Shown: positions 1 to 37,363 of the stretch, one piece after another
Numbering within the stretch: position 1 is the first letter of the stretch
Layout of the letters: each line of letters begins with the position of its first letter
Assembly (NCBI GenBank): GCA_024275575.1
Contig: JAJRYV010000124.1
Coordinates: 1 to 37,363, forward strand
Length of the DNA: 37,363 bases
Reading direction: 5' to 3'
Origin: a bacterium
GTDB taxonomy: Bacteria; Zhuqueibacterota; Zhuqueibacteria; Zhuqueibacterales; Geothermadaptataceae
Notes under the pieces: generated by a model
The model's database searches: none
The model's input: only the letters and a program-made list of their open reading frames with translations
What the model was told of the DNA's origin: nothing
Position numbers and translations under genes: made by a program

Positions 1-1
1 A

Positions 2-175
2 GGTGACGGCGCCTATAGGGCGATGCTGTATATCCATCCGGAAGAATGCATCGGTTGCGGCGCCTGCGAGCCGGAATGTCCTGTCGATGGGATTTTCCCG
101 GAAGATGAGGTGCCGGATAAATGGGAAGATTATATTTCTTTCACCTATCAGGCATTTGGCGTTGAGCAGGGGTAA
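2..175 (+). CDS. fdxA: 7Fe ferredoxin, C-terminal part (5' end outside window)
   Basis: The frame is open from the first bases of the window to a TAA at 173-175, so only the last 57 residues are present. They carry the cluster motif [12 protein letters not shown] followed by [14 protein letters not shown]. The stretch [17 protein letters not shown] matches what I know of FdxA-type 7Fe ferredoxins (one [3Fe-4S] and one [4Fe-4S]), small soluble electron carriers. The N-terminal half with the other cluster ligands lies upstream and cannot be checked. The gene converges on sbcC with a hairpin between them. The family call is strong; the electron partner is unknown. Confidence 0.85.
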
Positions 176-205
176 TTCCGCCTGATTACATAAAGAATTG
201 CGACT

Positions 206-230
206 CTGACAGGGATTGGAATCCTGTCAG
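206..230. terminator. Hairpin between convergent fdxA and sbcC
   Basis: A perfect 8-bp stem (CTGACAGG / CCTGTCAG) encloses a 9-nt loop, 30 bases after the ferredoxin stop and 10 bases after the sbcC stop on the other strand. The T-tract is weak (ggtttgtcg). A shared bidirectional terminator is the likely role. Confidence 0.5.
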
Positions 231-239
231 GGTTTGTCG

Positions 240-3200
240 TCAGGATAAAGTCGCAAACCCACCATCGATAATTTCCAAAGTGCTCACACCGCCGCTCTGT
301 TTTTTGAGCTGAATTTGTGTCGTCAGCCGTTCTTTTAGCGCTTGAACGTGTGAAATTACCCCGATAAATTTTCCACTCTGCTGCAAATTTTCCAGCGTCG
401 AGATGGCAGTTTCCAGCATGTCGGCATCCAGCGTGCCGAAACCTTCATCGATGAATAACGAATCGATACGGTTGCGCCGACTGGCCAGGTCCGAGAGTCC
501 CAGTGCCAGCGCCAGGCTGACGAGAAAACTTTCCCCGCCGGATAAACTGCGCATATCCCGCACCGTATCCGCTTGATAGCGGTCGATAATTTGCAATTCG
601 AGATCACTTTCCGCTTTTTTTAAAATAGCGTAGCGGTCGTGCAGTTTTTTAAGATGAATGTTCGCTAATTGCACCAGCCTGGCCAATGTCAGCCCCTGGG
701 CAAAGCGGCTGAACTTCGTGCCGTCTGCCGAGCCGATGAGCTCTGCCAGACGCCGCCATTTCTGCCATACCTGTCGCTGCGCTTCGATCTTCTCCGCCAG
801 CCGGGCAAATTCGGTTTTCAATTCTTCATCCTGCTGCAGGCGCTGTCTGATTTCGCCTTTTTCCTGCTCGCAGGCGCTGCGCTGCTGATCGAGCTCAAAC
901 CGTTGTTGCTGCAATTCTTCGGCATCCGCATGCGTGAGTTTTTTCCGTTCTTCCTTTTCGAGAACAGCCTGCGTTTTTTCCTGTGTGCCCGCCAACCGTG
1001 TCTGCTCATCTTCGAGCTGTTTTTGGAGCCGTGTAATGCGTTCGACCTCTTCCTCGTTCAGGCAGGCCGTGCGGTAATCCTCTTTTGTTTCGCAACCAAA
1101 CGCTGCAATTTTTTTAACAAAATCAACCTCAAGTTTTTGCTGCCGGTTTCTCATTTCAGCAAGATTTTTCTCCAGTGACTCGAGATTGGCGTTGTGTTTT
1201 TCCGAGCGCACGTTTGCAGCCGCATGCTTTTCCCGCTCCTTTTCCAATTCTTTTGTCGCTACTTCAACAGCCTGCCGGTTGTTCTCCGCAGTTTGAACGG
1301 GATCTTTTTCAGCAAAAACAGTGAAGCGCTCCTGTCGCACTGCGTCGAGCGTTTTTTGCTCCTTTTTAAGCGTTTCCTGCAGCGTTGCCCAAACCGTATT
1401 TTTATCTTTTAACAGTTTTTTCGCTGCTTGAAGTTGTGATCGGAGTGTTATTTCCCGGTTTTTTAACTCGGTAGTCGCATGGGATTTTTGCGTGTACTCT
1501 TGCAGTTTTGCCTGTAGCCGTTGCTCAAACACAGGTCGTTGGGCCGCAGCAGGCGTTTGTTCGCCATATTTTTTCAGTAATTCATCGAGCTTTTCATGTC
1601 TTTCCCTGCACTGCCGCAAAGTGGTTTCGCGGTTTTTGAACCGTTTTTCTTTTTCCAGTTCCGCAGCCGTGAGTTGTGTTTTCAGAGATCCCACCGCAGT
1701 TGAGAGAGCGATCTTTTCTTGTTTTAGTGTTTGCTCAACGGCCATCAATTCCTGCAGCGTGGCATCGAGCTCGCGCAGACGGGAGGCTTCCCGGTTCGCT
1801 GCGATTTGCTTTTCCTGCAACTGTTTCAAGGTTGTTTTTATCTTGTGCAGATCAGCAATTTTAAATTCATCATCCAACTGATGATTCAGCTCGGCATATT
1901 TACTTTCCAGCCTTTCCTGTTCCTGGTGGATTTTTGCACTGTTTTGCCGTTCATTTTCCAGGCTGGTTTCCAGACCTTTCAGTTCTACCTGCAACTGATT
2001 TTCCGCATCTGCCAATTTCTCACAGGCATTTATTTGTGCCTGCCATTTTTCTTCATCTGCATCCGGAGAGTAAGGCGGGATTGCTTCAGCAAAAGGATGT
2101 TCCAGTGCGCCGCAAAGCGGACAGGCCTGTCCGGCTTGCAAATGCTGCCGCTCCTCCTCATATTTTGCCAGCTGCCGGTTTTGTTCAACGATTTGCTGCA
2201 ACAAATCGCGCTCTTTTTCAGCCTGTTTTTTTTGGTCGCCGCTCTGTGATATGCGTTTTTTCACCGCTTCGATTTCATTGCTCAAGCGAACGTTCGCTTG
2301 AGCGCATGTGTGCTCTTTTTTTTGTAAATCAGCGAAAGAATGGGCGAATTCCTGCAAAATGATCAGCGTCGTTTCACGGGTATCGAGGGTTCGTTTATCT
2401 TCTTCAAATTGCTCCCGTGAACGGTTTTGCAGAACCTCCTCAATCACCTGCGAGAGATTGTTGATTTTTTCCTGTGTCATCTGCAACTGCTGGGCGCTGT
2501 TTTGCAGCGCCGCTGATTTGGTTTTTTGCTCATTTTGCAACTTTTCAAATTGCCCGGTATAATCCCTGAATTCTTTGTCGGCTGAGGAATACGCCTCCCG
2601 CAAGGTGGCAATTTGTTCGAGCAGATCCTTGATTAGCGGCAATTCCTTTTCGAGATGGAGCAGGGCAGGGTACTTTTGCAGCCAGGTTTCATTTTCCTGC
2701 AAAGCGCCGCTATTTTCCGCAAGCTGTCGCTGCAAAGCGGTGATTTGTGCCTGCTCGTCGTGCAATTCCTTTTGTGCGGTGTGCAGATTTTCATCTTTTT
2801 CTGCAATTATTTTTTGCCGGTGCCAGATTTCCTGATCAAGTCTTTTGGCCGCTTCGATATGCGGTTCGTCAGCTTTGCGTAACGCTTCCGCCTGCAGCAG
2901 CTTTGTCTGTTTTTGCTGTAAATTATTCTTTAAATCTGCGCATTCTTTGGCGATTTTGCCGGTCTCTTCCCTCGTTTTTTTCAGCACATTTTCAGTATTG
3001 ATAATTTCTGCAAGTTTTTCTTCGAGACGTAAAAAATCACTGCGCAGGGGCAGCAAATCATTGTGCCGCTGCAGCCGTGCTGCTTCGCGCCGAAAATCTT
3101 CCTGTTTTTCCCGGTTCGCGCCGATTTCAGCATCGATTGCTGTGAGCTCCCGTCGTAACTCTTGCAAAGTTTTCAGCCATGTCTGCTGTGCGAAAATCGT

Positions 3201-3914
3201 TTCGAGGTTTTTATTGAGGTCATCAATTTTTGCTTGCAGTTTTTTTTGATTCCGCTGCAGGTCTTCTCTCGTCTCTGCGCTCAATAGCCGTTCGGTGTCG
3301 ATTTTGCCTTCGGCATCCTCCAGTTTCCTGCGTTCATTTTTTTCCCGTTCGAATGCTTCTTTTGATATTTCCGAATAGATTTCCAGCCCGGTGATTTTCT
3401 CTAACAGCTCGCCGCGTTCTTTTTCTTTTGCTTGCAGAAATGCGGCAAAATCGCCCTGGGCCAGCATCACCGATCGCATAAAACGGTGTTTGTCGAGCCC
3501 GGTGATTTCTTCAATTTTTTGCGGTACCTCGCTTGGTTTTAAATCCAGATGACGATTTGCTGTGACCTCAACCAGTTCCATCCGTACCGGTTGTAATTTG
3601 CCCTCCGGTTTTTTGCGGGCGCGATAGATCGACCATTTTGAACGGTAGATGATGCCGCGAACCTCGAATTCGACTTCGGAAAAACTTTCGCCGGTGTGGC
3701 GGGTCATCAGTTCTTCCGGCCGGTTATTGCCATAGCGCGGCACTTCACCGTAGAGCGCCACGGTGATCGCATCGAGAATGGAGCTCTTTCCCGAACCCGT
3801 CGGCCCGGTGATAGCGAAAAGCCCGCTTTCTGCAAGCGGTGGTTTGCTGAAATCGATATCCCAGTGGCCACGCAGCGAGTTGATGTTGAGAAAACTGACG
3901 CGGCGAATTCTCAT
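240..3914 (-). CDS. sbcC: Exonuclease subunit SbcC (SMC/Rad50-like ATPase)
   Basis: This is the ATPase and coiled-coil subunit of the SbcCD nuclease, which opens DNA hairpins and processes double-strand ends. The 1224 residues show the Rad50 layout. A Walker A motif GPTGSGKSS lies at 37-45. Two very long Glu/Gln/Lys-rich coiled coils flank a zinc-hook CPLC (C598, C601). The ABC signature LSGGE is at 1124-1128, and a Walker B with D1156-E1157 is in FIDEGFGTLD. Length is slightly above the usual ~1050. The start ATG overlaps the sbcD stop by 4 bases (ATGA), so the two are translationally coupled. A 24-bp perfect DNA palindrome lies inside the coding sequence (2280-2303). Function is known from the family; identity is very secure. 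Confidence 0.95.
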   Translation of the reverse strand: MRIRRVSFLNINSLRGHWDIDFSKPPLAESGLFAITGPTGSGKSSILDAITVALYGEVPRYGNNRPEELMTRHTGESFSEVEFEVRGIIYRSKWSIYRARKKPEGKLQPVRMELVEVTANRHLDLKPSEVPQKIEEITGLDKHRFMRSVMLAQGDFAAFLQAKEKERGELLEKITGLEIYSEISKEAFEREKNERRKLEDAEGKIDTERLLSAETREDLQRNQKKLQAKIDDLNKNLETIFAQQTWLKTLQELRRELTAIDAEIGANREKQEDFRREAARLQRHNDLLPLRSDFLRLEEKLAEIINTENVLKKTREETGKIAKECADLKNNLQQKQTKLLQAEALRKADEPHIEAAKRLDQEIWHRQKIIAEKDENLHTAQKELHDEQAQITALQRQLAENSGALQENETWLQKYPALLHLEKELPLIKDLLEQIATLREAYSSADKEFRDYTGQFEKLQNEQKTKSAALQNSAQQLQMTQEKINNLSQVIEEVLQNRSREQFEEDKRTLDTRETTLIILQEFAHSFADLQKKEHTCAQANVRLSNEIEAVKKRISQSGDQKKQAEKERDLLQQIVEQNRQLAKYEEERQHLQAGQACPLCGALEHPFAEAIPPYSPDADEEKWQAQINACEKLADAENQLQVELKGLETSLENERQNSAKIHQEQERLESKYAELNHQLDDEFKIADLHKIKTTLKQLQEKQIAANREASRLRELDATLQELMAVEQTLKQEKIALSTAVGSLKTQLTAAELEKEKRFKNRETTLRQCRERHEKLDELLKKYGEQTPAAAQRPVFEQRLQAKLQEYTQKSHATTELKNREITLRSQLQAAKKLLKDKNTVWATLQETLKKEQKTLDAVRQERFTVFAEKDPVQTAENNRQAVEVATKELEKEREKHAAANVRSEKHNANLESLEKNLAEMRNRQQKLEVDFVKKIAAFGCETKEDYRTACLNEEEVERITRLQKQLEDEQTRLAGTQEKTQAVLEKEERKKLTHADAEELQQQRFELDQQRSACEQEKGEIRQRLQQDEELKTEFARLAEKIEAQRQVWQKWRRLAELIGSADGTKFSRFAQGLTLARLVQLANIHLKKLHDRYAILKKAESDLELQIIDRYQADTVRDMRSLSGGESFLVSLALALGLSDLASRRNRIDSLFIDEGFGTLDADMLETAISTLENLQQSGKFIGVISHVQALKERLTTQIQLKKQSGGVSTLEIIDGGFATLS
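2280..2303. repeat. 24-bp perfect palindrome inside sbcC
   Basis: Twelve bases (GCTCAAGCGAAC) are followed immediately by their exact reverse complement with no spacer. In the protein the site codes for residues around QANVRLS in the first half of the coiled coil. No regulatory role is evident; it could be chance, a recent duplication or a protein-binding site. Confidence 0.6.
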
Positions 3915-5131
3915 CGTGTTTTTTCCTCCTGCAAGGCAGTTAAAAGTTCTTCAAAAAGCATCTGCAATTCCTGTTGTTCTTCCGCTTCGACATTTCGGCT
4001 TTCACAGCGCCGCGCAAATACATCCCCCACCTGCAATTCATCCAAATCTGCCAGTTCTTCCTGCTCGGCAAGGGAGAAAGAATTAGCCGCATATTGTGCG
4101 CTTACTTTCAGAATTTCGAGTTTTTTATCACCGAGAAAACTGCGAATTTGTACGTCAGCGTCGGGAGTGAATTTAGCTAATTGTAATTGCACCTCGGCCC
4201 AGCTTGTCAGCTGATCATTTTTTTCGCTGAAAAGCTCGATCGCGATTTGCACCTCAGCGATGTCGCCTTTAAAACGTAGCAACCTGCGTGTCGTTGGCAC
4301 TTCGATCGTTTTGATCTGGTGCAATTTTTCCGCTTTGAATTCAACCAGTACAATTTGTTTGGCATCCTCGATTTCGCTAAAACTGAGGGGGATTGGCGAG
4401 CCGCTGTAGCGGATTTTCTCCAGACCGCCGACCCGCTGCGGCCGGTGCAGGTGCCCCAGCGCAACGTAGTCGAAACATTCGGGAAAAGCACTGGCGCTGA
4501 CTTGTCCGAGATTGCCGATGTGAATATCTTTCTCCGAATCGGCGATGCGGCTGCCGGCGGCATAAAGATGCCCGGTGGCGATAACCGGCGCCGCTGCCGG
4601 ACGTGCTTGCTGCGCCAGCGCCGCGACAGCATCATAATGTGCCCGGATTCCCGCTTTGATGCGTTTTTCACGTTCTGCATGCAATTCACCGGCGATCGCC
4701 GCCCGGATATCGCGGTCGCGCAAAAACGGCACGGCGCAAACTATCGCAAGCGGCATCCCGCTTTTGTCTTGCACAGTGATGATTTCATCATGCAAGTTTT
4801 CTGCTGCGCCGCCGAGCACGGTGATATTGAAACTTTGCAGCAAAGTCCGTGGTGCGTTGAGCGTGGAAACGGAATCGTGATTTCCTCCGATGATGATCGT
4901 GTGACGGCATCGACTGCGTGTGAGGTCTTTGAGAAAATTATAATACTGACGCAGCGCCGAGTTGGGCGGGTTGGCATTATCGAAAATATCACCGGCAACG
5001 ATGAGCAGATCGACTTTTTCAGTGTGGATGATTTGCAGCAGGAATTCGAGAAACAGGCGGTGTTCTTCTTCTCTGTCTTTATCGCAGAGATGCTGGCCGA
5101 GATGCCAATCAGCGGTATGCAAGAGGCGCAT
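3911..5131 (-). CDS. sbcD: Exonuclease subunit SbcD (Mre11-like nuclease)
   Basis: This is the metallophosphoesterase subunit of SbcCD, the manganese-dependent nuclease partner of SbcC. The 406 residues begin MRLLHTADWHLGQ, with metal-ligand motifs D8/H10 in DWHLG, D48 in GDIFD, N84-H85-D86 in GNHD, and a later GHLH. Length matches the family (~400). The ATG is preceded by AAAGGGGA about seven bases upstream. The gene is first of a two-gene unit whose stop overlaps the sbcC start. A strong hairpin upstream separates it from the fkpA-like gene, so it probably has its own promoter. No oddity was seen. Confidence 0.95.
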   Translation of the reverse strand: MRLLHTADWHLGQHLCDKDREEEHRLFLEFLLQIIHTEKVDLLIVAGDIFDNANPPNSALRQYYNFLKDLTRSRCRHTIIIGGNHDSVSTLNAPRTLLQSFNITVLGGAAENLHDEIITVQDKSGMPLAIVCAVPFLRDRDIRAAIAGELHAEREKRIKAGIRAHYDAVAALAQQARPAAAPVIATGHLYAAGSRIADSEKDIHIGNLGQVSASAFPECFDYVALGHLHRPQRVGGLEKIRYSGSPIPLSFSEIEDAKQIVLVEFKAEKLHQIKTIEVPTTRRLLRFKGDIAEVQIAIELFSEKNDQLTSWAEVQLQLAKFTPDADVQIRSFLGDKKLEILKVSAQYAANSFSLAEQEELADLDELQVGDVFARRCESRNVEAEEQQELQMLFEELLTALQEEKTR

Positions 5132-5171
5132 GGAAATATTCCCCTTTGGTTTGTTGAACCGGAATACTAAG

Positions 5172-5204
5172 AAACCTTCCAGGTTTTAAAAACCCGGAAG
5201 GTTT
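5172..5204 (-). terminator. Terminator-like hairpin after fkpA-like gene
   Basis: A long imperfect stem pairs AAACCTTCC-GGTTTT with AAAACCCGGAAGGTTT around a 1-3 nt loop. It sits about 20 bases past the isomerase stop and upstream of sbcD, both on the minus strand. It is not followed by a T-run on that strand, so the role is inferred from position and stem strength. Confidence 0.5.
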
Positions 5205-5225
5205 AAAGCGTGAAGGTTTGGCGAC

Positions 5226-5957
5226 TTATTTGACTTCCAGCAATTCCACTTCAAAAATCAGGGCGCAGTTGGGACCAATATCATTACCGGCACCGCGCGC
5301 CCCATAGGCGAGTTCGGCAGGAATAAACAACTTATATTTGCTGCCGGTGTTCATCAATTGCAGCGCTTCGGTCCAGCCGGCGATGACACCGGTGACCGGG
5401 AATTCGATCGGGTTGCCGCGTTTGTACGAGCTGTCAAATTCCTGGCCATTGAGCAGGGTGCCGCGGTAATGCACTTTCACTTTGTTGGCACGTGTGGGTT
5501 TCGGACCGTCGCCTTCTTCAAGAACCATGTATTGCAGCCCGCTTTCGGTGGTGATTACACCTTCTTTTTTCTTGTTTTCTTCCAAAAAATCGCGGCCTTC
5601 TTTCAGGTTTGTGGCGGCGACAGAGTCTTTACCTGCCGCCTGCTCCGCCTGCTTTTTCTGATAGGCTTCATTGGCTTTTGTGCGGAATTCCCGCAAAACT
5701 TCAGCGGTTTCGTTTTTGTCCAGCAGCACCTGGCGGTCGGCATAAACGGTATCCAGAATGCCCTGAATGAGCACGTCGATATCGACATCTAACGGCATGC
5801 GGTTTTTAAATTGTTCGCCGACGTCGAGGCCGAGAGCGTAGCTGTATTTCTGCTCAAAAGTATCCAGCCTGGAAACTTTTTTGCTGCCGTCAGACTGGCA
5901 GGATTGCAGCGCGAATCCCATGAAAAGCAGGAAAAATGAGGCGATCAGGAATTTCAT
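5226..5957 (-). CDS. fkpA: FKBP-type peptidyl-prolyl isomerase, lipoprotein
   Basis: This is a predicted periplasmic or outer-membrane-anchored prolyl isomerase and chaperone of the FkpA/Mip type. Residues 1-20 form a lipoprotein signal ending in the lipobox LQSC (C20). An alpha-helical FKBP_N dimerisation region rich in Gln, Lys and Glu follows (~35-125). The C-terminal FKBP domain (~135-243) contains the typical stretches KVHYRGTLLNGQEFDSSY, VIAGWTEAL and IPAELAYGARGAG. The 243-residue length is normal for the family. A GGAGAA ribosome site precedes the ATG. It is a single gene with a hairpin on its downstream side. The symbol is by resemblance to E. coli FkpA, not proven orthology. Confidence 0.9.
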   Translation of the reverse strand: MKFLIASFFLLFMGFALQSCQSDGSKKVSRLDTFEQKYSYALGLDVGEQFKNRMPLDVDIDVLIQGILDTVYADRQVLLDKNETAEVLREFRTKANEAYQKKQAEQAAGKDSVAATNLKEGRDFLEENKKKEGVITTESGLQYMVLEEGDGPKPTRANKVKVHYRGTLLNGQEFDSSYKRGNPIEFPVTGVIAGWTEALQLMNTGSKYKLFIPAELAYGARGAGNDIGPNCALIFEVELLEVK

Positions 5958-6004
5958 TTATTGTTCTCCGTTTGATAAATTAAAATTATTTACCGCAATC
6001 CTAC

Positions 6005-6021
6005 CGGGGGCCTAATCCCCG
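6005..6021 (-). terminator. Small G+C-rich hairpin downstream of the PLP lyase gene
   Basis: A 6-bp stem (CGGGGG / TCCCCG, one G-T pair) with a 5-nt loop lies about 105 bases beyond the PLP enzyme stop and 50 bases upstream of the fkpA-like ATG. There is no T-run directly after it, so the call is tentative. It could equally be a leader structure of the isomerase mRNA. Confidence 0.25.
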
Positions 6022-6124
6022 ACAAATCATTACGTTTAATTTTGCCGTTAAAATTTTGAAAAATGAAGATACATTGTAAATATTAGAATTGCAAGTGATG
6101 AACTCATGAAAGAGCAATTCGCAC

Positions 6125-7318
6125 CTATACTTTTCCCAGCGCCTGGGATAAATCTTCCAGCAGATCGCGATAGTGTTCGATACCGACGGATATGCGAATC
6201 AAACCCTCGGGAATGCCGACGGCAGCCAGTTCTTCGCTACTGTAGGTGGAATGGGTCATCGACGAGGGCATTTGAATCAAGGTATCCACATCGCCGAGGC
6301 TGACGGCGATGGTCATCAGTTCCACGGCGTTGATCAACCGTTCTCCGGCTTTGCGTCCACCTTTTACCTCGAAAGCGACGATGCCGCCATAGCCGCTCAT
6401 CTGTCGTTTTGCCAGCTCATACTGCGGATGCGTCGGCAGGCCGGGATACCAGACATTTTTAATTTTTGGATGAAAAGACAGATATTTCGCCACCCGCATG
6501 CCGTTAAACGAATGCTTCTCGATGCGCACCGGCAGGGTTTTCAGCCCACGCAGCAGCAGCCACGAATTAAACGGGCTGATGCAACCGCCGAGATCACGCA
6601 TGATTTCTCCACGCGCACGGTCGATAAAATCAGCGCTGCTAATGAGAATTCCGGCGATCGTATCACCGTGACCGCTGATATATTTCGTTGCACTGTGCAG
6701 AACAATATCAGCGCCAAGCTCCAACGGCCGTTGAAAATAGGGCGTGGCAAAAGTGTTGTCAACGAGCGTCAGGGCGCCGAACTCATGGGCGATCGCCGAA
6801 CAGGCCGCGATGTCATTTAACGACAAACTCGGATTGGCCGGTGATTCGAGGTAGACCAGTTTGGTGTTCGATTTCATCGCCTTTTTGACATTTCTCGCAT
6901 CGGTGGCATCGACCTCGATAACTTCGATATTCAACCGTGGCAGCAATTCCTTAAAAAGTTTGTGCGTGCCGCCATAAAGACAATTGGAAGCGACGATGGA
7001 TTCACCGGCGCTGACTGCCGTCAAAACGGCTGTTGATGCGGCCGCCATGCCGGAAGCGAGCGCCAGCGCTTTTTCGCCCTTTTCGAGAAAGGCCATCTCC
7101 CTTTCCAACGCTGCCGTCGTCGGGTTGCCGATGCGTGTGTAAACATATCCCTCACGCTCGCCGGCAAACAACTGCGCACCCTCCTGGGCTGAGTGCATCG
7201 CAAAAGTCGATGATTGATATATGGGCGTATTGAGCGCGCCGGTTTCTTTATCCGCCTCCCCCGAGCCGTGAACACAAAGCGTGGCAAAATGTTTTGATCG
7301 CAGTTCTTCCGCTGTCAT
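6125..7318 (-). CDS. PLP-dependent methionine gamma-lyase / trans-sulfuration enzyme
   Basis: This is a Cys/Met-metabolism PLP enzyme of fold type I. From the ATG at 7318, placed 6 bases after a clear GGAG, it has 397 residues. The PLP lysine is K212 in HSATKYISGHGD; D187 (VDNTFATPYFQRPLELGAD) and Y115 (CLYGGTHKL) are also present. The segments ESPANPSLSL and SMTHSTYSSEE and the end region RISVGIEHYRDLLEDL resemble Pseudomonas methionine gamma-lyase closely. The Cys that marks that enzyme (LYGC) is Gly here (G117). It could therefore be a methionine or cystathionine gamma-lyase, or an O-acetylhomoserine-type enzyme. The family is certain; the substrate is not. Confidence 0.85.
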   Translation of the reverse strand: MTAEELRSKHFATLCVHGSGEADKETGALNTPIYQSSTFAMHSAQEGAQLFAGEREGYVYTRIGNPTTAALEREMAFLEKGEKALALASGMAAASTAVLTAVSAGESIVASNCLYGGTHKLFKELLPRLNIEVIEVDATDARNVKKAMKSNTKLVYLESPANPSLSLNDIAACSAIAHEFGALTLVDNTFATPYFQRPLELGADIVLHSATKYISGHGDTIAGILISSADFIDRARGEIMRDLGGCISPFNSWLLLRGLKTLPVRIEKHSFNGMRVAKYLSFHPKIKNVWYPGLPTHPQYELAKRQMSGYGGIVAFEVKGGRKAGERLINAVELMTIAVSLGDVDTLIQMPSSMTHSTYSSEELAAVGIPEGLIRISVGIEHYRDLLEDLSQALGKV

Positions 7319-7343
7319 CGTATTCTCCAATTATTTGTCAATC

Positions 7344-7507
7344 TAACCTGCATTATTCATGAATTTATAATTTTTATATCTGCATTCATTTAATAAACAA
7401 TTTGTTAACGCCGGAGTGCAGCCCCTTTATGTGCTGCAATTCGCATTGCATAAAGGCAATGCACTCCGATGGCAAGCAATAAAGTTTATGAATAGAGCAG
7501 GCTAATA
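7344..7507. repeat. Putative palindromic element with degenerate inverted ends
   Basis: The outer arms (7344-7369, and 7483-7507 reversed) share CCTGC..TATTCAT..A and are roughly three-quarters identical by eye. The centre (7412-7468) is a near-perfect long hairpin: CGGAGTGCA pairs with TGCACTCCG, CCTTTATG with CATAAAGG, and TGCAAT/ATTGCA lies at the tip. It is upstream of the PLP enzyme gene. No flanking target duplication or second copy was found in the window. It may be an old miniature mobile element or a REP-like hairpin. Confidence 0.45.
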
Positions 7508-8041
7508 ACCAACCATTATTTCAGCCGTTGTTCCGGAATTGAAATGAGCCGATAAAATCCCGGTTTCTGCCCTGGAAAACCTGTATCTTTTCAACATGCA
7601 AAGTAAAGCCTTATTTACAATTATTCAAGCCTTGTGATCGTATGCGATCATTATTTTTTAATTGGATATTTCGCTCCATTACTCAACGAAATGGCCTGGG
7701 GGAAAATGGTATTTAGAAATTATTGATCAACCGTTTTGCCACTGATTGGCACGGATCGAACACGGAGGTTTTTAAAACCCGTGTTGAAGCAGGAATATCC
7801 GAGGCATAAACAACCTGTGCTAAATAATTCGTATCACGTTCAGCCTCACTCGCGCTCAATAGCAGCGAAGGCGTCTCGCCGAGCGTAACCGCTCCCTGAG
7901 TGTTCGGTAGCGCCGCTCCCGCTTGGCAGGCTCAGCGTCAGCATTGTGTGCAGAACAATTACCTTAATTTGATGGCTATCCCCGTATGGATGGCATATTT
8001 GCCGTTTACTGAGTTAATTCGATACCCGTAAAACTGAAGGG
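7508..8041. other. Non-coding gap with several small hairpins
   Basis: No credible gene was found in this stretch between pilT and the PLP enzyme gene. It holds a GATCG/CGATC hairpin (7636-7649) followed by a T-run, which looks like a plus-strand terminator with no gene in front of it. A stem AACACGG..CCGTGTT lies at 7759-7785. A run of three tiny hairpins follows: GGCG/CGCC at 7870-7880, GAGCG/CGCTC at 7881-7894 and AGCG/CGCT at 7909-7917. The composition suggests repeat debris rather than a lost gene. Confidence 0.4.
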
Positions 8042-9115
8042 TTAGACCGTTTGTTTACCGGCATATTTTTGTACCGTGCGTTTATCATGTGCCTGCTGTT
8101 CAGCGATTTGCGGAGAGATACGACCCTGTCGCAAAAGTTTGATCAGCGCGCTATCGATGGTTTGCATGCCCACCGCACCGCCAGTCTGAATCGCTGTATA
8201 AATCTGATGTGATTTATCTTCACGGATCAGATTACGGATCGCGCTGGTGGCCACCATGATTTCGTGAATTGCACAACGACCGTTGCCGTCGGCGTTGGGC
8301 ACCAGGCGCTGCGCCACGATGCCCATGATGGCATTGGCGAACATCGAGCGAATCTGCCCCTGCTGTTCGGGTGGAAAAACGTCGACGATGCGGTTGACGG
8401 TTTCAGCAGCGCTCATGGTGTGCAGAGTGGCAAAAACGAGGTGCCCGGTTTCAGCAGCGGTCAGGGCGAGAGAAATAGTTTCGAGATCACGCATTTCACC
8501 GACGAGAATGACATCGGGGTCTTCCCGCAATGCGGCGCGCAATGCGTTAGCAAATGATTGTGTGTGTTCGCCGAGTTCGCGCTGATTGATGAGGCAGTTT
8601 TGCGGTGTATGCACATATTCGATGGGGTCTTCAATGGTTAAAATATGGTCTCGCCTTTCTTTGTTGATCAAATCGATCATCGCTGCCAGAGTCGTCGATT
8701 TTCCGGAGCCGGTGGGGCCGGTGACAAGCACAATGCCTTTGCGTTCGCGGGCGAGGTTGTAAATTCCCGGCGGGCAGTGTAATTCTTTGAGATCGCGCAC
8801 TTTGTCGGGAATGACCCGCAGAGCGATGCTGCCGCCGCGCAATTGTGAATAAACATTGGTGCGGAAGCGGGCGAGATTGGCAACCGAATAGGCAAAATCG
8901 TGTTCGAGGATGGAATCAGCATGCCGGCGAAAACGTTGCGGTAAGATATCCGCCAGCAAATTTTGAAAATCCTCACGGGTGAGGGGGCGCATTTCCAACC
9001 GGCGCAAGGTGCCGTGAATGCGCAGAACCGGCGGCAGACCGGCGGAAAGATGGATATCCGAAGCCTGCCGTTCGACTGCGAAAGCGAGCAGTTTATCGAG
9101 TTCAGCTTTTGTCAT
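8042..9115 (-). CDS. pilT: Type IV pilus retraction ATPase PilT
   Basis: This is the cytoplasmic hexameric ATPase that depolymerises the type IV pilus for twitching motility. Its 357 residues carry Walker A GPTGSGKS (133-140), the Asp box TIEDPIEYVH, the Walker B region DPDVILVGEMRD, the His box GHLVFATLHT, and the PilT-specific AIRNLIRE motif that separates it from the PilB assembly ATPase. Length is typical (~345). The ATG overlaps the pilQ stop by 4 bases (ATGA). It is the last gene of the pilus operon; no pilB, pilC or pilin gene is in the window, so the rest of the machine is encoded elsewhere. Confidence 0.93.
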   Translation of the reverse strand: MTKAELDKLLAFAVERQASDIHLSAGLPPVLRIHGTLRRLEMRPLTREDFQNLLADILPQRFRRHADSILEHDFAYSVANLARFRTNVYSQLRGGSIALRVIPDKVRDLKELHCPPGIYNLARERKGIVLVTGPTGSGKSTTLAAMIDLINKERRDHILTIEDPIEYVHTPQNCLINQRELGEHTQSFANALRAALREDPDVILVGEMRDLETISLALTAAETGHLVFATLHTMSAAETVNRIVDVFPPEQQGQIRSMFANAIMGIVAQRLVPNADGNGRCAIHEIMVATSAIRNLIREDKSHQIYTAIQTGGAVGMQTIDSALIKLLRQGRISPQIAEQQAHDKRTVQKYAGKQTV

Positions 9116-10809
9116 AATTTGATAATTTGCGGGGTGATGAAAATAACCAGATCTGTCTGCAGTTTTTCGATACTTTTGTTCTGAAAAAAATGTCCGAGCA
9201 AGGGGATGTCGCCCAGGAGCCAGACCTTGCTTACGGTCTGCACTTCCCGTTCTTTAATCATACCGCCGATGACGATGGTTTCGCCGTTTTTCACTTTGAC
9301 GACGGTGTCCACTTCGCGGCGGGTGGTGATGGGCGCGGTATTGCCGGAAACTGTGATCTGGCCTGTCACCTCTTCGATAATCGGATTGACGTACATCGTG
9401 ATCGTATTATTGGGTGAAAGATGCGGCGTAACACGCAGCATGATTCTCACATCGCGATAGCTGAATGTCACCAAATCACCCTGCCCGCCGACCCCGCGAT
9501 TGATCTGCGGAATGGGAAAATTTGTGCTCACGGAAATATCCGAGGGTTCATTATCCATTGCCAGAATGCGCGGGTTTGAAATGAGTTTCGTTTTGGTATT
9601 TTTGTTTAAAAAATTTAAAACCGCGGAGAATTCCGAGGTCGTCAGCGTACCCAGGGTCAGGCGGCCGTCGGTGTTCGGCAGCCGGCTGCGGCTGCTGTAT
9701 TTACGAATCTGGTCTGCCGGCGTGCGGATTTCATCAAAAATATCCAGCGCCAGCGATTTTGACCAGTCGATACCGACGTTGCTTTCGGTTAATGGCGTAA
9801 CCTCCACCAATTTTGCTTCGATGAGTACCTGTGGTACGGCGATATCAATTTTAGCGATAAAATCCTCGATCATCTCAATTTGAGCCGGAAAATCGCGCAC
9901 CAGCAAAAGGCTTGAACGCAGCCAGTAGCGTTGCTCCCGGTCCGGCGGCACACGATTGTTCACCTCATAAACATCTTTTTGGTTGTGAAAACTGGTAGCG
10001 ATGACTTTCACTTTGCCTTTTTCGGAAATGAGCTCTTTTACCGCTTCTTCGATATTGTTGGCGTTGATATGTTTGAGCTGGAAAACACGTGTGAGCAGCG
10101 CTTCGGTATTGATCTGATCTTCCGGTTTGACCAGCACGACGTCATTTAAAATGACGTAATTATAACCGTTGGCCAGCAGAATACTCTCCAGCGCCTGCTC
10201 CAGGGTGACGTTGTGCAATGCCACGGTAATTTTCCCACTAACGCTGTCGCTGGCGACGATATTCAATTTGTTCTGCCGGGCAAACAGACGCAGAACATTG
10301 CCGATATCCGCATCGCGAAAATCAACGCTTATTTTGATGCCGCTGCCAAGTCGTCGCAGCAAGTTTTTCCGGCTTCTTTTCTGATTTTTCCGGCCTGCAG
10401 CGGGTGTTTGTGGCGTCTTGTCTGCGGTAGAGTTTTTAATAAAAACAGTGATCGTGCGGTTATTTTTTCGCACTTCATAAGGCAGGTTTTTCGGGAAAGT
10501 GATGCGCGCTTTCAAAACTGGCGGGCTATCCATCCATTTTTCCAGAACGACATTTTCATTCCAGGCTTTTTCCAGAATCGAATCTGCAGGCACGGCCGCC
10601 ATCGTGTTGTGAAAATAGATCAGTACTGCCGGTGGATTTTCATCGCTCACGGTGCTGTATTCCACCTGCTCGCTGAAGTAAAAAATATAGCGCTCACCAT
10701 CGGGCGACAATGTGCGCTTGACCTGCAGTAAAGTATTCGGCTGCGCCAGAATATTTTGCGCTAAAAAAAATAAAAAACTAATTATTGCCATGTGGTATAT
10801 TTTGCCCAT
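9112..10809 (-). CDS. pilQ: Type IV pilus secretin PilQ
   Basis: This is the outer-membrane secretin through which the pilus exits. A signal peptide (MAIISFLFFLAQNILAQ) is near the N-terminus. An AMIN-like beta domain covers ~25-125. A secretin/TonB short N-terminal domain lies around 160-235 (SVDFRDADIGNVLRLFARQ), then an N1-like domain and the secretin domain (~315-565) with VPQVLIEAKLVEV, GETIVIGGMIKE and the end TDLVIFITPQII. At ~565 residues it is shorter than proteobacterial PilQ, with few AMIN repeats. I chose ATG 10809; ATG 10791 just before the hydrophobic stretch is also possible. The start overlaps the end of the pilP-like gene by 14-32 bases. Confidence 0.92.
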   Translation of the reverse strand: MGKIYHMAIISFLFFLAQNILAQPNTLLQVKRTLSPDGERYIFYFSEQVEYSTVSDENPPAVLIYFHNTMAAVPADSILEKAWNENVVLEKWMDSPPVLKARITFPKNLPYEVRKNNRTITVFIKNSTADKTPQTPAAGRKNQKRSRKNLLRRLGSGIKISVDFRDADIGNVLRLFARQNKLNIVASDSVSGKITVALHNVTLEQALESILLANGYNYVILNDVVLVKPEDQINTEALLTRVFQLKHINANNIEEAVKELISEKGKVKVIATSFHNQKDVYEVNNRVPPDREQRYWLRSSLLLVRDFPAQIEMIEDFIAKIDIAVPQVLIEAKLVEVTPLTESNVGIDWSKSLALDIFDEIRTPADQIRKYSSRSRLPNTDGRLTLGTLTTSEFSAVLNFLNKNTKTKLISNPRILAMDNEPSDISVSTNFPIPQINRGVGGQGDLVTFSYRDVRIMLRVTPHLSPNNTITMYVNPIIEEVTGQITVSGNTAPITTRREVDTVVKVKNGETIVIGGMIKEREVQTVSKVWLLGDIPLLGHFFQNKSIEKLQTDLVIFITPQIIKL

Positions 10810-11281
10810 CAAACCGGTCCCGACCTAAATGTAACGTGAGTAACTCTTTGCCGCGGCGGGCGATTACTTTATCATGATATATTTTAACCACTTTCAACGT
10901 CGAGGTCTGCTCACCCTGGCGTAAAATATGATCGCCGATGATGGCAAAAGCTTCGTTGCCCTGCCAGACGATGCCAGAAAGTTTCGTGCTGCTGGAATCG
11001 GCACTGCTGTCGCCATGCGAAAGCACCAGCCCACCTTCGAACGGGTCTTTGCCCCAGGTGTCGTAATGCACCAATGGTTGGCCGCTGCGCAGGCGTCTTT
11101 TCAATTCCGCATTGCTGATATTTTCTATCTTCACCGGTTGAACCCGTTTGGGGGCGGCTGTTGCCGTTTTTACCGGCTGCGGTTTCGCCTCTTCAGCGGC
11201 GCTGAAAAAGAACTGATTGACAACGAAAATTAATGCTGAAATCAGCGTGACGGCGACGAGAATTTTTTCCCTTTTCTGCAC
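10778..11281 (-). CDS. pilP: PilP-like inner-membrane pilus alignment protein
   Basis: The 167-residue product has one N-terminal membrane segment (ILVAVTLISALIFVVNQFFF), a Pro/Lys/Ala-rich linker, and a small beta-rich C-terminal domain that starts at WGKDPFEGG. It contains LSGIVWQGNEAFAIIGDHILRQGE, the pattern of the PilP/GspC homology-region fold linking the inner-membrane PilMNO complex to the secretin. The start is GTG, chosen for AAGGA eight bases upstream. It lies between pilO and pilQ, exactly where pilP is expected. Similarity is by pattern and position, so the family call is good but not certain. PilP is often a lipoprotein; here a membrane anchor replaces the lipobox. Confidence 0.75.
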   Translation of the reverse strand: MQKREKILVAVTLISALIFVVNQFFFSAAEEAKPQPVKTATAAPKRVQPVKIENISNAELKRRLRSGQPLVHYDTWGKDPFEGGLVLSHGDSSADSSSTKLSGIVWQGNEAFAIIGDHILRQGEQTSTLKVVKIYHDKVIARRGKELLTLHLGRDRFDGQNIPHGNN

Positions 11282-11301
11282 TGATACATCCTTGGTATAT
11301 C

Positions 11302-11664
11302 CTACATTTTCGCCTGTGCGCTTTTGCGTTTATCGCGCTGCAGATACAAATTTCCACGCACGACAACTGCGATATCTGGATAACTTTCCGGGCTGATGAC
11401 CATTTCCAGACGTGAAATCGAAAATAAAAATGCTTGTTTGTCCAGCGATTCGATAAAGCGACCGACATGGCGAAACTGCCCGTTGAACGCCATTTCGATG
11501 GGTAGCAAGATGAGCGGTGATTCGTTTTCCTGAAATCCGCTCTGCAGCAGCTCATCATAACGCGGGTACATCGCTGAAAAATCGACGCGCTGGCTTGTGC
11601 CCACAGCGATCAGTTTTTGTAAAATTTGCGGCACCTGCGAGCGTGCATATATGCGTTTCTGCAA
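11302..11664 (-). CDS. pilO: PilO, C-terminal part (downstream of an in-frame TAA)
   Basis: This is the periplasmic ferredoxin-like domain of PilO, the inner-membrane partner of PilN. It has about 120 residues, including LIAVGTSQRVDFSAMYP, the PIEMAFNGQFRHVGRFIESL segment typical of PilO, and the closing strand VVVRGNLYLQR. It is in the same reading frame as the upstream piece (11680-11886), separated only by a TAA (11680-11682) and five codons. The only start codon near the break is TTG 11664, with no ribosome site. Either pilO is broken by a nonsense mutation or base error, or this domain is made separately by weak reinitiation. The original product would have been about 193 residues, normal for PilO. 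Confidence 0.7.
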   Translation of the reverse strand: MQKRIYARSQVPQILQKLIAVGTSQRVDFSAMYPRYDELLQSGFQENESPLILLPIEMAFNGQFRHVGRFIESLDKQAFLFSISRLEMVISPESYPDIAVVVRGNLYLQRDKRKSAQAKM

Positions 11665-11679
11665 AGCTTTGAGGCTGTC

Positions 11680-11886
11680 TTAATAAAGCGCCAGCGTTTT
11701 TTCAAGCATGATAACCTGTCGCTGTTCAGCTGTTGCCGCCTCAACGAGACGCACCAGGCTATTGATATCACTGCTCAACGTCTCGATCTTTATCTGTTGG
11801 GGGTGAATCACCAGGCCGTAAATTGCCGAGGCGATCGCCAGCAACAAACCGCTGAGAATGAGGATATTTTTTTTCAAACCTTTCAC
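11680..11886 (-). CDS. pilO: PilO, N-terminal part (ends at an in-frame TAA)
   Basis: The 68 residues comprise a short basic cytoplasmic start (MKGLKKN), one membrane helix (ILILSGLLLAIASAIYGLVI) and the beginning of a coiled coil ending EKTLALY. This is the standard N-terminus of PilO. The start is GTG with AAAGGA about ten bases upstream. The TAA after LALY is followed in the same frame by DSLKALQKRIYARSQ, which continues the coiled coil without any gap or frame change. The stop therefore looks like a single substitution, for example from GAA, CAA or AAA. It follows the pilM/N frame by 18 bases. Confidence 0.7.
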   Translation of the reverse strand: MKGLKKNILILSGLLLAIASAIYGLVIHPQQIKIETLSSDINSLVRLVEAATAEQRQVIMLEKTLALY

Positions 11887-11904
11887 TGTATTTTTATCCT
11901 TTGG

Positions 11905-13305
11905 TCAATAAATACACTCGATGACAAATTCAATGGTACCATCGTCACGCATGCTGCGGTTCATCATCTTTATATCTTTAAAATAACCGGCTTTTTCGAG
12001 TTTGAGAAGGAAATCCGCCAGGTTCAGGCCCTCGCGCGCCTGGTCTGCATGAGCGAGGCCCGACAGCATGATTTTTTCATGGCCTGATTCAACTTCTTTC
12101 GCTTCTTTGCCTTCGGTCACCATCATTTCGGGCTCGATGACCACTGAGCTCAGAGCGATACCTGGGGTAATTAAATGCGAGATCGCTTTCAAATGTGTTG
12201 CCGCTGTCGATTTAACTCTGCCACCGAGGCTGTAGGCACTGATTTGTTTTTTTATTCCATCGATACGCTTTGAAAGCTGCAAATAGCGTTGCCGCACCGG
12301 CTGCAATTCCTGATACTGTTGCTGCAGCAAATGGATATTATCGCTGAACTGGCTTTTTTGAATGGTGACGTAGGATGAAAAAAGGAGGAGAACGAGCATT
12401 GAAAAGGAGCCCATCCAGTTGATGATTTTTTTCGTTTTGCGCAAACGATAGGCGCCTTTCAATTCTGCCGGCAGCAAGTTTAAACCGGCAAAATTATCGA
12501 TGGCCAGCCCCAGGGCGACGGTAAATTGCGGCGCCAGTTGTTGCAATTGCGGAAATCTTTCCCATTTTTGGATGCCGGCCACAGCAAAGGGGTTCAAAAC
12601 GCGGACCTCGGATTCAAGTTCATCACTGAGGAAAGTGTGAAGATTTTTAACCAACGCACCGCCACCACTCAAATAGATGCGGTCGATCTGCCCGATTTTG
12701 TATTTGGAACGGTAATAATCGATGGAACGGCGGACTTCTTTCAGCAAACGGTCGATCACCGGGCGCAGGTTGATCTGAATATCGCGTAACGGTATTTCGC
12801 TTTCAATCGACGCACATTCGGCAGCAGTGAGAATACCGTATTCACTGAGAATGTGAATCGCTTTTTCAGAGCTGATATTTTGGTGGCCGCTGCCGTAGAA
12901 AAATGTCGAGGTGATGGCCTCGATCATTTCATTGCCTGCGGTGGGGATTTCACGATGAAAATCGGCGCGCCCTTTGTTGATGAAAACCATATGCGAACGT
13001 GTGGCGCCGATCTCAATCACCAGAATGCAGGTCCTTGCCGCGGTCTTCAGCCGCGAGATGACGCTCCAGATCGCCACCGGCGCGGCGGTCAATTTTGCCG
13101 GTGTCGCATTGATATTGCGAAAGAGTTGCAGTGATTTGTCGACCACGGGTTGCGGTGTTACCAATGCAGCTACTTCGATTTTTTCCACTGCACCGGGTTT
13201 TTTCATCCCGAGAATCTGATAATCCAGTTCTGCATTCTCTATCTCAAACGGCAGGTCTTTGCGCACCGCCCAGCGGACGGCTTCGGTCAGCTCTTTTTTG
13301 TTCAT
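11905..13305 (-). CDS. pilM: PilM (C-terminal portion) fused to PilN
   Basis: The first ~275 residues are the rest of the actin-like ATPase PilM: VLVIEIGATRSHMVFI phosphate-binding strand, RRSIDYYRSKYK, IDRIYLSGGGALVKNL and ending VALGLAI. Without a stop it continues into a PilN-type protein: NLLPAELKGAYRLRK, a membrane helix (~305-322), a coiled coil and a periplasmic ferredoxin-like domain to residue 466. The combination copies the layout of GspL of type II secretion. The ATG at 13305 lies 9 bases after a TAA, and the preceding codons (LP before MNKKEL) fit the PilM consensus. Translation therefore probably began far upstream in the original gene. No ribosome site is seen before this ATG. 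Confidence 0.75.
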   Translation of the reverse strand: MNKKELTEAVRWAVRKDLPFEIENAELDYQILGMKKPGAVEKIEVAALVTPQPVVDKSLQLFRNINATPAKLTAAPVAIWSVISRLKTAARTCILVIEIGATRSHMVFINKGRADFHREIPTAGNEMIEAITSTFFYGSGHQNISSEKAIHILSEYGILTAAECASIESEIPLRDIQINLRPVIDRLLKEVRRSIDYYRSKYKIGQIDRIYLSGGGALVKNLHTFLSDELESEVRVLNPFAVAGIQKWERFPQLQQLAPQFTVALGLAIDNFAGLNLLPAELKGAYRLRKTKKIINWMGSFSMLVLLLFSSYVTIQKSQFSDNIHLLQQQYQELQPVRQRYLQLSKRIDGIKKQISAYSLGGRVKSTAATHLKAISHLITPGIALSSVVIEPEMMVTEGKEAKEVESGHEKIMLSGLAHADQAREGLNLADFLLKLEKAGYFKDIKMMNRSMRDDGTIEFVIECIY

Positions 13306-13314
13306 TTTCGGCAG

Positions 13315-14187
13315 TTAGAGCACGCGATAAATTACCTCAATTCCGGCGATGCCGCCGACGAGCCAATCCCCGGGTTTGATCTTCGGCAGCAAAAAATCAC
13401 ATGTTTGCAACAGCCGGGCATTTTCGCTGTCGGATTCATTATCGAAAACCGTATCCTGCCCAAATTCGATTTTATCGTATTCGACGAGGGTCATTTTTTT
13501 AGCCAGTAACGAAATGCTGACGCTTTTGGTCATCGCCATACTGGTATCGATACCGATATTCGTCGGCCCGCTCAGAGATTTTTGCAGCCAGTTCAGCAAG
13601 CGCCGGAACAAACCGTCTTTCTTTGTGTTTGCGGGTAATTTTGTAAAATCGGGCGCTGCTTCTGTCATAATTTCATCCGGCACAACAGGAGGCATCTCGA
13701 GCGTTTCGCCGTGCGGAGTGGAAAATGGTGTTACCCCCGGTATTTCTTTGAGCCCGGTCTGATCTGTTTCAACGGGTACGATATCCGGTGTTTTGCCAGA
13801 CTCGCCTTCGGCGAACTTCAAACCGAAATTCCCGCTTGTATCCGCATCGTCCCCTGTGGATTGTATGGCAAAATCCGCGTCCAATGCCGTTTCGTGAGTT
13901 GTTTTATCCTGCGGAATTGTCACCGATGATGGCAATTCGTCTGTGCTTACAGCAGTGAAATCTTGCTCATCCGGCAAAATGACAGGTTGCGAGCCGGCAA
14001 ATGTGGGTGAATCGGCAAAGGCTGGTTCCGTTTCTCCGGTGGCAGGGTTGGAGAGAAGAAAGTCGAGGTCGGCATCGCCCGGGGCGGATTCGGGCGGAGC
14101 GCTCCCCTGTTGTGTTGGATATTCTGCGGCGCTGTGACTTGCGGAAAGGAATTCCAGGTCATCGTGTTGTTGAGAAATTTTTTCCAT
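13315..14187 (-). CDS. pilM: PilM N-terminal portion with a long acidic extension (ends at in-frame TAA)
   Basis: Residues 1 to ~190 are acidic, Pro/Thr/Ser-rich and probably disordered. They include recurring short motifs of the form D-L-[ED]-F-L (near 10-14 and 40-44) and DADFAIQ (~103-109). A basic amphipathic stretch (LFRRLLNWLQKSL) follows. The actin-like PilM fold begins at NIGIDTSMAMTKSVSISL (210 on). The frame ends in GIEVIYRVL-TAA; after the stop the same frame reads LPKMNKKELTEAVRWAVRKD, which is exactly how PilM proteins continue. The stop at 13315-13317 therefore splits one gene of about 760 codons. The gene starts 8 bases after the ecfA-like stop, with no clear ribosome site. Confidence 0.75.
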   Translation of the reverse strand: MEKISQQHDDLEFLSASHSAAEYPTQQGSAPPESAPGDADLDFLLSNPATGETEPAFADSPTFAGSQPVILPDEQDFTAVSTDELPSSVTIPQDKTTHETALDADFAIQSTGDDADTSGNFGLKFAEGESGKTPDIVPVETDQTGLKEIPGVTPFSTPHGETLEMPPVVPDEIMTEAAPDFTKLPANTKKDGLFRRLLNWLQKSLSGPTNIGIDTSMAMTKSVSISLLAKKMTLVEYDKIEFGQDTVFDNESDSENARLLQTCDFLLPKIKPGDWLVGGIAGIEVIYRVL

Positions 14188-14195
14188 AGGTTAGA

Positions 14196-15014
14196 TTAAA
14201 TTATCGGCGGCAGCAATAAATCATCGATGTTTGTTACCTGATCGTAATGCCGGGAAAGTTCATGAAAAACCTGAAATTCGATAGGAGAACCGATGCCCGG
14301 TTGCGGCAGTTTTTCGAGTTGGAAAAAAATTTCTTTCGGTGGCCCGTCGAGGGCGATTTTTCCTTTTTCGAGAACGATCAGACGTGAGGCCAGCAAGGCC
14401 TCCTGGGGGAATTGTGTCACGTTGATGATCGTGTGCTGTTTATGTCGCTGCAGAGTTTGCATCATTTGCAGCAACTTTTTGCGGTGAGCTTTATCGAGTA
14501 AAGAAGAGGGTTCGTCGAAAATGATGTATGCAGGTTGCATGACGAGCACACCGGCGACAGCGAGCCGCTGTTTTTCACCGCCGGAAAGCATCGCCGGTGG
14601 TTGCTGGCGAAGCTTTTCAAGGTCGAATTGCTGCAAAGCTTTGTCGACGCGGCGTTGCATTTCTCCGTGCGCCAGGCCGAGGTTTTCCAGCCCAAAGGCG
14701 ATTTCGCGCTCCACTGTGGTACTGACGATCTGATTTTCCGGGTTCTGAAAAACCATACCGACGCGGCGGCGCACTGCCGGAATTTGGTTGTGATCGGTCG
14801 CTGAAATGAGCAGTTCATCGATGGAAACGGTGCCGGAAAATGGTGTTAGCAGGCCGTTACATAATCGCACCAGAGTAGATTTACCACTACCGTTGGCGCC
14901 CATAATTGCGACAAATTCACCTTTTTGAATTTCCAGTGAAAAGTTTTCTAGCACGATTTCACGGCTGCCGTCGGGTGCGCTATAACCTGCGCAGAGGTTG
15001 TCGAAACGGATCAT
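14196..15014 (-). CDS. ECF-type ABC transporter ATPase (EcfA/CbiO family)
   Basis: This is the cytoplasmic ATPase of an energy-coupling-factor importer for vitamins or Ni/Co. Its 272 residues include Walker A GANGSGKST (39-47), an EcfA-type Q-loop QNPENQIVSTTVEREIAFGLENL, the signature LSGGEKQRLAVAG and Walker B YIIFDEPSSLLD. The position of the switch histidine reads NVTQFPQEAL, so Gln replaces the usual His. No ECF T or S membrane subunit is in the window. The start overlaps the larC stop by 4 bases (ATGA). That coupling suggests, but does not prove, nickel uptake for the LarC pathway. Confidence 0.88.
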   Translation of the reverse strand: MIRFDNLCAGYSAPDGSREIVLENFSLEIQKGEFVAIMGANGSGKSTLVRLCNGLLTPFSGTVSIDELLISATDHNQIPAVRRRVGMVFQNPENQIVSTTVEREIAFGLENLGLAHGEMQRRVDKALQQFDLEKLRQQPPAMLSGGEKQRLAVAGVLVMQPAYIIFDEPSSLLDKAHRKKLLQMMQTLQRHKQHTIINVTQFPQEALLASRLIVLEKGKIALDGPPKEIFFQLEKLPQPGIGSPIEFQVFHELSRHYDQVTNIDDLLLPPII

Positions 15015-16183
15015 GAGATGAACTGGTTGGCCATTTTTTGCAGTCGTTCATAAACGATGCGCAATGGCAGACCATGGGCGCGGGCGACTTTTTTGCAGGT
15101 CTCAAATTCGGGCACGAGCTGGGTTCCGGTTTGCGGCCGCTGGATTTTTTTAAATAATACCGGGCCGAATTCAGTATCGATTTCGATATTTTCCCGCTGC
15201 AGCTTTTCCCGCCTGACCAGGATCTCGCGCAGACCGATGGTCGTCGTTTCCTGAAAAATGATCTCGCAAACTGCATCGTGCACTTCGACTGGAGCGAGAG
15301 CGGCGAGCACGAAGCCCGGGCGGCCTTTTTTCATCAGTACCGGCGTTGCCCAGGCATCGAGGGCACCGGCGGCGATCAGTTTTTCGATGATGTACGGCAC
15401 GATTTCCGGGTTCATATCGTCGATATTGCATTCCACCTGCCAGACGGAATCACGGTTCACCTCACCACTGGCCTCACCGCGAAAAATACGCAAAACGTTG
15501 GGCATATCTTTGAAATCTCCTGTACCGGCGCCAAAGCCGGATTTTATAATTTTAAACTCCGGCACCACTTCACAAGGCGTCACCAGTGTGGCGAGTATCG
15601 CCGCCCCGGTTGGCGTTACCAGTTCTTTTCCCACCGACCCATATTTAACTGAAAAGTTTTCCAGCAGAATCGCAGTCGCCGGCGCTGGAACAGGCAGAAG
15701 ACCATGGGCGCATTTTATCGTGCCGCCACCGACAGGAATACTACGCACCCAGGCTTTTTCAATATCAAAAAAATCAAAAGCCAGGGCGGTTCCGGCAATA
15801 TCGATAACCGCGTCGAGGGCGCCGACTTCGTGAAAGTGTACCTTTTCGATACTGGTATCGTGAACCCGGGCTTCCGCAACGGCAAGTTTTTGAAAAATAC
15901 GTTTGGCTATTTGTTTGCTGGTATCGCTGAGCTCGGCAGCGTTGAGGATTTTATGAATATCCTGCAGATGGCGGTGTGGTTGCTCGGGCGGAAAATCCAC
16001 CAGCACTTGCGTGGCGGCGATATCGTTTTTGCGCACTTTGTCGATGCTGATTACCACCTGCGGCAGATGCAGTTTTTCCGGCAGGGAAAGCAGTTTCTCC
16101 CGCGGCAAACCGGCGTCGATGAATGCACCCAGCGTCATATCTCCGCTGATACCGCTCATACAGTCAAAATAAAGAATTTTCAC
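15011..16183 (-). CDS. larC: Nickel-pincer cofactor biosynthesis protein LarC
   Basis: LarC is the CTP-dependent nickel insertase that completes the pyridinium-thiocarboxylate nucleotide cofactor used by lactate racemase and related enzymes. The 390 residues begin with the hallmark MKILYFDCMSGISGDMTLGA. They contain a His-rich segment PEQPHRHLQDIHKIL, VHFHEVGALDAVIDI, GLLPVPAPATAILL and VECNIDDMNPEIVPYI. The length equals full LarC. In Lactobacillus plantarum larC is read through a frameshift between larC1 and larC2; here it is one uninterrupted frame. larB, larE and a racemase are not in the window. It is followed by the ECF ATPase with a 4-base overlap. Confidence 0.92.
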   Translation of the reverse strand: MKILYFDCMSGISGDMTLGAFIDAGLPREKLLSLPEKLHLPQVVISIDKVRKNDIAATQVLVDFPPEQPHRHLQDIHKILNAAELSDTSKQIAKRIFQKLAVAEARVHDTSIEKVHFHEVGALDAVIDIAGTALAFDFFDIEKAWVRSIPVGGGTIKCAHGLLPVPAPATAILLENFSVKYGSVGKELVTPTGAAILATLVTPCEVVPEFKIIKSGFGAGTGDFKDMPNVLRIFRGEASGEVNRDSVWQVECNIDDMNPEIVPYIIEKLIAAGALDAWATPVLMKKGRPGFVLAALAPVEVHDAVCEIIFQETTTIGLREILVRREKLQRENIEIDTEFGPVLFKKIQRPQTGTQLVPEFETCKKVARAHGLPLRIVYERLQKMANQFIS

Positions 16184-16695
16184 GCACTTTTCCTAGGTTG
16201 AAAACCGATAATTGGGGCCGATGTTGGATTTAAATAAAACAGGCGAATAGAGGCATTAATTCACGGTGTTAAGCTAACTCGCATGATAACAATTTCAGTT
16301 TTATCTGAAATCAGGCCTTTTGAAGAATCAAAACACTGAGACTCTGTTTAAGAAACGAGTTGAAGATTACGCTCGTTACAAGGCTCTGCCTTGTAATGCC
16401 CTGTGCGCAGGCTCTACCTGCAGTATGCATGTTTGACTGGTGGCTGGAGCCACGCACTCGGCATTCCCAGTCGGAGACTGGGAACGAGTTATCGCCGGCA
16501 GTTTAATTTGGGAGCCATAAATCAACTTGTTCCTTTAACAGAGCCAACACTGAAGAACGATAAATGTTAGCCACAGATCAAACATGGATTCTTTTCTTCA
16601 CCTTGAAAACCAGTGTTTGAGCCATGAAAATCAGTGGCTGAATTTCTGTTCGACTTTTCCACGATGAGTTAAAAGGTCAAAATAAATAGTACTAT
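16184..16695. other. Intergenic gap carrying the long miniature element
   Basis: This 512-base gap lies between larC and yjbQ. Outside the mobile element (16340-16545) it contains no gene-like frame. The right part (16555-16690) has wording such as 'ccacagatcaaacatgg' that looks like generic repeat debris. The insertion may have separated yjbQ-pfkB from a formerly closer larC-ecfA-pil transcription unit. Confidence 0.4.
16340..16545. mobile_element. Miniature inverted-repeat element, long copy (206 bp)
   Basis: The ends are GACTCTGTTTAAGAAACG and (reverse complement of the other end) GGCTCTGTTAAAGGAACA, about 14 of 18 matching. Perfect 8-bp direct repeats AACACTGA flank it at 16332-16339 and 16546-16553. 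Inside are four hairpins: TTACAAGG/CCTTGTAA (16376-16396), GCAGG/CCTGC (16407-16421), GTGGCT/AGCCAC (16440-16453) and TTCCCAGTC/GACTGGGAA (16464-16484). There is no coding capacity. A second copy in inverted orientation lies at 24534-24674. Ends and an 8-bp duplication of this kind are seen in the ISL3 and IS6 families, but the helper transposase is not in the window. Confidence 0.85.
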
Positions 16696-17115
16696 TTATT
16701 CGCCCATTATTTGCACGACGATTTTGCGGTTGCGCGCGCGGTTGTCAAAATCGATGAGCACGATTTGCTGCCAGGTACCCAAATGCAAATGTCTGCCGGA
16801 AAAAGGGATGACGAGACTTGCACCGAGCAGCGCTGCGCGTACGTGGGAAAAACCGTTGCCGTCACCCCAGGTTGCGTCGTGGTGGTATTGCATATCTGCT
16901 GGTGCCAGTTTTTCAAAAAGTTCGGGCAGGTCTTTTTTTAATCCCGGCTCGAATTCGATGGTGGTGATGCCGGCGGTGGAGCCGGGAATGAATACGGTCG
17001 CAGTACCATCATCGATGCTGGATTTTGCAATCTCGGTTTCGACATCTCTGGTGATGTCATGAATATCACAGACGCCGCGGGTTTGCCGGCTGATTGAACC
17101 GGTAAAAACTTTCAT
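16696..17115 (-). CDS. yjbQ: YjbQ family protein (UPF0047)
   Basis: The 139-residue product belongs to the small secondary thiamine-phosphate synthase-like YjbQ family, whose physiological role is still debated. Signature pieces are VFIPGSTAGITTIEFEPGL, the metal-site stretch YHHDATWGDGNGFSHVRAALLG and a C-terminal H-L-H-L-G-T-W-Q-Q-I-V-L-I-D-F-D segment. Length is exactly that of the family. The ATG overlaps the stop of the PfkB kinase gene by 4 bases, so the two are translated together. Confidence 0.92.
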   Translation of the reverse strand: MKVFTGSISRQTRGVCDIHDITRDVETEIAKSSIDDGTATVFIPGSTAGITTIEFEPGLKKDLPELFEKLAPADMQYHHDATWGDGNGFSHVRAALLGASLVIPFSGRHLHLGTWQQIVLIDFDNRARNRKIVVQIMGE

Positions 17116-18023
17116 TTTTTAAAATCCATCAAATTGTAAAAAGCCTGAAAACGTTCGTCGACAAGCTGCTGGTTCAGTTCAACGATACGGTTGACGGAGT
17201 AACCTTCCACTGTATAGCTGGCGAGGGCGCTGCCATAAACCATGGCCTGCCGCATAACAGCGTTGTCAAGGCGTTTTTGTGTCGTGAGATAGCCCATAAA
17301 ACCGCCGGCAAAACTGTCTCCGGCGCCGGTGGGGTCGTCGACCAGTTCCAGGGGAAATGCCGGTGTAAAAAAAATGCTGTCATCGGAAAATAACATTGCA
17401 CCGTGTTCACCTTTTTTGATGATTACATGTTGCGGCCCCATTTTATGAATTTCAGCCGCTGCTTTAACGAGATTGTATTCACCGGATAAATCACGGGCTT
17501 CCTCATCGTTGACAAAGATTCCCTGCACTTTTTGTAAAACACGCATTAAATTTGGGCGGTATTTTTCACTATTAATCCAGTAATTCATCGTATCCATGCC
17601 GATGAATACAGGGTTTTTCGCCTGCTCGATGACGTGCAGTTGCAGCGCCGGATCGATATTGCCGAGGAAGAAAAACGGCGCTTCGCGGTAGGCCGGAGGC
17701 AGATCGGCGGTAAAATCGAGCAGTACATTTAAATGTGTGAAGAGCGTATCGCGGACGTTCAAATCCTGATGGTATTTTGCCCCCCAATGGAAGGTCTCGC
17801 CCTCGAGTTGTTGCAGACCTTCGAGGTCTACGCCTTTGCTTTGCAGTAAATCAAGATAACCGGGCAGAAAATCCCTGCCGGTGGCGGCGACCATGCCGAC
17901 TTTACAGAAATAGCTTGCCGCAAGGCAGAGATAAACAGCGGTTCCGCCAAGTTGTTTTTCGGCTTTTCCTGTCGGTGTTTCAACGGAGTCATATCCTACG
18001 GTTCCAATGGCCACTAAATCCAT
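17112..18023 (-). CDS. PfkB/ribokinase-family carbohydrate or nucleoside kinase
   Basis: This is a cytoplasmic ATP-dependent kinase of the ribokinase fold, ~303 residues. It has an N-terminal glycine motif (GGTAVYLCLAASYF), the VNDEEARDLSG region before the nucleotide site, and the catalytic DPTGAGDSFAGGFMGYL, where the last Asp of GAGD is the base. I start it at ATG 18023 because AGAGG lies 6 bases upstream; ATG 18029 is two codons longer with no room for a ribosome site. The substrate cannot be told from sequence; sugars, inosine/guanosine or adenosine are all known in close relatives. It is followed by yjbQ with a 4-base overlap. Confidence 0.9.
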   Translation of the reverse strand: MDLVAIGTVGYDSVETPTGKAEKQLGGTAVYLCLAASYFCKVGMVAATGRDFLPGYLDLLQSKGVDLEGLQQLEGETFHWGAKYHQDLNVRDTLFTHLNVLLDFTADLPPAYREAPFFFLGNIDPALQLHVIEQAKNPVFIGMDTMNYWINSEKYRPNLMRVLQKVQGIFVNDEEARDLSGEYNLVKAAAEIHKMGPQHVIIKKGEHGAMLFSDDSIFFTPAFPLELVDDPTGAGDSFAGGFMGYLTTQKRLDNAVMRQAMVYGSALASYTVEGYSVNRIVELNQQLVDERFQAFYNLMDFKK

Positions 18024-18131
18024 GTTCATCCTCTGTTTTAGGCTGTTTTAACGGTGTGGTAAGAATCAATTGAGTTAATTTTAACGAAGGGTTATCGTGT
18101 ATAGTGTGCTCGATGAGATGGCTGTTGATAT

Positions 18132-18233
18132 TTATTCGCCGGGGACGGTTTCAAAACATGTCACGGGCATTTGCATAATTTCATTCGATTGTTCGGCCAG
18201 GCAGGCTAACACGGCCTGAATAATTGCTTCCAT
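18132..18233 (-). CDS. Small hypothetical protein (33 aa)
   Basis: This minus-strand frame reads MEAIIQAVLACLAEQSNEIM followed by QMPVTCFETVPGE and a TAA. AAAAAGGAC lies just before the ATG, a fair ribosome site with short spacing. It sits in the 290-base gap between the two-CW protein gene and the PfkB kinase gene, same strand. I recognise no family. The N-terminal half could form an amphipathic helix, and there are two cysteines. A frame of this length can arise by chance, so expression evidence would be needed. Confidence 0.3.
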   Translation of the reverse strand: MEAIIQAVLACLAEQSNEIMQMPVTCFETVPGE

Positions 18234-18311
18234 TGTCCTTTTTCATATTGATTTTTATTCAGTTACGATATTTACGAAACTGATTTGTCCGTTTAGTCGC
18301 AGAGCTTATCG

Positions 18312-18602
18312 CTATCCTCTATTCCCCCGGGGGCCCAGGCCGAGAATAAAAGCACGATCTTCCTGCCGTTCCACTTCCTGGAAAAAATCGCAATGCAGGC
18401 ATCTTTGAAATTTATGTCCTTTTTCTGCCTTGCATTTCGTTCCTTCGATTATCCAGCAAATCCGCCCTGCAGCTACGCCGTTGTTGAGCCCGTCGTATTC
18501 TTCAGCAGTGAACACCGGGCAAGAATCGGATTGATGGCCGGCCGGGTTGATATTTCCACAGATACACTGGAAATATTCCCAACAATTTAATTTTCTCTCC
18601 AT
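18312..18602 (-). CDS. Two-CW domain Cys-rich protein
   Basis: The 96-residue soluble protein starts MERKLNCWEYFQC and contains two 'CW' units: NCWEYFQC..CPVF and GRICWIIEGTKC..RCLHCDFF. This is the two-CW domain often found at the end of chemotaxis receptors and sensor proteins or as a stand-alone protein. It is thought to bind metal or an Fe-S cluster through its Cys residues, but the role is not established. About eight Cys are conserved in pattern. The last ~15 residues (AFILGLGPRGNRG) are a tail of no known function. It stands alone between argS and the PfkB gene. Confidence 0.75.
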   Translation of the reverse strand: MERKLNCWEYFQCICGNINPAGHQSDSCPVFTAEEYDGLNNGVAAGRICWIIEGTKCKAEKGHKFQRCLHCDFFQEVERQEDRAFILGLGPRGNRG

Positions 18603-18714
18603 ATACCTGCTGTTAATTCAATTGGATTAGTCAAACCTGCATTTTAAAATTGGCATAAAGTTACTGTATTAGATTCGACGTATCGGGTTCAATTCTGAAA
18701 TGCTTTGCCGTTTT

Positions 18715-19932
18715 TTACATCCTTTCCGGGGTTGAAATGCGCAGAATATTCAGGCCGTTGACCAGCACTGTGCGCGTGGCTTCGAGCAGCATCATCCTCG
18801 CCTGACTCAACGGCATATCATCCGTCACCACACGGTTGTTGTGATAAAAGCTGTGGAAAGCGGCAGCGACTTCCATCAGATAGGCCGGCAAATGGTGCAC
18901 TTCCATCACACGGGCGCAGGCGCTGACGATTTCCGGGAATTCATGCAATTTTCGTATGAGGGCGATTTCTTCAGGTGCGACAAGCAGGGAAAGATCAGCA
19001 TCGTTGGTTAGCTCCAGTCCGTTTTCTTTCGCGTATTGAATGACGTTAACGATGCGTGCATGGGCATATTGTACATAATATACCGGATTTTCATCGCTGC
19101 GTTTTTTTGCCAGATCGATATCAAAATCGAGAGGCGAATCGAGTTTGCGCATAACGAAGAAAAAGCGCGCCGCATCGATGCCGACTTCCTGTACTACCTC
19201 ATCCATTTCGATGATATTGCCCGCACGTTTGCTCATTTTGACTACCTGGCCGTCGCGCAGCATGTTGATCTGTTGAATGATGCGGACGTTAAAATTTTCT
19301 TTGGCATGACCCAGCGCCTGCAAAGCTGCTGAAACCCGATCGATATATCCGTGGTGATCCGGCCCCCAGAGATCATACAGCGTCGCAAAACCGCGCTCAA
19401 ATTTATTTTGATGATAAGCGATATCGACCATAAAATACGTTGGTTCGCCTTCTTTTGTCAGCAAAACCCGGTCTTTTGCGTCGCCGAATTGCGATGACTT
19501 GAACCACAGCGCGCCATCTTTTTCATAGGTGAGATTTTTTGCTTTCAGTGTTTCGACGATTGCAAAATGGGCATTTTTTTCGCGCAAACTGCTTTCAAAA
19601 AACCAGGTTTGATAATCGACACGGTAGTTCGTCAACGCCTTTTGATGCAGAGTGATCATTTTTTTGAGCGCTAATGCGGCGAGGGCGGTTTGCCGCTGAT
19701 CATTCTGCATCCCGACAAATTTGTCGCTGTATTCGTTTTTTATTTCCTCTGCAAGGCTGACGACATATTCGCCCTGATAGCCATCTTCAGGCACGGATTC
19801 ATTTTTGCCGAACAAATTCATATAGCGGGCGGCTACCGAGGCGCCGAGCAGTCGTACCTGTTTGCCGGCATCATTGACATAATACTCCCGCTCAGCCGAA
19901 AACCCGACTTTGTTAAGCAATTCCACCAGCAC
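18715..19932 (-). CDS. argS: Arginyl-tRNA synthetase, catalytic core and C-terminal part (frameshifted gene)
   Basis: This is the downstream part of argS. It contains EREYYVNDAGKQV, VLLTKEGEPTYFMVDIAYH, WGPDHHGYIDRV, the KMSKRAGNIIEMDEVV loop and the anticodon-binding alpha-helical domain ending in NGLNILRISTPERM. The frame is in fact open further upstream, to 20043, and there reads GRGKRINIEFVSANPTGP followed by LNVVSARAAATGD. The M at 19932 is therefore an internal codon, not the true start. The upstream part is in another frame (see 19968-20357). Where class I synthetases of this type have H-x-G-H this one has N-V-V-S, while KMSK is intact. Confidence 0.85.
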   Translation of the reverse strand: MLVELLNKVGFSAEREYYVNDAGKQVRLLGASVAARYMNLFGKNESVPEDGYQGEYVVSLAEEIKNEYSDKFVGMQNDQRQTALAALALKKMITLHQKALTNYRVDYQTWFFESSLREKNAHFAIVETLKAKNLTYEKDGALWFKSSQFGDAKDRVLLTKEGEPTYFMVDIAYHQNKFERGFATLYDLWGPDHHGYIDRVSAALQALGHAKENFNVRIIQQINMLRDGQVVKMSKRAGNIIEMDEVVQEVGIDAARFFFVMRKLDSPLDFDIDLAKKRSDENPVYYVQYAHARIVNVIQYAKENGLELTNDADLSLLVAPEEIALIRKLHEFPEIVSACARVMEVHHLPAYLMEVAAAFHSFYHNNRVVTDDMPLSQARMMLLEATRTVLVNGLNILRISTPERM

Positions 19933-19967
19933 ATCACCGGTGGCAGCGGCGCGGGCGGAAACGACAT

Positions 19968-20357
19968 TCAGCGGCCCGGTGGGGTTGGCACTGACAAATT
20001 CGATATTGATTCTTTTGCCCCGGCCCCAGTCGTCATCGCCATGTTTTCTCCGGCAGTGATAATTTCTGCGATCGTATTTTGCCAGTAAGATTTTTTCAGA
20101 ATGAAATTGATAAAACCCGGGCCGTCCACTGTGATTTTTTTGACTAATTCTTTATCATCGGTGAAATTATCGACCAGCGTTTCTGCGATGTTGCGCGGCG
20201 CCTGCCGCAGGGTTTTCGCCAGCCCGAGGGCCACGGTCGTGGCGAAATCACCCCATGTTTCCTGGCGTGGTTTCTCGATGATCACCCGTGTTTCGGTATC
20301 GTATGCCTTCTTTAAAGCCGCCTCGATTTGTCCGGCAAGGTAGAGATCAATCTTCAT
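19968..20357 (-). CDS. argS: Arginyl-tRNA synthetase, N-terminal part (frameshifted gene)
   Basis: From ATG 20357 (AGGAA upstream) this frame encodes the N-terminal Add1 domain of ArgS: MKIDLYLAGQIEAALKKAYD, ETWGDFATTVALGLAKTL and VDGPGFINFILKKSYWQ. After ITAGEN it loses the ArgS pattern and runs into unrelated residues. Restoring one A in the A4 run at 20044-20047 (written as T's on the plus strand) rejoins it to GEKHGDDDWGRGKRINIEF in the downstream frame. The intact gene would be 18715-20357, about 547 codons, normal for ArgS. The start overlaps the rsfS stop by 11 bases. Confidence 0.85.
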   Translation of the reverse strand: MKIDLYLAGQIEAALKKAYDTETRVIIEKPRQETWGDFATTVALGLAKTLRQAPRNIAETLVDNFTDDKELVKKITVDGPGFINFILKKSYWQNTIAEIITAGENMAMTTGAGAKESISNLSVPTPPGR

Positions 20358-20706
20358 AATTTTCCTCGGTGATTTCTTCGCGTTGTACATCGCCCCAAAT
20401 GCGTTCGAGACTATAGTATTCGCGAACCTGGGGCTGGAAAATGTGAACGACAAAATCCACATAATCCATTAAAATCCAGCGACCGCTGCTGTGTCCTTCG
20501 ACATGGTTGGCGCGTACTGTCTGTTTTTTCAGTTCAACAGCGATGTGCCCCTCGATGGCTTTGCAATGCACATCAGTACTGCCGCTGCAGATAACGAAGT
20601 AATCGGTGACGTTGCTGACGCCGCGCAAGTCGTAAATTTCTATATTTTCAGCTTTTTTTTCCAGCGCCAGAACAGCCGCTTTTTTTGCTGCTATTTTCGT
20701 GTCCAA
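20347..20706 (-). CDS. rsfS: Ribosomal silencing factor RsfS
   Basis: RsfS binds protein L14 of the large ribosomal subunit and blocks subunit joining under starvation. The 119 residues contain the family core IEIYDLRGVSNVTDYFVICS, GSTDVHCKAI, NHVEGHSSGRWILMDYVDF and YYSLERIWGD. The start is TTG 20706, as there is no ATG in frame before the conserved core; AAGG lies about 11 bases upstream. It is followed by argS with an 11-base overlap and preceded closely (11 bases) by the glycosyltransferase gene, so the three are one transcription unit. Confidence 0.93.
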   Translation of the reverse strand: MDTKIAAKKAAVLALEKKAENIEIYDLRGVSNVTDYFVICSGSTDVHCKAIEGHIAVELKKQTVRANHVEGHSSGRWILMDYVDFVVHIFQPQVREYYSLERIWGDVQREEITEENYED

Positions 20707-20717
20707 AGTGTTTTGCC

Positions 20718-21734
20718 TTATTTTAAAGATTCGCTAACCGCTTGCGGTTTGGTCGATTTCATACAGAGAAAATGACCTTGCGGGCAGTTCGGTCGGCCGA
20801 CATGGCTGCAGGGCCGGCAGGACAGTTGCAAGTTTTCAAAAACCCGGCTCTGCGGCAAAAAAGGGTAAAATCCGAGCTGCCGCACCGTTGAACCGAAAAT
20901 GGCTGTCACCGGGGTCTTCACCGCTTCGGCCATGTGCATCAAACCGGTATCATTGGTGATCAGGCGGGTCGCCGTTTTCAGCGCTGCCGCACTCTGCCGC
21001 AATGAAAGTTTCCCGGTCAGATCAATTATTTCCGGCGCCGCTTTTTTGATTGTTTCGCCGAGCCGACGGTCTTCCGGGCCACCAAGTACGAGACAGGTTT
21101 TTCCGTTTTTGATGATTTCCGCTGCGATCTTCTGGTAATTTTCCAGCGGCCATCTTTTGCTGAAATAGCCGGCGCCTGGCGCCAATGCAATTATCGGGTT
21201 TCGGGTTTCTTGCCCGAGGCCGCTTTTATGCTGGAAACCGCTGTGATCCTCCTGTGCGAGAAAAAGCTCAGTCCCGGCACCATCGTCGATGATTTGCAGT
21301 GGTGCGGCAACATCGATGTAACGTTGCAAAACCGGCTGCACACTGCAATAAATATCACGTCCGAATTTTACCAGGTTAAAGCGCGGCCAGCCATATTTGC
21401 GTAACCGTCCTGTAAACTTCGTATTTTGCCGAACTGATAAGATAAGGGAACGAAAATTTTTGTGCAAGTCAATTATTACATTATAATTTTGCTCACGTAA
21501 AAAATGTCGTATTTGGAAAAGGTTTTTCAGCGTGCCTGTTTCAGGAAATTCGATAAGCCGGTCGATTTGTGGATCGTGGCGCAAAAGGCCGGCAAAACGG
21601 GATTTTGTCAGATAGTCGATGTGCGCTTCGGGAAATCTTTTTCTCAACAGGCGGATAACCGGCGTGGTCAAAATGATATCACCGATAGAACTCAAGCGGA
21701 TGATCAGTATTTTTTTCAATTCCCCATTGGGCAT
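20718..21734 (-). CDS. Glycosyltransferase family 9 (heptosyltransferase-like)
   Basis: This is a GT-B transferase of the ADP-heptose:LPS heptosyltransferase family, acting at the inner face of the cytoplasmic membrane on lipopolysaccharide core. The 338 residues begin KKILIIRLSSIGDIILTTPV, as in WaaC/WaaF. Later segments are IIALAPGAGYFSKRWPLENY, CLVLGGPEDRRLGE and TRLITNDTGLMHMAEAVKTPVTAIFGST. The C-terminus has four Cys (SCRPCSHVGRPNCPQGHFLC), a pattern seen in some GT9 proteins. GGAG precedes the ATG by seven bases. The exact acceptor sugar cannot be read from sequence. Confidence 0.9.
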   Translation of the reverse strand: MPNGELKKILIIRLSSIGDIILTTPVIRLLRKRFPEAHIDYLTKSRFAGLLRHDPQIDRLIEFPETGTLKNLFQIRHFLREQNYNVIIDLHKNFRSLILSVRQNTKFTGRLRKYGWPRFNLVKFGRDIYCSVQPVLQRYIDVAAPLQIIDDGAGTELFLAQEDHSGFQHKSGLGQETRNPIIALAPGAGYFSKRWPLENYQKIAAEIIKNGKTCLVLGGPEDRRLGETIKKAAPEIIDLTGKLSLRQSAAALKTATRLITNDTGLMHMAEAVKTPVTAIFGSTVRQLGFYPFLPQSRVFENLQLSCRPCSHVGRPNCPQGHFLCMKSTKPQAVSESLK

Positions 21735-21796
21735 TTAATCTCCAAATTGTCAAAATAAATCCGGGGAGGCCGTCGGTTCCCTGCGGCCATAAAAAA

Positions 21797-21824
21797 GCAG
21801 AATCAACCGGCGGGTCAATTCTGC
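21797..21824 (-). terminator. Rho-independent terminator after the UDP-glucuronate decarboxylase gene
   Basis: A 7-bp stem (GCAGAAT / ATTCTGC) has a second short stem inside it and is followed on the minus strand by TTTTTT. A T-run on the other strand as well means it could work in both directions. It sits 64 bases past the decarboxylase stop and before the glycosyltransferase ATG. Confidence 0.7.
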
Positions 21825-21887
21825 AATTTTTAAATTGGGAATTTTTTTTGATTAATGCAAGCTTCGTGTGCAAGCCGGGGAGCGCTA

Positions 21888-22823
21888 TTATATTTGCGTT
21901 CTAAAATAGTCGATCGTTCGTTTTAATCCTTCACTTAAATCGACTTTCGGCTCCCATCCCAGCAGCTTCTGTGCTTTTTCGATGTTGGGTTGACGAATTT
22001 TGGGGTCATCCTCAGGCAGGTCTTCAAAACTGAGCGTGCTCTTGCTGCCGGTCAATTCGATGATGCATTCAGCCAACATTTTGATGGTCATCTCGTTTGG
22101 GTTGCCAATGTTCACCGGTTCATTTAAATCTGAGACCAGCAAGCGGTAGATACCCTCGATCAGGTCGTCAACATAACAAAAACTGCGTGTTTGTGAACCA
22201 TCGCCAAAGATTGTAATGGGTTCGTTTTTCAGGGCTTGCGGCACGAAGGCGGGGATGGCACGGCCGTCTTTCAGCCGCATGCGCGGGCCGTATGTATTGA
22301 AAATGCGGACGATCTTGGCGTCGACATGGTGCTGCTCCGAGCGGTGGTAGGCCATGGTTATCGCTTCGGCAAAGCGTTTGGCTTCGTCATAGACTCCGCG
22401 CGGCCCCACCGGATTGACATTGCCCCAGTAATCTTCAGTCTGCGGATGAATCAGCGGGTCGCCATAGACTTCCGAAGTGCTGGCGAGCAGCACCGTCGCC
22501 TTTTTTTCCAGCGCCAGACCGAGCACTTTGTGGGTGCCCAGGGCCCCGACTTTCAAGGTCTGAATCGGTAATTCAAGATAGTCCATCGGGCTGGCCGGCG
22601 AAGCGAAATGCAGAATGTAGTCGATCTCTCCGGCGAGAAAAATGTATTCGGTAACATCTTGTTTTATAAAGTGAAACTTTTCGCCTTGCAAATGTGCAAT
22701 ATTGGCGGTATTGCCGGTGGACAGATTATCCATGGCGATTACATGGTGGCCTTTTTTCAGTAAATATTCACACAGGTGCGAACCGAGAAATCCAGCACCT
22801 CCTGTTACTAATGTTCGCGGCAT
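21888..22823 (-). CDS. uxs: UDP-glucuronate decarboxylase (UDP-xylose synthase)
   Basis: This is an NAD-dependent short-chain (extended SDR) enzyme that turns UDP-glucuronate into UDP-xylose for surface glycans. From ATG 22823 it has 311 residues: the NAD motif [19 protein letters not shown], the family's [36 protein letters not shown], the catalytic pair in [11 protein letters not shown] (Tyr and Lys) and NTYGPRM. The frame is open 48 codons further upstream, but AAAGGG sits just before this ATG and the extra residues match nothing. A terminator follows. It fits with the neighbouring glycosyltransferase in envelope polysaccharide synthesis. Confidence 0.92.
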
Positions 22824-23169
22824 CCTTTTACCCTTTCCTGGAAGATGTCCTGTCACCTCGCTGCAAAGAATTTCTTTGGATAGAAACGAGGATAGTTGTG
22901 AAAAAAATTGCAAAAATTCCGGGTCCGATCGTGGTGAGATAATCTTGTTTTGTCGGGAAAAGTGCATCGGTCAAATCAGATCGAACTCAGGTATTTATAC
23001 ACCATACATGGCCGTGGTTGCGGAATATTCACTTGCGTTAATCTCCAGCGGTTTGAAGCGGCTTTTCCGTTTTGAATGCCGCTGTGATTCTCTCTCTAAA
23101 AAGTCGGAATCCCCAATGAAATTTTTATTAGATTGCACTCTCGTATTATTCAATTGTGCTGAAAAAATA
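22824..23169. other. Intergenic gap, nothing recognised
   Basis: This stretch of about 345 bases lies between the polyprenyl synthase stop and the decarboxylase ATG and should hold the promoter of the latter. I found no convincing hairpin, repeat or gene. An open frame continuing upstream of the decarboxylase covers part of it but shows no family pattern. Confidence 0.4.
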
Positions 23170-24144
23170 TCAATGCTCCCGGCTGGTGATAAAATCGACC
23201 AGCTTGATCAGCACTGATTTGTAATCAGAATCAGGGTAGCGGTCGAGCAGAGTTGTTGCCTTTTCGGTTAATTGCCGTGCCTTTTGCGTAGCGTAAACGA
23301 TGCCGTCATGGGCTTTGATAAAAGCGATGATGTGATGAATATCCTTTTTCTGAGCGCCTTTTTTCATTATTTTTATGATTTTATGGCTTTCTTTTTTATC
23401 GGCGTTTTTCAGGGCGTGCAGCAATGGTAAAGTAATTTTATTTTCCCGCAAATCGTTACCGATGGGTTTGCCGATAGTTTTTTCTGTACCCAACAAATCG
23501 AGCAGGTCATCGCGAATCTGGAAAGCCAACCCCACATCTTCGCCAAAACGCGCCATCATCTCGATTTCCTCATCGCCGGCATTGGCGGAAATAACGCCCA
23601 GCTGACAGGCTGCAGAGATGAGCGAGGCCGTTTTATCACCGATCAGGCGAAAATAGACACTTTCTTCCATTTTATAATCCTTGCTGCGTTCCATCTGCAA
23701 CAACTCACCCTGGCTCATGCGCTCCGCTGTGTGTGAGATGACGTCAAATACTTTAAAATCATGCATTTTCAGCATCGATAACAGCGATTTTGAAAAGAGG
23801 TAATCACCGGTTAAAACCGAGATTTTGTTCTTCCACACAGCGTTGATGGAGGGAAATCCCCGGCGCTGATAGCTGTCGTCAACCACATCGTCGTGCACCA
23901 GCGTGGCCGTATGCAACAATTCGATGATAGCAGCGGCATGCAAACGCCGTTTATCCGGTTTGTGTCCGTTCAGCCGGCTTGCGAGCAAAACGAGAATTGG
24001 CCGCAGCCGTTTGCCACGGTGAGCGACAAGATAAGATATGACTTTATCAACCAGGAAAATATCACTTTTAAGATGGGTTTTAAATTCCTGCTCAAAAGCA
24101 CGAATATCGTCTTTTATCGGGGCGATAATTTCTTTTAATCGCAC
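23170..24144 (-). CDS. ispB: Polyprenyl diphosphate synthase (octaprenyl/heptaprenyl type)
   Basis: This is a trans-isoprenyl diphosphate synthase making the side chain of a respiratory quinone. The 324 residues show RGKRLRPILVLLASRLNG, the first Asp-rich motif LVHDDVVDD, the GDYLFSKSL region, KTASLISAACQLG and the second Asp-rich motif FQIRDDLLDLLG followed by GKPIGNDLRENKITLPLLHAL. This is the IspB/HepT pattern rather than short-chain GGPP synthase. The start is GTG with AGAGGA 5 bases upstream. Chain length, and so the symbol, is inferred from overall resemblance only. Confidence 0.88.
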   Translation of the reverse strand: MRLKEIIAPIKDDIRAFEQEFKTHLKSDIFLVDKVISYLVAHRGKRLRPILVLLASRLNGHKPDKRRLHAAAIIELLHTATLVHDDVVDDSYQRRGFPSINAVWKNKISVLTGDYLFSKSLLSMLKMHDFKVFDVISHTAERMSQGELLQMERSKDYKMEESVYFRLIGDKTASLISAACQLGVISANAGDEEIEMMARFGEDVGLAFQIRDDLLDLLGTEKTIGKPIGNDLRENKITLPLLHALKNADKKESHKIIKIMKKGAQKKDIHHIIAFIKAHDGIVYATQKARQLTEKATTLLDRYPDSDYKSVLIKLVDFITSREH

Positions 24145-24533
24145 GAAATCCTCTGGATTTTCAATTTAAAATAAAACTGTCTGCAAGGGTGTGGATGCAA
24201 CTGCTGGCCGTACTATTTTCTCCAGTTCCGGCAGGGGCATTCGGCGAAATTGCAATCGAGCACAAAAACAGGTTTTTTCTCAGTCTGTAAAATAAAACCT
24301 GCAAATATACAGATAAATTATTTTTTTGTCAACCAATGTTCGGTCGGCAATAATAACCGCGTGTATCGGCGAAATCTGTTCAATCCTTCCAACCCGTGTT
24401 CAGGCTTTTTAAAAGCAGGACGCGGATTGAGCGGATCTGACGCATAGACACGGATTTTTATAAGTAAAACATGGCTTTTTTTTGAAATTTGTCATTTTCC
24501 TGCCAGGTTTCTATAGTTGAAGCTGAAAATAAA

Positions 24534-24674
24534 GGCTCTGTTAAAGGAACAAGTTGATTTATGGCTCCCAAATTAAACTGCCGAGTGCGTGGCTCCAGCC
24601 ACCAGTCAAACATGCATACTGCAGGCAGAGCCTTGTAACGAGCGTAATCTTCAACTCGTTTCTTAAACAGAGCC
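24534..24674. mobile_element. Miniature inverted-repeat element, short copy (141 bp), inverted relative to 16340-16545
   Basis: It begins GGCTCTGTTAAAGGAACAAG and ends CGTTTCTTAAACAGAGCC, forming terminal inverted repeats. It is flanked by perfect 8-bp duplications AAAATAAA (24526-24533 and 24675-24682). Read against the reverse complement of 16340-16545, it is almost base-for-base identical except for two missing blocks of 37 and 28 bases, each a hairpin unit. The GTGGCT/AGCCAC hairpin (24589-24602) is kept. There is no coding capacity. Confidence 0.85.
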
Positions 24675-24858
24675 AAAATAAAATGAACCGTGGTATGATT
24701 TTTTCTAAAACTTGCGGGATAAAACGACAATCCACATTTTTTATGTTTTTAAAAGATGGAATTATCTATTTTCAGGCAGATGAATTTGAGATTTTCTTTA
24801 TGGATCATGATTTTCACCCAAATGATTAATCCAGAAATTTGAATGACTGCTCGATTTT

Positions 24859-24864
24859 TATAAT
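24859..24864 (+). promoter_or_regulatory. Possible -10 box (TATAAT) of the sorting-domain gene
   Basis: A perfect TATAAT lies 45 bases before the ATG at 24910. No good -35 hexamer stands at 16-18 bases; TTTGAA is at 15. It is supported only by the match and its position. Confidence 0.35.
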
Positions 24865-24909
24865 GCATAAATACGATCGGGCAGCCGGAACCAACCGGAG
24901 CATGAAGTG

Positions 24910-26373
24910 ATGTTTTACAAGTATACCGCAACTCTCGTTTTTCTTTTTTGTTCACCACTTGCGGCACAATCAAATCTGTGGCAACCGCAATATGCTACTC
25001 TTGACGATGCCCTCAACGGCACGGGATATAAAACCGCAAGTGTCGCGGTGATAGGACCGGACAGGTTTGTTGCACTGGTCAGCGCCATTCCGGACACGGC
25101 ATTTTATATTTTCAACACGACGGTCAATTATCTTGTCGGCTATTGGGACGCCGATTCGCTGAACGGCCGCGTGACGCAACAAAAATATGAGCCGAGCCTG
25201 CAAAAAGAAATTTGGCAAAATGGCAGGCAATCGATCTCTTTTAACGGTGCATGGCAAATAACCGCAGGGCCCAAAGAGCGAATTTACGTGGCAAACAACG
25301 ATTCGAATCACACAATTATAGTCTATTCCTTAACTGAGCAAGGGGTGAAACCGCTGAATTATCGCATCGCGACCGGAGATGAGGATATCTACGCCATCGC
25401 AGTTAATCGTAACGGATATGTTTTTGTGGCTGATTTTCTCGCCAATGCGTCGAAAAAGGATGAACTGAAAATCTACCAACCGATCGATTGGGATACGGGC
25501 GCCTGGCAGGCTGGGGCGGGTGAAAGAGCCGCGCCGCTGACAAGCATTGATTTGCCTCCGGGCCGTTATCAGGGTTTGGCTGTCAACCGTGATGGGAGTG
25601 AAATTTATATTGCCAACTCGGCGGATTCTGAACGAAGAATTATCAAATTTACCGGCAACTGGCGCAGCGGTTATCAGCAGGACTCGAATTTTAATTTTGC
25701 CCTTGCGGCAGATGATATCGTGGGTGATGGCGGCTCTGGCCGCCCCACTTTTTTAGGTCTGGCTTATGCGGATCAGATGAGCCTGCTTTTTGCAGCGACC
25801 GACGTGTTCTTGTCGCCCGGCATCACCGGCGCTTATTCTTATGGCCGGATTTATGTCTTCGACTCGATTGATGAATCTGTTATCGACACCATCGATATTG
25901 CGGCTAATAATCTGGCGCGGGTGGGTGAATACATGCATGGTTCAGCCAATGGCCTGGCCGGCGGCTATGCCTCGGTTTATGACGTTGAAATCGACGAAGA
26001 ATTATCAGTTTACACCCAATCGTATTATGGCTGGGCAGTGGAAAAATGGGACTATCCCGTCGATATCACCACCACTGCTGTCGATGAGTTGGAAAAACTT
26101 TTCGGGAATTTCGAACTCAGCCAGAATTATCCAAATCCTTTTCATCGACGAACAAACATCCCGTTCTGTATCGCCGGAGCAGGGCATGTGAAAATTGAAA
26201 TTTACAGCGTTCGCGGCGAACGAATCGCCCTGCTCGTCGACGAAAATATGATGCCGGGCAGACATCTCATCATATTCGACGCTGCGCACCTTCCCTCAGG
26301 TTGCTATCTCTACACTATTAAATTCCGTTCATTTCAGAAAACAAAAAAATGTTGCTGCTGCATTAAATTATAA
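24910..26373 (+). CDS. Secreted protein with type IX secretion sorting domain
   Basis: A signal peptide (MFYKYTATLVFLFCSPLAAQ) is followed by ~380 residues of beta-rich sequence with propeller-like units (RIYVANNDSNHTIIVYSL, GYVFVADFLANAS, EIYIANSADSERRIIKF). The end, from about residue 400, is a type A C-terminal sorting domain: FELSQNYPNPFHRRTNIPF, GHVKIEIYSVRGERIALLVD, HLPSGCYLYTIKF. It is predicted to be exported and then passed through the type IX system to the cell surface. I use ATG 24910 (GGAG nine bases upstream) rather than the GTG just before it. The last residues TKKCCCCIKL are abnormal; one more A in the A7 run at 26343-26349 would give TKKMLLLH-stop, a usual ending. The function of the propeller part is unknown. 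Confidence 0.85.
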   Translation: MFYKYTATLVFLFCSPLAAQSNLWQPQYATLDDALNGTGYKTASVAVIGPDRFVALVSAIPDTAFYIFNTTVNYLVGYWDADSLNGRVTQQKYEPSLQKEIWQNGRQSISFNGAWQITAGPKERIYVANNDSNHTIIVYSLTEQGVKPLNYRIATGDEDIYAIAVNRNGYVFVADFLANASKKDELKIYQPIDWDTGAWQAGAGERAAPLTSIDLPPGRYQGLAVNRDGSEIYIANSADSERRIIKFTGNWRSGYQQDSNFNFALAADDIVGDGGSGRPTFLGLAYADQMSLLFAATDVFLSPGITGAYSYGRIYVFDSIDESVIDTIDIAANNLARVGEYMHGSANGLAGGYASVYDVEIDEELSVYTQSYYGWAVEKWDYPVDITTTAVDELEKLFGNFELSQNYPNPFHRRTNIPFCIAGAGHVKIEIYSVRGERIALLVDENMMPGRHLIIFDAAHLPSGCYLYTIKFRSFQKTKKCCCCIKL

Positions 26374-26385
26374 ATAACTCGTCGG

Positions 26386-26414
26386 TTGATTCTTTTTGCT
26401 TTTTCGATTATATT
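26386..26414 (+). promoter_or_regulatory. Promoter candidate for prfB
   Basis: TTGATT (26386-26391) and TATATT (26409-26414) are separated by exactly 17 bases, about 70 bases before the prfB ATG. The spacing and near-consensus boxes suggest a sigma-70-type promoter. The preceding gene ends at 26373, so prfB would be transcribed on its own. Confidence 0.5.
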
Positions 26415-26485
26415 CTTTTTACATTGCCGGGAAAGCCCGGTGCAGCAGAAAGCCGTTATTTTCACTATTAACAAGAGAAAACACC

Positions 26486-27611
26486 ATGATAGATGATATT
26501 CGTGAAAAATTGAACGCGTTGCAAGTCAGAATCGAAAATCTCCGGGGGTGTCTTTGACATCGATCACAAAAGAGAAGAGATAGCCGAACTGGAGACGAGA
26601 ACCTCCGAGCCCGGCTTCTGGAACGATCACAATGCCGCTCAGAAAGTCATGCGGGAGATCGCCACACGAAAAGAGTGGGTGGAAGCATTTAACAAAATGA
26701 TTTCAGCGACGGAAGATGTGGATACATTGCTCCAAATGGCTGAGGAAGCCGGAGACGCCGAAACCGTTGCTGAAGCTGAAAATGAATATAACTCGCTGAA
26801 AAAAGCAGTCGAAGCGCTCGAATTTAAAAACATGCTCAGTGGCCCGGATGATAGCAAAAATGCGATTCTGACGCTGAACCCCGGCGCCGGTGGTACGGAA
26901 AGCCAGGACTGGGCACAAATGCTCTATCGCATGTATCTGCGATGGATCGAGCGTTCGGGGTTCAAGGCTGAAATTCTCGATCTGCAACATGGTGAGGAGG
27001 CCGGCCTGAAAAGCGTCTCAATCGAAGTGACCGGCCCATATGCTTATGGCTATTTAAAAGCCGAGGCCGGCGTGCACCGGCTCGTGCGCATTTCGCCTTT
27101 CGACGCCAACTCGAAAAGGCATACTTCTTTTGTCTCGGCTTTTGTTTATCCGGAAATCGATAATGATATCGAAATCGAGATCGATGAAAAAGACCTGCGT
27201 ATCGATACGTACCGCGCCAGCGGGGCCGGCGGCCAGCATGTCAACAAAACCGACTCGGCTATTCGCATCACGCACATGCCCACAGGCACGGTGGTGCAAT
27301 GCCAGAATCAGCGGTCTCAGCATAAAAACAAAGCCAGTGCAATGACGATGCTGCGCTCCAAACTTTATCAGATCAGGATGGAAGAAGAGCGCTCGAAAAA
27401 AGATGAAATCGAAAAAGGAAAAATGGATATCGCCTGGGGTAGCCAGATTCGCAGTTACGTTTTTCACCCCTACAACATGGTAAAAGACCATCGCACCGGT
27501 GTTGAAACCGGCAATGTGCAGTCCGTGATGGACGGCGATCTCGATGATTTTATCAAAGCCTTTCTCATGGGCGTACGCAGCGAAAAAGCACAGCGCCAGG
27601 CAGCGGGATAA
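26486..27611 (+). CDS. prfB: Peptide chain release factor 2 (programmed +1 frameshift)
   Basis: RF2 ends translation at UAA and UGA. The gene opens with ATG 26486 and 23 codons (MIDDIREKLNALQVRI...LRGCL), then meets UGA at 26555-26557. The rest is in the +1 frame, read as CTT-(T)-GAC, giving about 374 residues in all. The long part contains the stop-codon-recognition loop ISPFDANS, the catalytic GGQ (~248-250) in RASGAGGQHVNKTDSAIRI, and CQNQRSQHKNK. Autoregulation by RF2 level is known for this arrangement in many bacteria. It is not a pseudogene. A hairpin about 120 bases downstream may terminate it. Confidence 0.95.
26543..26558 (+). promoter_or_regulatory. RF2 programmed frameshift site
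   Basis: The sequence CGGGGG-TGT-CTT-TGA-C has the internal Shine-Dalgarno-like G-run three bases before the slippery CTT and then the in-frame UGA followed by C. It matches the classic AGGGGG-TAT-CTT-TGA-C site except for the first base and TGT for TAT. The ribosome moves +1 when RF2 is scarce. Confidence 0.93.
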
Positions 27612-27731
27612 AGTTTGCTGCGCGTGTCTTGGCCTCAGCGAGGATGCTTTCGGCCTATGATTCGGGGTGCCACCATCGGCCTTTAAATCAGGATTGCCTA
27701 GCCTGGATCAGGATAAACTTCGTTGAAATAC

Positions 27732-27760
27732 CCGGGTTTTGCGCTGGAATCAAAGCCCGG
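27732..27760 (+). terminator. Hairpin between prfB and alr
   Basis: A 9-bp stem (CCGGGTTTT with AAAGCCCGG, one G-T pair) with an 11-nt loop is followed by TTTCGATTAT. It stands 120 bases after the prfB stop. The T-run is short, so termination is plausible but not sure. Confidence 0.4.
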
Positions 27761-27843
27761 TTTCGATTATCACTCAACCTCCGTGGACTTTGCAGCCGTG
27801 CCTCGGGAGCACTTGCCTATTTTTATCTTTTTAAGCCACAGCT

Positions 27844-28977
27844 TTGAATCCGGGACGAAGAACTTTGGAACTATTTTTCCCGACAATCGCAGAGATAGAC
27901 CTGAACGCAATCCGTCGTAACAGCGAGCGCATCCTTCGCCATGTTGCGCCCGCCGGAGTGATGGCCGTCGTCAAAGCAGACGCCTATGGCCACGGCGCTA
28001 TCCGCGTCGCTGAAACAGTACTGAAAACCGGTGTGCGGCGATTGGCCGTTGCCAATTTGCAGGAGGGGCTGCAACTGCGGCAGGCCGGGATCGGGGTACC
28101 GGTTCAGGTTTTCGGTGGTTTTTTGCCCGAACAAATCGCAACGACGGCTGGGGCTCACCTCGAGTTTACCATCGGCTCGCTACCGCAAATGGAAGCGCTC
28201 GCCGGCTACTGCCGGCGCACCGGGTTCAAAGCGAAAATTCACCTGAAATTTGATACCGGCATGGGCCGGGTTGGTTTCGCCTGGCAGGGAGCTGCGGAAA
28301 TTTTCAGCCGCTTGTCGCAACAAGATTTCGAATTAACCGGTTTGATGACCCACTTTGCCACCTCGGACGAAGAAGACAAGACTTTTGCCCGCCGGCAACT
28401 AAAGCGTTTTGAACAGGTCGCTGCAGTTGCTAAAAAATGCGCGCTCGAGTTTCAATATATTCATGCAGCTAACAGCGGCGCTATTCTCGACCTGCCGGAA
28501 GCCCGTTTTAACCTCGTGCGCCCCGGTGTGATTCTCTATGGTAATTATCCCTCACAGGAAACCAGTGAGTCCATCCCCCTCAAACCGGCAATGTCATTGC
28601 GTTCGAAAATTATGCAAATCAAAAAAATAAGGGCAGGGGAAAGCGTGAGTTATGGTGCCGTCTGGCGGGCAGTGAAAGATACGCTTGTCGCCGTGGTGCC
28701 GGTGGGATATGCCGATGGCTACTTGCGTGGCCTCAGCGGTAAAATCGCTGCGCTCATCAACGGCAGGCGGGCACCACAGATCGGTCGTATATGCATGGAT
28801 TTAACGATGTTCGATCTCGGTCCGGATGGGCGGGATAAAGCGGGAGATGAGGTGATTTTACTGGGCAGTGACGATGAAAAGTCGATCGGGATGCAGGCGT
28901 TCTGTCAGGCGCTTGATACGATTCCCTATGAAATCACCTGCCAGATTTCGAAACGCATTCCCCGCGTTTATGTTTGA
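27844..28977 (+). CDS. alr: Alanine racemase
   Basis: This cytoplasmic PLP enzyme makes D-alanine for peptidoglycan. It has about 377 residues, with the PLP lysine in AVVKADAYGHGAIRVAE (K44), HLKFDTGMGRVGF, ANSGAILDLPEARFNLVRPGVILYG and the catalytic tyrosine in ESVSYGAVWRA (Y270). The C-terminal beta domain has VGYADGYLRGLSG and GRICMDLTMFDL. A stop at 27832-27834 in the same frame limits the start. No ATG fits, so it is TTG 27844 or TTG 27865 (the latter just before ELFFPTIAEIDLNAI), both with poor ribosome sites. The length of the N-terminus is therefore uncertain; identity is not. Confidence 0.93.
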   Translation: MNPGRRTLELFFPTIAEIDLNAIRRNSERILRHVAPAGVMAVVKADAYGHGAIRVAETVLKTGVRRLAVANLQEGLQLRQAGIGVPVQVFGGFLPEQIATTAGAHLEFTIGSLPQMEALAGYCRRTGFKAKIHLKFDTGMGRVGFAWQGAAEIFSRLSQQDFELTGLMTHFATSDEEDKTFARRQLKRFEQVAAVAKKCALEFQYIHAANSGAILDLPEARFNLVRPGVILYGNYPSQETSESIPLKPAMSLRSKIMQIKKIRAGESVSYGAVWRAVKDTLVAVVPVGYADGYLRGLSGKIAALINGRRAPQIGRICMDLTMFDLGPDGRDKAGDEVILLGSDDEKSIGMQAFCQALDTIPYEITCQISKRIPRVYV

Positions 28978-29045
28978 TATTACCCAAATTCTATATTCTC
29001 ATCTGTTCATTTGAAATTAAATCTGTGATTGGAATAATATATCCT

Positions 29046-29061
29046 GAAATGGTGTCATTTC
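29046..29061. terminator. Small hairpin between convergent alr and the histidine kinase
   Basis: A 6-bp stem (GAAATG / CATTTC) with a 4-nt loop is followed on the plus strand by GCCTTTTG. It overlaps the kinase stop codon and lies 70 bases after alr. It is a weak candidate for a shared terminator. Confidence 0.35.
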
Positions 29062-32000
29062 GCCTTTTGAATGGTGGTGATACTGCTGCTCTTTTTCAGC
29101 GGCAATGTAAACGAGATTTTTGATCCAACCCCCACTTCGGATTCCATCCAGATTTCCCCGTGATGATTTTCGACGATGCGCTTGGCGATTGTCAGCCCGA
29201 TGCCGGTACCGTCGATGCTGTGATAGCGTGTATGACGTTTAAACATGGTAAAAACGCTTTTGAGATGATTACCGGCAACTCCGAGACCGTTATCTTGCAC
29301 AAAAAAGGTGATGTAATTGTCCCCGGTTTTCGCCCCGATTTCGATGATGGTTTCGGTTTTTTTCGGATCGCGAAATTTTATAGCATTGCCGAGAATATTA
29401 GAGAACACTTGTGTAATGCGAATGACGTCGCAGTAAATATTAGGCAAGTTTTCCTGTACGATGATCTGTATTTTTTTACTTTTGAGCTGAAATGAAAATT
29501 CGACGAGTGCCCGTTCGATGGGTATGTTGCCATCGACGAGTGTGAATTTGGCCGGTGCGCGGTCGACACGTGACAACTCGAGCAACGCCCGCAGCAATTG
29601 CTCCATCTGCACCGAGTTCCTCTGAATGCGGTCAAGATAATGCCGCGCGTCGGTATCGAGTAAATCGCTGTATTCATCGATGAGAATAGAGACAAAACCC
29701 TGAATGGAAACCACCGGAGATTTCAGATCGTGCGATACCGTGTAGACGAAGTTTTCCAGTTCCGTATTAGCGCGGATCAATTTATCGGTGTGTTCGTCTT
29801 TTGTACGGCGCAGTCTATCGTTGTGCAGGACGTTGGAAAAAAGTGTTGCCATGATATTGAGCAACTCGATTTCCCATTGGCTGATCCGGTAGGATTCATC
29901 CCACGATAAACCCAATGCGGCAGCGACCTGGTCTTCGACTACGATCGGCAGGAAGATGCAGGTGCCGTAGAATTTCGGTTTATTGGCGACTTTTTCCAAA
30001 TGCTTTACTTCATAAATTTGCCGTTTTATTTTAACTGTTTCGTTAAATTGGGGCAAATAATCGATAATTTTTTCCAACCGGGATTTCCCGATGACCTCGG
30101 TTTTATCCTGCCTGAACAAAAACAGCGCCGCCTGACTGGCGCCCAACATGGATTTTGCTCCAGTGGCCATCTCGCTGAGTGTTTCATGGAAAGATTGTTC
30201 GTCATCGACAGAGATGGAACGGTGTGTCATGCTTGAAAGTGCCTGCAAGCGGTTTTTCGCCCGTTGGTAACTGCGAATGCCGCGAAAAATCGTCGCAATA
30301 TGTGATGCCAGGTCTTTTATGTTTTCAACTTCCAACTCACTGTAGACCATTTCTTCAAAATGGCCGACCTCGATAACACCGATGCAGCGGTCGCCGAGAA
30401 TGATGTAATCCCGCAATTTCGATTTCAGATCGGAAAAACCGCCAAGCTCCTGCCTGGCTTCGATGTTGTGGAAATTTCGCGCCTGGGCTTTCTCGATAAA
30501 TGCCTTCCAGTTTTTTATTTTAACCGCCTTCTGAAATTTGTCGGAAGCGATAAAATAGCGCTTTTCTCCCAATTTTTCAGAATCAAAAAGCGTGATGCAA
30601 GCGACGTCAAAAGCGAAAATATCAGCAAATTTTTGTGTGATCAGGTGAATGTAGGCGCTGGTCGTGGTGTTTGAATCGACTTTATCTGTGATATGCTGCA
30701 ACAGGTCGTGCAGCTTGACTGTCTGCGTTAATCGTGCGGTTAAGTTTCTGTTTTCGATGATATTCTGCAACTGGCTGAAAAAATTTCGGACTATTTTCAG
30801 TTGGTAACCGGAGAGTTGCAGCGGCTTTTTAAAATAGAAATTGATGACGCCGAAATCTGCTGCAGGCCCATGCAGCGGAATCACCAGACATTGCTCGATT
30901 TGCAGTTGTCTGATCACTGGTAGCGCTTTTTGAAATTTCTCGCTGTCCTGATCGAAGTTGATGACTTTCATTTGTGAAAAATTGAGCAACGTGCCGTAAG
31001 TTATTTCACAAAAGCTGTCCAGCAATTGATGGAAAATATTGCCATCACTGGCCGGCAGCAGTGCTTTTGAAAAAGAGACATCGACCTGGCCGCTGGTCGC
31101 ACGGCAATAGGTGACGAATTGCGCTTGCAGCAGCTCTCCCGCAGCAGTCAATGCATTCGCCAGACCGGCCATGAAATCTTTGCCCTCTTTTTCAGCCTGC
31201 AACCGCAACAAAATTTCATTGATCTGAGCGCTCCATTTCAGCAACTGGTGCCGTCTTTTGGACCTGCGGCCGCTGCTGGAAATCTTTAGCAGCGCATAGC
31301 CGGAGGCGGTGCCGAGGGATAATAACTGCAAGTTGTATTTTTTGTTGTTTTGAGGGTTGACAAACGTCGTTTTGTGCTCATTGGGCAGCGGATTGGGTAG
31401 CTTCGACTGCAAAATATCGCGTCCGAAAATGCTCGAAATGCAGACTGAATCCTGCTGCAATGTTTGATTGTTGAATGTTTTGCTGAAAGCACTATTTGCC
31501 GTGACGATGGTTTCATTGCTCAGATCGATGAGGCAGGTTGGCTGAACCGCATGCTTGAGAATGATGTTGAAGCTGTTTTTCCACCATTCGCTGATGATTT
31601 TTTGCTGTTTTACCGCATCTTTAAAAGTATCGCGCTCAACGATTTTTCCCAGCAGACCGGCCGCAGTCATCGCCAGTGTGCGTTGGAAGCTGTTGAATTG
31701 CACGGCTTTTGTGCGCGCGAAATTCAGTATGCCGATCAGTTTGCCATGCTCATTGCAAATCGGGGTCGACATATCGATGGCTACATCACTGCCCCAAATT
31801 TCCAGTTCATTTTCGGAATAGCGCATCATTTCATCGCGTGTATTGCGAATGATCGGTTTGCGAACACTCAAGAGTGAGCTCAGTTTGGTTTCGCGGTAGT
31901 TCAGGGATTTTCCGGCCATCCCTCCAGCTGTGGCGGCAAAATCATTATATTGTGCGGGCAAGATAAATCGTTGTTTTTCCTCATCGTGCAAAAAAAAGAA

Positions 32001-32150
32001 GATTTTATCCGAGGGGATGATTTCATTTAAACTGGTGTGCAGAACGTCGAGGATGCCGGCCAGGTCTTCGATGGTAAATATGGATTCTGCAATTTGACCC
32101 AAAAAGTGCAGCCGGCGCAGTTCCCGTACAGACCTTTTCGATTTGAACAC
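29055..32150 (-). CDS. Soluble multi-GAF hybrid-less sensor histidine kinase
   Basis: This large cytoplasmic kinase has about 1031 residues from GTG 32150, chosen for a perfect AAGGAG five bases upstream; an earlier TTG has none. The order is GAF (~35-180), a PAS-like segment (~190-300), then three further GAF-like domains (~320-780). Next come the dimerisation and phosphoacceptor domain with H807 in VSHDLKSPVVSIQGF, and the ATPase domain with N-box NILGNAIKFRD, G1 DNGLGV and G2 GTGIGLTIAKRIVE. No membrane segment or signal peptide is evident, so the input is internal, for example a small ligand or redox state. No response regulator is adjacent; its partner is unknown. Confidence 0.9.
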   Translation of the reverse strand: MFKSKRSVRELRRLHFLGQIAESIFTIEDLAGILDVLHTSLNEIIPSDKIFFFLHDEEKQRFILPAQYNDFAATAGGMAGKSLNYRETKLSSLLSVRKPIIRNTRDEMMRYSENELEIWGSDVAIDMSTPICNEHGKLIGILNFARTKAVQFNSFQRTLAMTAAGLLGKIVERDTFKDAVKQQKIISEWWKNSFNIILKHAVQPTCLIDLSNETIVTANSAFSKTFNNQTLQQDSVCISSIFGRDILQSKLPNPLPNEHKTTFVNPQNNKKYNLQLLSLGTASGYALLKISSSGRRSKRRHQLLKWSAQINEILLRLQAEKEGKDFMAGLANALTAAGELLQAQFVTYCRATSGQVDVSFSKALLPASDGNIFHQLLDSFCEITYGTLLNFSQMKVINFDQDSEKFQKALPVIRQLQIEQCLVIPLHGPAADFGVINFYFKKPLQLSGYQLKIVRNFFSQLQNIIENRNLTARLTQTVKLHDLLQHITDKVDSNTTTSAYIHLITQKFADIFAFDVACITLFDSEKLGEKRYFIASDKFQKAVKIKNWKAFIEKAQARNFHNIEARQELGGFSDLKSKLRDYIILGDRCIGVIEVGHFEEMVYSELEVENIKDLASHIATIFRGIRSYQRAKNRLQALSSMTHRSISVDDEQSFHETLSEMATGAKSMLGASQAALFLFRQDKTEVIGKSRLEKIIDYLPQFNETVKIKRQIYEVKHLEKVANKPKFYGTCIFLPIVVEDQVAAALGLSWDESYRISQWEIELLNIMATLFSNVLHNDRLRRTKDEHTDKLIRANTELENFVYTVSHDLKSPVVSIQGFVSILIDEYSDLLDTDARHYLDRIQRNSVQMEQLLRALLELSRVDRAPAKFTLVDGNIPIERALVEFSFQLKSKKIQIIVQENLPNIYCDVIRITQVFSNILGNAIKFRDPKKTETIIEIGAKTGDNYITFFVQDNGLGVAGNHLKSVFTMFKRHTRYHSIDGTGIGLTIAKRIVENHHGEIWMESEVGVGSKISFTLPLKKSSSITTIQKAK

Positions 32151-32807
32151 GATTTCTCCTTGCTTAAAAATAGGGGTTGAAAAACCGACAGGCCGGTAAA
32201 TCAAAAACGATCATATCTTCAATCAGCAGCGTGGTAAAACGATTTAGCACTGGATAAACAGGTTATCGGATACGTATTTTTCGACCCGTTACAGCCATCC
32301 ATTATTTGCGATTCAGATATGCCGGTTTGTGTAAAGTTGGCGGACTTATCTGATGCATTATCCAGATAAAGAGAGGCCTTTGCTATTCTGATTGTTCATT
32401 TTTGAGAGTTATCGTAATTGGATTTTGAAAGCGGTCCATACATGGACTGTACAGGTCAAAGAAGGAGCAATACGAATAAAGACGCGCTATAATTGGCCTG
32501 TCACAGCCGTAGAAATTGCACGTTGTAGCGATCCATATGTGAACTGAAATTAACCGGCTTATGGACAGAATAATGTTGTCAACCTAATCCATAACACCTT
32601 AAAATGCAAGAGGAAAACAAATATTAATAAGATTTAACGGCTCTGTCCTTTATTTGTTTTTCCGGTCTTAGATTCCGGCAAAGTCATGATAAAATTGCTT
32701 CAATAATAATTTCTCGAACGAGGTAGTGGATTTTGGAGGTAGAGATTTGCCATTTCCATGAGGGTTTATTTCCTCGCCGGGGTGAGCGGCCCGGCCACAA
32801 ACCGGGA
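32151..32807. other. Intergenic gap, nothing firm recognised
   Basis: This gap of about 650 bases lies between the nrnA-like stop and the kinase start. A 7-bp hairpin (TTATCTG/CAGATAA, 32346-32369) and a G+C hairpin GCCGGG/CCCGGC (32776-32795), just after the nrnA-like stop, are visible. The latter may act as its terminator but has no T-run. No gene of convincing length was found on either strand. Confidence 0.4.
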
Positions 32808-33794
32808 TTACTCGAACAGGTGGCGTGCCTGAAACAGGACGTCATCGCGGACATTGGCCAGCGAACCATCGACCGCTGCACCGGCGGCGAATGCATGCCC
32901 GCCGCCGAGGAATTTTGCCGCCAGTTTGTTAATGACGATCTTGCCTTTAGAGCGAAAACTGATTTTGACTTTGCCCTCGGGAAGCTCGACAAACAGCAAC
33001 GCAATTTCGACGCCTTTTATCCGGCGCGGGAAATCTGAAAGACTTTCCGTGTCTTTGATCGTCGCGCCGGTTTCACGAAACATTTTTTGACTGATTTCCA
33101 TCCAGGTAATTTTGCCGTTGCAATCGAATCGCAGATTATTCAAAACCCGCGCGAGAAGCCGGATGCGGCTGAGGTTCTGACTTTCGTAGAGCTCCTGATA
33201 AATTTTCACCCGGTCGGCGCCGAGCTTTTGCATCTCCGCCGCGATCTCGAAGACCTTCGGACTGGTATTGGAAAAACGAAAGCAGCCCGTATCAGCGATG
33301 ATCGCGGTAAAAATCGCCTCACAGATCGGCGTATCGAAATCAGCGCCCAAACCACTGAGCAAATCATACATCAGCTCACCGGTGGAGCTGGCACCGGTGA
33401 AGATGAAATCATTGTCAGAGAAGGGCTCTTCCAGTATATGATGATCGATGCAGACCGTTTTGCAACCTGTCTCCCGGATGGCTTCTCCGAGTTGCCGCAA
33501 TCGCTGCCAATCGCTGATATCGAGCACGAATACGACATCGGCCTGTTGCAGCAACTTTCGGTGTGTTTGCCGGTTGAAAATCGCGATTGCCCTGTCTGTC
33601 TGTAAAAACTTTAAATTGTCGGGCGCGGCATCGACATTGAGCACAGTCACCTGTTTGCCGATTCGGCGCAGATAATGGTAAAACGCCATTTCCGAGCCGA
33701 TACCGTCCCCGTCCGGGTTGACGTGTGTCGTCAGAATAAATCTCTCGTGTTGTTCAATAATCTGTGCAATCTGGTGTATATGTGTTTTTTGCAA
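32808..33794 (-). CDS. nrnA: DHH-family phosphoesterase (NrnA-like nanoRNase/pAp phosphatase)
   Basis: This predicted cytoplasmic phosphoesterase cleaves very short RNAs, 3'-phosphoadenosine 5'-phosphate or cyclic dinucleotide products. The 328 residues have the DHH domain motifs LTTHVNPDGDGIGSE (motif I), VLDISDWQRL, CIDHH and IIADTGCFRFSNTSP, followed by the DHHA1 domain with the substrate motif GGGHAFAAGA near the C-terminus. Length fits NrnA (~310-330). The start TTG 33794 is the only candidate at the right place and has a poor ribosome site. It begins 35 bases after the propeller gene, same strand, so probably in one unit. The substrate is inferred from the family. Confidence 0.88.
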   Translation of the reverse strand: MQKTHIHQIAQIIEQHERFILTTHVNPDGDGIGSEMAFYHYLRRIGKQVTVLNVDAAPDNLKFLQTDRAIAIFNRQTHRKLLQQADVVFVLDISDWQRLRQLGEAIRETGCKTVCIDHHILEEPFSDNDFIFTGASSTGELMYDLLSGLGADFDTPICEAIFTAIIADTGCFRFSNTSPKVFEIAAEMQKLGADRVKIYQELYESQNLSRIRLLARVLNNLRFDCNGKITWMEISQKMFRETGATIKDTESLSDFPRRIKGVEIALLFVELPEGKVKISFRSKGKIVINKLAAKFLGGGHAFAAGAAVDGSLANVRDDVLFQARHLFE

Positions 33795-33829
33795 GGCAAT
33801 CTCGAATAATATTTCAACACATCCGGGAA

Positions 33830-35890
33830 TTAGAATTTGATATTCAGATGCCGGTAAGCCGTATTGTTACGTTCGTCTGCGATTTTTACCATCACCGTAT
33901 GGGCGCCTTTTTTCAGGGCCGAAGCGTCGATCTCATATTTTTCGCTGCGGGAATCGGCGATGCCATCGGCCGGGGCAAGGGCCTGCCAGTCTCCAGAATC
34001 GATAGCAAAATAGGCGGCAACGATGCGGCTGAATTTATCGCCGGCCTGGAAAACGATTTTTTTGTCGCGGACTGCAAAGGCGGTGATCTCCGGCACAGAA
34101 TTATCGACCAGCACGTCTTCGCTGATTTTTGTTGTGGAGAAGCTGTTATTCGTATTATTCTTTTTGTCGCTTACTGAAATTTTGATGTGGTAAATGCCGT
34201 CTTCCAGGGTTCGGGTATCCCATGAATAAACCGCGGCAGTGTAATCATCAATCATGGTACGCCAGTTGCCGGTATCTTGCATTTTGTAAGCAATTGTGCA
34301 GGATAGCGGGTCACCGTTCTCGTCGCGCATGTTCCAGCTGATGGACTGAAACCCTGTTTTGTTCACCTTTTTACGGGCACTCACAGCCGAGGTCTGGCCA
34401 TCTCCGTCGCTACCGTCTTTAACCGCATCCGGGAAGGCGATACCCGGTTCATGGATGATGATATTTTCCAAAATCGGGGCGATGTTTTGTTGTTTATAGC
34501 CAAACGAGACGGCAGATAATTTTGCCTCTCCGATAAAATCAGCTCGCCATTGAAAAAAGCGTGCAGTCGGTGATTTGATCGCTTGCGGCCGGGTGGAAGG
34601 AGGCAGATGCTGCCATGTACTCCAGGTTTCATCGGGGGTGCCGGTATTGCCGCTACGCACCGAAAATTTGACCTGCCCTGTGCCACGCCAGGAAAGACTG
34701 CCCCAATTGGTAAAACTGCCGGCATCGAATGGTGTCGATTCGTAAAACCCGTTCGTTGCATTTTTTCGCAACACTTTATAGAGCATCCCGCTGTTTGCCG
34801 TTGCCAGCAGTGCGCCGTCACGCTGTGGTTTGATGGCGACGATTTGTTCGGCATCAAAATCGAGCAACTGTTCGATGTCGCCATCAGGATGCAGGCGAAA
34901 AACCTGCCCGCTGTCGCCGCTGCCGGCAAGTATGCTGCCGTCTTTTTGCCGCAGCATACTTTGCAGCCTGGCCGGGGCTCCAGACCAGAAATTGCGCGCC
35001 ACACCGTTGGTGCTGATTTTATACAACGCGCCTTTGCTACTGCCGCCGTTTTTTGCCGGTTTAGCCGAGAGATCATTCCTGCTCTTGTGTTCGGAACTGC
35101 CGTTGCCGCTCTTTTTGATAGCGTTTTTCATTGCCGGGATTGCGGAACGGCTCAATTTTTCCGACAGACCGGCAGCCCAAATTTCGCCATTTTCTGCCGT
35201 GATGATATTGAATATCTCTGTTTCCGGTGAATCATACAAAACAAAAGGATCGCCGTTTTTATTAAAGCGGAAAACCAGCCCGTGGTCGGCTGAGCCGGCA
35301 TAAAGGTTTCCCTTTGTATCACGTGTGATGACGCGAATGTGGTTCTCCGTACTCGTGAAAAATGTGTCGATTTTTGCCTGTGTATCGAGATGCAGAATCA
35401 AACCGGGATCACCGGTGGCGAGCAGCAGACCGTTTTTCTCCGGCAAAATATCCCAGATATAACGCACTTTGAGCTCGGCGAATAATTTTATCTGGCCGTT
35501 TTGCAGGCGATAGAGTTTGCCGCCGGGTGAGGGCGCGAAGTAAAGCGTTTTGTTTTTTGCCGTGGCCATGGCGAAAACAGCAGGCTTCTGTGAGCTGAAA
35601 ACCGTATCTGCTTTTTCCCCGGCAAGACGCAGGATATGTGCCGGACTACCGCTGGCCAGGTAAATCGTTTCTCCGGTAGCGGCCAATTGCCATATATGCT
35701 GGGCTTTGGCGTCGAATATTTTTTGTGTTGCCGGCGCTAATGTCAAAACACCGTTATCGGCGAGGGCAATCGAGGAGAATGTTCCTTCCTTAAAATCAGC
35801 AAAGGATTTAAATTCTTTAACCTTCGATTCTGTGGCGAAAACTACTGAAAAAAACAGCAGGACAAACAAGGGGAAAAATCTTTTTTGCAT
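33830..35890 (-). CDS. Secreted beta-propeller protein with C-terminal Ig/Fn3-like region
   Basis: A clear signal peptide (MQKRFFPLFVLLFFSVVFA) leads a 686-residue exported protein. At least five blades share the pattern A-[ST]-x-x-x-G-x-[LVI]-x-[RKH]-[LFV]: IYLASGSPAHILRL, LLLATGDPGLILHL, LYAGSADHGLVFRF, ILAGSGDSGQVFRL, LLATANSGMLYKV. A Ser/Asn/Lys-rich linker breaks the propeller around 250-285. From ~370 comes a jelly-roll-like segment and then Ig/Fn3-like repeats (GDPLSCTIAYKMQDTGNWRT, YSWDTRTLEDGIYHIKISVSD). No sorting domain is present. It follows the S55-type gene by 43 bases. Function is unknown; a cell-envelope sensor or binding role is only a guess. Confidence 0.75.
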   Translation of the reverse strand: MQKRFFPLFVLLFFSVVFATESKVKEFKSFADFKEGTFSSIALADNGVLTLAPATQKIFDAKAQHIWQLAATGETIYLASGSPAHILRLAGEKADTVFSSQKPAVFAMATAKNKTLYFAPSPGGKLYRLQNGQIKLFAELKVRYIWDILPEKNGLLLATGDPGLILHLDTQAKIDTFFTSTENHIRVITRDTKGNLYAGSADHGLVFRFNKNGDPFVLYDSPETEIFNIITAENGEIWAAGLSEKLSRSAIPAMKNAIKKSGNGSSEHKSRNDLSAKPAKNGGSSKGALYKISTNGVARNFWSGAPARLQSMLRQKDGSILAGSGDSGQVFRLHPDGDIEQLLDFDAEQIVAIKPQRDGALLATANSGMLYKVLRKNATNGFYESTPFDAGSFTNWGSLSWRGTGQVKFSVRSGNTGTPDETWSTWQHLPPSTRPQAIKSPTARFFQWRADFIGEAKLSAVSFGYKQQNIAPILENIIIHEPGIAFPDAVKDGSDGDGQTSAVSARKKVNKTGFQSISWNMRDENGDPLSCTIAYKMQDTGNWRTMIDDYTAAVYSWDTRTLEDGIYHIKISVSDKKNNTNNSFSTTKISEDVLVDNSVPEITAFAVRDKKIVFQAGDKFSRIVAAYFAIDSGDWQALAPADGIADSRSEKYEIDASALKKGAHTVMVKIADERNNTAYRHLNIKF

Positions 35891-35933
35891 TGGAAATATC
35901 CTGGGTTATGCCTCTTTGTCAACTCAATTTAAG

Positions 35934-37363
35934 TCATTTTTTTTTTATTTTAATACGCAACTGCTCAAGCCCTTCGATCATGAACGGTTGTGGGAAACTC
36001 AGCTCAGTGTTGATTTGAAAACGGCTCAGGGAAATACCACCTTTGGCAGCGCCGGATTTGACCAATGGATAAATCGACGGCGGTAAATCCGGTAACTCAT
36101 GGTTGCCGATAAAAGCGCCTTTATCGAAACTCACCAATTGCACATATAAACGATTATTTTTGCGACTGTTTTCGAGCAAATGAAAAAGCTGGTCAAAATT
36201 GCCGGGTTGAAATTTTGCCGGGAAGTTGCGTTTCTCCATGCGTGATAAAGCCTGCGCGCCACCGGCGATAATGGTCGCTTGCGACGCAGAAAAAGATCGC
36301 GGAATAATTATTTTTTGAATTTTAACCAGTGGCGGTTTTTGATAGGGCTGCAGGCGAAAATAAAGCGACAGGCTATCTCCCGCAGCGACGGTGCTTTTGT
36401 CAACCCAGATTTTTTCCAGTTTTGCTGATTTACGCCCGGCGATAGAACGAAAGTCGACATCCACGGCTGCGAACGGTTTCGACTCAAAACTGTTATTGGC
36501 AATGCTCGATAATCTGGCGGCGATTTGTCCGGTGCTGTGCAGGGTTGAATTGAGAAATGAAAAACCGGCCAGCGGTTGATAGCCCGGGTAAAAATTATCC
36601 AGCGACAGAATTCTCCCGTCTTTTAAACGGACGGCGCCGTGAACTTCCAGGGTATTATAACCCGTTGCCAGGCGTGCAGATTCCACTCCGGAAACCAGCG
36701 CGATGCGTAAAATGAGCGGCCCGAGAAAAGCCAGCGAAGGCTCCTGTGCCAGGGCAAAGCGGTAGTCGGTTTCTTTGCCGTTTTCGGCGATGTATTTAAA
36801 ACGAACTGGCACCATTTCCGGAATCGGCCCAATTTCACCCATGATGCCGGTTTTGCGGTCCTGAAAAATGGTGCCGACGATTTTACCGGTGAGCGACATT
36901 TTTGTCGAATGCTGCGAGCTCGCCATGGTTGCCATAATTCGTGCCTGTGCCATGGGCAAAGTGACCGGTCCATTATCGAAAAATGGATGCCCGAAACCTA
37001 AAACGTGCTTGCCGTTGCGGTAGGTCACCGTACCGGTTGCAGCGATGGAATAATCACCGCTCATCAGCACCGCAGCAATAGCGGCACCGGGCAGCAGCTC
37101 GCCGCCGACGGTTTCATCGCTGCCTGCTGAACCGCCGTGCAGGAGGGTTAAACCTGTATTGTGAAAGATGTTTTTTACAGGGTTGAGGCTGCTGTTCGAA
37201 AAACCACTGAATTGCAGTAGCAGGCTGAGTTGCTGCAGACCGTTGCTTCGCGCCAGTTGTGATTTTACCGGCTCGGTGAAAATCTCCCAGGAAGGATCGG
37301 CAGCGCCTACGGCAGCGGCAAGGGTTTTGTCGATGGAGAAAATGCCGGCAAACCCGTTTTCCC
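35934..37363 (-). CDS. SpoIVB peptidase S55-type protein, 5' end outside window
   Basis: The frame is open to the right edge, giving at least 476 residues with no start in view. The segment GGELLPGAAIAAVLMSGDYS followed by IAATGTVTYRNGKHVLGFGH matches the S55 peptidase domain of SpoIVB-like proteins, with the catalytic-type His in GFGHP. Next come LPMAQARIMATMASS and VGTIFQDRKTGIMGEIG. I do not see the SGSP serine motif of true SpoIVB in the part available, so proteolytic activity is not assured. The remaining C-terminal half is beta-rich and unrecognised. It is the first visible gene of a unit with the propeller protein and nrnA-like gene. Confidence 0.75.
   Translation of the reverse strand, partial: ENGFAGIFSIDKTLAAAVGAADPSWEIFTEPVKSQLARSNGLQQLSLLLQFSGFSNSSLNPVKNIFHNTGLTLLHGGSAGSDETVGGELLPGAAIAAVLMSGDYSIAATGTVTYRNGKHVLGFGHPFFDNGPVTLPMAQARIMATMASSQHSTKMSLTGKIVGTIFQDRKTGIMGEIGPIPEMVPVRFKYIAENGKETDYRFALAQEPSLAFLGPLILRIALVSGVESARLATGYNTLEVHGAVRLKDGRILSLDNFYPGYQPLAGFSFLNSTLHSTGQIAARLSSIANNSFESKPFAAVDVDFRSIAGRKSAKLEKIWVDKSTVAAGDSLSLYFRLQPYQKPPLVKIQKIIIPRSFSASQATIIAGGAQALSRMEKRNFPAKFQPGNFDQLFHLLENSRKNNRLYVQLVSFDKGAFIGNHELPDLPPSIYPLVKSGAAKGGISLSRFQINTELSFPQPFMIEGLEQLRIKIKKK

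Follow-up and report, generated by a model that had tools for sequence, protein, structure and literature searches.

The locus examined here raises the question of whether a pilM gene that is interrupted by an in-frame stop codon in its deposited sequence is also interrupted in the living cell. The window, the whole 37,363-nucleotide stretch of DNA that was analyzed, carries a TAA on the minus strand at 13317..13315, where the codons read GTA ATT TAT CGC GTG CTC TAA CTG CCG AAA ATG AAC AAA. As the first-pass annotation had stated, the stop is present in the deposited letters and the open reading frames on either side of it, 14187..13315 (290 aa) and 13305..11905 (466 aa), are in frame with each other; the ATG that it had placed nine bases past the stop is also there, in that same frame (13305..13303, minus strand). 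When the stop is read through, the gene spans 11905..14187 on the minus strand and comprises 760 codons.

Profile searches place the read-through frame above the curated cut-offs of two PilM families, with 137.8 bits for TIGR01175 (residues 211-564; cut-off 133 bits) and 104.9 bits for Pfam PilM_2 (PF11104; cut-off 27). By itself, the downstream half matches PilM_2 at profile positions 85-340 only and the upstream half gives no family-profile match, so the stop cuts through one family domain, at a position that aligns to Gln94 of Thermus PilM (PDB 2ych). The joined protein begins with a ~200-residue N-terminal extension, which is probably disordered; the PilM domain follows at about 211-566, and the remainder is a PilN-like tail that opens with an LNLLP motif and continues into a hydrophobic segment. 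The assignment to pilM is thus sustained for the domain that the TAA interrupts and needs amending for the gene as a whole, which is not a plain pilM but a PilM-PilN fusion with a long N-terminal extension. The read-through protein resembles the solved PilM proteins (2ych, 3jc8, 5eou) in passing both family cut-offs and in aligning with them across the stop, but differs from them in its interrupted frame, its extension and its fused tail. The Amuc_1101 family of PilM-like proteins (NF045709) may have a similar longer architecture, as its match covers residues 275-655, ~90 residues beyond the PilM domain; at 107 bits against a cut-off of 650, the gene is not assigned as a member. A second PilM_2-family match in the same genome (contig C52, 36846-37439) lies in an uninterrupted 324-aa frame and possibly stems from another pilus or secretion system.

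PilN, PilO, PilP and PilQ functions are all represented in the neighborhood. The secretin domains of PilQ exceed their cut-off in the Pfam search, and the PilN-like tail, pilO and pilP, which have no Pfam match, are assigned by position and synteny with a sister genome of the same genus (20 contigs, 98% complete). Single long frames (732-995 aa) that match both the PilM and the PilN parts occur in the sister, in the family and in several other families of the class; judged from these sequences, the fusion therefore looks ancestral.

The same site was then compared in relatives. In the sister genome the frame stays open for 741 aa (EVIYRILELPKMNKKEL) and reads GAA (Glu) at the stop site, where four further genomes from the family read GCG, ATG, GCG and AAC. 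More distant homologues encode Gln, Lys, Glu, Arg, Leu, Ala, Val or Ser, and no stop occurs at the site in the sister or in any of the 17 further homologues, all of which carry a sense codon. The unbroken frame across the actin-like domain, absent from the deposited sequence, is accordingly present in the sister and in other relatives. This comparison with the sister had been proposed in the first-pass annotation, which named GAA, CAA or AAA at the site, in reads or relatives, as an outcome that would refute a true split; GAA is what the sister shows. In the divergence from the sister by codon position, the part of the gene downstream of the stop behaves much as the uninterrupted neighbors do and the upstream part is only somewhat more diverged, third codon positions being the most changed throughout. 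Purifying selection thus appears similar on either side of the stop, with no sign that pilM is decaying.

The interruption of pilM is one of several in this assembly. A second in-frame TAA (11682..11680, minus strand), opposite Glu in the sister, lies in the pilO-like gene that follows pilM-pilN (11302..11886, minus strand), and argS (18715..20357, minus strand) is frameshifted where one base is missing next to an A-run (about 20040-20050). The missing base, near 20044, splits argS into two frames, the downstream of which passes the argS cut-off, and this is the only arginyl-tRNA synthetase family match that a profile search recovered from the genome. About 0.86 Mb of the genome was then compared with ~1.9 Mb of the sister, giving 205 kb of aligned coding sequence. 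Four internal stops in this alignment were judged genuine (window 13317 and 11682, contig C20 20305 and 65228), all of them TAA and all opposite Glu; the stop at C20 20305 lies inside a muramoyltetrapeptide-carboxypeptidase-like gene. The other stops listed for the genome were set aside: some precede gene starts, and the rest belong to a stretch rich in insertions or to the argS frameshift. In the reverse comparison, with the sister as target, no sister stop was judged genuine; the hits were located ahead of gene starts, close to the ends of genes or within a short weak match.

Scans based on codon content added further cases. A first codon-score scan was weak (antisense frames scored too), and a phase-aware coding-potential model was used instead; it revealed stops inside a uvrD/pcrA helicase gene (TAG) and flgI (TAA), while the earlier, weaker scan had pointed to a TAA in an M1-like peptidase gene. 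The relatives' copies of all three genes are open across the stop sites. One stop was reported in the sister's uvrD match, and it probably lies upstream of the start of the sister gene, because the match reaches into the linker of the query and the open frame extends over 736 aa. The corresponding residue is Glu in the PcrA structures and Ser in those of FlgI. Histidine-kinase ATPase (HATPase_c) domains include two matches with an in-frame stop in this genome (C136:5383-5697, TAG; C49:16975-17292, TGA) and none in the sister among the matches listed; ABC-transporter domains contain no stops in either genome. A further one-base deletion was found near a T-run at ~49.8 kb of contig C20, and another frameshift candidate (L115) was discounted for its low identity. 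Similar lesions are therefore found across the assembly, essential single-copy genes included. With two stops in 29 kb of the window against four in 205 kb overall, their clustering is a ~11% event by Poisson, so decay specific to the pil operon is not indicated.

Six stops (pilM, pilO, C20 20305, C20 65228, uvrD/pcrA and flgI) were scored for the base change that each implies. The site is Glu in five of the six and Ser in the sixth (flgI); in one step, Glu becomes a stop always by G>T, and Ser becomes TAA only by TCA>TAA (C>A). Provided that each arose in one step, all six fit G:C>T:A, against an expected share of ~30% for random nonsense changes under the genome's own codon usage, or 25% when transitions are given twofold weight (p about 8e-4 or less, for a test chosen post hoc with n = 6). 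Among G:C>T:A nonsense changes no single outcome is more frequent than GAA>TAA (40%), and the predominance of TAA at Glu sites thus follows with no need for recoding. The position at a border of the fold that the first-pass annotation assigned to the pilM stop looks coincidental, since the other five scored stops sit at unrelated places in five other genes.

Together, these results lead us to consider it probable that the TAA is a base error in a draft, and probably metagenome-assembled, genome; on the strength of sequence comparison, it is most likely neither a genuine feature of the living cell nor the mark of a split protein. An ancestral Glu codon would have become TAA by a single-base G:C to T:A change in the consensus. 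The change belongs with other single-base lesions across the genome, namely nonsense changes that all fit G>T or C>A and one-base homopolymer deletions, and the likely source is either low coverage by reads or 8-oxoguanine formed by oxidative damage as the DNA was handled. Error is favored because a living cell is expected to have an intact argS and because the lesions are spread over unrelated genes, a pattern from which we infer that the organism itself lacks these changes. The real gene would then most probably encode an ordinary, uninterrupted PilM-PilN fusion. Artefactual G>T and C>A changes originating from 8-oxoguanine are documented (PMC5994075; PMC12390751), and assembly errors are possible even in high-quality metagenome-assembled genomes (PMC9677465). 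The likeness to such base errors lies in single-base lesions that are dispersed among unrelated genes, essential ones included, and in nonsense changes that all fit G:C>T:A and are absent from relatives; the difference is that the lesions here are known from consensus letters, not at read level. Metagenomic origin is suggested by the same-family records, which are metagenome-assembled genomes labeled candidate division KSB1 and Bacteroidetes. Counting against error, the observed stops require a rate of about 5e-4 per eligible site, which is high for a well-covered assembly, and the completeness (97.7%) and contamination (1.1%) of the assembly look good.

The first-pass annotation had offered a one-base nonsense change, a sequence error, readthrough or a true split as explanations, and only the first two are sustained. 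The stronger competitor to a consensus error, although clearly the less probable of the two, is that the nonsense mutations are real, private and of very recent date, so that the sampled strain or population truly has broken pilM and pilO genes; its mutation spectrum may be biased toward G:C to T:A. A single base change from the relatives' Glu codon suffices for this, many bacteria can do without pilM and pilO, and a G:C>T:A bias also fits failed repair of 8-oxoguanine. Against it, the only argS found and a uvrD/pcrA gene are broken as well, which together a living cell could hardly tolerate, and no relaxed selection is seen. A repair-deficient mutator is likewise not indicated, because mutM and a mutY-size gene are uninterrupted.

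It is very unlikely that PilM is truly split, with stop-restart coupling producing two separately translated pieces that then reassemble. The in-frame ATG nine bases past the stop would serve such a restart, but it encodes the ancestral Met of an L-P-K-M motif that is also present in the unbroken sister gene, so this Met was not gained as a start. No Shine-Dalgarno-like element was found before it (TTATCGCGTGCTCTAACTGCCGAAA), whereas one does precede pilO (AAAGGATAAAAATACAGTG). Moreover, no relative has a split gene, and the same type of stop occurs in unrelated genes with no evident restart.

Readthrough, or partial reassignment of UAA/UAG to Glu, appears slightly less probable still. It would account for the replacement of Glu in five of the six scored stops and for the conserved sequence 3' of the stop, but TAA is not avoided as a terminator; it is the commonest one and ends 57 of the 117 co-terminal orthologue pairs shared with the sister. 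Both tRNA-Glu genes found match those of the sister at 100% and have the anticodon TTC. An ochre form of the tRNA-Glu anticodon arm was searched for and only the unmutated tRNA-Glu was found, which leaves no candidate for a suppressor tRNA-Glu; among the tRNA-Glu genes and the part of the other tRNA species covered, none could read UAA as Glu. The flgI stop is at a Ser site, no codon that a single G>T change turns into a stop is in any case commoner than GAA, and recoding leaves the argS frameshift unexplained. The sister genome contains a selenocysteine tRNA (anticodon tca; L081, 11246-11341), and TGA may be read as selenocysteine in the genus, which is irrelevant to the TAA in pilM. Least probable of all is that the stops are real and tolerated, with a bacterium that still terminates most genes at TAA inserting an amino acid by readthrough at many UAA/UAG codons of ancestral Glu sites.

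The main value of a consensus error as the preferred reading is one of caution, as the assembly is rich enough in nonsense changes and homopolymer deletions to mislead. Apparent split genes, pseudogenes and losses of pilus, flagellar or tRNA-synthetase function in this assembly need to be checked against reads or relatives. Were the stops true, they would represent an unusual case in which nonsense codons are tolerated.

Follow-up and report, generated by a model that had tools for sequence, protein, structure and literature searches.

The stretch of DNA analysed here (37,363 nucleotides, hereafter the window) carries two copies of a genuine bacterial MITE with intact insertion scars; such elements are common. 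The element is classified as a MITE because terminal inverted repeats, a fixed 8-bp duplication, a short non-coding body and dispersed copies are all present. Judging from the ends and the AT-rich 8-bp duplications, both copies and a third one on contig C62 of the same genome are most likely mobilized in trans by a transposase of the IS1595 family, which is not the family suggested by the initial annotation.

The first copy (W1, 206 bp) lies on the reverse strand at positions 16,340–16,545, with end A at 16,545 and end B at 16,340, while the second (W2, 141 bp) lies on the forward strand at positions 24,534–24,674, with end A at 24,534 and end B at 24,674. On the forward strand, W1 is flanked by AACACTGA at positions 16,332–16,339 and 16,546–16,553, and W2 by AAAATAAA at positions 24,526–24,533 and 24,675–24,682. 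W1 and W2 are thus one element in opposite orientations, each enclosed by its own exact 8-bp duplication; the initial annotation had placed both copies correctly and had recognized both duplications. End A reads GGCTCTGTTAAAGGAACAAGTTGATTTATG and end B reads GGCTCTGTTTAAGAAACGAGTTGAAGATTA; the ends are about 25–30 bp each and form imperfect terminal inverted repeats in W1, W2 and the C62 copy. The tip sequence GGCTCTGTTWAA, described before as common to the copies, is exact at three of the four window tips and has one mismatch at the fourth, the left tip of W1, which reads GACTCTGTTTAA. The tip 12-mer is by itself not clearly above chance: with up to two mismatches it yields eight matches, compared with a shuffle mean of 4.5, and at least eight were obtained in 13 of 100 shuffles. 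The case for the element rests on the pairing of the ends, the duplications and the common body. No ORF of at least 100 aa overlaps W1 or W2, which agrees with the earlier statement that the element codes for nothing.

Further copies had been called for in this genome and its relatives as a test of the interpretation, and they were found in the window's genome (G000) and in Calditrichaeota CLD2 (G002), which belongs to the same genus. The C62 insertion brings G000 to three sites, and G002 contains 27 paired copies (162–523 bp), whose ends are related and whose interiors mostly differ. Among these 30 paired copies, most of which were first listed under a filter of at most one mismatch and are therefore biased toward duplications, the 8-bp duplication is exact in 18 and has at most one mismatch in 26. 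The four copies added without the mismatch filter (L070, L076, L094 and L097) have two mismatches each. When the flanks were re-paired at random 10,000 times, exact pairs averaged 0.7 (largest 7) and pairs with at most one mismatch averaged 1.7 (largest 10). Duplications of 5, 6, 7, 9 or 10 bp are exact in none of the 30 copies. The A+T content of the 8-bp duplications is 89%, compared with 51% for the window. The earlier view that a transposase encoded elsewhere is needed is also supported.

W1 and W2 differ by one substitution in 141 aligned bases and by two gaps of 37 and 28 bp, which correspond to hairpin blocks of W1 that are absent from W2. The bodies had been called near-identical, which is correct for the substitutions but leaves out this 65-bp difference. 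Recent movement, also proposed before, is plausible for W1 and W2 given the single substitution, but the C62 copy differs from W1 at 7 of 205 positions and from W2 at 4 of 140; moreover, the likeness of W1 and W2, 8 kb apart, may also be maintained by recombination. A stretch of W1 at positions 16,365–16,500, closed by CTCGTT/AACGAG, contains a hairpin array. The fold has a z score of -5.04, and none of 200 shuffles was equally stable. At the end of contig C128 there is another allele of the C62 insertion site, in which the same 37-bp block is missing, and the breakpoints of block loss coincide with short direct repeats (TGCCG and near-copies of AGGCAGAGCC). Because the same 37-bp block is missing from W2 relative to W1 and from C128 relative to C62 at a single site, we infer that whole hairpins drop out of the interior after insertion, between short direct repeats, as would occur by replication slippage. 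W1, W2, C62 and the C128 allele form a natural series in which single hairpins are lost while the rest of the element stays the same. Scans for promoters and terminators gave results close to background, the two Rfam matches were below the gathering score and outside the elements, the interior array had no plasmid match at E 0.01, and one 25-mer of the array had no exact match in viral contigs.

At seven further locations in the window's genome, the array is present but the element's ends are not, and most of these copies are partial. This would be expected if the element were a free-standing extragenic palindrome cluster (REP/BIME-like) with short repeats flanking it by chance. For the element as a whole, this explanation is contradicted and highly improbable: the ends and the 8-bp duplications recur in 30 insertions, related ends surround unrelated interiors in G002, and no Y1 (RAYT-type) transposase is detected in G000 (PF01797, 0 matches). 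The interior array itself may nevertheless have originated in this way. At least four unrelated groups of interiors occur under related ends. Nested insertions with imperfect duplications of their own are present in L072 (300 bp; TATAGCCTG/TATACCCTG) and L071 (161 bp; TTAAAGATAG/TTAATGATAG), and L079 is a chimera in which the 307-bp type is joined to the right part of the 182-bp type. On the basis of the unrelated interior groups, the nested insertions, the chimera and the end-free array of the window, it is conceivable, although we consider it doubtful, that the ends serve as a reusable chassis in this genus whose interior is repeatedly swapped for host palindromic repeats. In this reading, the MITE would first receive insertions of other small elements; the chassis would then be joined to a different interior when like ends recombine, and this interior would be spread by the MITE. 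If so, hairpin arrays that lack a transposase of their own could be dispersed by means of the chassis.

The probable parentage of the element is indicated by its ends and its AT-rich duplications. A strict end pattern retrieved no stretch from viral contigs, while a relaxed pattern retrieved 20, of which only L214 has a pair with at most one mismatch in the 8-mer. L214 contains a full element of 1611 bp whose ends read GGCTCTGTT...GTTGA and which has an exact TTAAATTA duplication; this element encodes a 342-aa protein with an IS1595 DDE domain (5.7e-18) and a zinc-ribbon domain (7e-8). Protein similarity led to 14 relatives on plasmids, 10 of which have paired ends starting with GGC or CGC and an exact 8-bp duplication; such an end pair was not obtained for the other four. 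The 8-mers of these 10 elements and L214, 11 IS1595 elements in all, are 86% A+T. This is in line with the IS1595 family, for which duplications are usually 8 bp according to part of PMC8101967, and with ISEc69, whose target sites are described as AT-rich and 8 bp in a section of PMC7835479. The end of the Pontibacillus plasmid element (GGCTCTGTTAAAGTTTGTTGTTGA) is identical to end A of the window in its first 13 bases; this match first came from an end query and later proved to be an IS1595 end. In a matrix built from the 22 ends of the 11 elements, the window ends rank 1, 3, 4 and 9 of 74,678 positions, with scores of 8.3–13.7, compared with 7.1–28.5 for left-out IS1595 ends. L214 was retrieved by searching with these ends, which accounts for part of its likeness; when it is left out, the window ends rank 1, 9, 10 and 14, and when both L214 and Pontibacillus, the two closest relatives, are left out, they rank 7, 46, 47 and 54.

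GG tips and 8-bp duplications are found in other families too. The MITE could derive from another DDE family (ISL3, IS1-like or undescribed) that has 8-bp duplications and has converged on GG-ended repeats, an origin that we regard as unlikely. Consistent with such an origin, end B of the G002 copies does not follow the IS1595 matrix (scores of -10.7 to 1.5; window median -28.1, top 0.1% 1.8), GGnnnTG tips occur in several families as described in part of PMC6807381, and neither G000 nor G002 yielded an autonomous partner. However, the fit of end A and of both window ends to IS1595 elements stays well above background when the closest relatives are left out. Descent from an IS6-family element, which the initial annotation had read from the ends and the duplication length, is considerably less probable, whether the short (IS26-like) or the longer clostridial type is considered. 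IS6 elements do generate 8-bp duplications, and the relevant part of PMC6807381 describes GG tips with G at position 7, as in the MITE, and, for the longer type, outermost bases that are rarely complementary, comparable to the CGC/GGC outermost bases of the G002 copies. Nevertheless, agreement of the window ends with the IS6 consensus (GGTTCTGTTGCAAA-type, as given in that part of PMC6807381) is limited to 9–10 of 14 positions, while unrelated window sites reach 11, and the IS6 transposase domain PF13610 is found in none of the seven genomes of the family. Three Clostridium genomes with similar MITEs have 13 PF13610 matches, none of which is surrounded by a GGCTCTGTT-like pair that includes an exact 8-mer, as far as the search showed. 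Of the seven matches in C. manihotivorum, six belong to a 1310-bp element with TATA(G/A)TGG ends, and the seventh is the sole clear long IS6-like element encountered, which has different ends (GATAGTGTAAAG) and an exact 8-bp TATTTATT duplication.

For IS1595, we infer parentage and not membership, because an IS1595 element of the same lineage with the same ends was not found. Searches of G000 and G002 (exact 12-mer, the one-mismatch matches listed, and transposase search) returned no autonomous element with these ends, and PF12762 has no match in G002. The resident IS1595 copies of G000 (C2, C7 and C121) were rejected as drivers since their ends differ (CCGGTTATTTAGTTAGCTC). As candidates for a full-length IS in G002, L068 and L074 have end B only and no transposase among their ORFs by eye, and L069, L067 and L073 have no proper end. 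End matches across genome contigs comprise 39 stretches, 19 from CLD2 and 20 from other genomes, of which one (L160) has an exact 8-bp pair; in L164, a seeming transposase start follows the tip, but the ORF is not transposase-like. Among the plasmid matches to end queries of 30–134 nt, three were inspected, and no transposase is annotated at these sites. In the IS1595 model, the two recognition ends, A and B, flank the non-coding, hairpin-rich interior, and the DDE transposase would act in trans, encoded by a full-length element that G000 either lacks or that is missing from its assembly. In the most likely course, this transposase recognizes the ends and places the element in AT-rich DNA, where an 8-bp stagger would give rise to the 8-bp duplications.

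With these copies, a MITE family is documented for the Calditrichota, which have been little studied. Its interiors, rich in hairpins and exchangeable, are mildly unusual, and the sister-genome copies offer a means of testing how MITE interiors are exchanged. No description of this family was among the matches listed in a literature search that covered few subscription journals, searches with the exact end strings returned nothing relevant, and none of the listed matches for Calditrichaeota with transposable or insertion sequences named Calditrichaeota. The bacterial MITEs with size variants described in part of PMC10969869 are short and intergenic, with inverted and direct repeats and size variation, as here; IS1595 does not occur in the main text of this review (0 occurrences). 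The MITE families that we found in Clostridium manihotivorum and Clostridium sp. C8-1-8 have GGCTCTGTTAAAGTA...GTTGA ends and 8-bp duplications like those of the window (exact in 4 and with at most one mismatch in 12 of 30 loci examined), but their interiors are different and their other end is GGCTATGTTTAATAATATTGTTGA. The IS1595 elements of L214, Pontibacillus (L243) and Alteromonas (ISAma5, L244) share with the MITE the GGCTMTGTT tips, an equally spaced TGTTG/AGTTG near positions 19–23 and AT-rich 8-bp duplications. In contrast, these elements encode a transposase while the MITE encodes nothing, and the G002 copies deviate from their pattern at end B.

The window holds a non-coding element in two copies of opposite orientation, W1 (16340-16545) and W2 (24534-24674), and each is bounded by its own exact 8-bp duplication (AACACTGA and AAAATAAA, respectively), as the initial annotation had described. 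The near-identity claimed for the two bodies applies to the shared part, which shows one substitution over 141 aligned bases in the same orientation, but W2 lacks two blocks of 37 and 28 bp that are present in W1. The 37-bp block is flanked by TGCCG repeats and holds a CTCGTTCCCAGTC...GACTGGGAA hairpin, and near-copies of AGGCAGAGCC flank the 28-bp block. Blocks of exactly this sort would be deleted by slippage across hairpins, which may explain their loss. Both copies are intergenic. W1 follows a UPF0047 gene at a distance of 150 bp and precedes the ORF of a nickel-insertion protein by 156 bp. W2 is upstream of two ORFs, one for a polyprenyl synthetase at 389 bp and a divergent one, with a secretion tail, at 232 bp. 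The inverted copies are 8 kb apart with genes between them (16546-24533), which recombination between W1 and W2 could invert.

Searching the host genome with W1 returned 11 matches, including W1 and W2. A third complete insertion, with the duplication AAGGGATT, is located at positions 44-248 of contig C62 and differs from W1 at 7 of 205 positions and from W2 at 4 of 140. At the terminus of contig C128 the flank and element of C62 recur, identical across 138 aligned bases and devoid of the 37-bp block, and the contig stops inside this MITE copy. The pair suggests a polymorphic site, although an assembly error is also possible. The other seven matches (C71, C112, C62 twice, C93, C131 and C83) are complete or partial forms of the interior array. 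No MITE ends (≤2 mismatches) were found within 300 bp of these arrays, except for two degenerate 12-mers at one stretch (L007) that do not convincingly bracket the array. The W1 array folds with a z of -5.04, with no equally stable structure among 200 shuffles. A search for a Y1 transposase in the host genome found none.

Among seven family genomes, W2 matched only its own genome and the same-genus sister Calditrichaeota CLD2 (E ≤ 0.001), and the exact extended end pattern again matched these two alone among 82 phylum genomes. Pairing of ends gave 27 sister copies of 162–523 bp, a count that omits the one-ended pieces L068, L074, L084 and L098. The sister end A (GGCTCTGTTTAAATAACAAGTTGATTTATA) is similar to that of the window, and the outer part of end B (CGCTCTGTTTAAGAAACGGTATGAATTATC) is common to both. 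The interiors were compared by blastn for 25 copies, three from the host and 22 of the 27 from the sister, leaving out five of the seven 307-bp copies. They fall into four groups: the window type (n = 3), a joined group (n = 20), and the single copies L066 and L080. We read the joined group as several types connected through chimeras and nested insertions. One copy, L079, combines two interior types in a chimera. Other small elements are nested within L072 (36–335 of the oriented element) and L071 (79–239), each bounded by an imperfect duplication of its own, of 9 or 10 bp. All nine folded interiors have z between -2.9 and -9.0 (100 shuffles). The interest of the family lies in hairpin-rich interiors, one of them also a free-standing host repeat, which are lost or exchanged under conserved ends.

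The 8-bp duplication is exact in 18 of 30 copies and within one mismatch in 26, compared with 0.7 and 1.7 expected when flanks are re-paired at random; these fractions are inflated because most sister copies entered through a filter of ≤1 mismatch, and the four taken in without it have two mismatches each. No copy among the 30 has an exact duplication of 5, 6, 7, 9 or 10 bp. The duplicated 8-mers are 89% A+T, compared with 51% for the window.

No autonomous element carrying the A/B ends was found in either genome, whether by exact end matches, by transposase searches or among the one-mismatch matches listed, of which the host genome supplied two. The host genome contains three IS1595 copies or fragments, on C2 (L017, L103), C7 (L240) and C121 (L018, L104), all at or near contig ends and with ends (CCGGTTATTTAGTTAGCTC) unlike those of the MITE. 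Multicopy IS often break assemblies of this kind, so the autonomous partner could be absent from the assembly. The suggested link to IS6 is not supported: the window ends match the IS6 consensus of PMC6807381 no more closely than background sites do, and the IS6 domain was found in none of the seven family genomes.

With a relaxed end pattern, 20 stretches were recovered from viral contigs. In one of them, L214, an intact element of 1611 bp (4034–5644) has GGCTCTGTTATAATTAAATGTTGA and GGCTCTGTTAAAGTACATTGTTGA as its ends and is flanked by an exact TTAAATTA duplication. It encodes an IS1595-type transposase and a passenger 90-aa zinc-ribbon protein. Relatives of this transposase occur in 191 plasmid records, and 14 of the best 60, mainly from environmental bacteria, were searched for any inverted pair that surrounds the transposase and is itself flanked by an exact duplication of 8 or 9 bp. 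Such a pair was found in ten, always with 8 bp and with GGC or CGC tips, and in the other four the search found none. In a matrix built from the ends of these ten elements and of L214, the window ends rank 1, 3, 4 and 9 among 74,678 positions. Because L214 was itself found via the MITE ends, the matrix was re-run without it (ranks 1, 9, 10 and 14); removing the Pontibacillus plasmid element as well gives ranks 7, 46, 47 and 54. The window ends score 8.3–13.7, left-out IS1595 ends 7.1–28.5, and the sister end B -10.7 to 1.5. On these ranks and scores, IS1595 is the best-supported, rather than proven, candidate for the parent transposase family.

Matches to GGCTCTGTTAAAGTANNRTRTTGA (≤3 mismatches) number 159 in Clostridium manihotivorum, 142 in Clostridium sp. 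C8-1-8 and 5 in C. hydrogenum, and the pattern read backwards gives none in these genomes. Among 30 Clostridium loci read, the 8-bp duplication is exact in four, of which three measure 132 bp and the fourth 423 bp, and within one mismatch in 12; ends of this kind are therefore widespread. The first two species harbor large MITE families (L182–L211) with GGCTCTGTTAAAGTA...GTTGA ends, in 132- and 423-bp forms among others. C. manihotivorum also carries a long IS6-like element (L166, 1113–2878; 1766 bp) with GATAGTGTAAAG ends and an exact 8-bp TATTTATT duplication, and a 1.3-kb element at six loci (L169 1335–2646, L171, L173, L175, L177 and L178; ~99% identity) with TATA(G/A)TGG ends and a weak PF13610 score.

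The W1/W2 family is a real MITE, ordinary in kind, for which no prior description was found in the literature searched, and it is most likely mobilised by an IS1595-type transposase. According to published work, 8-bp duplications are usual for IS1595 members (PMC8101967) and ISEc69 uses AT-rich 8-bp insertion sites (PMC7835479); the AT-rich 8-bp duplications of the MITE agree with both.
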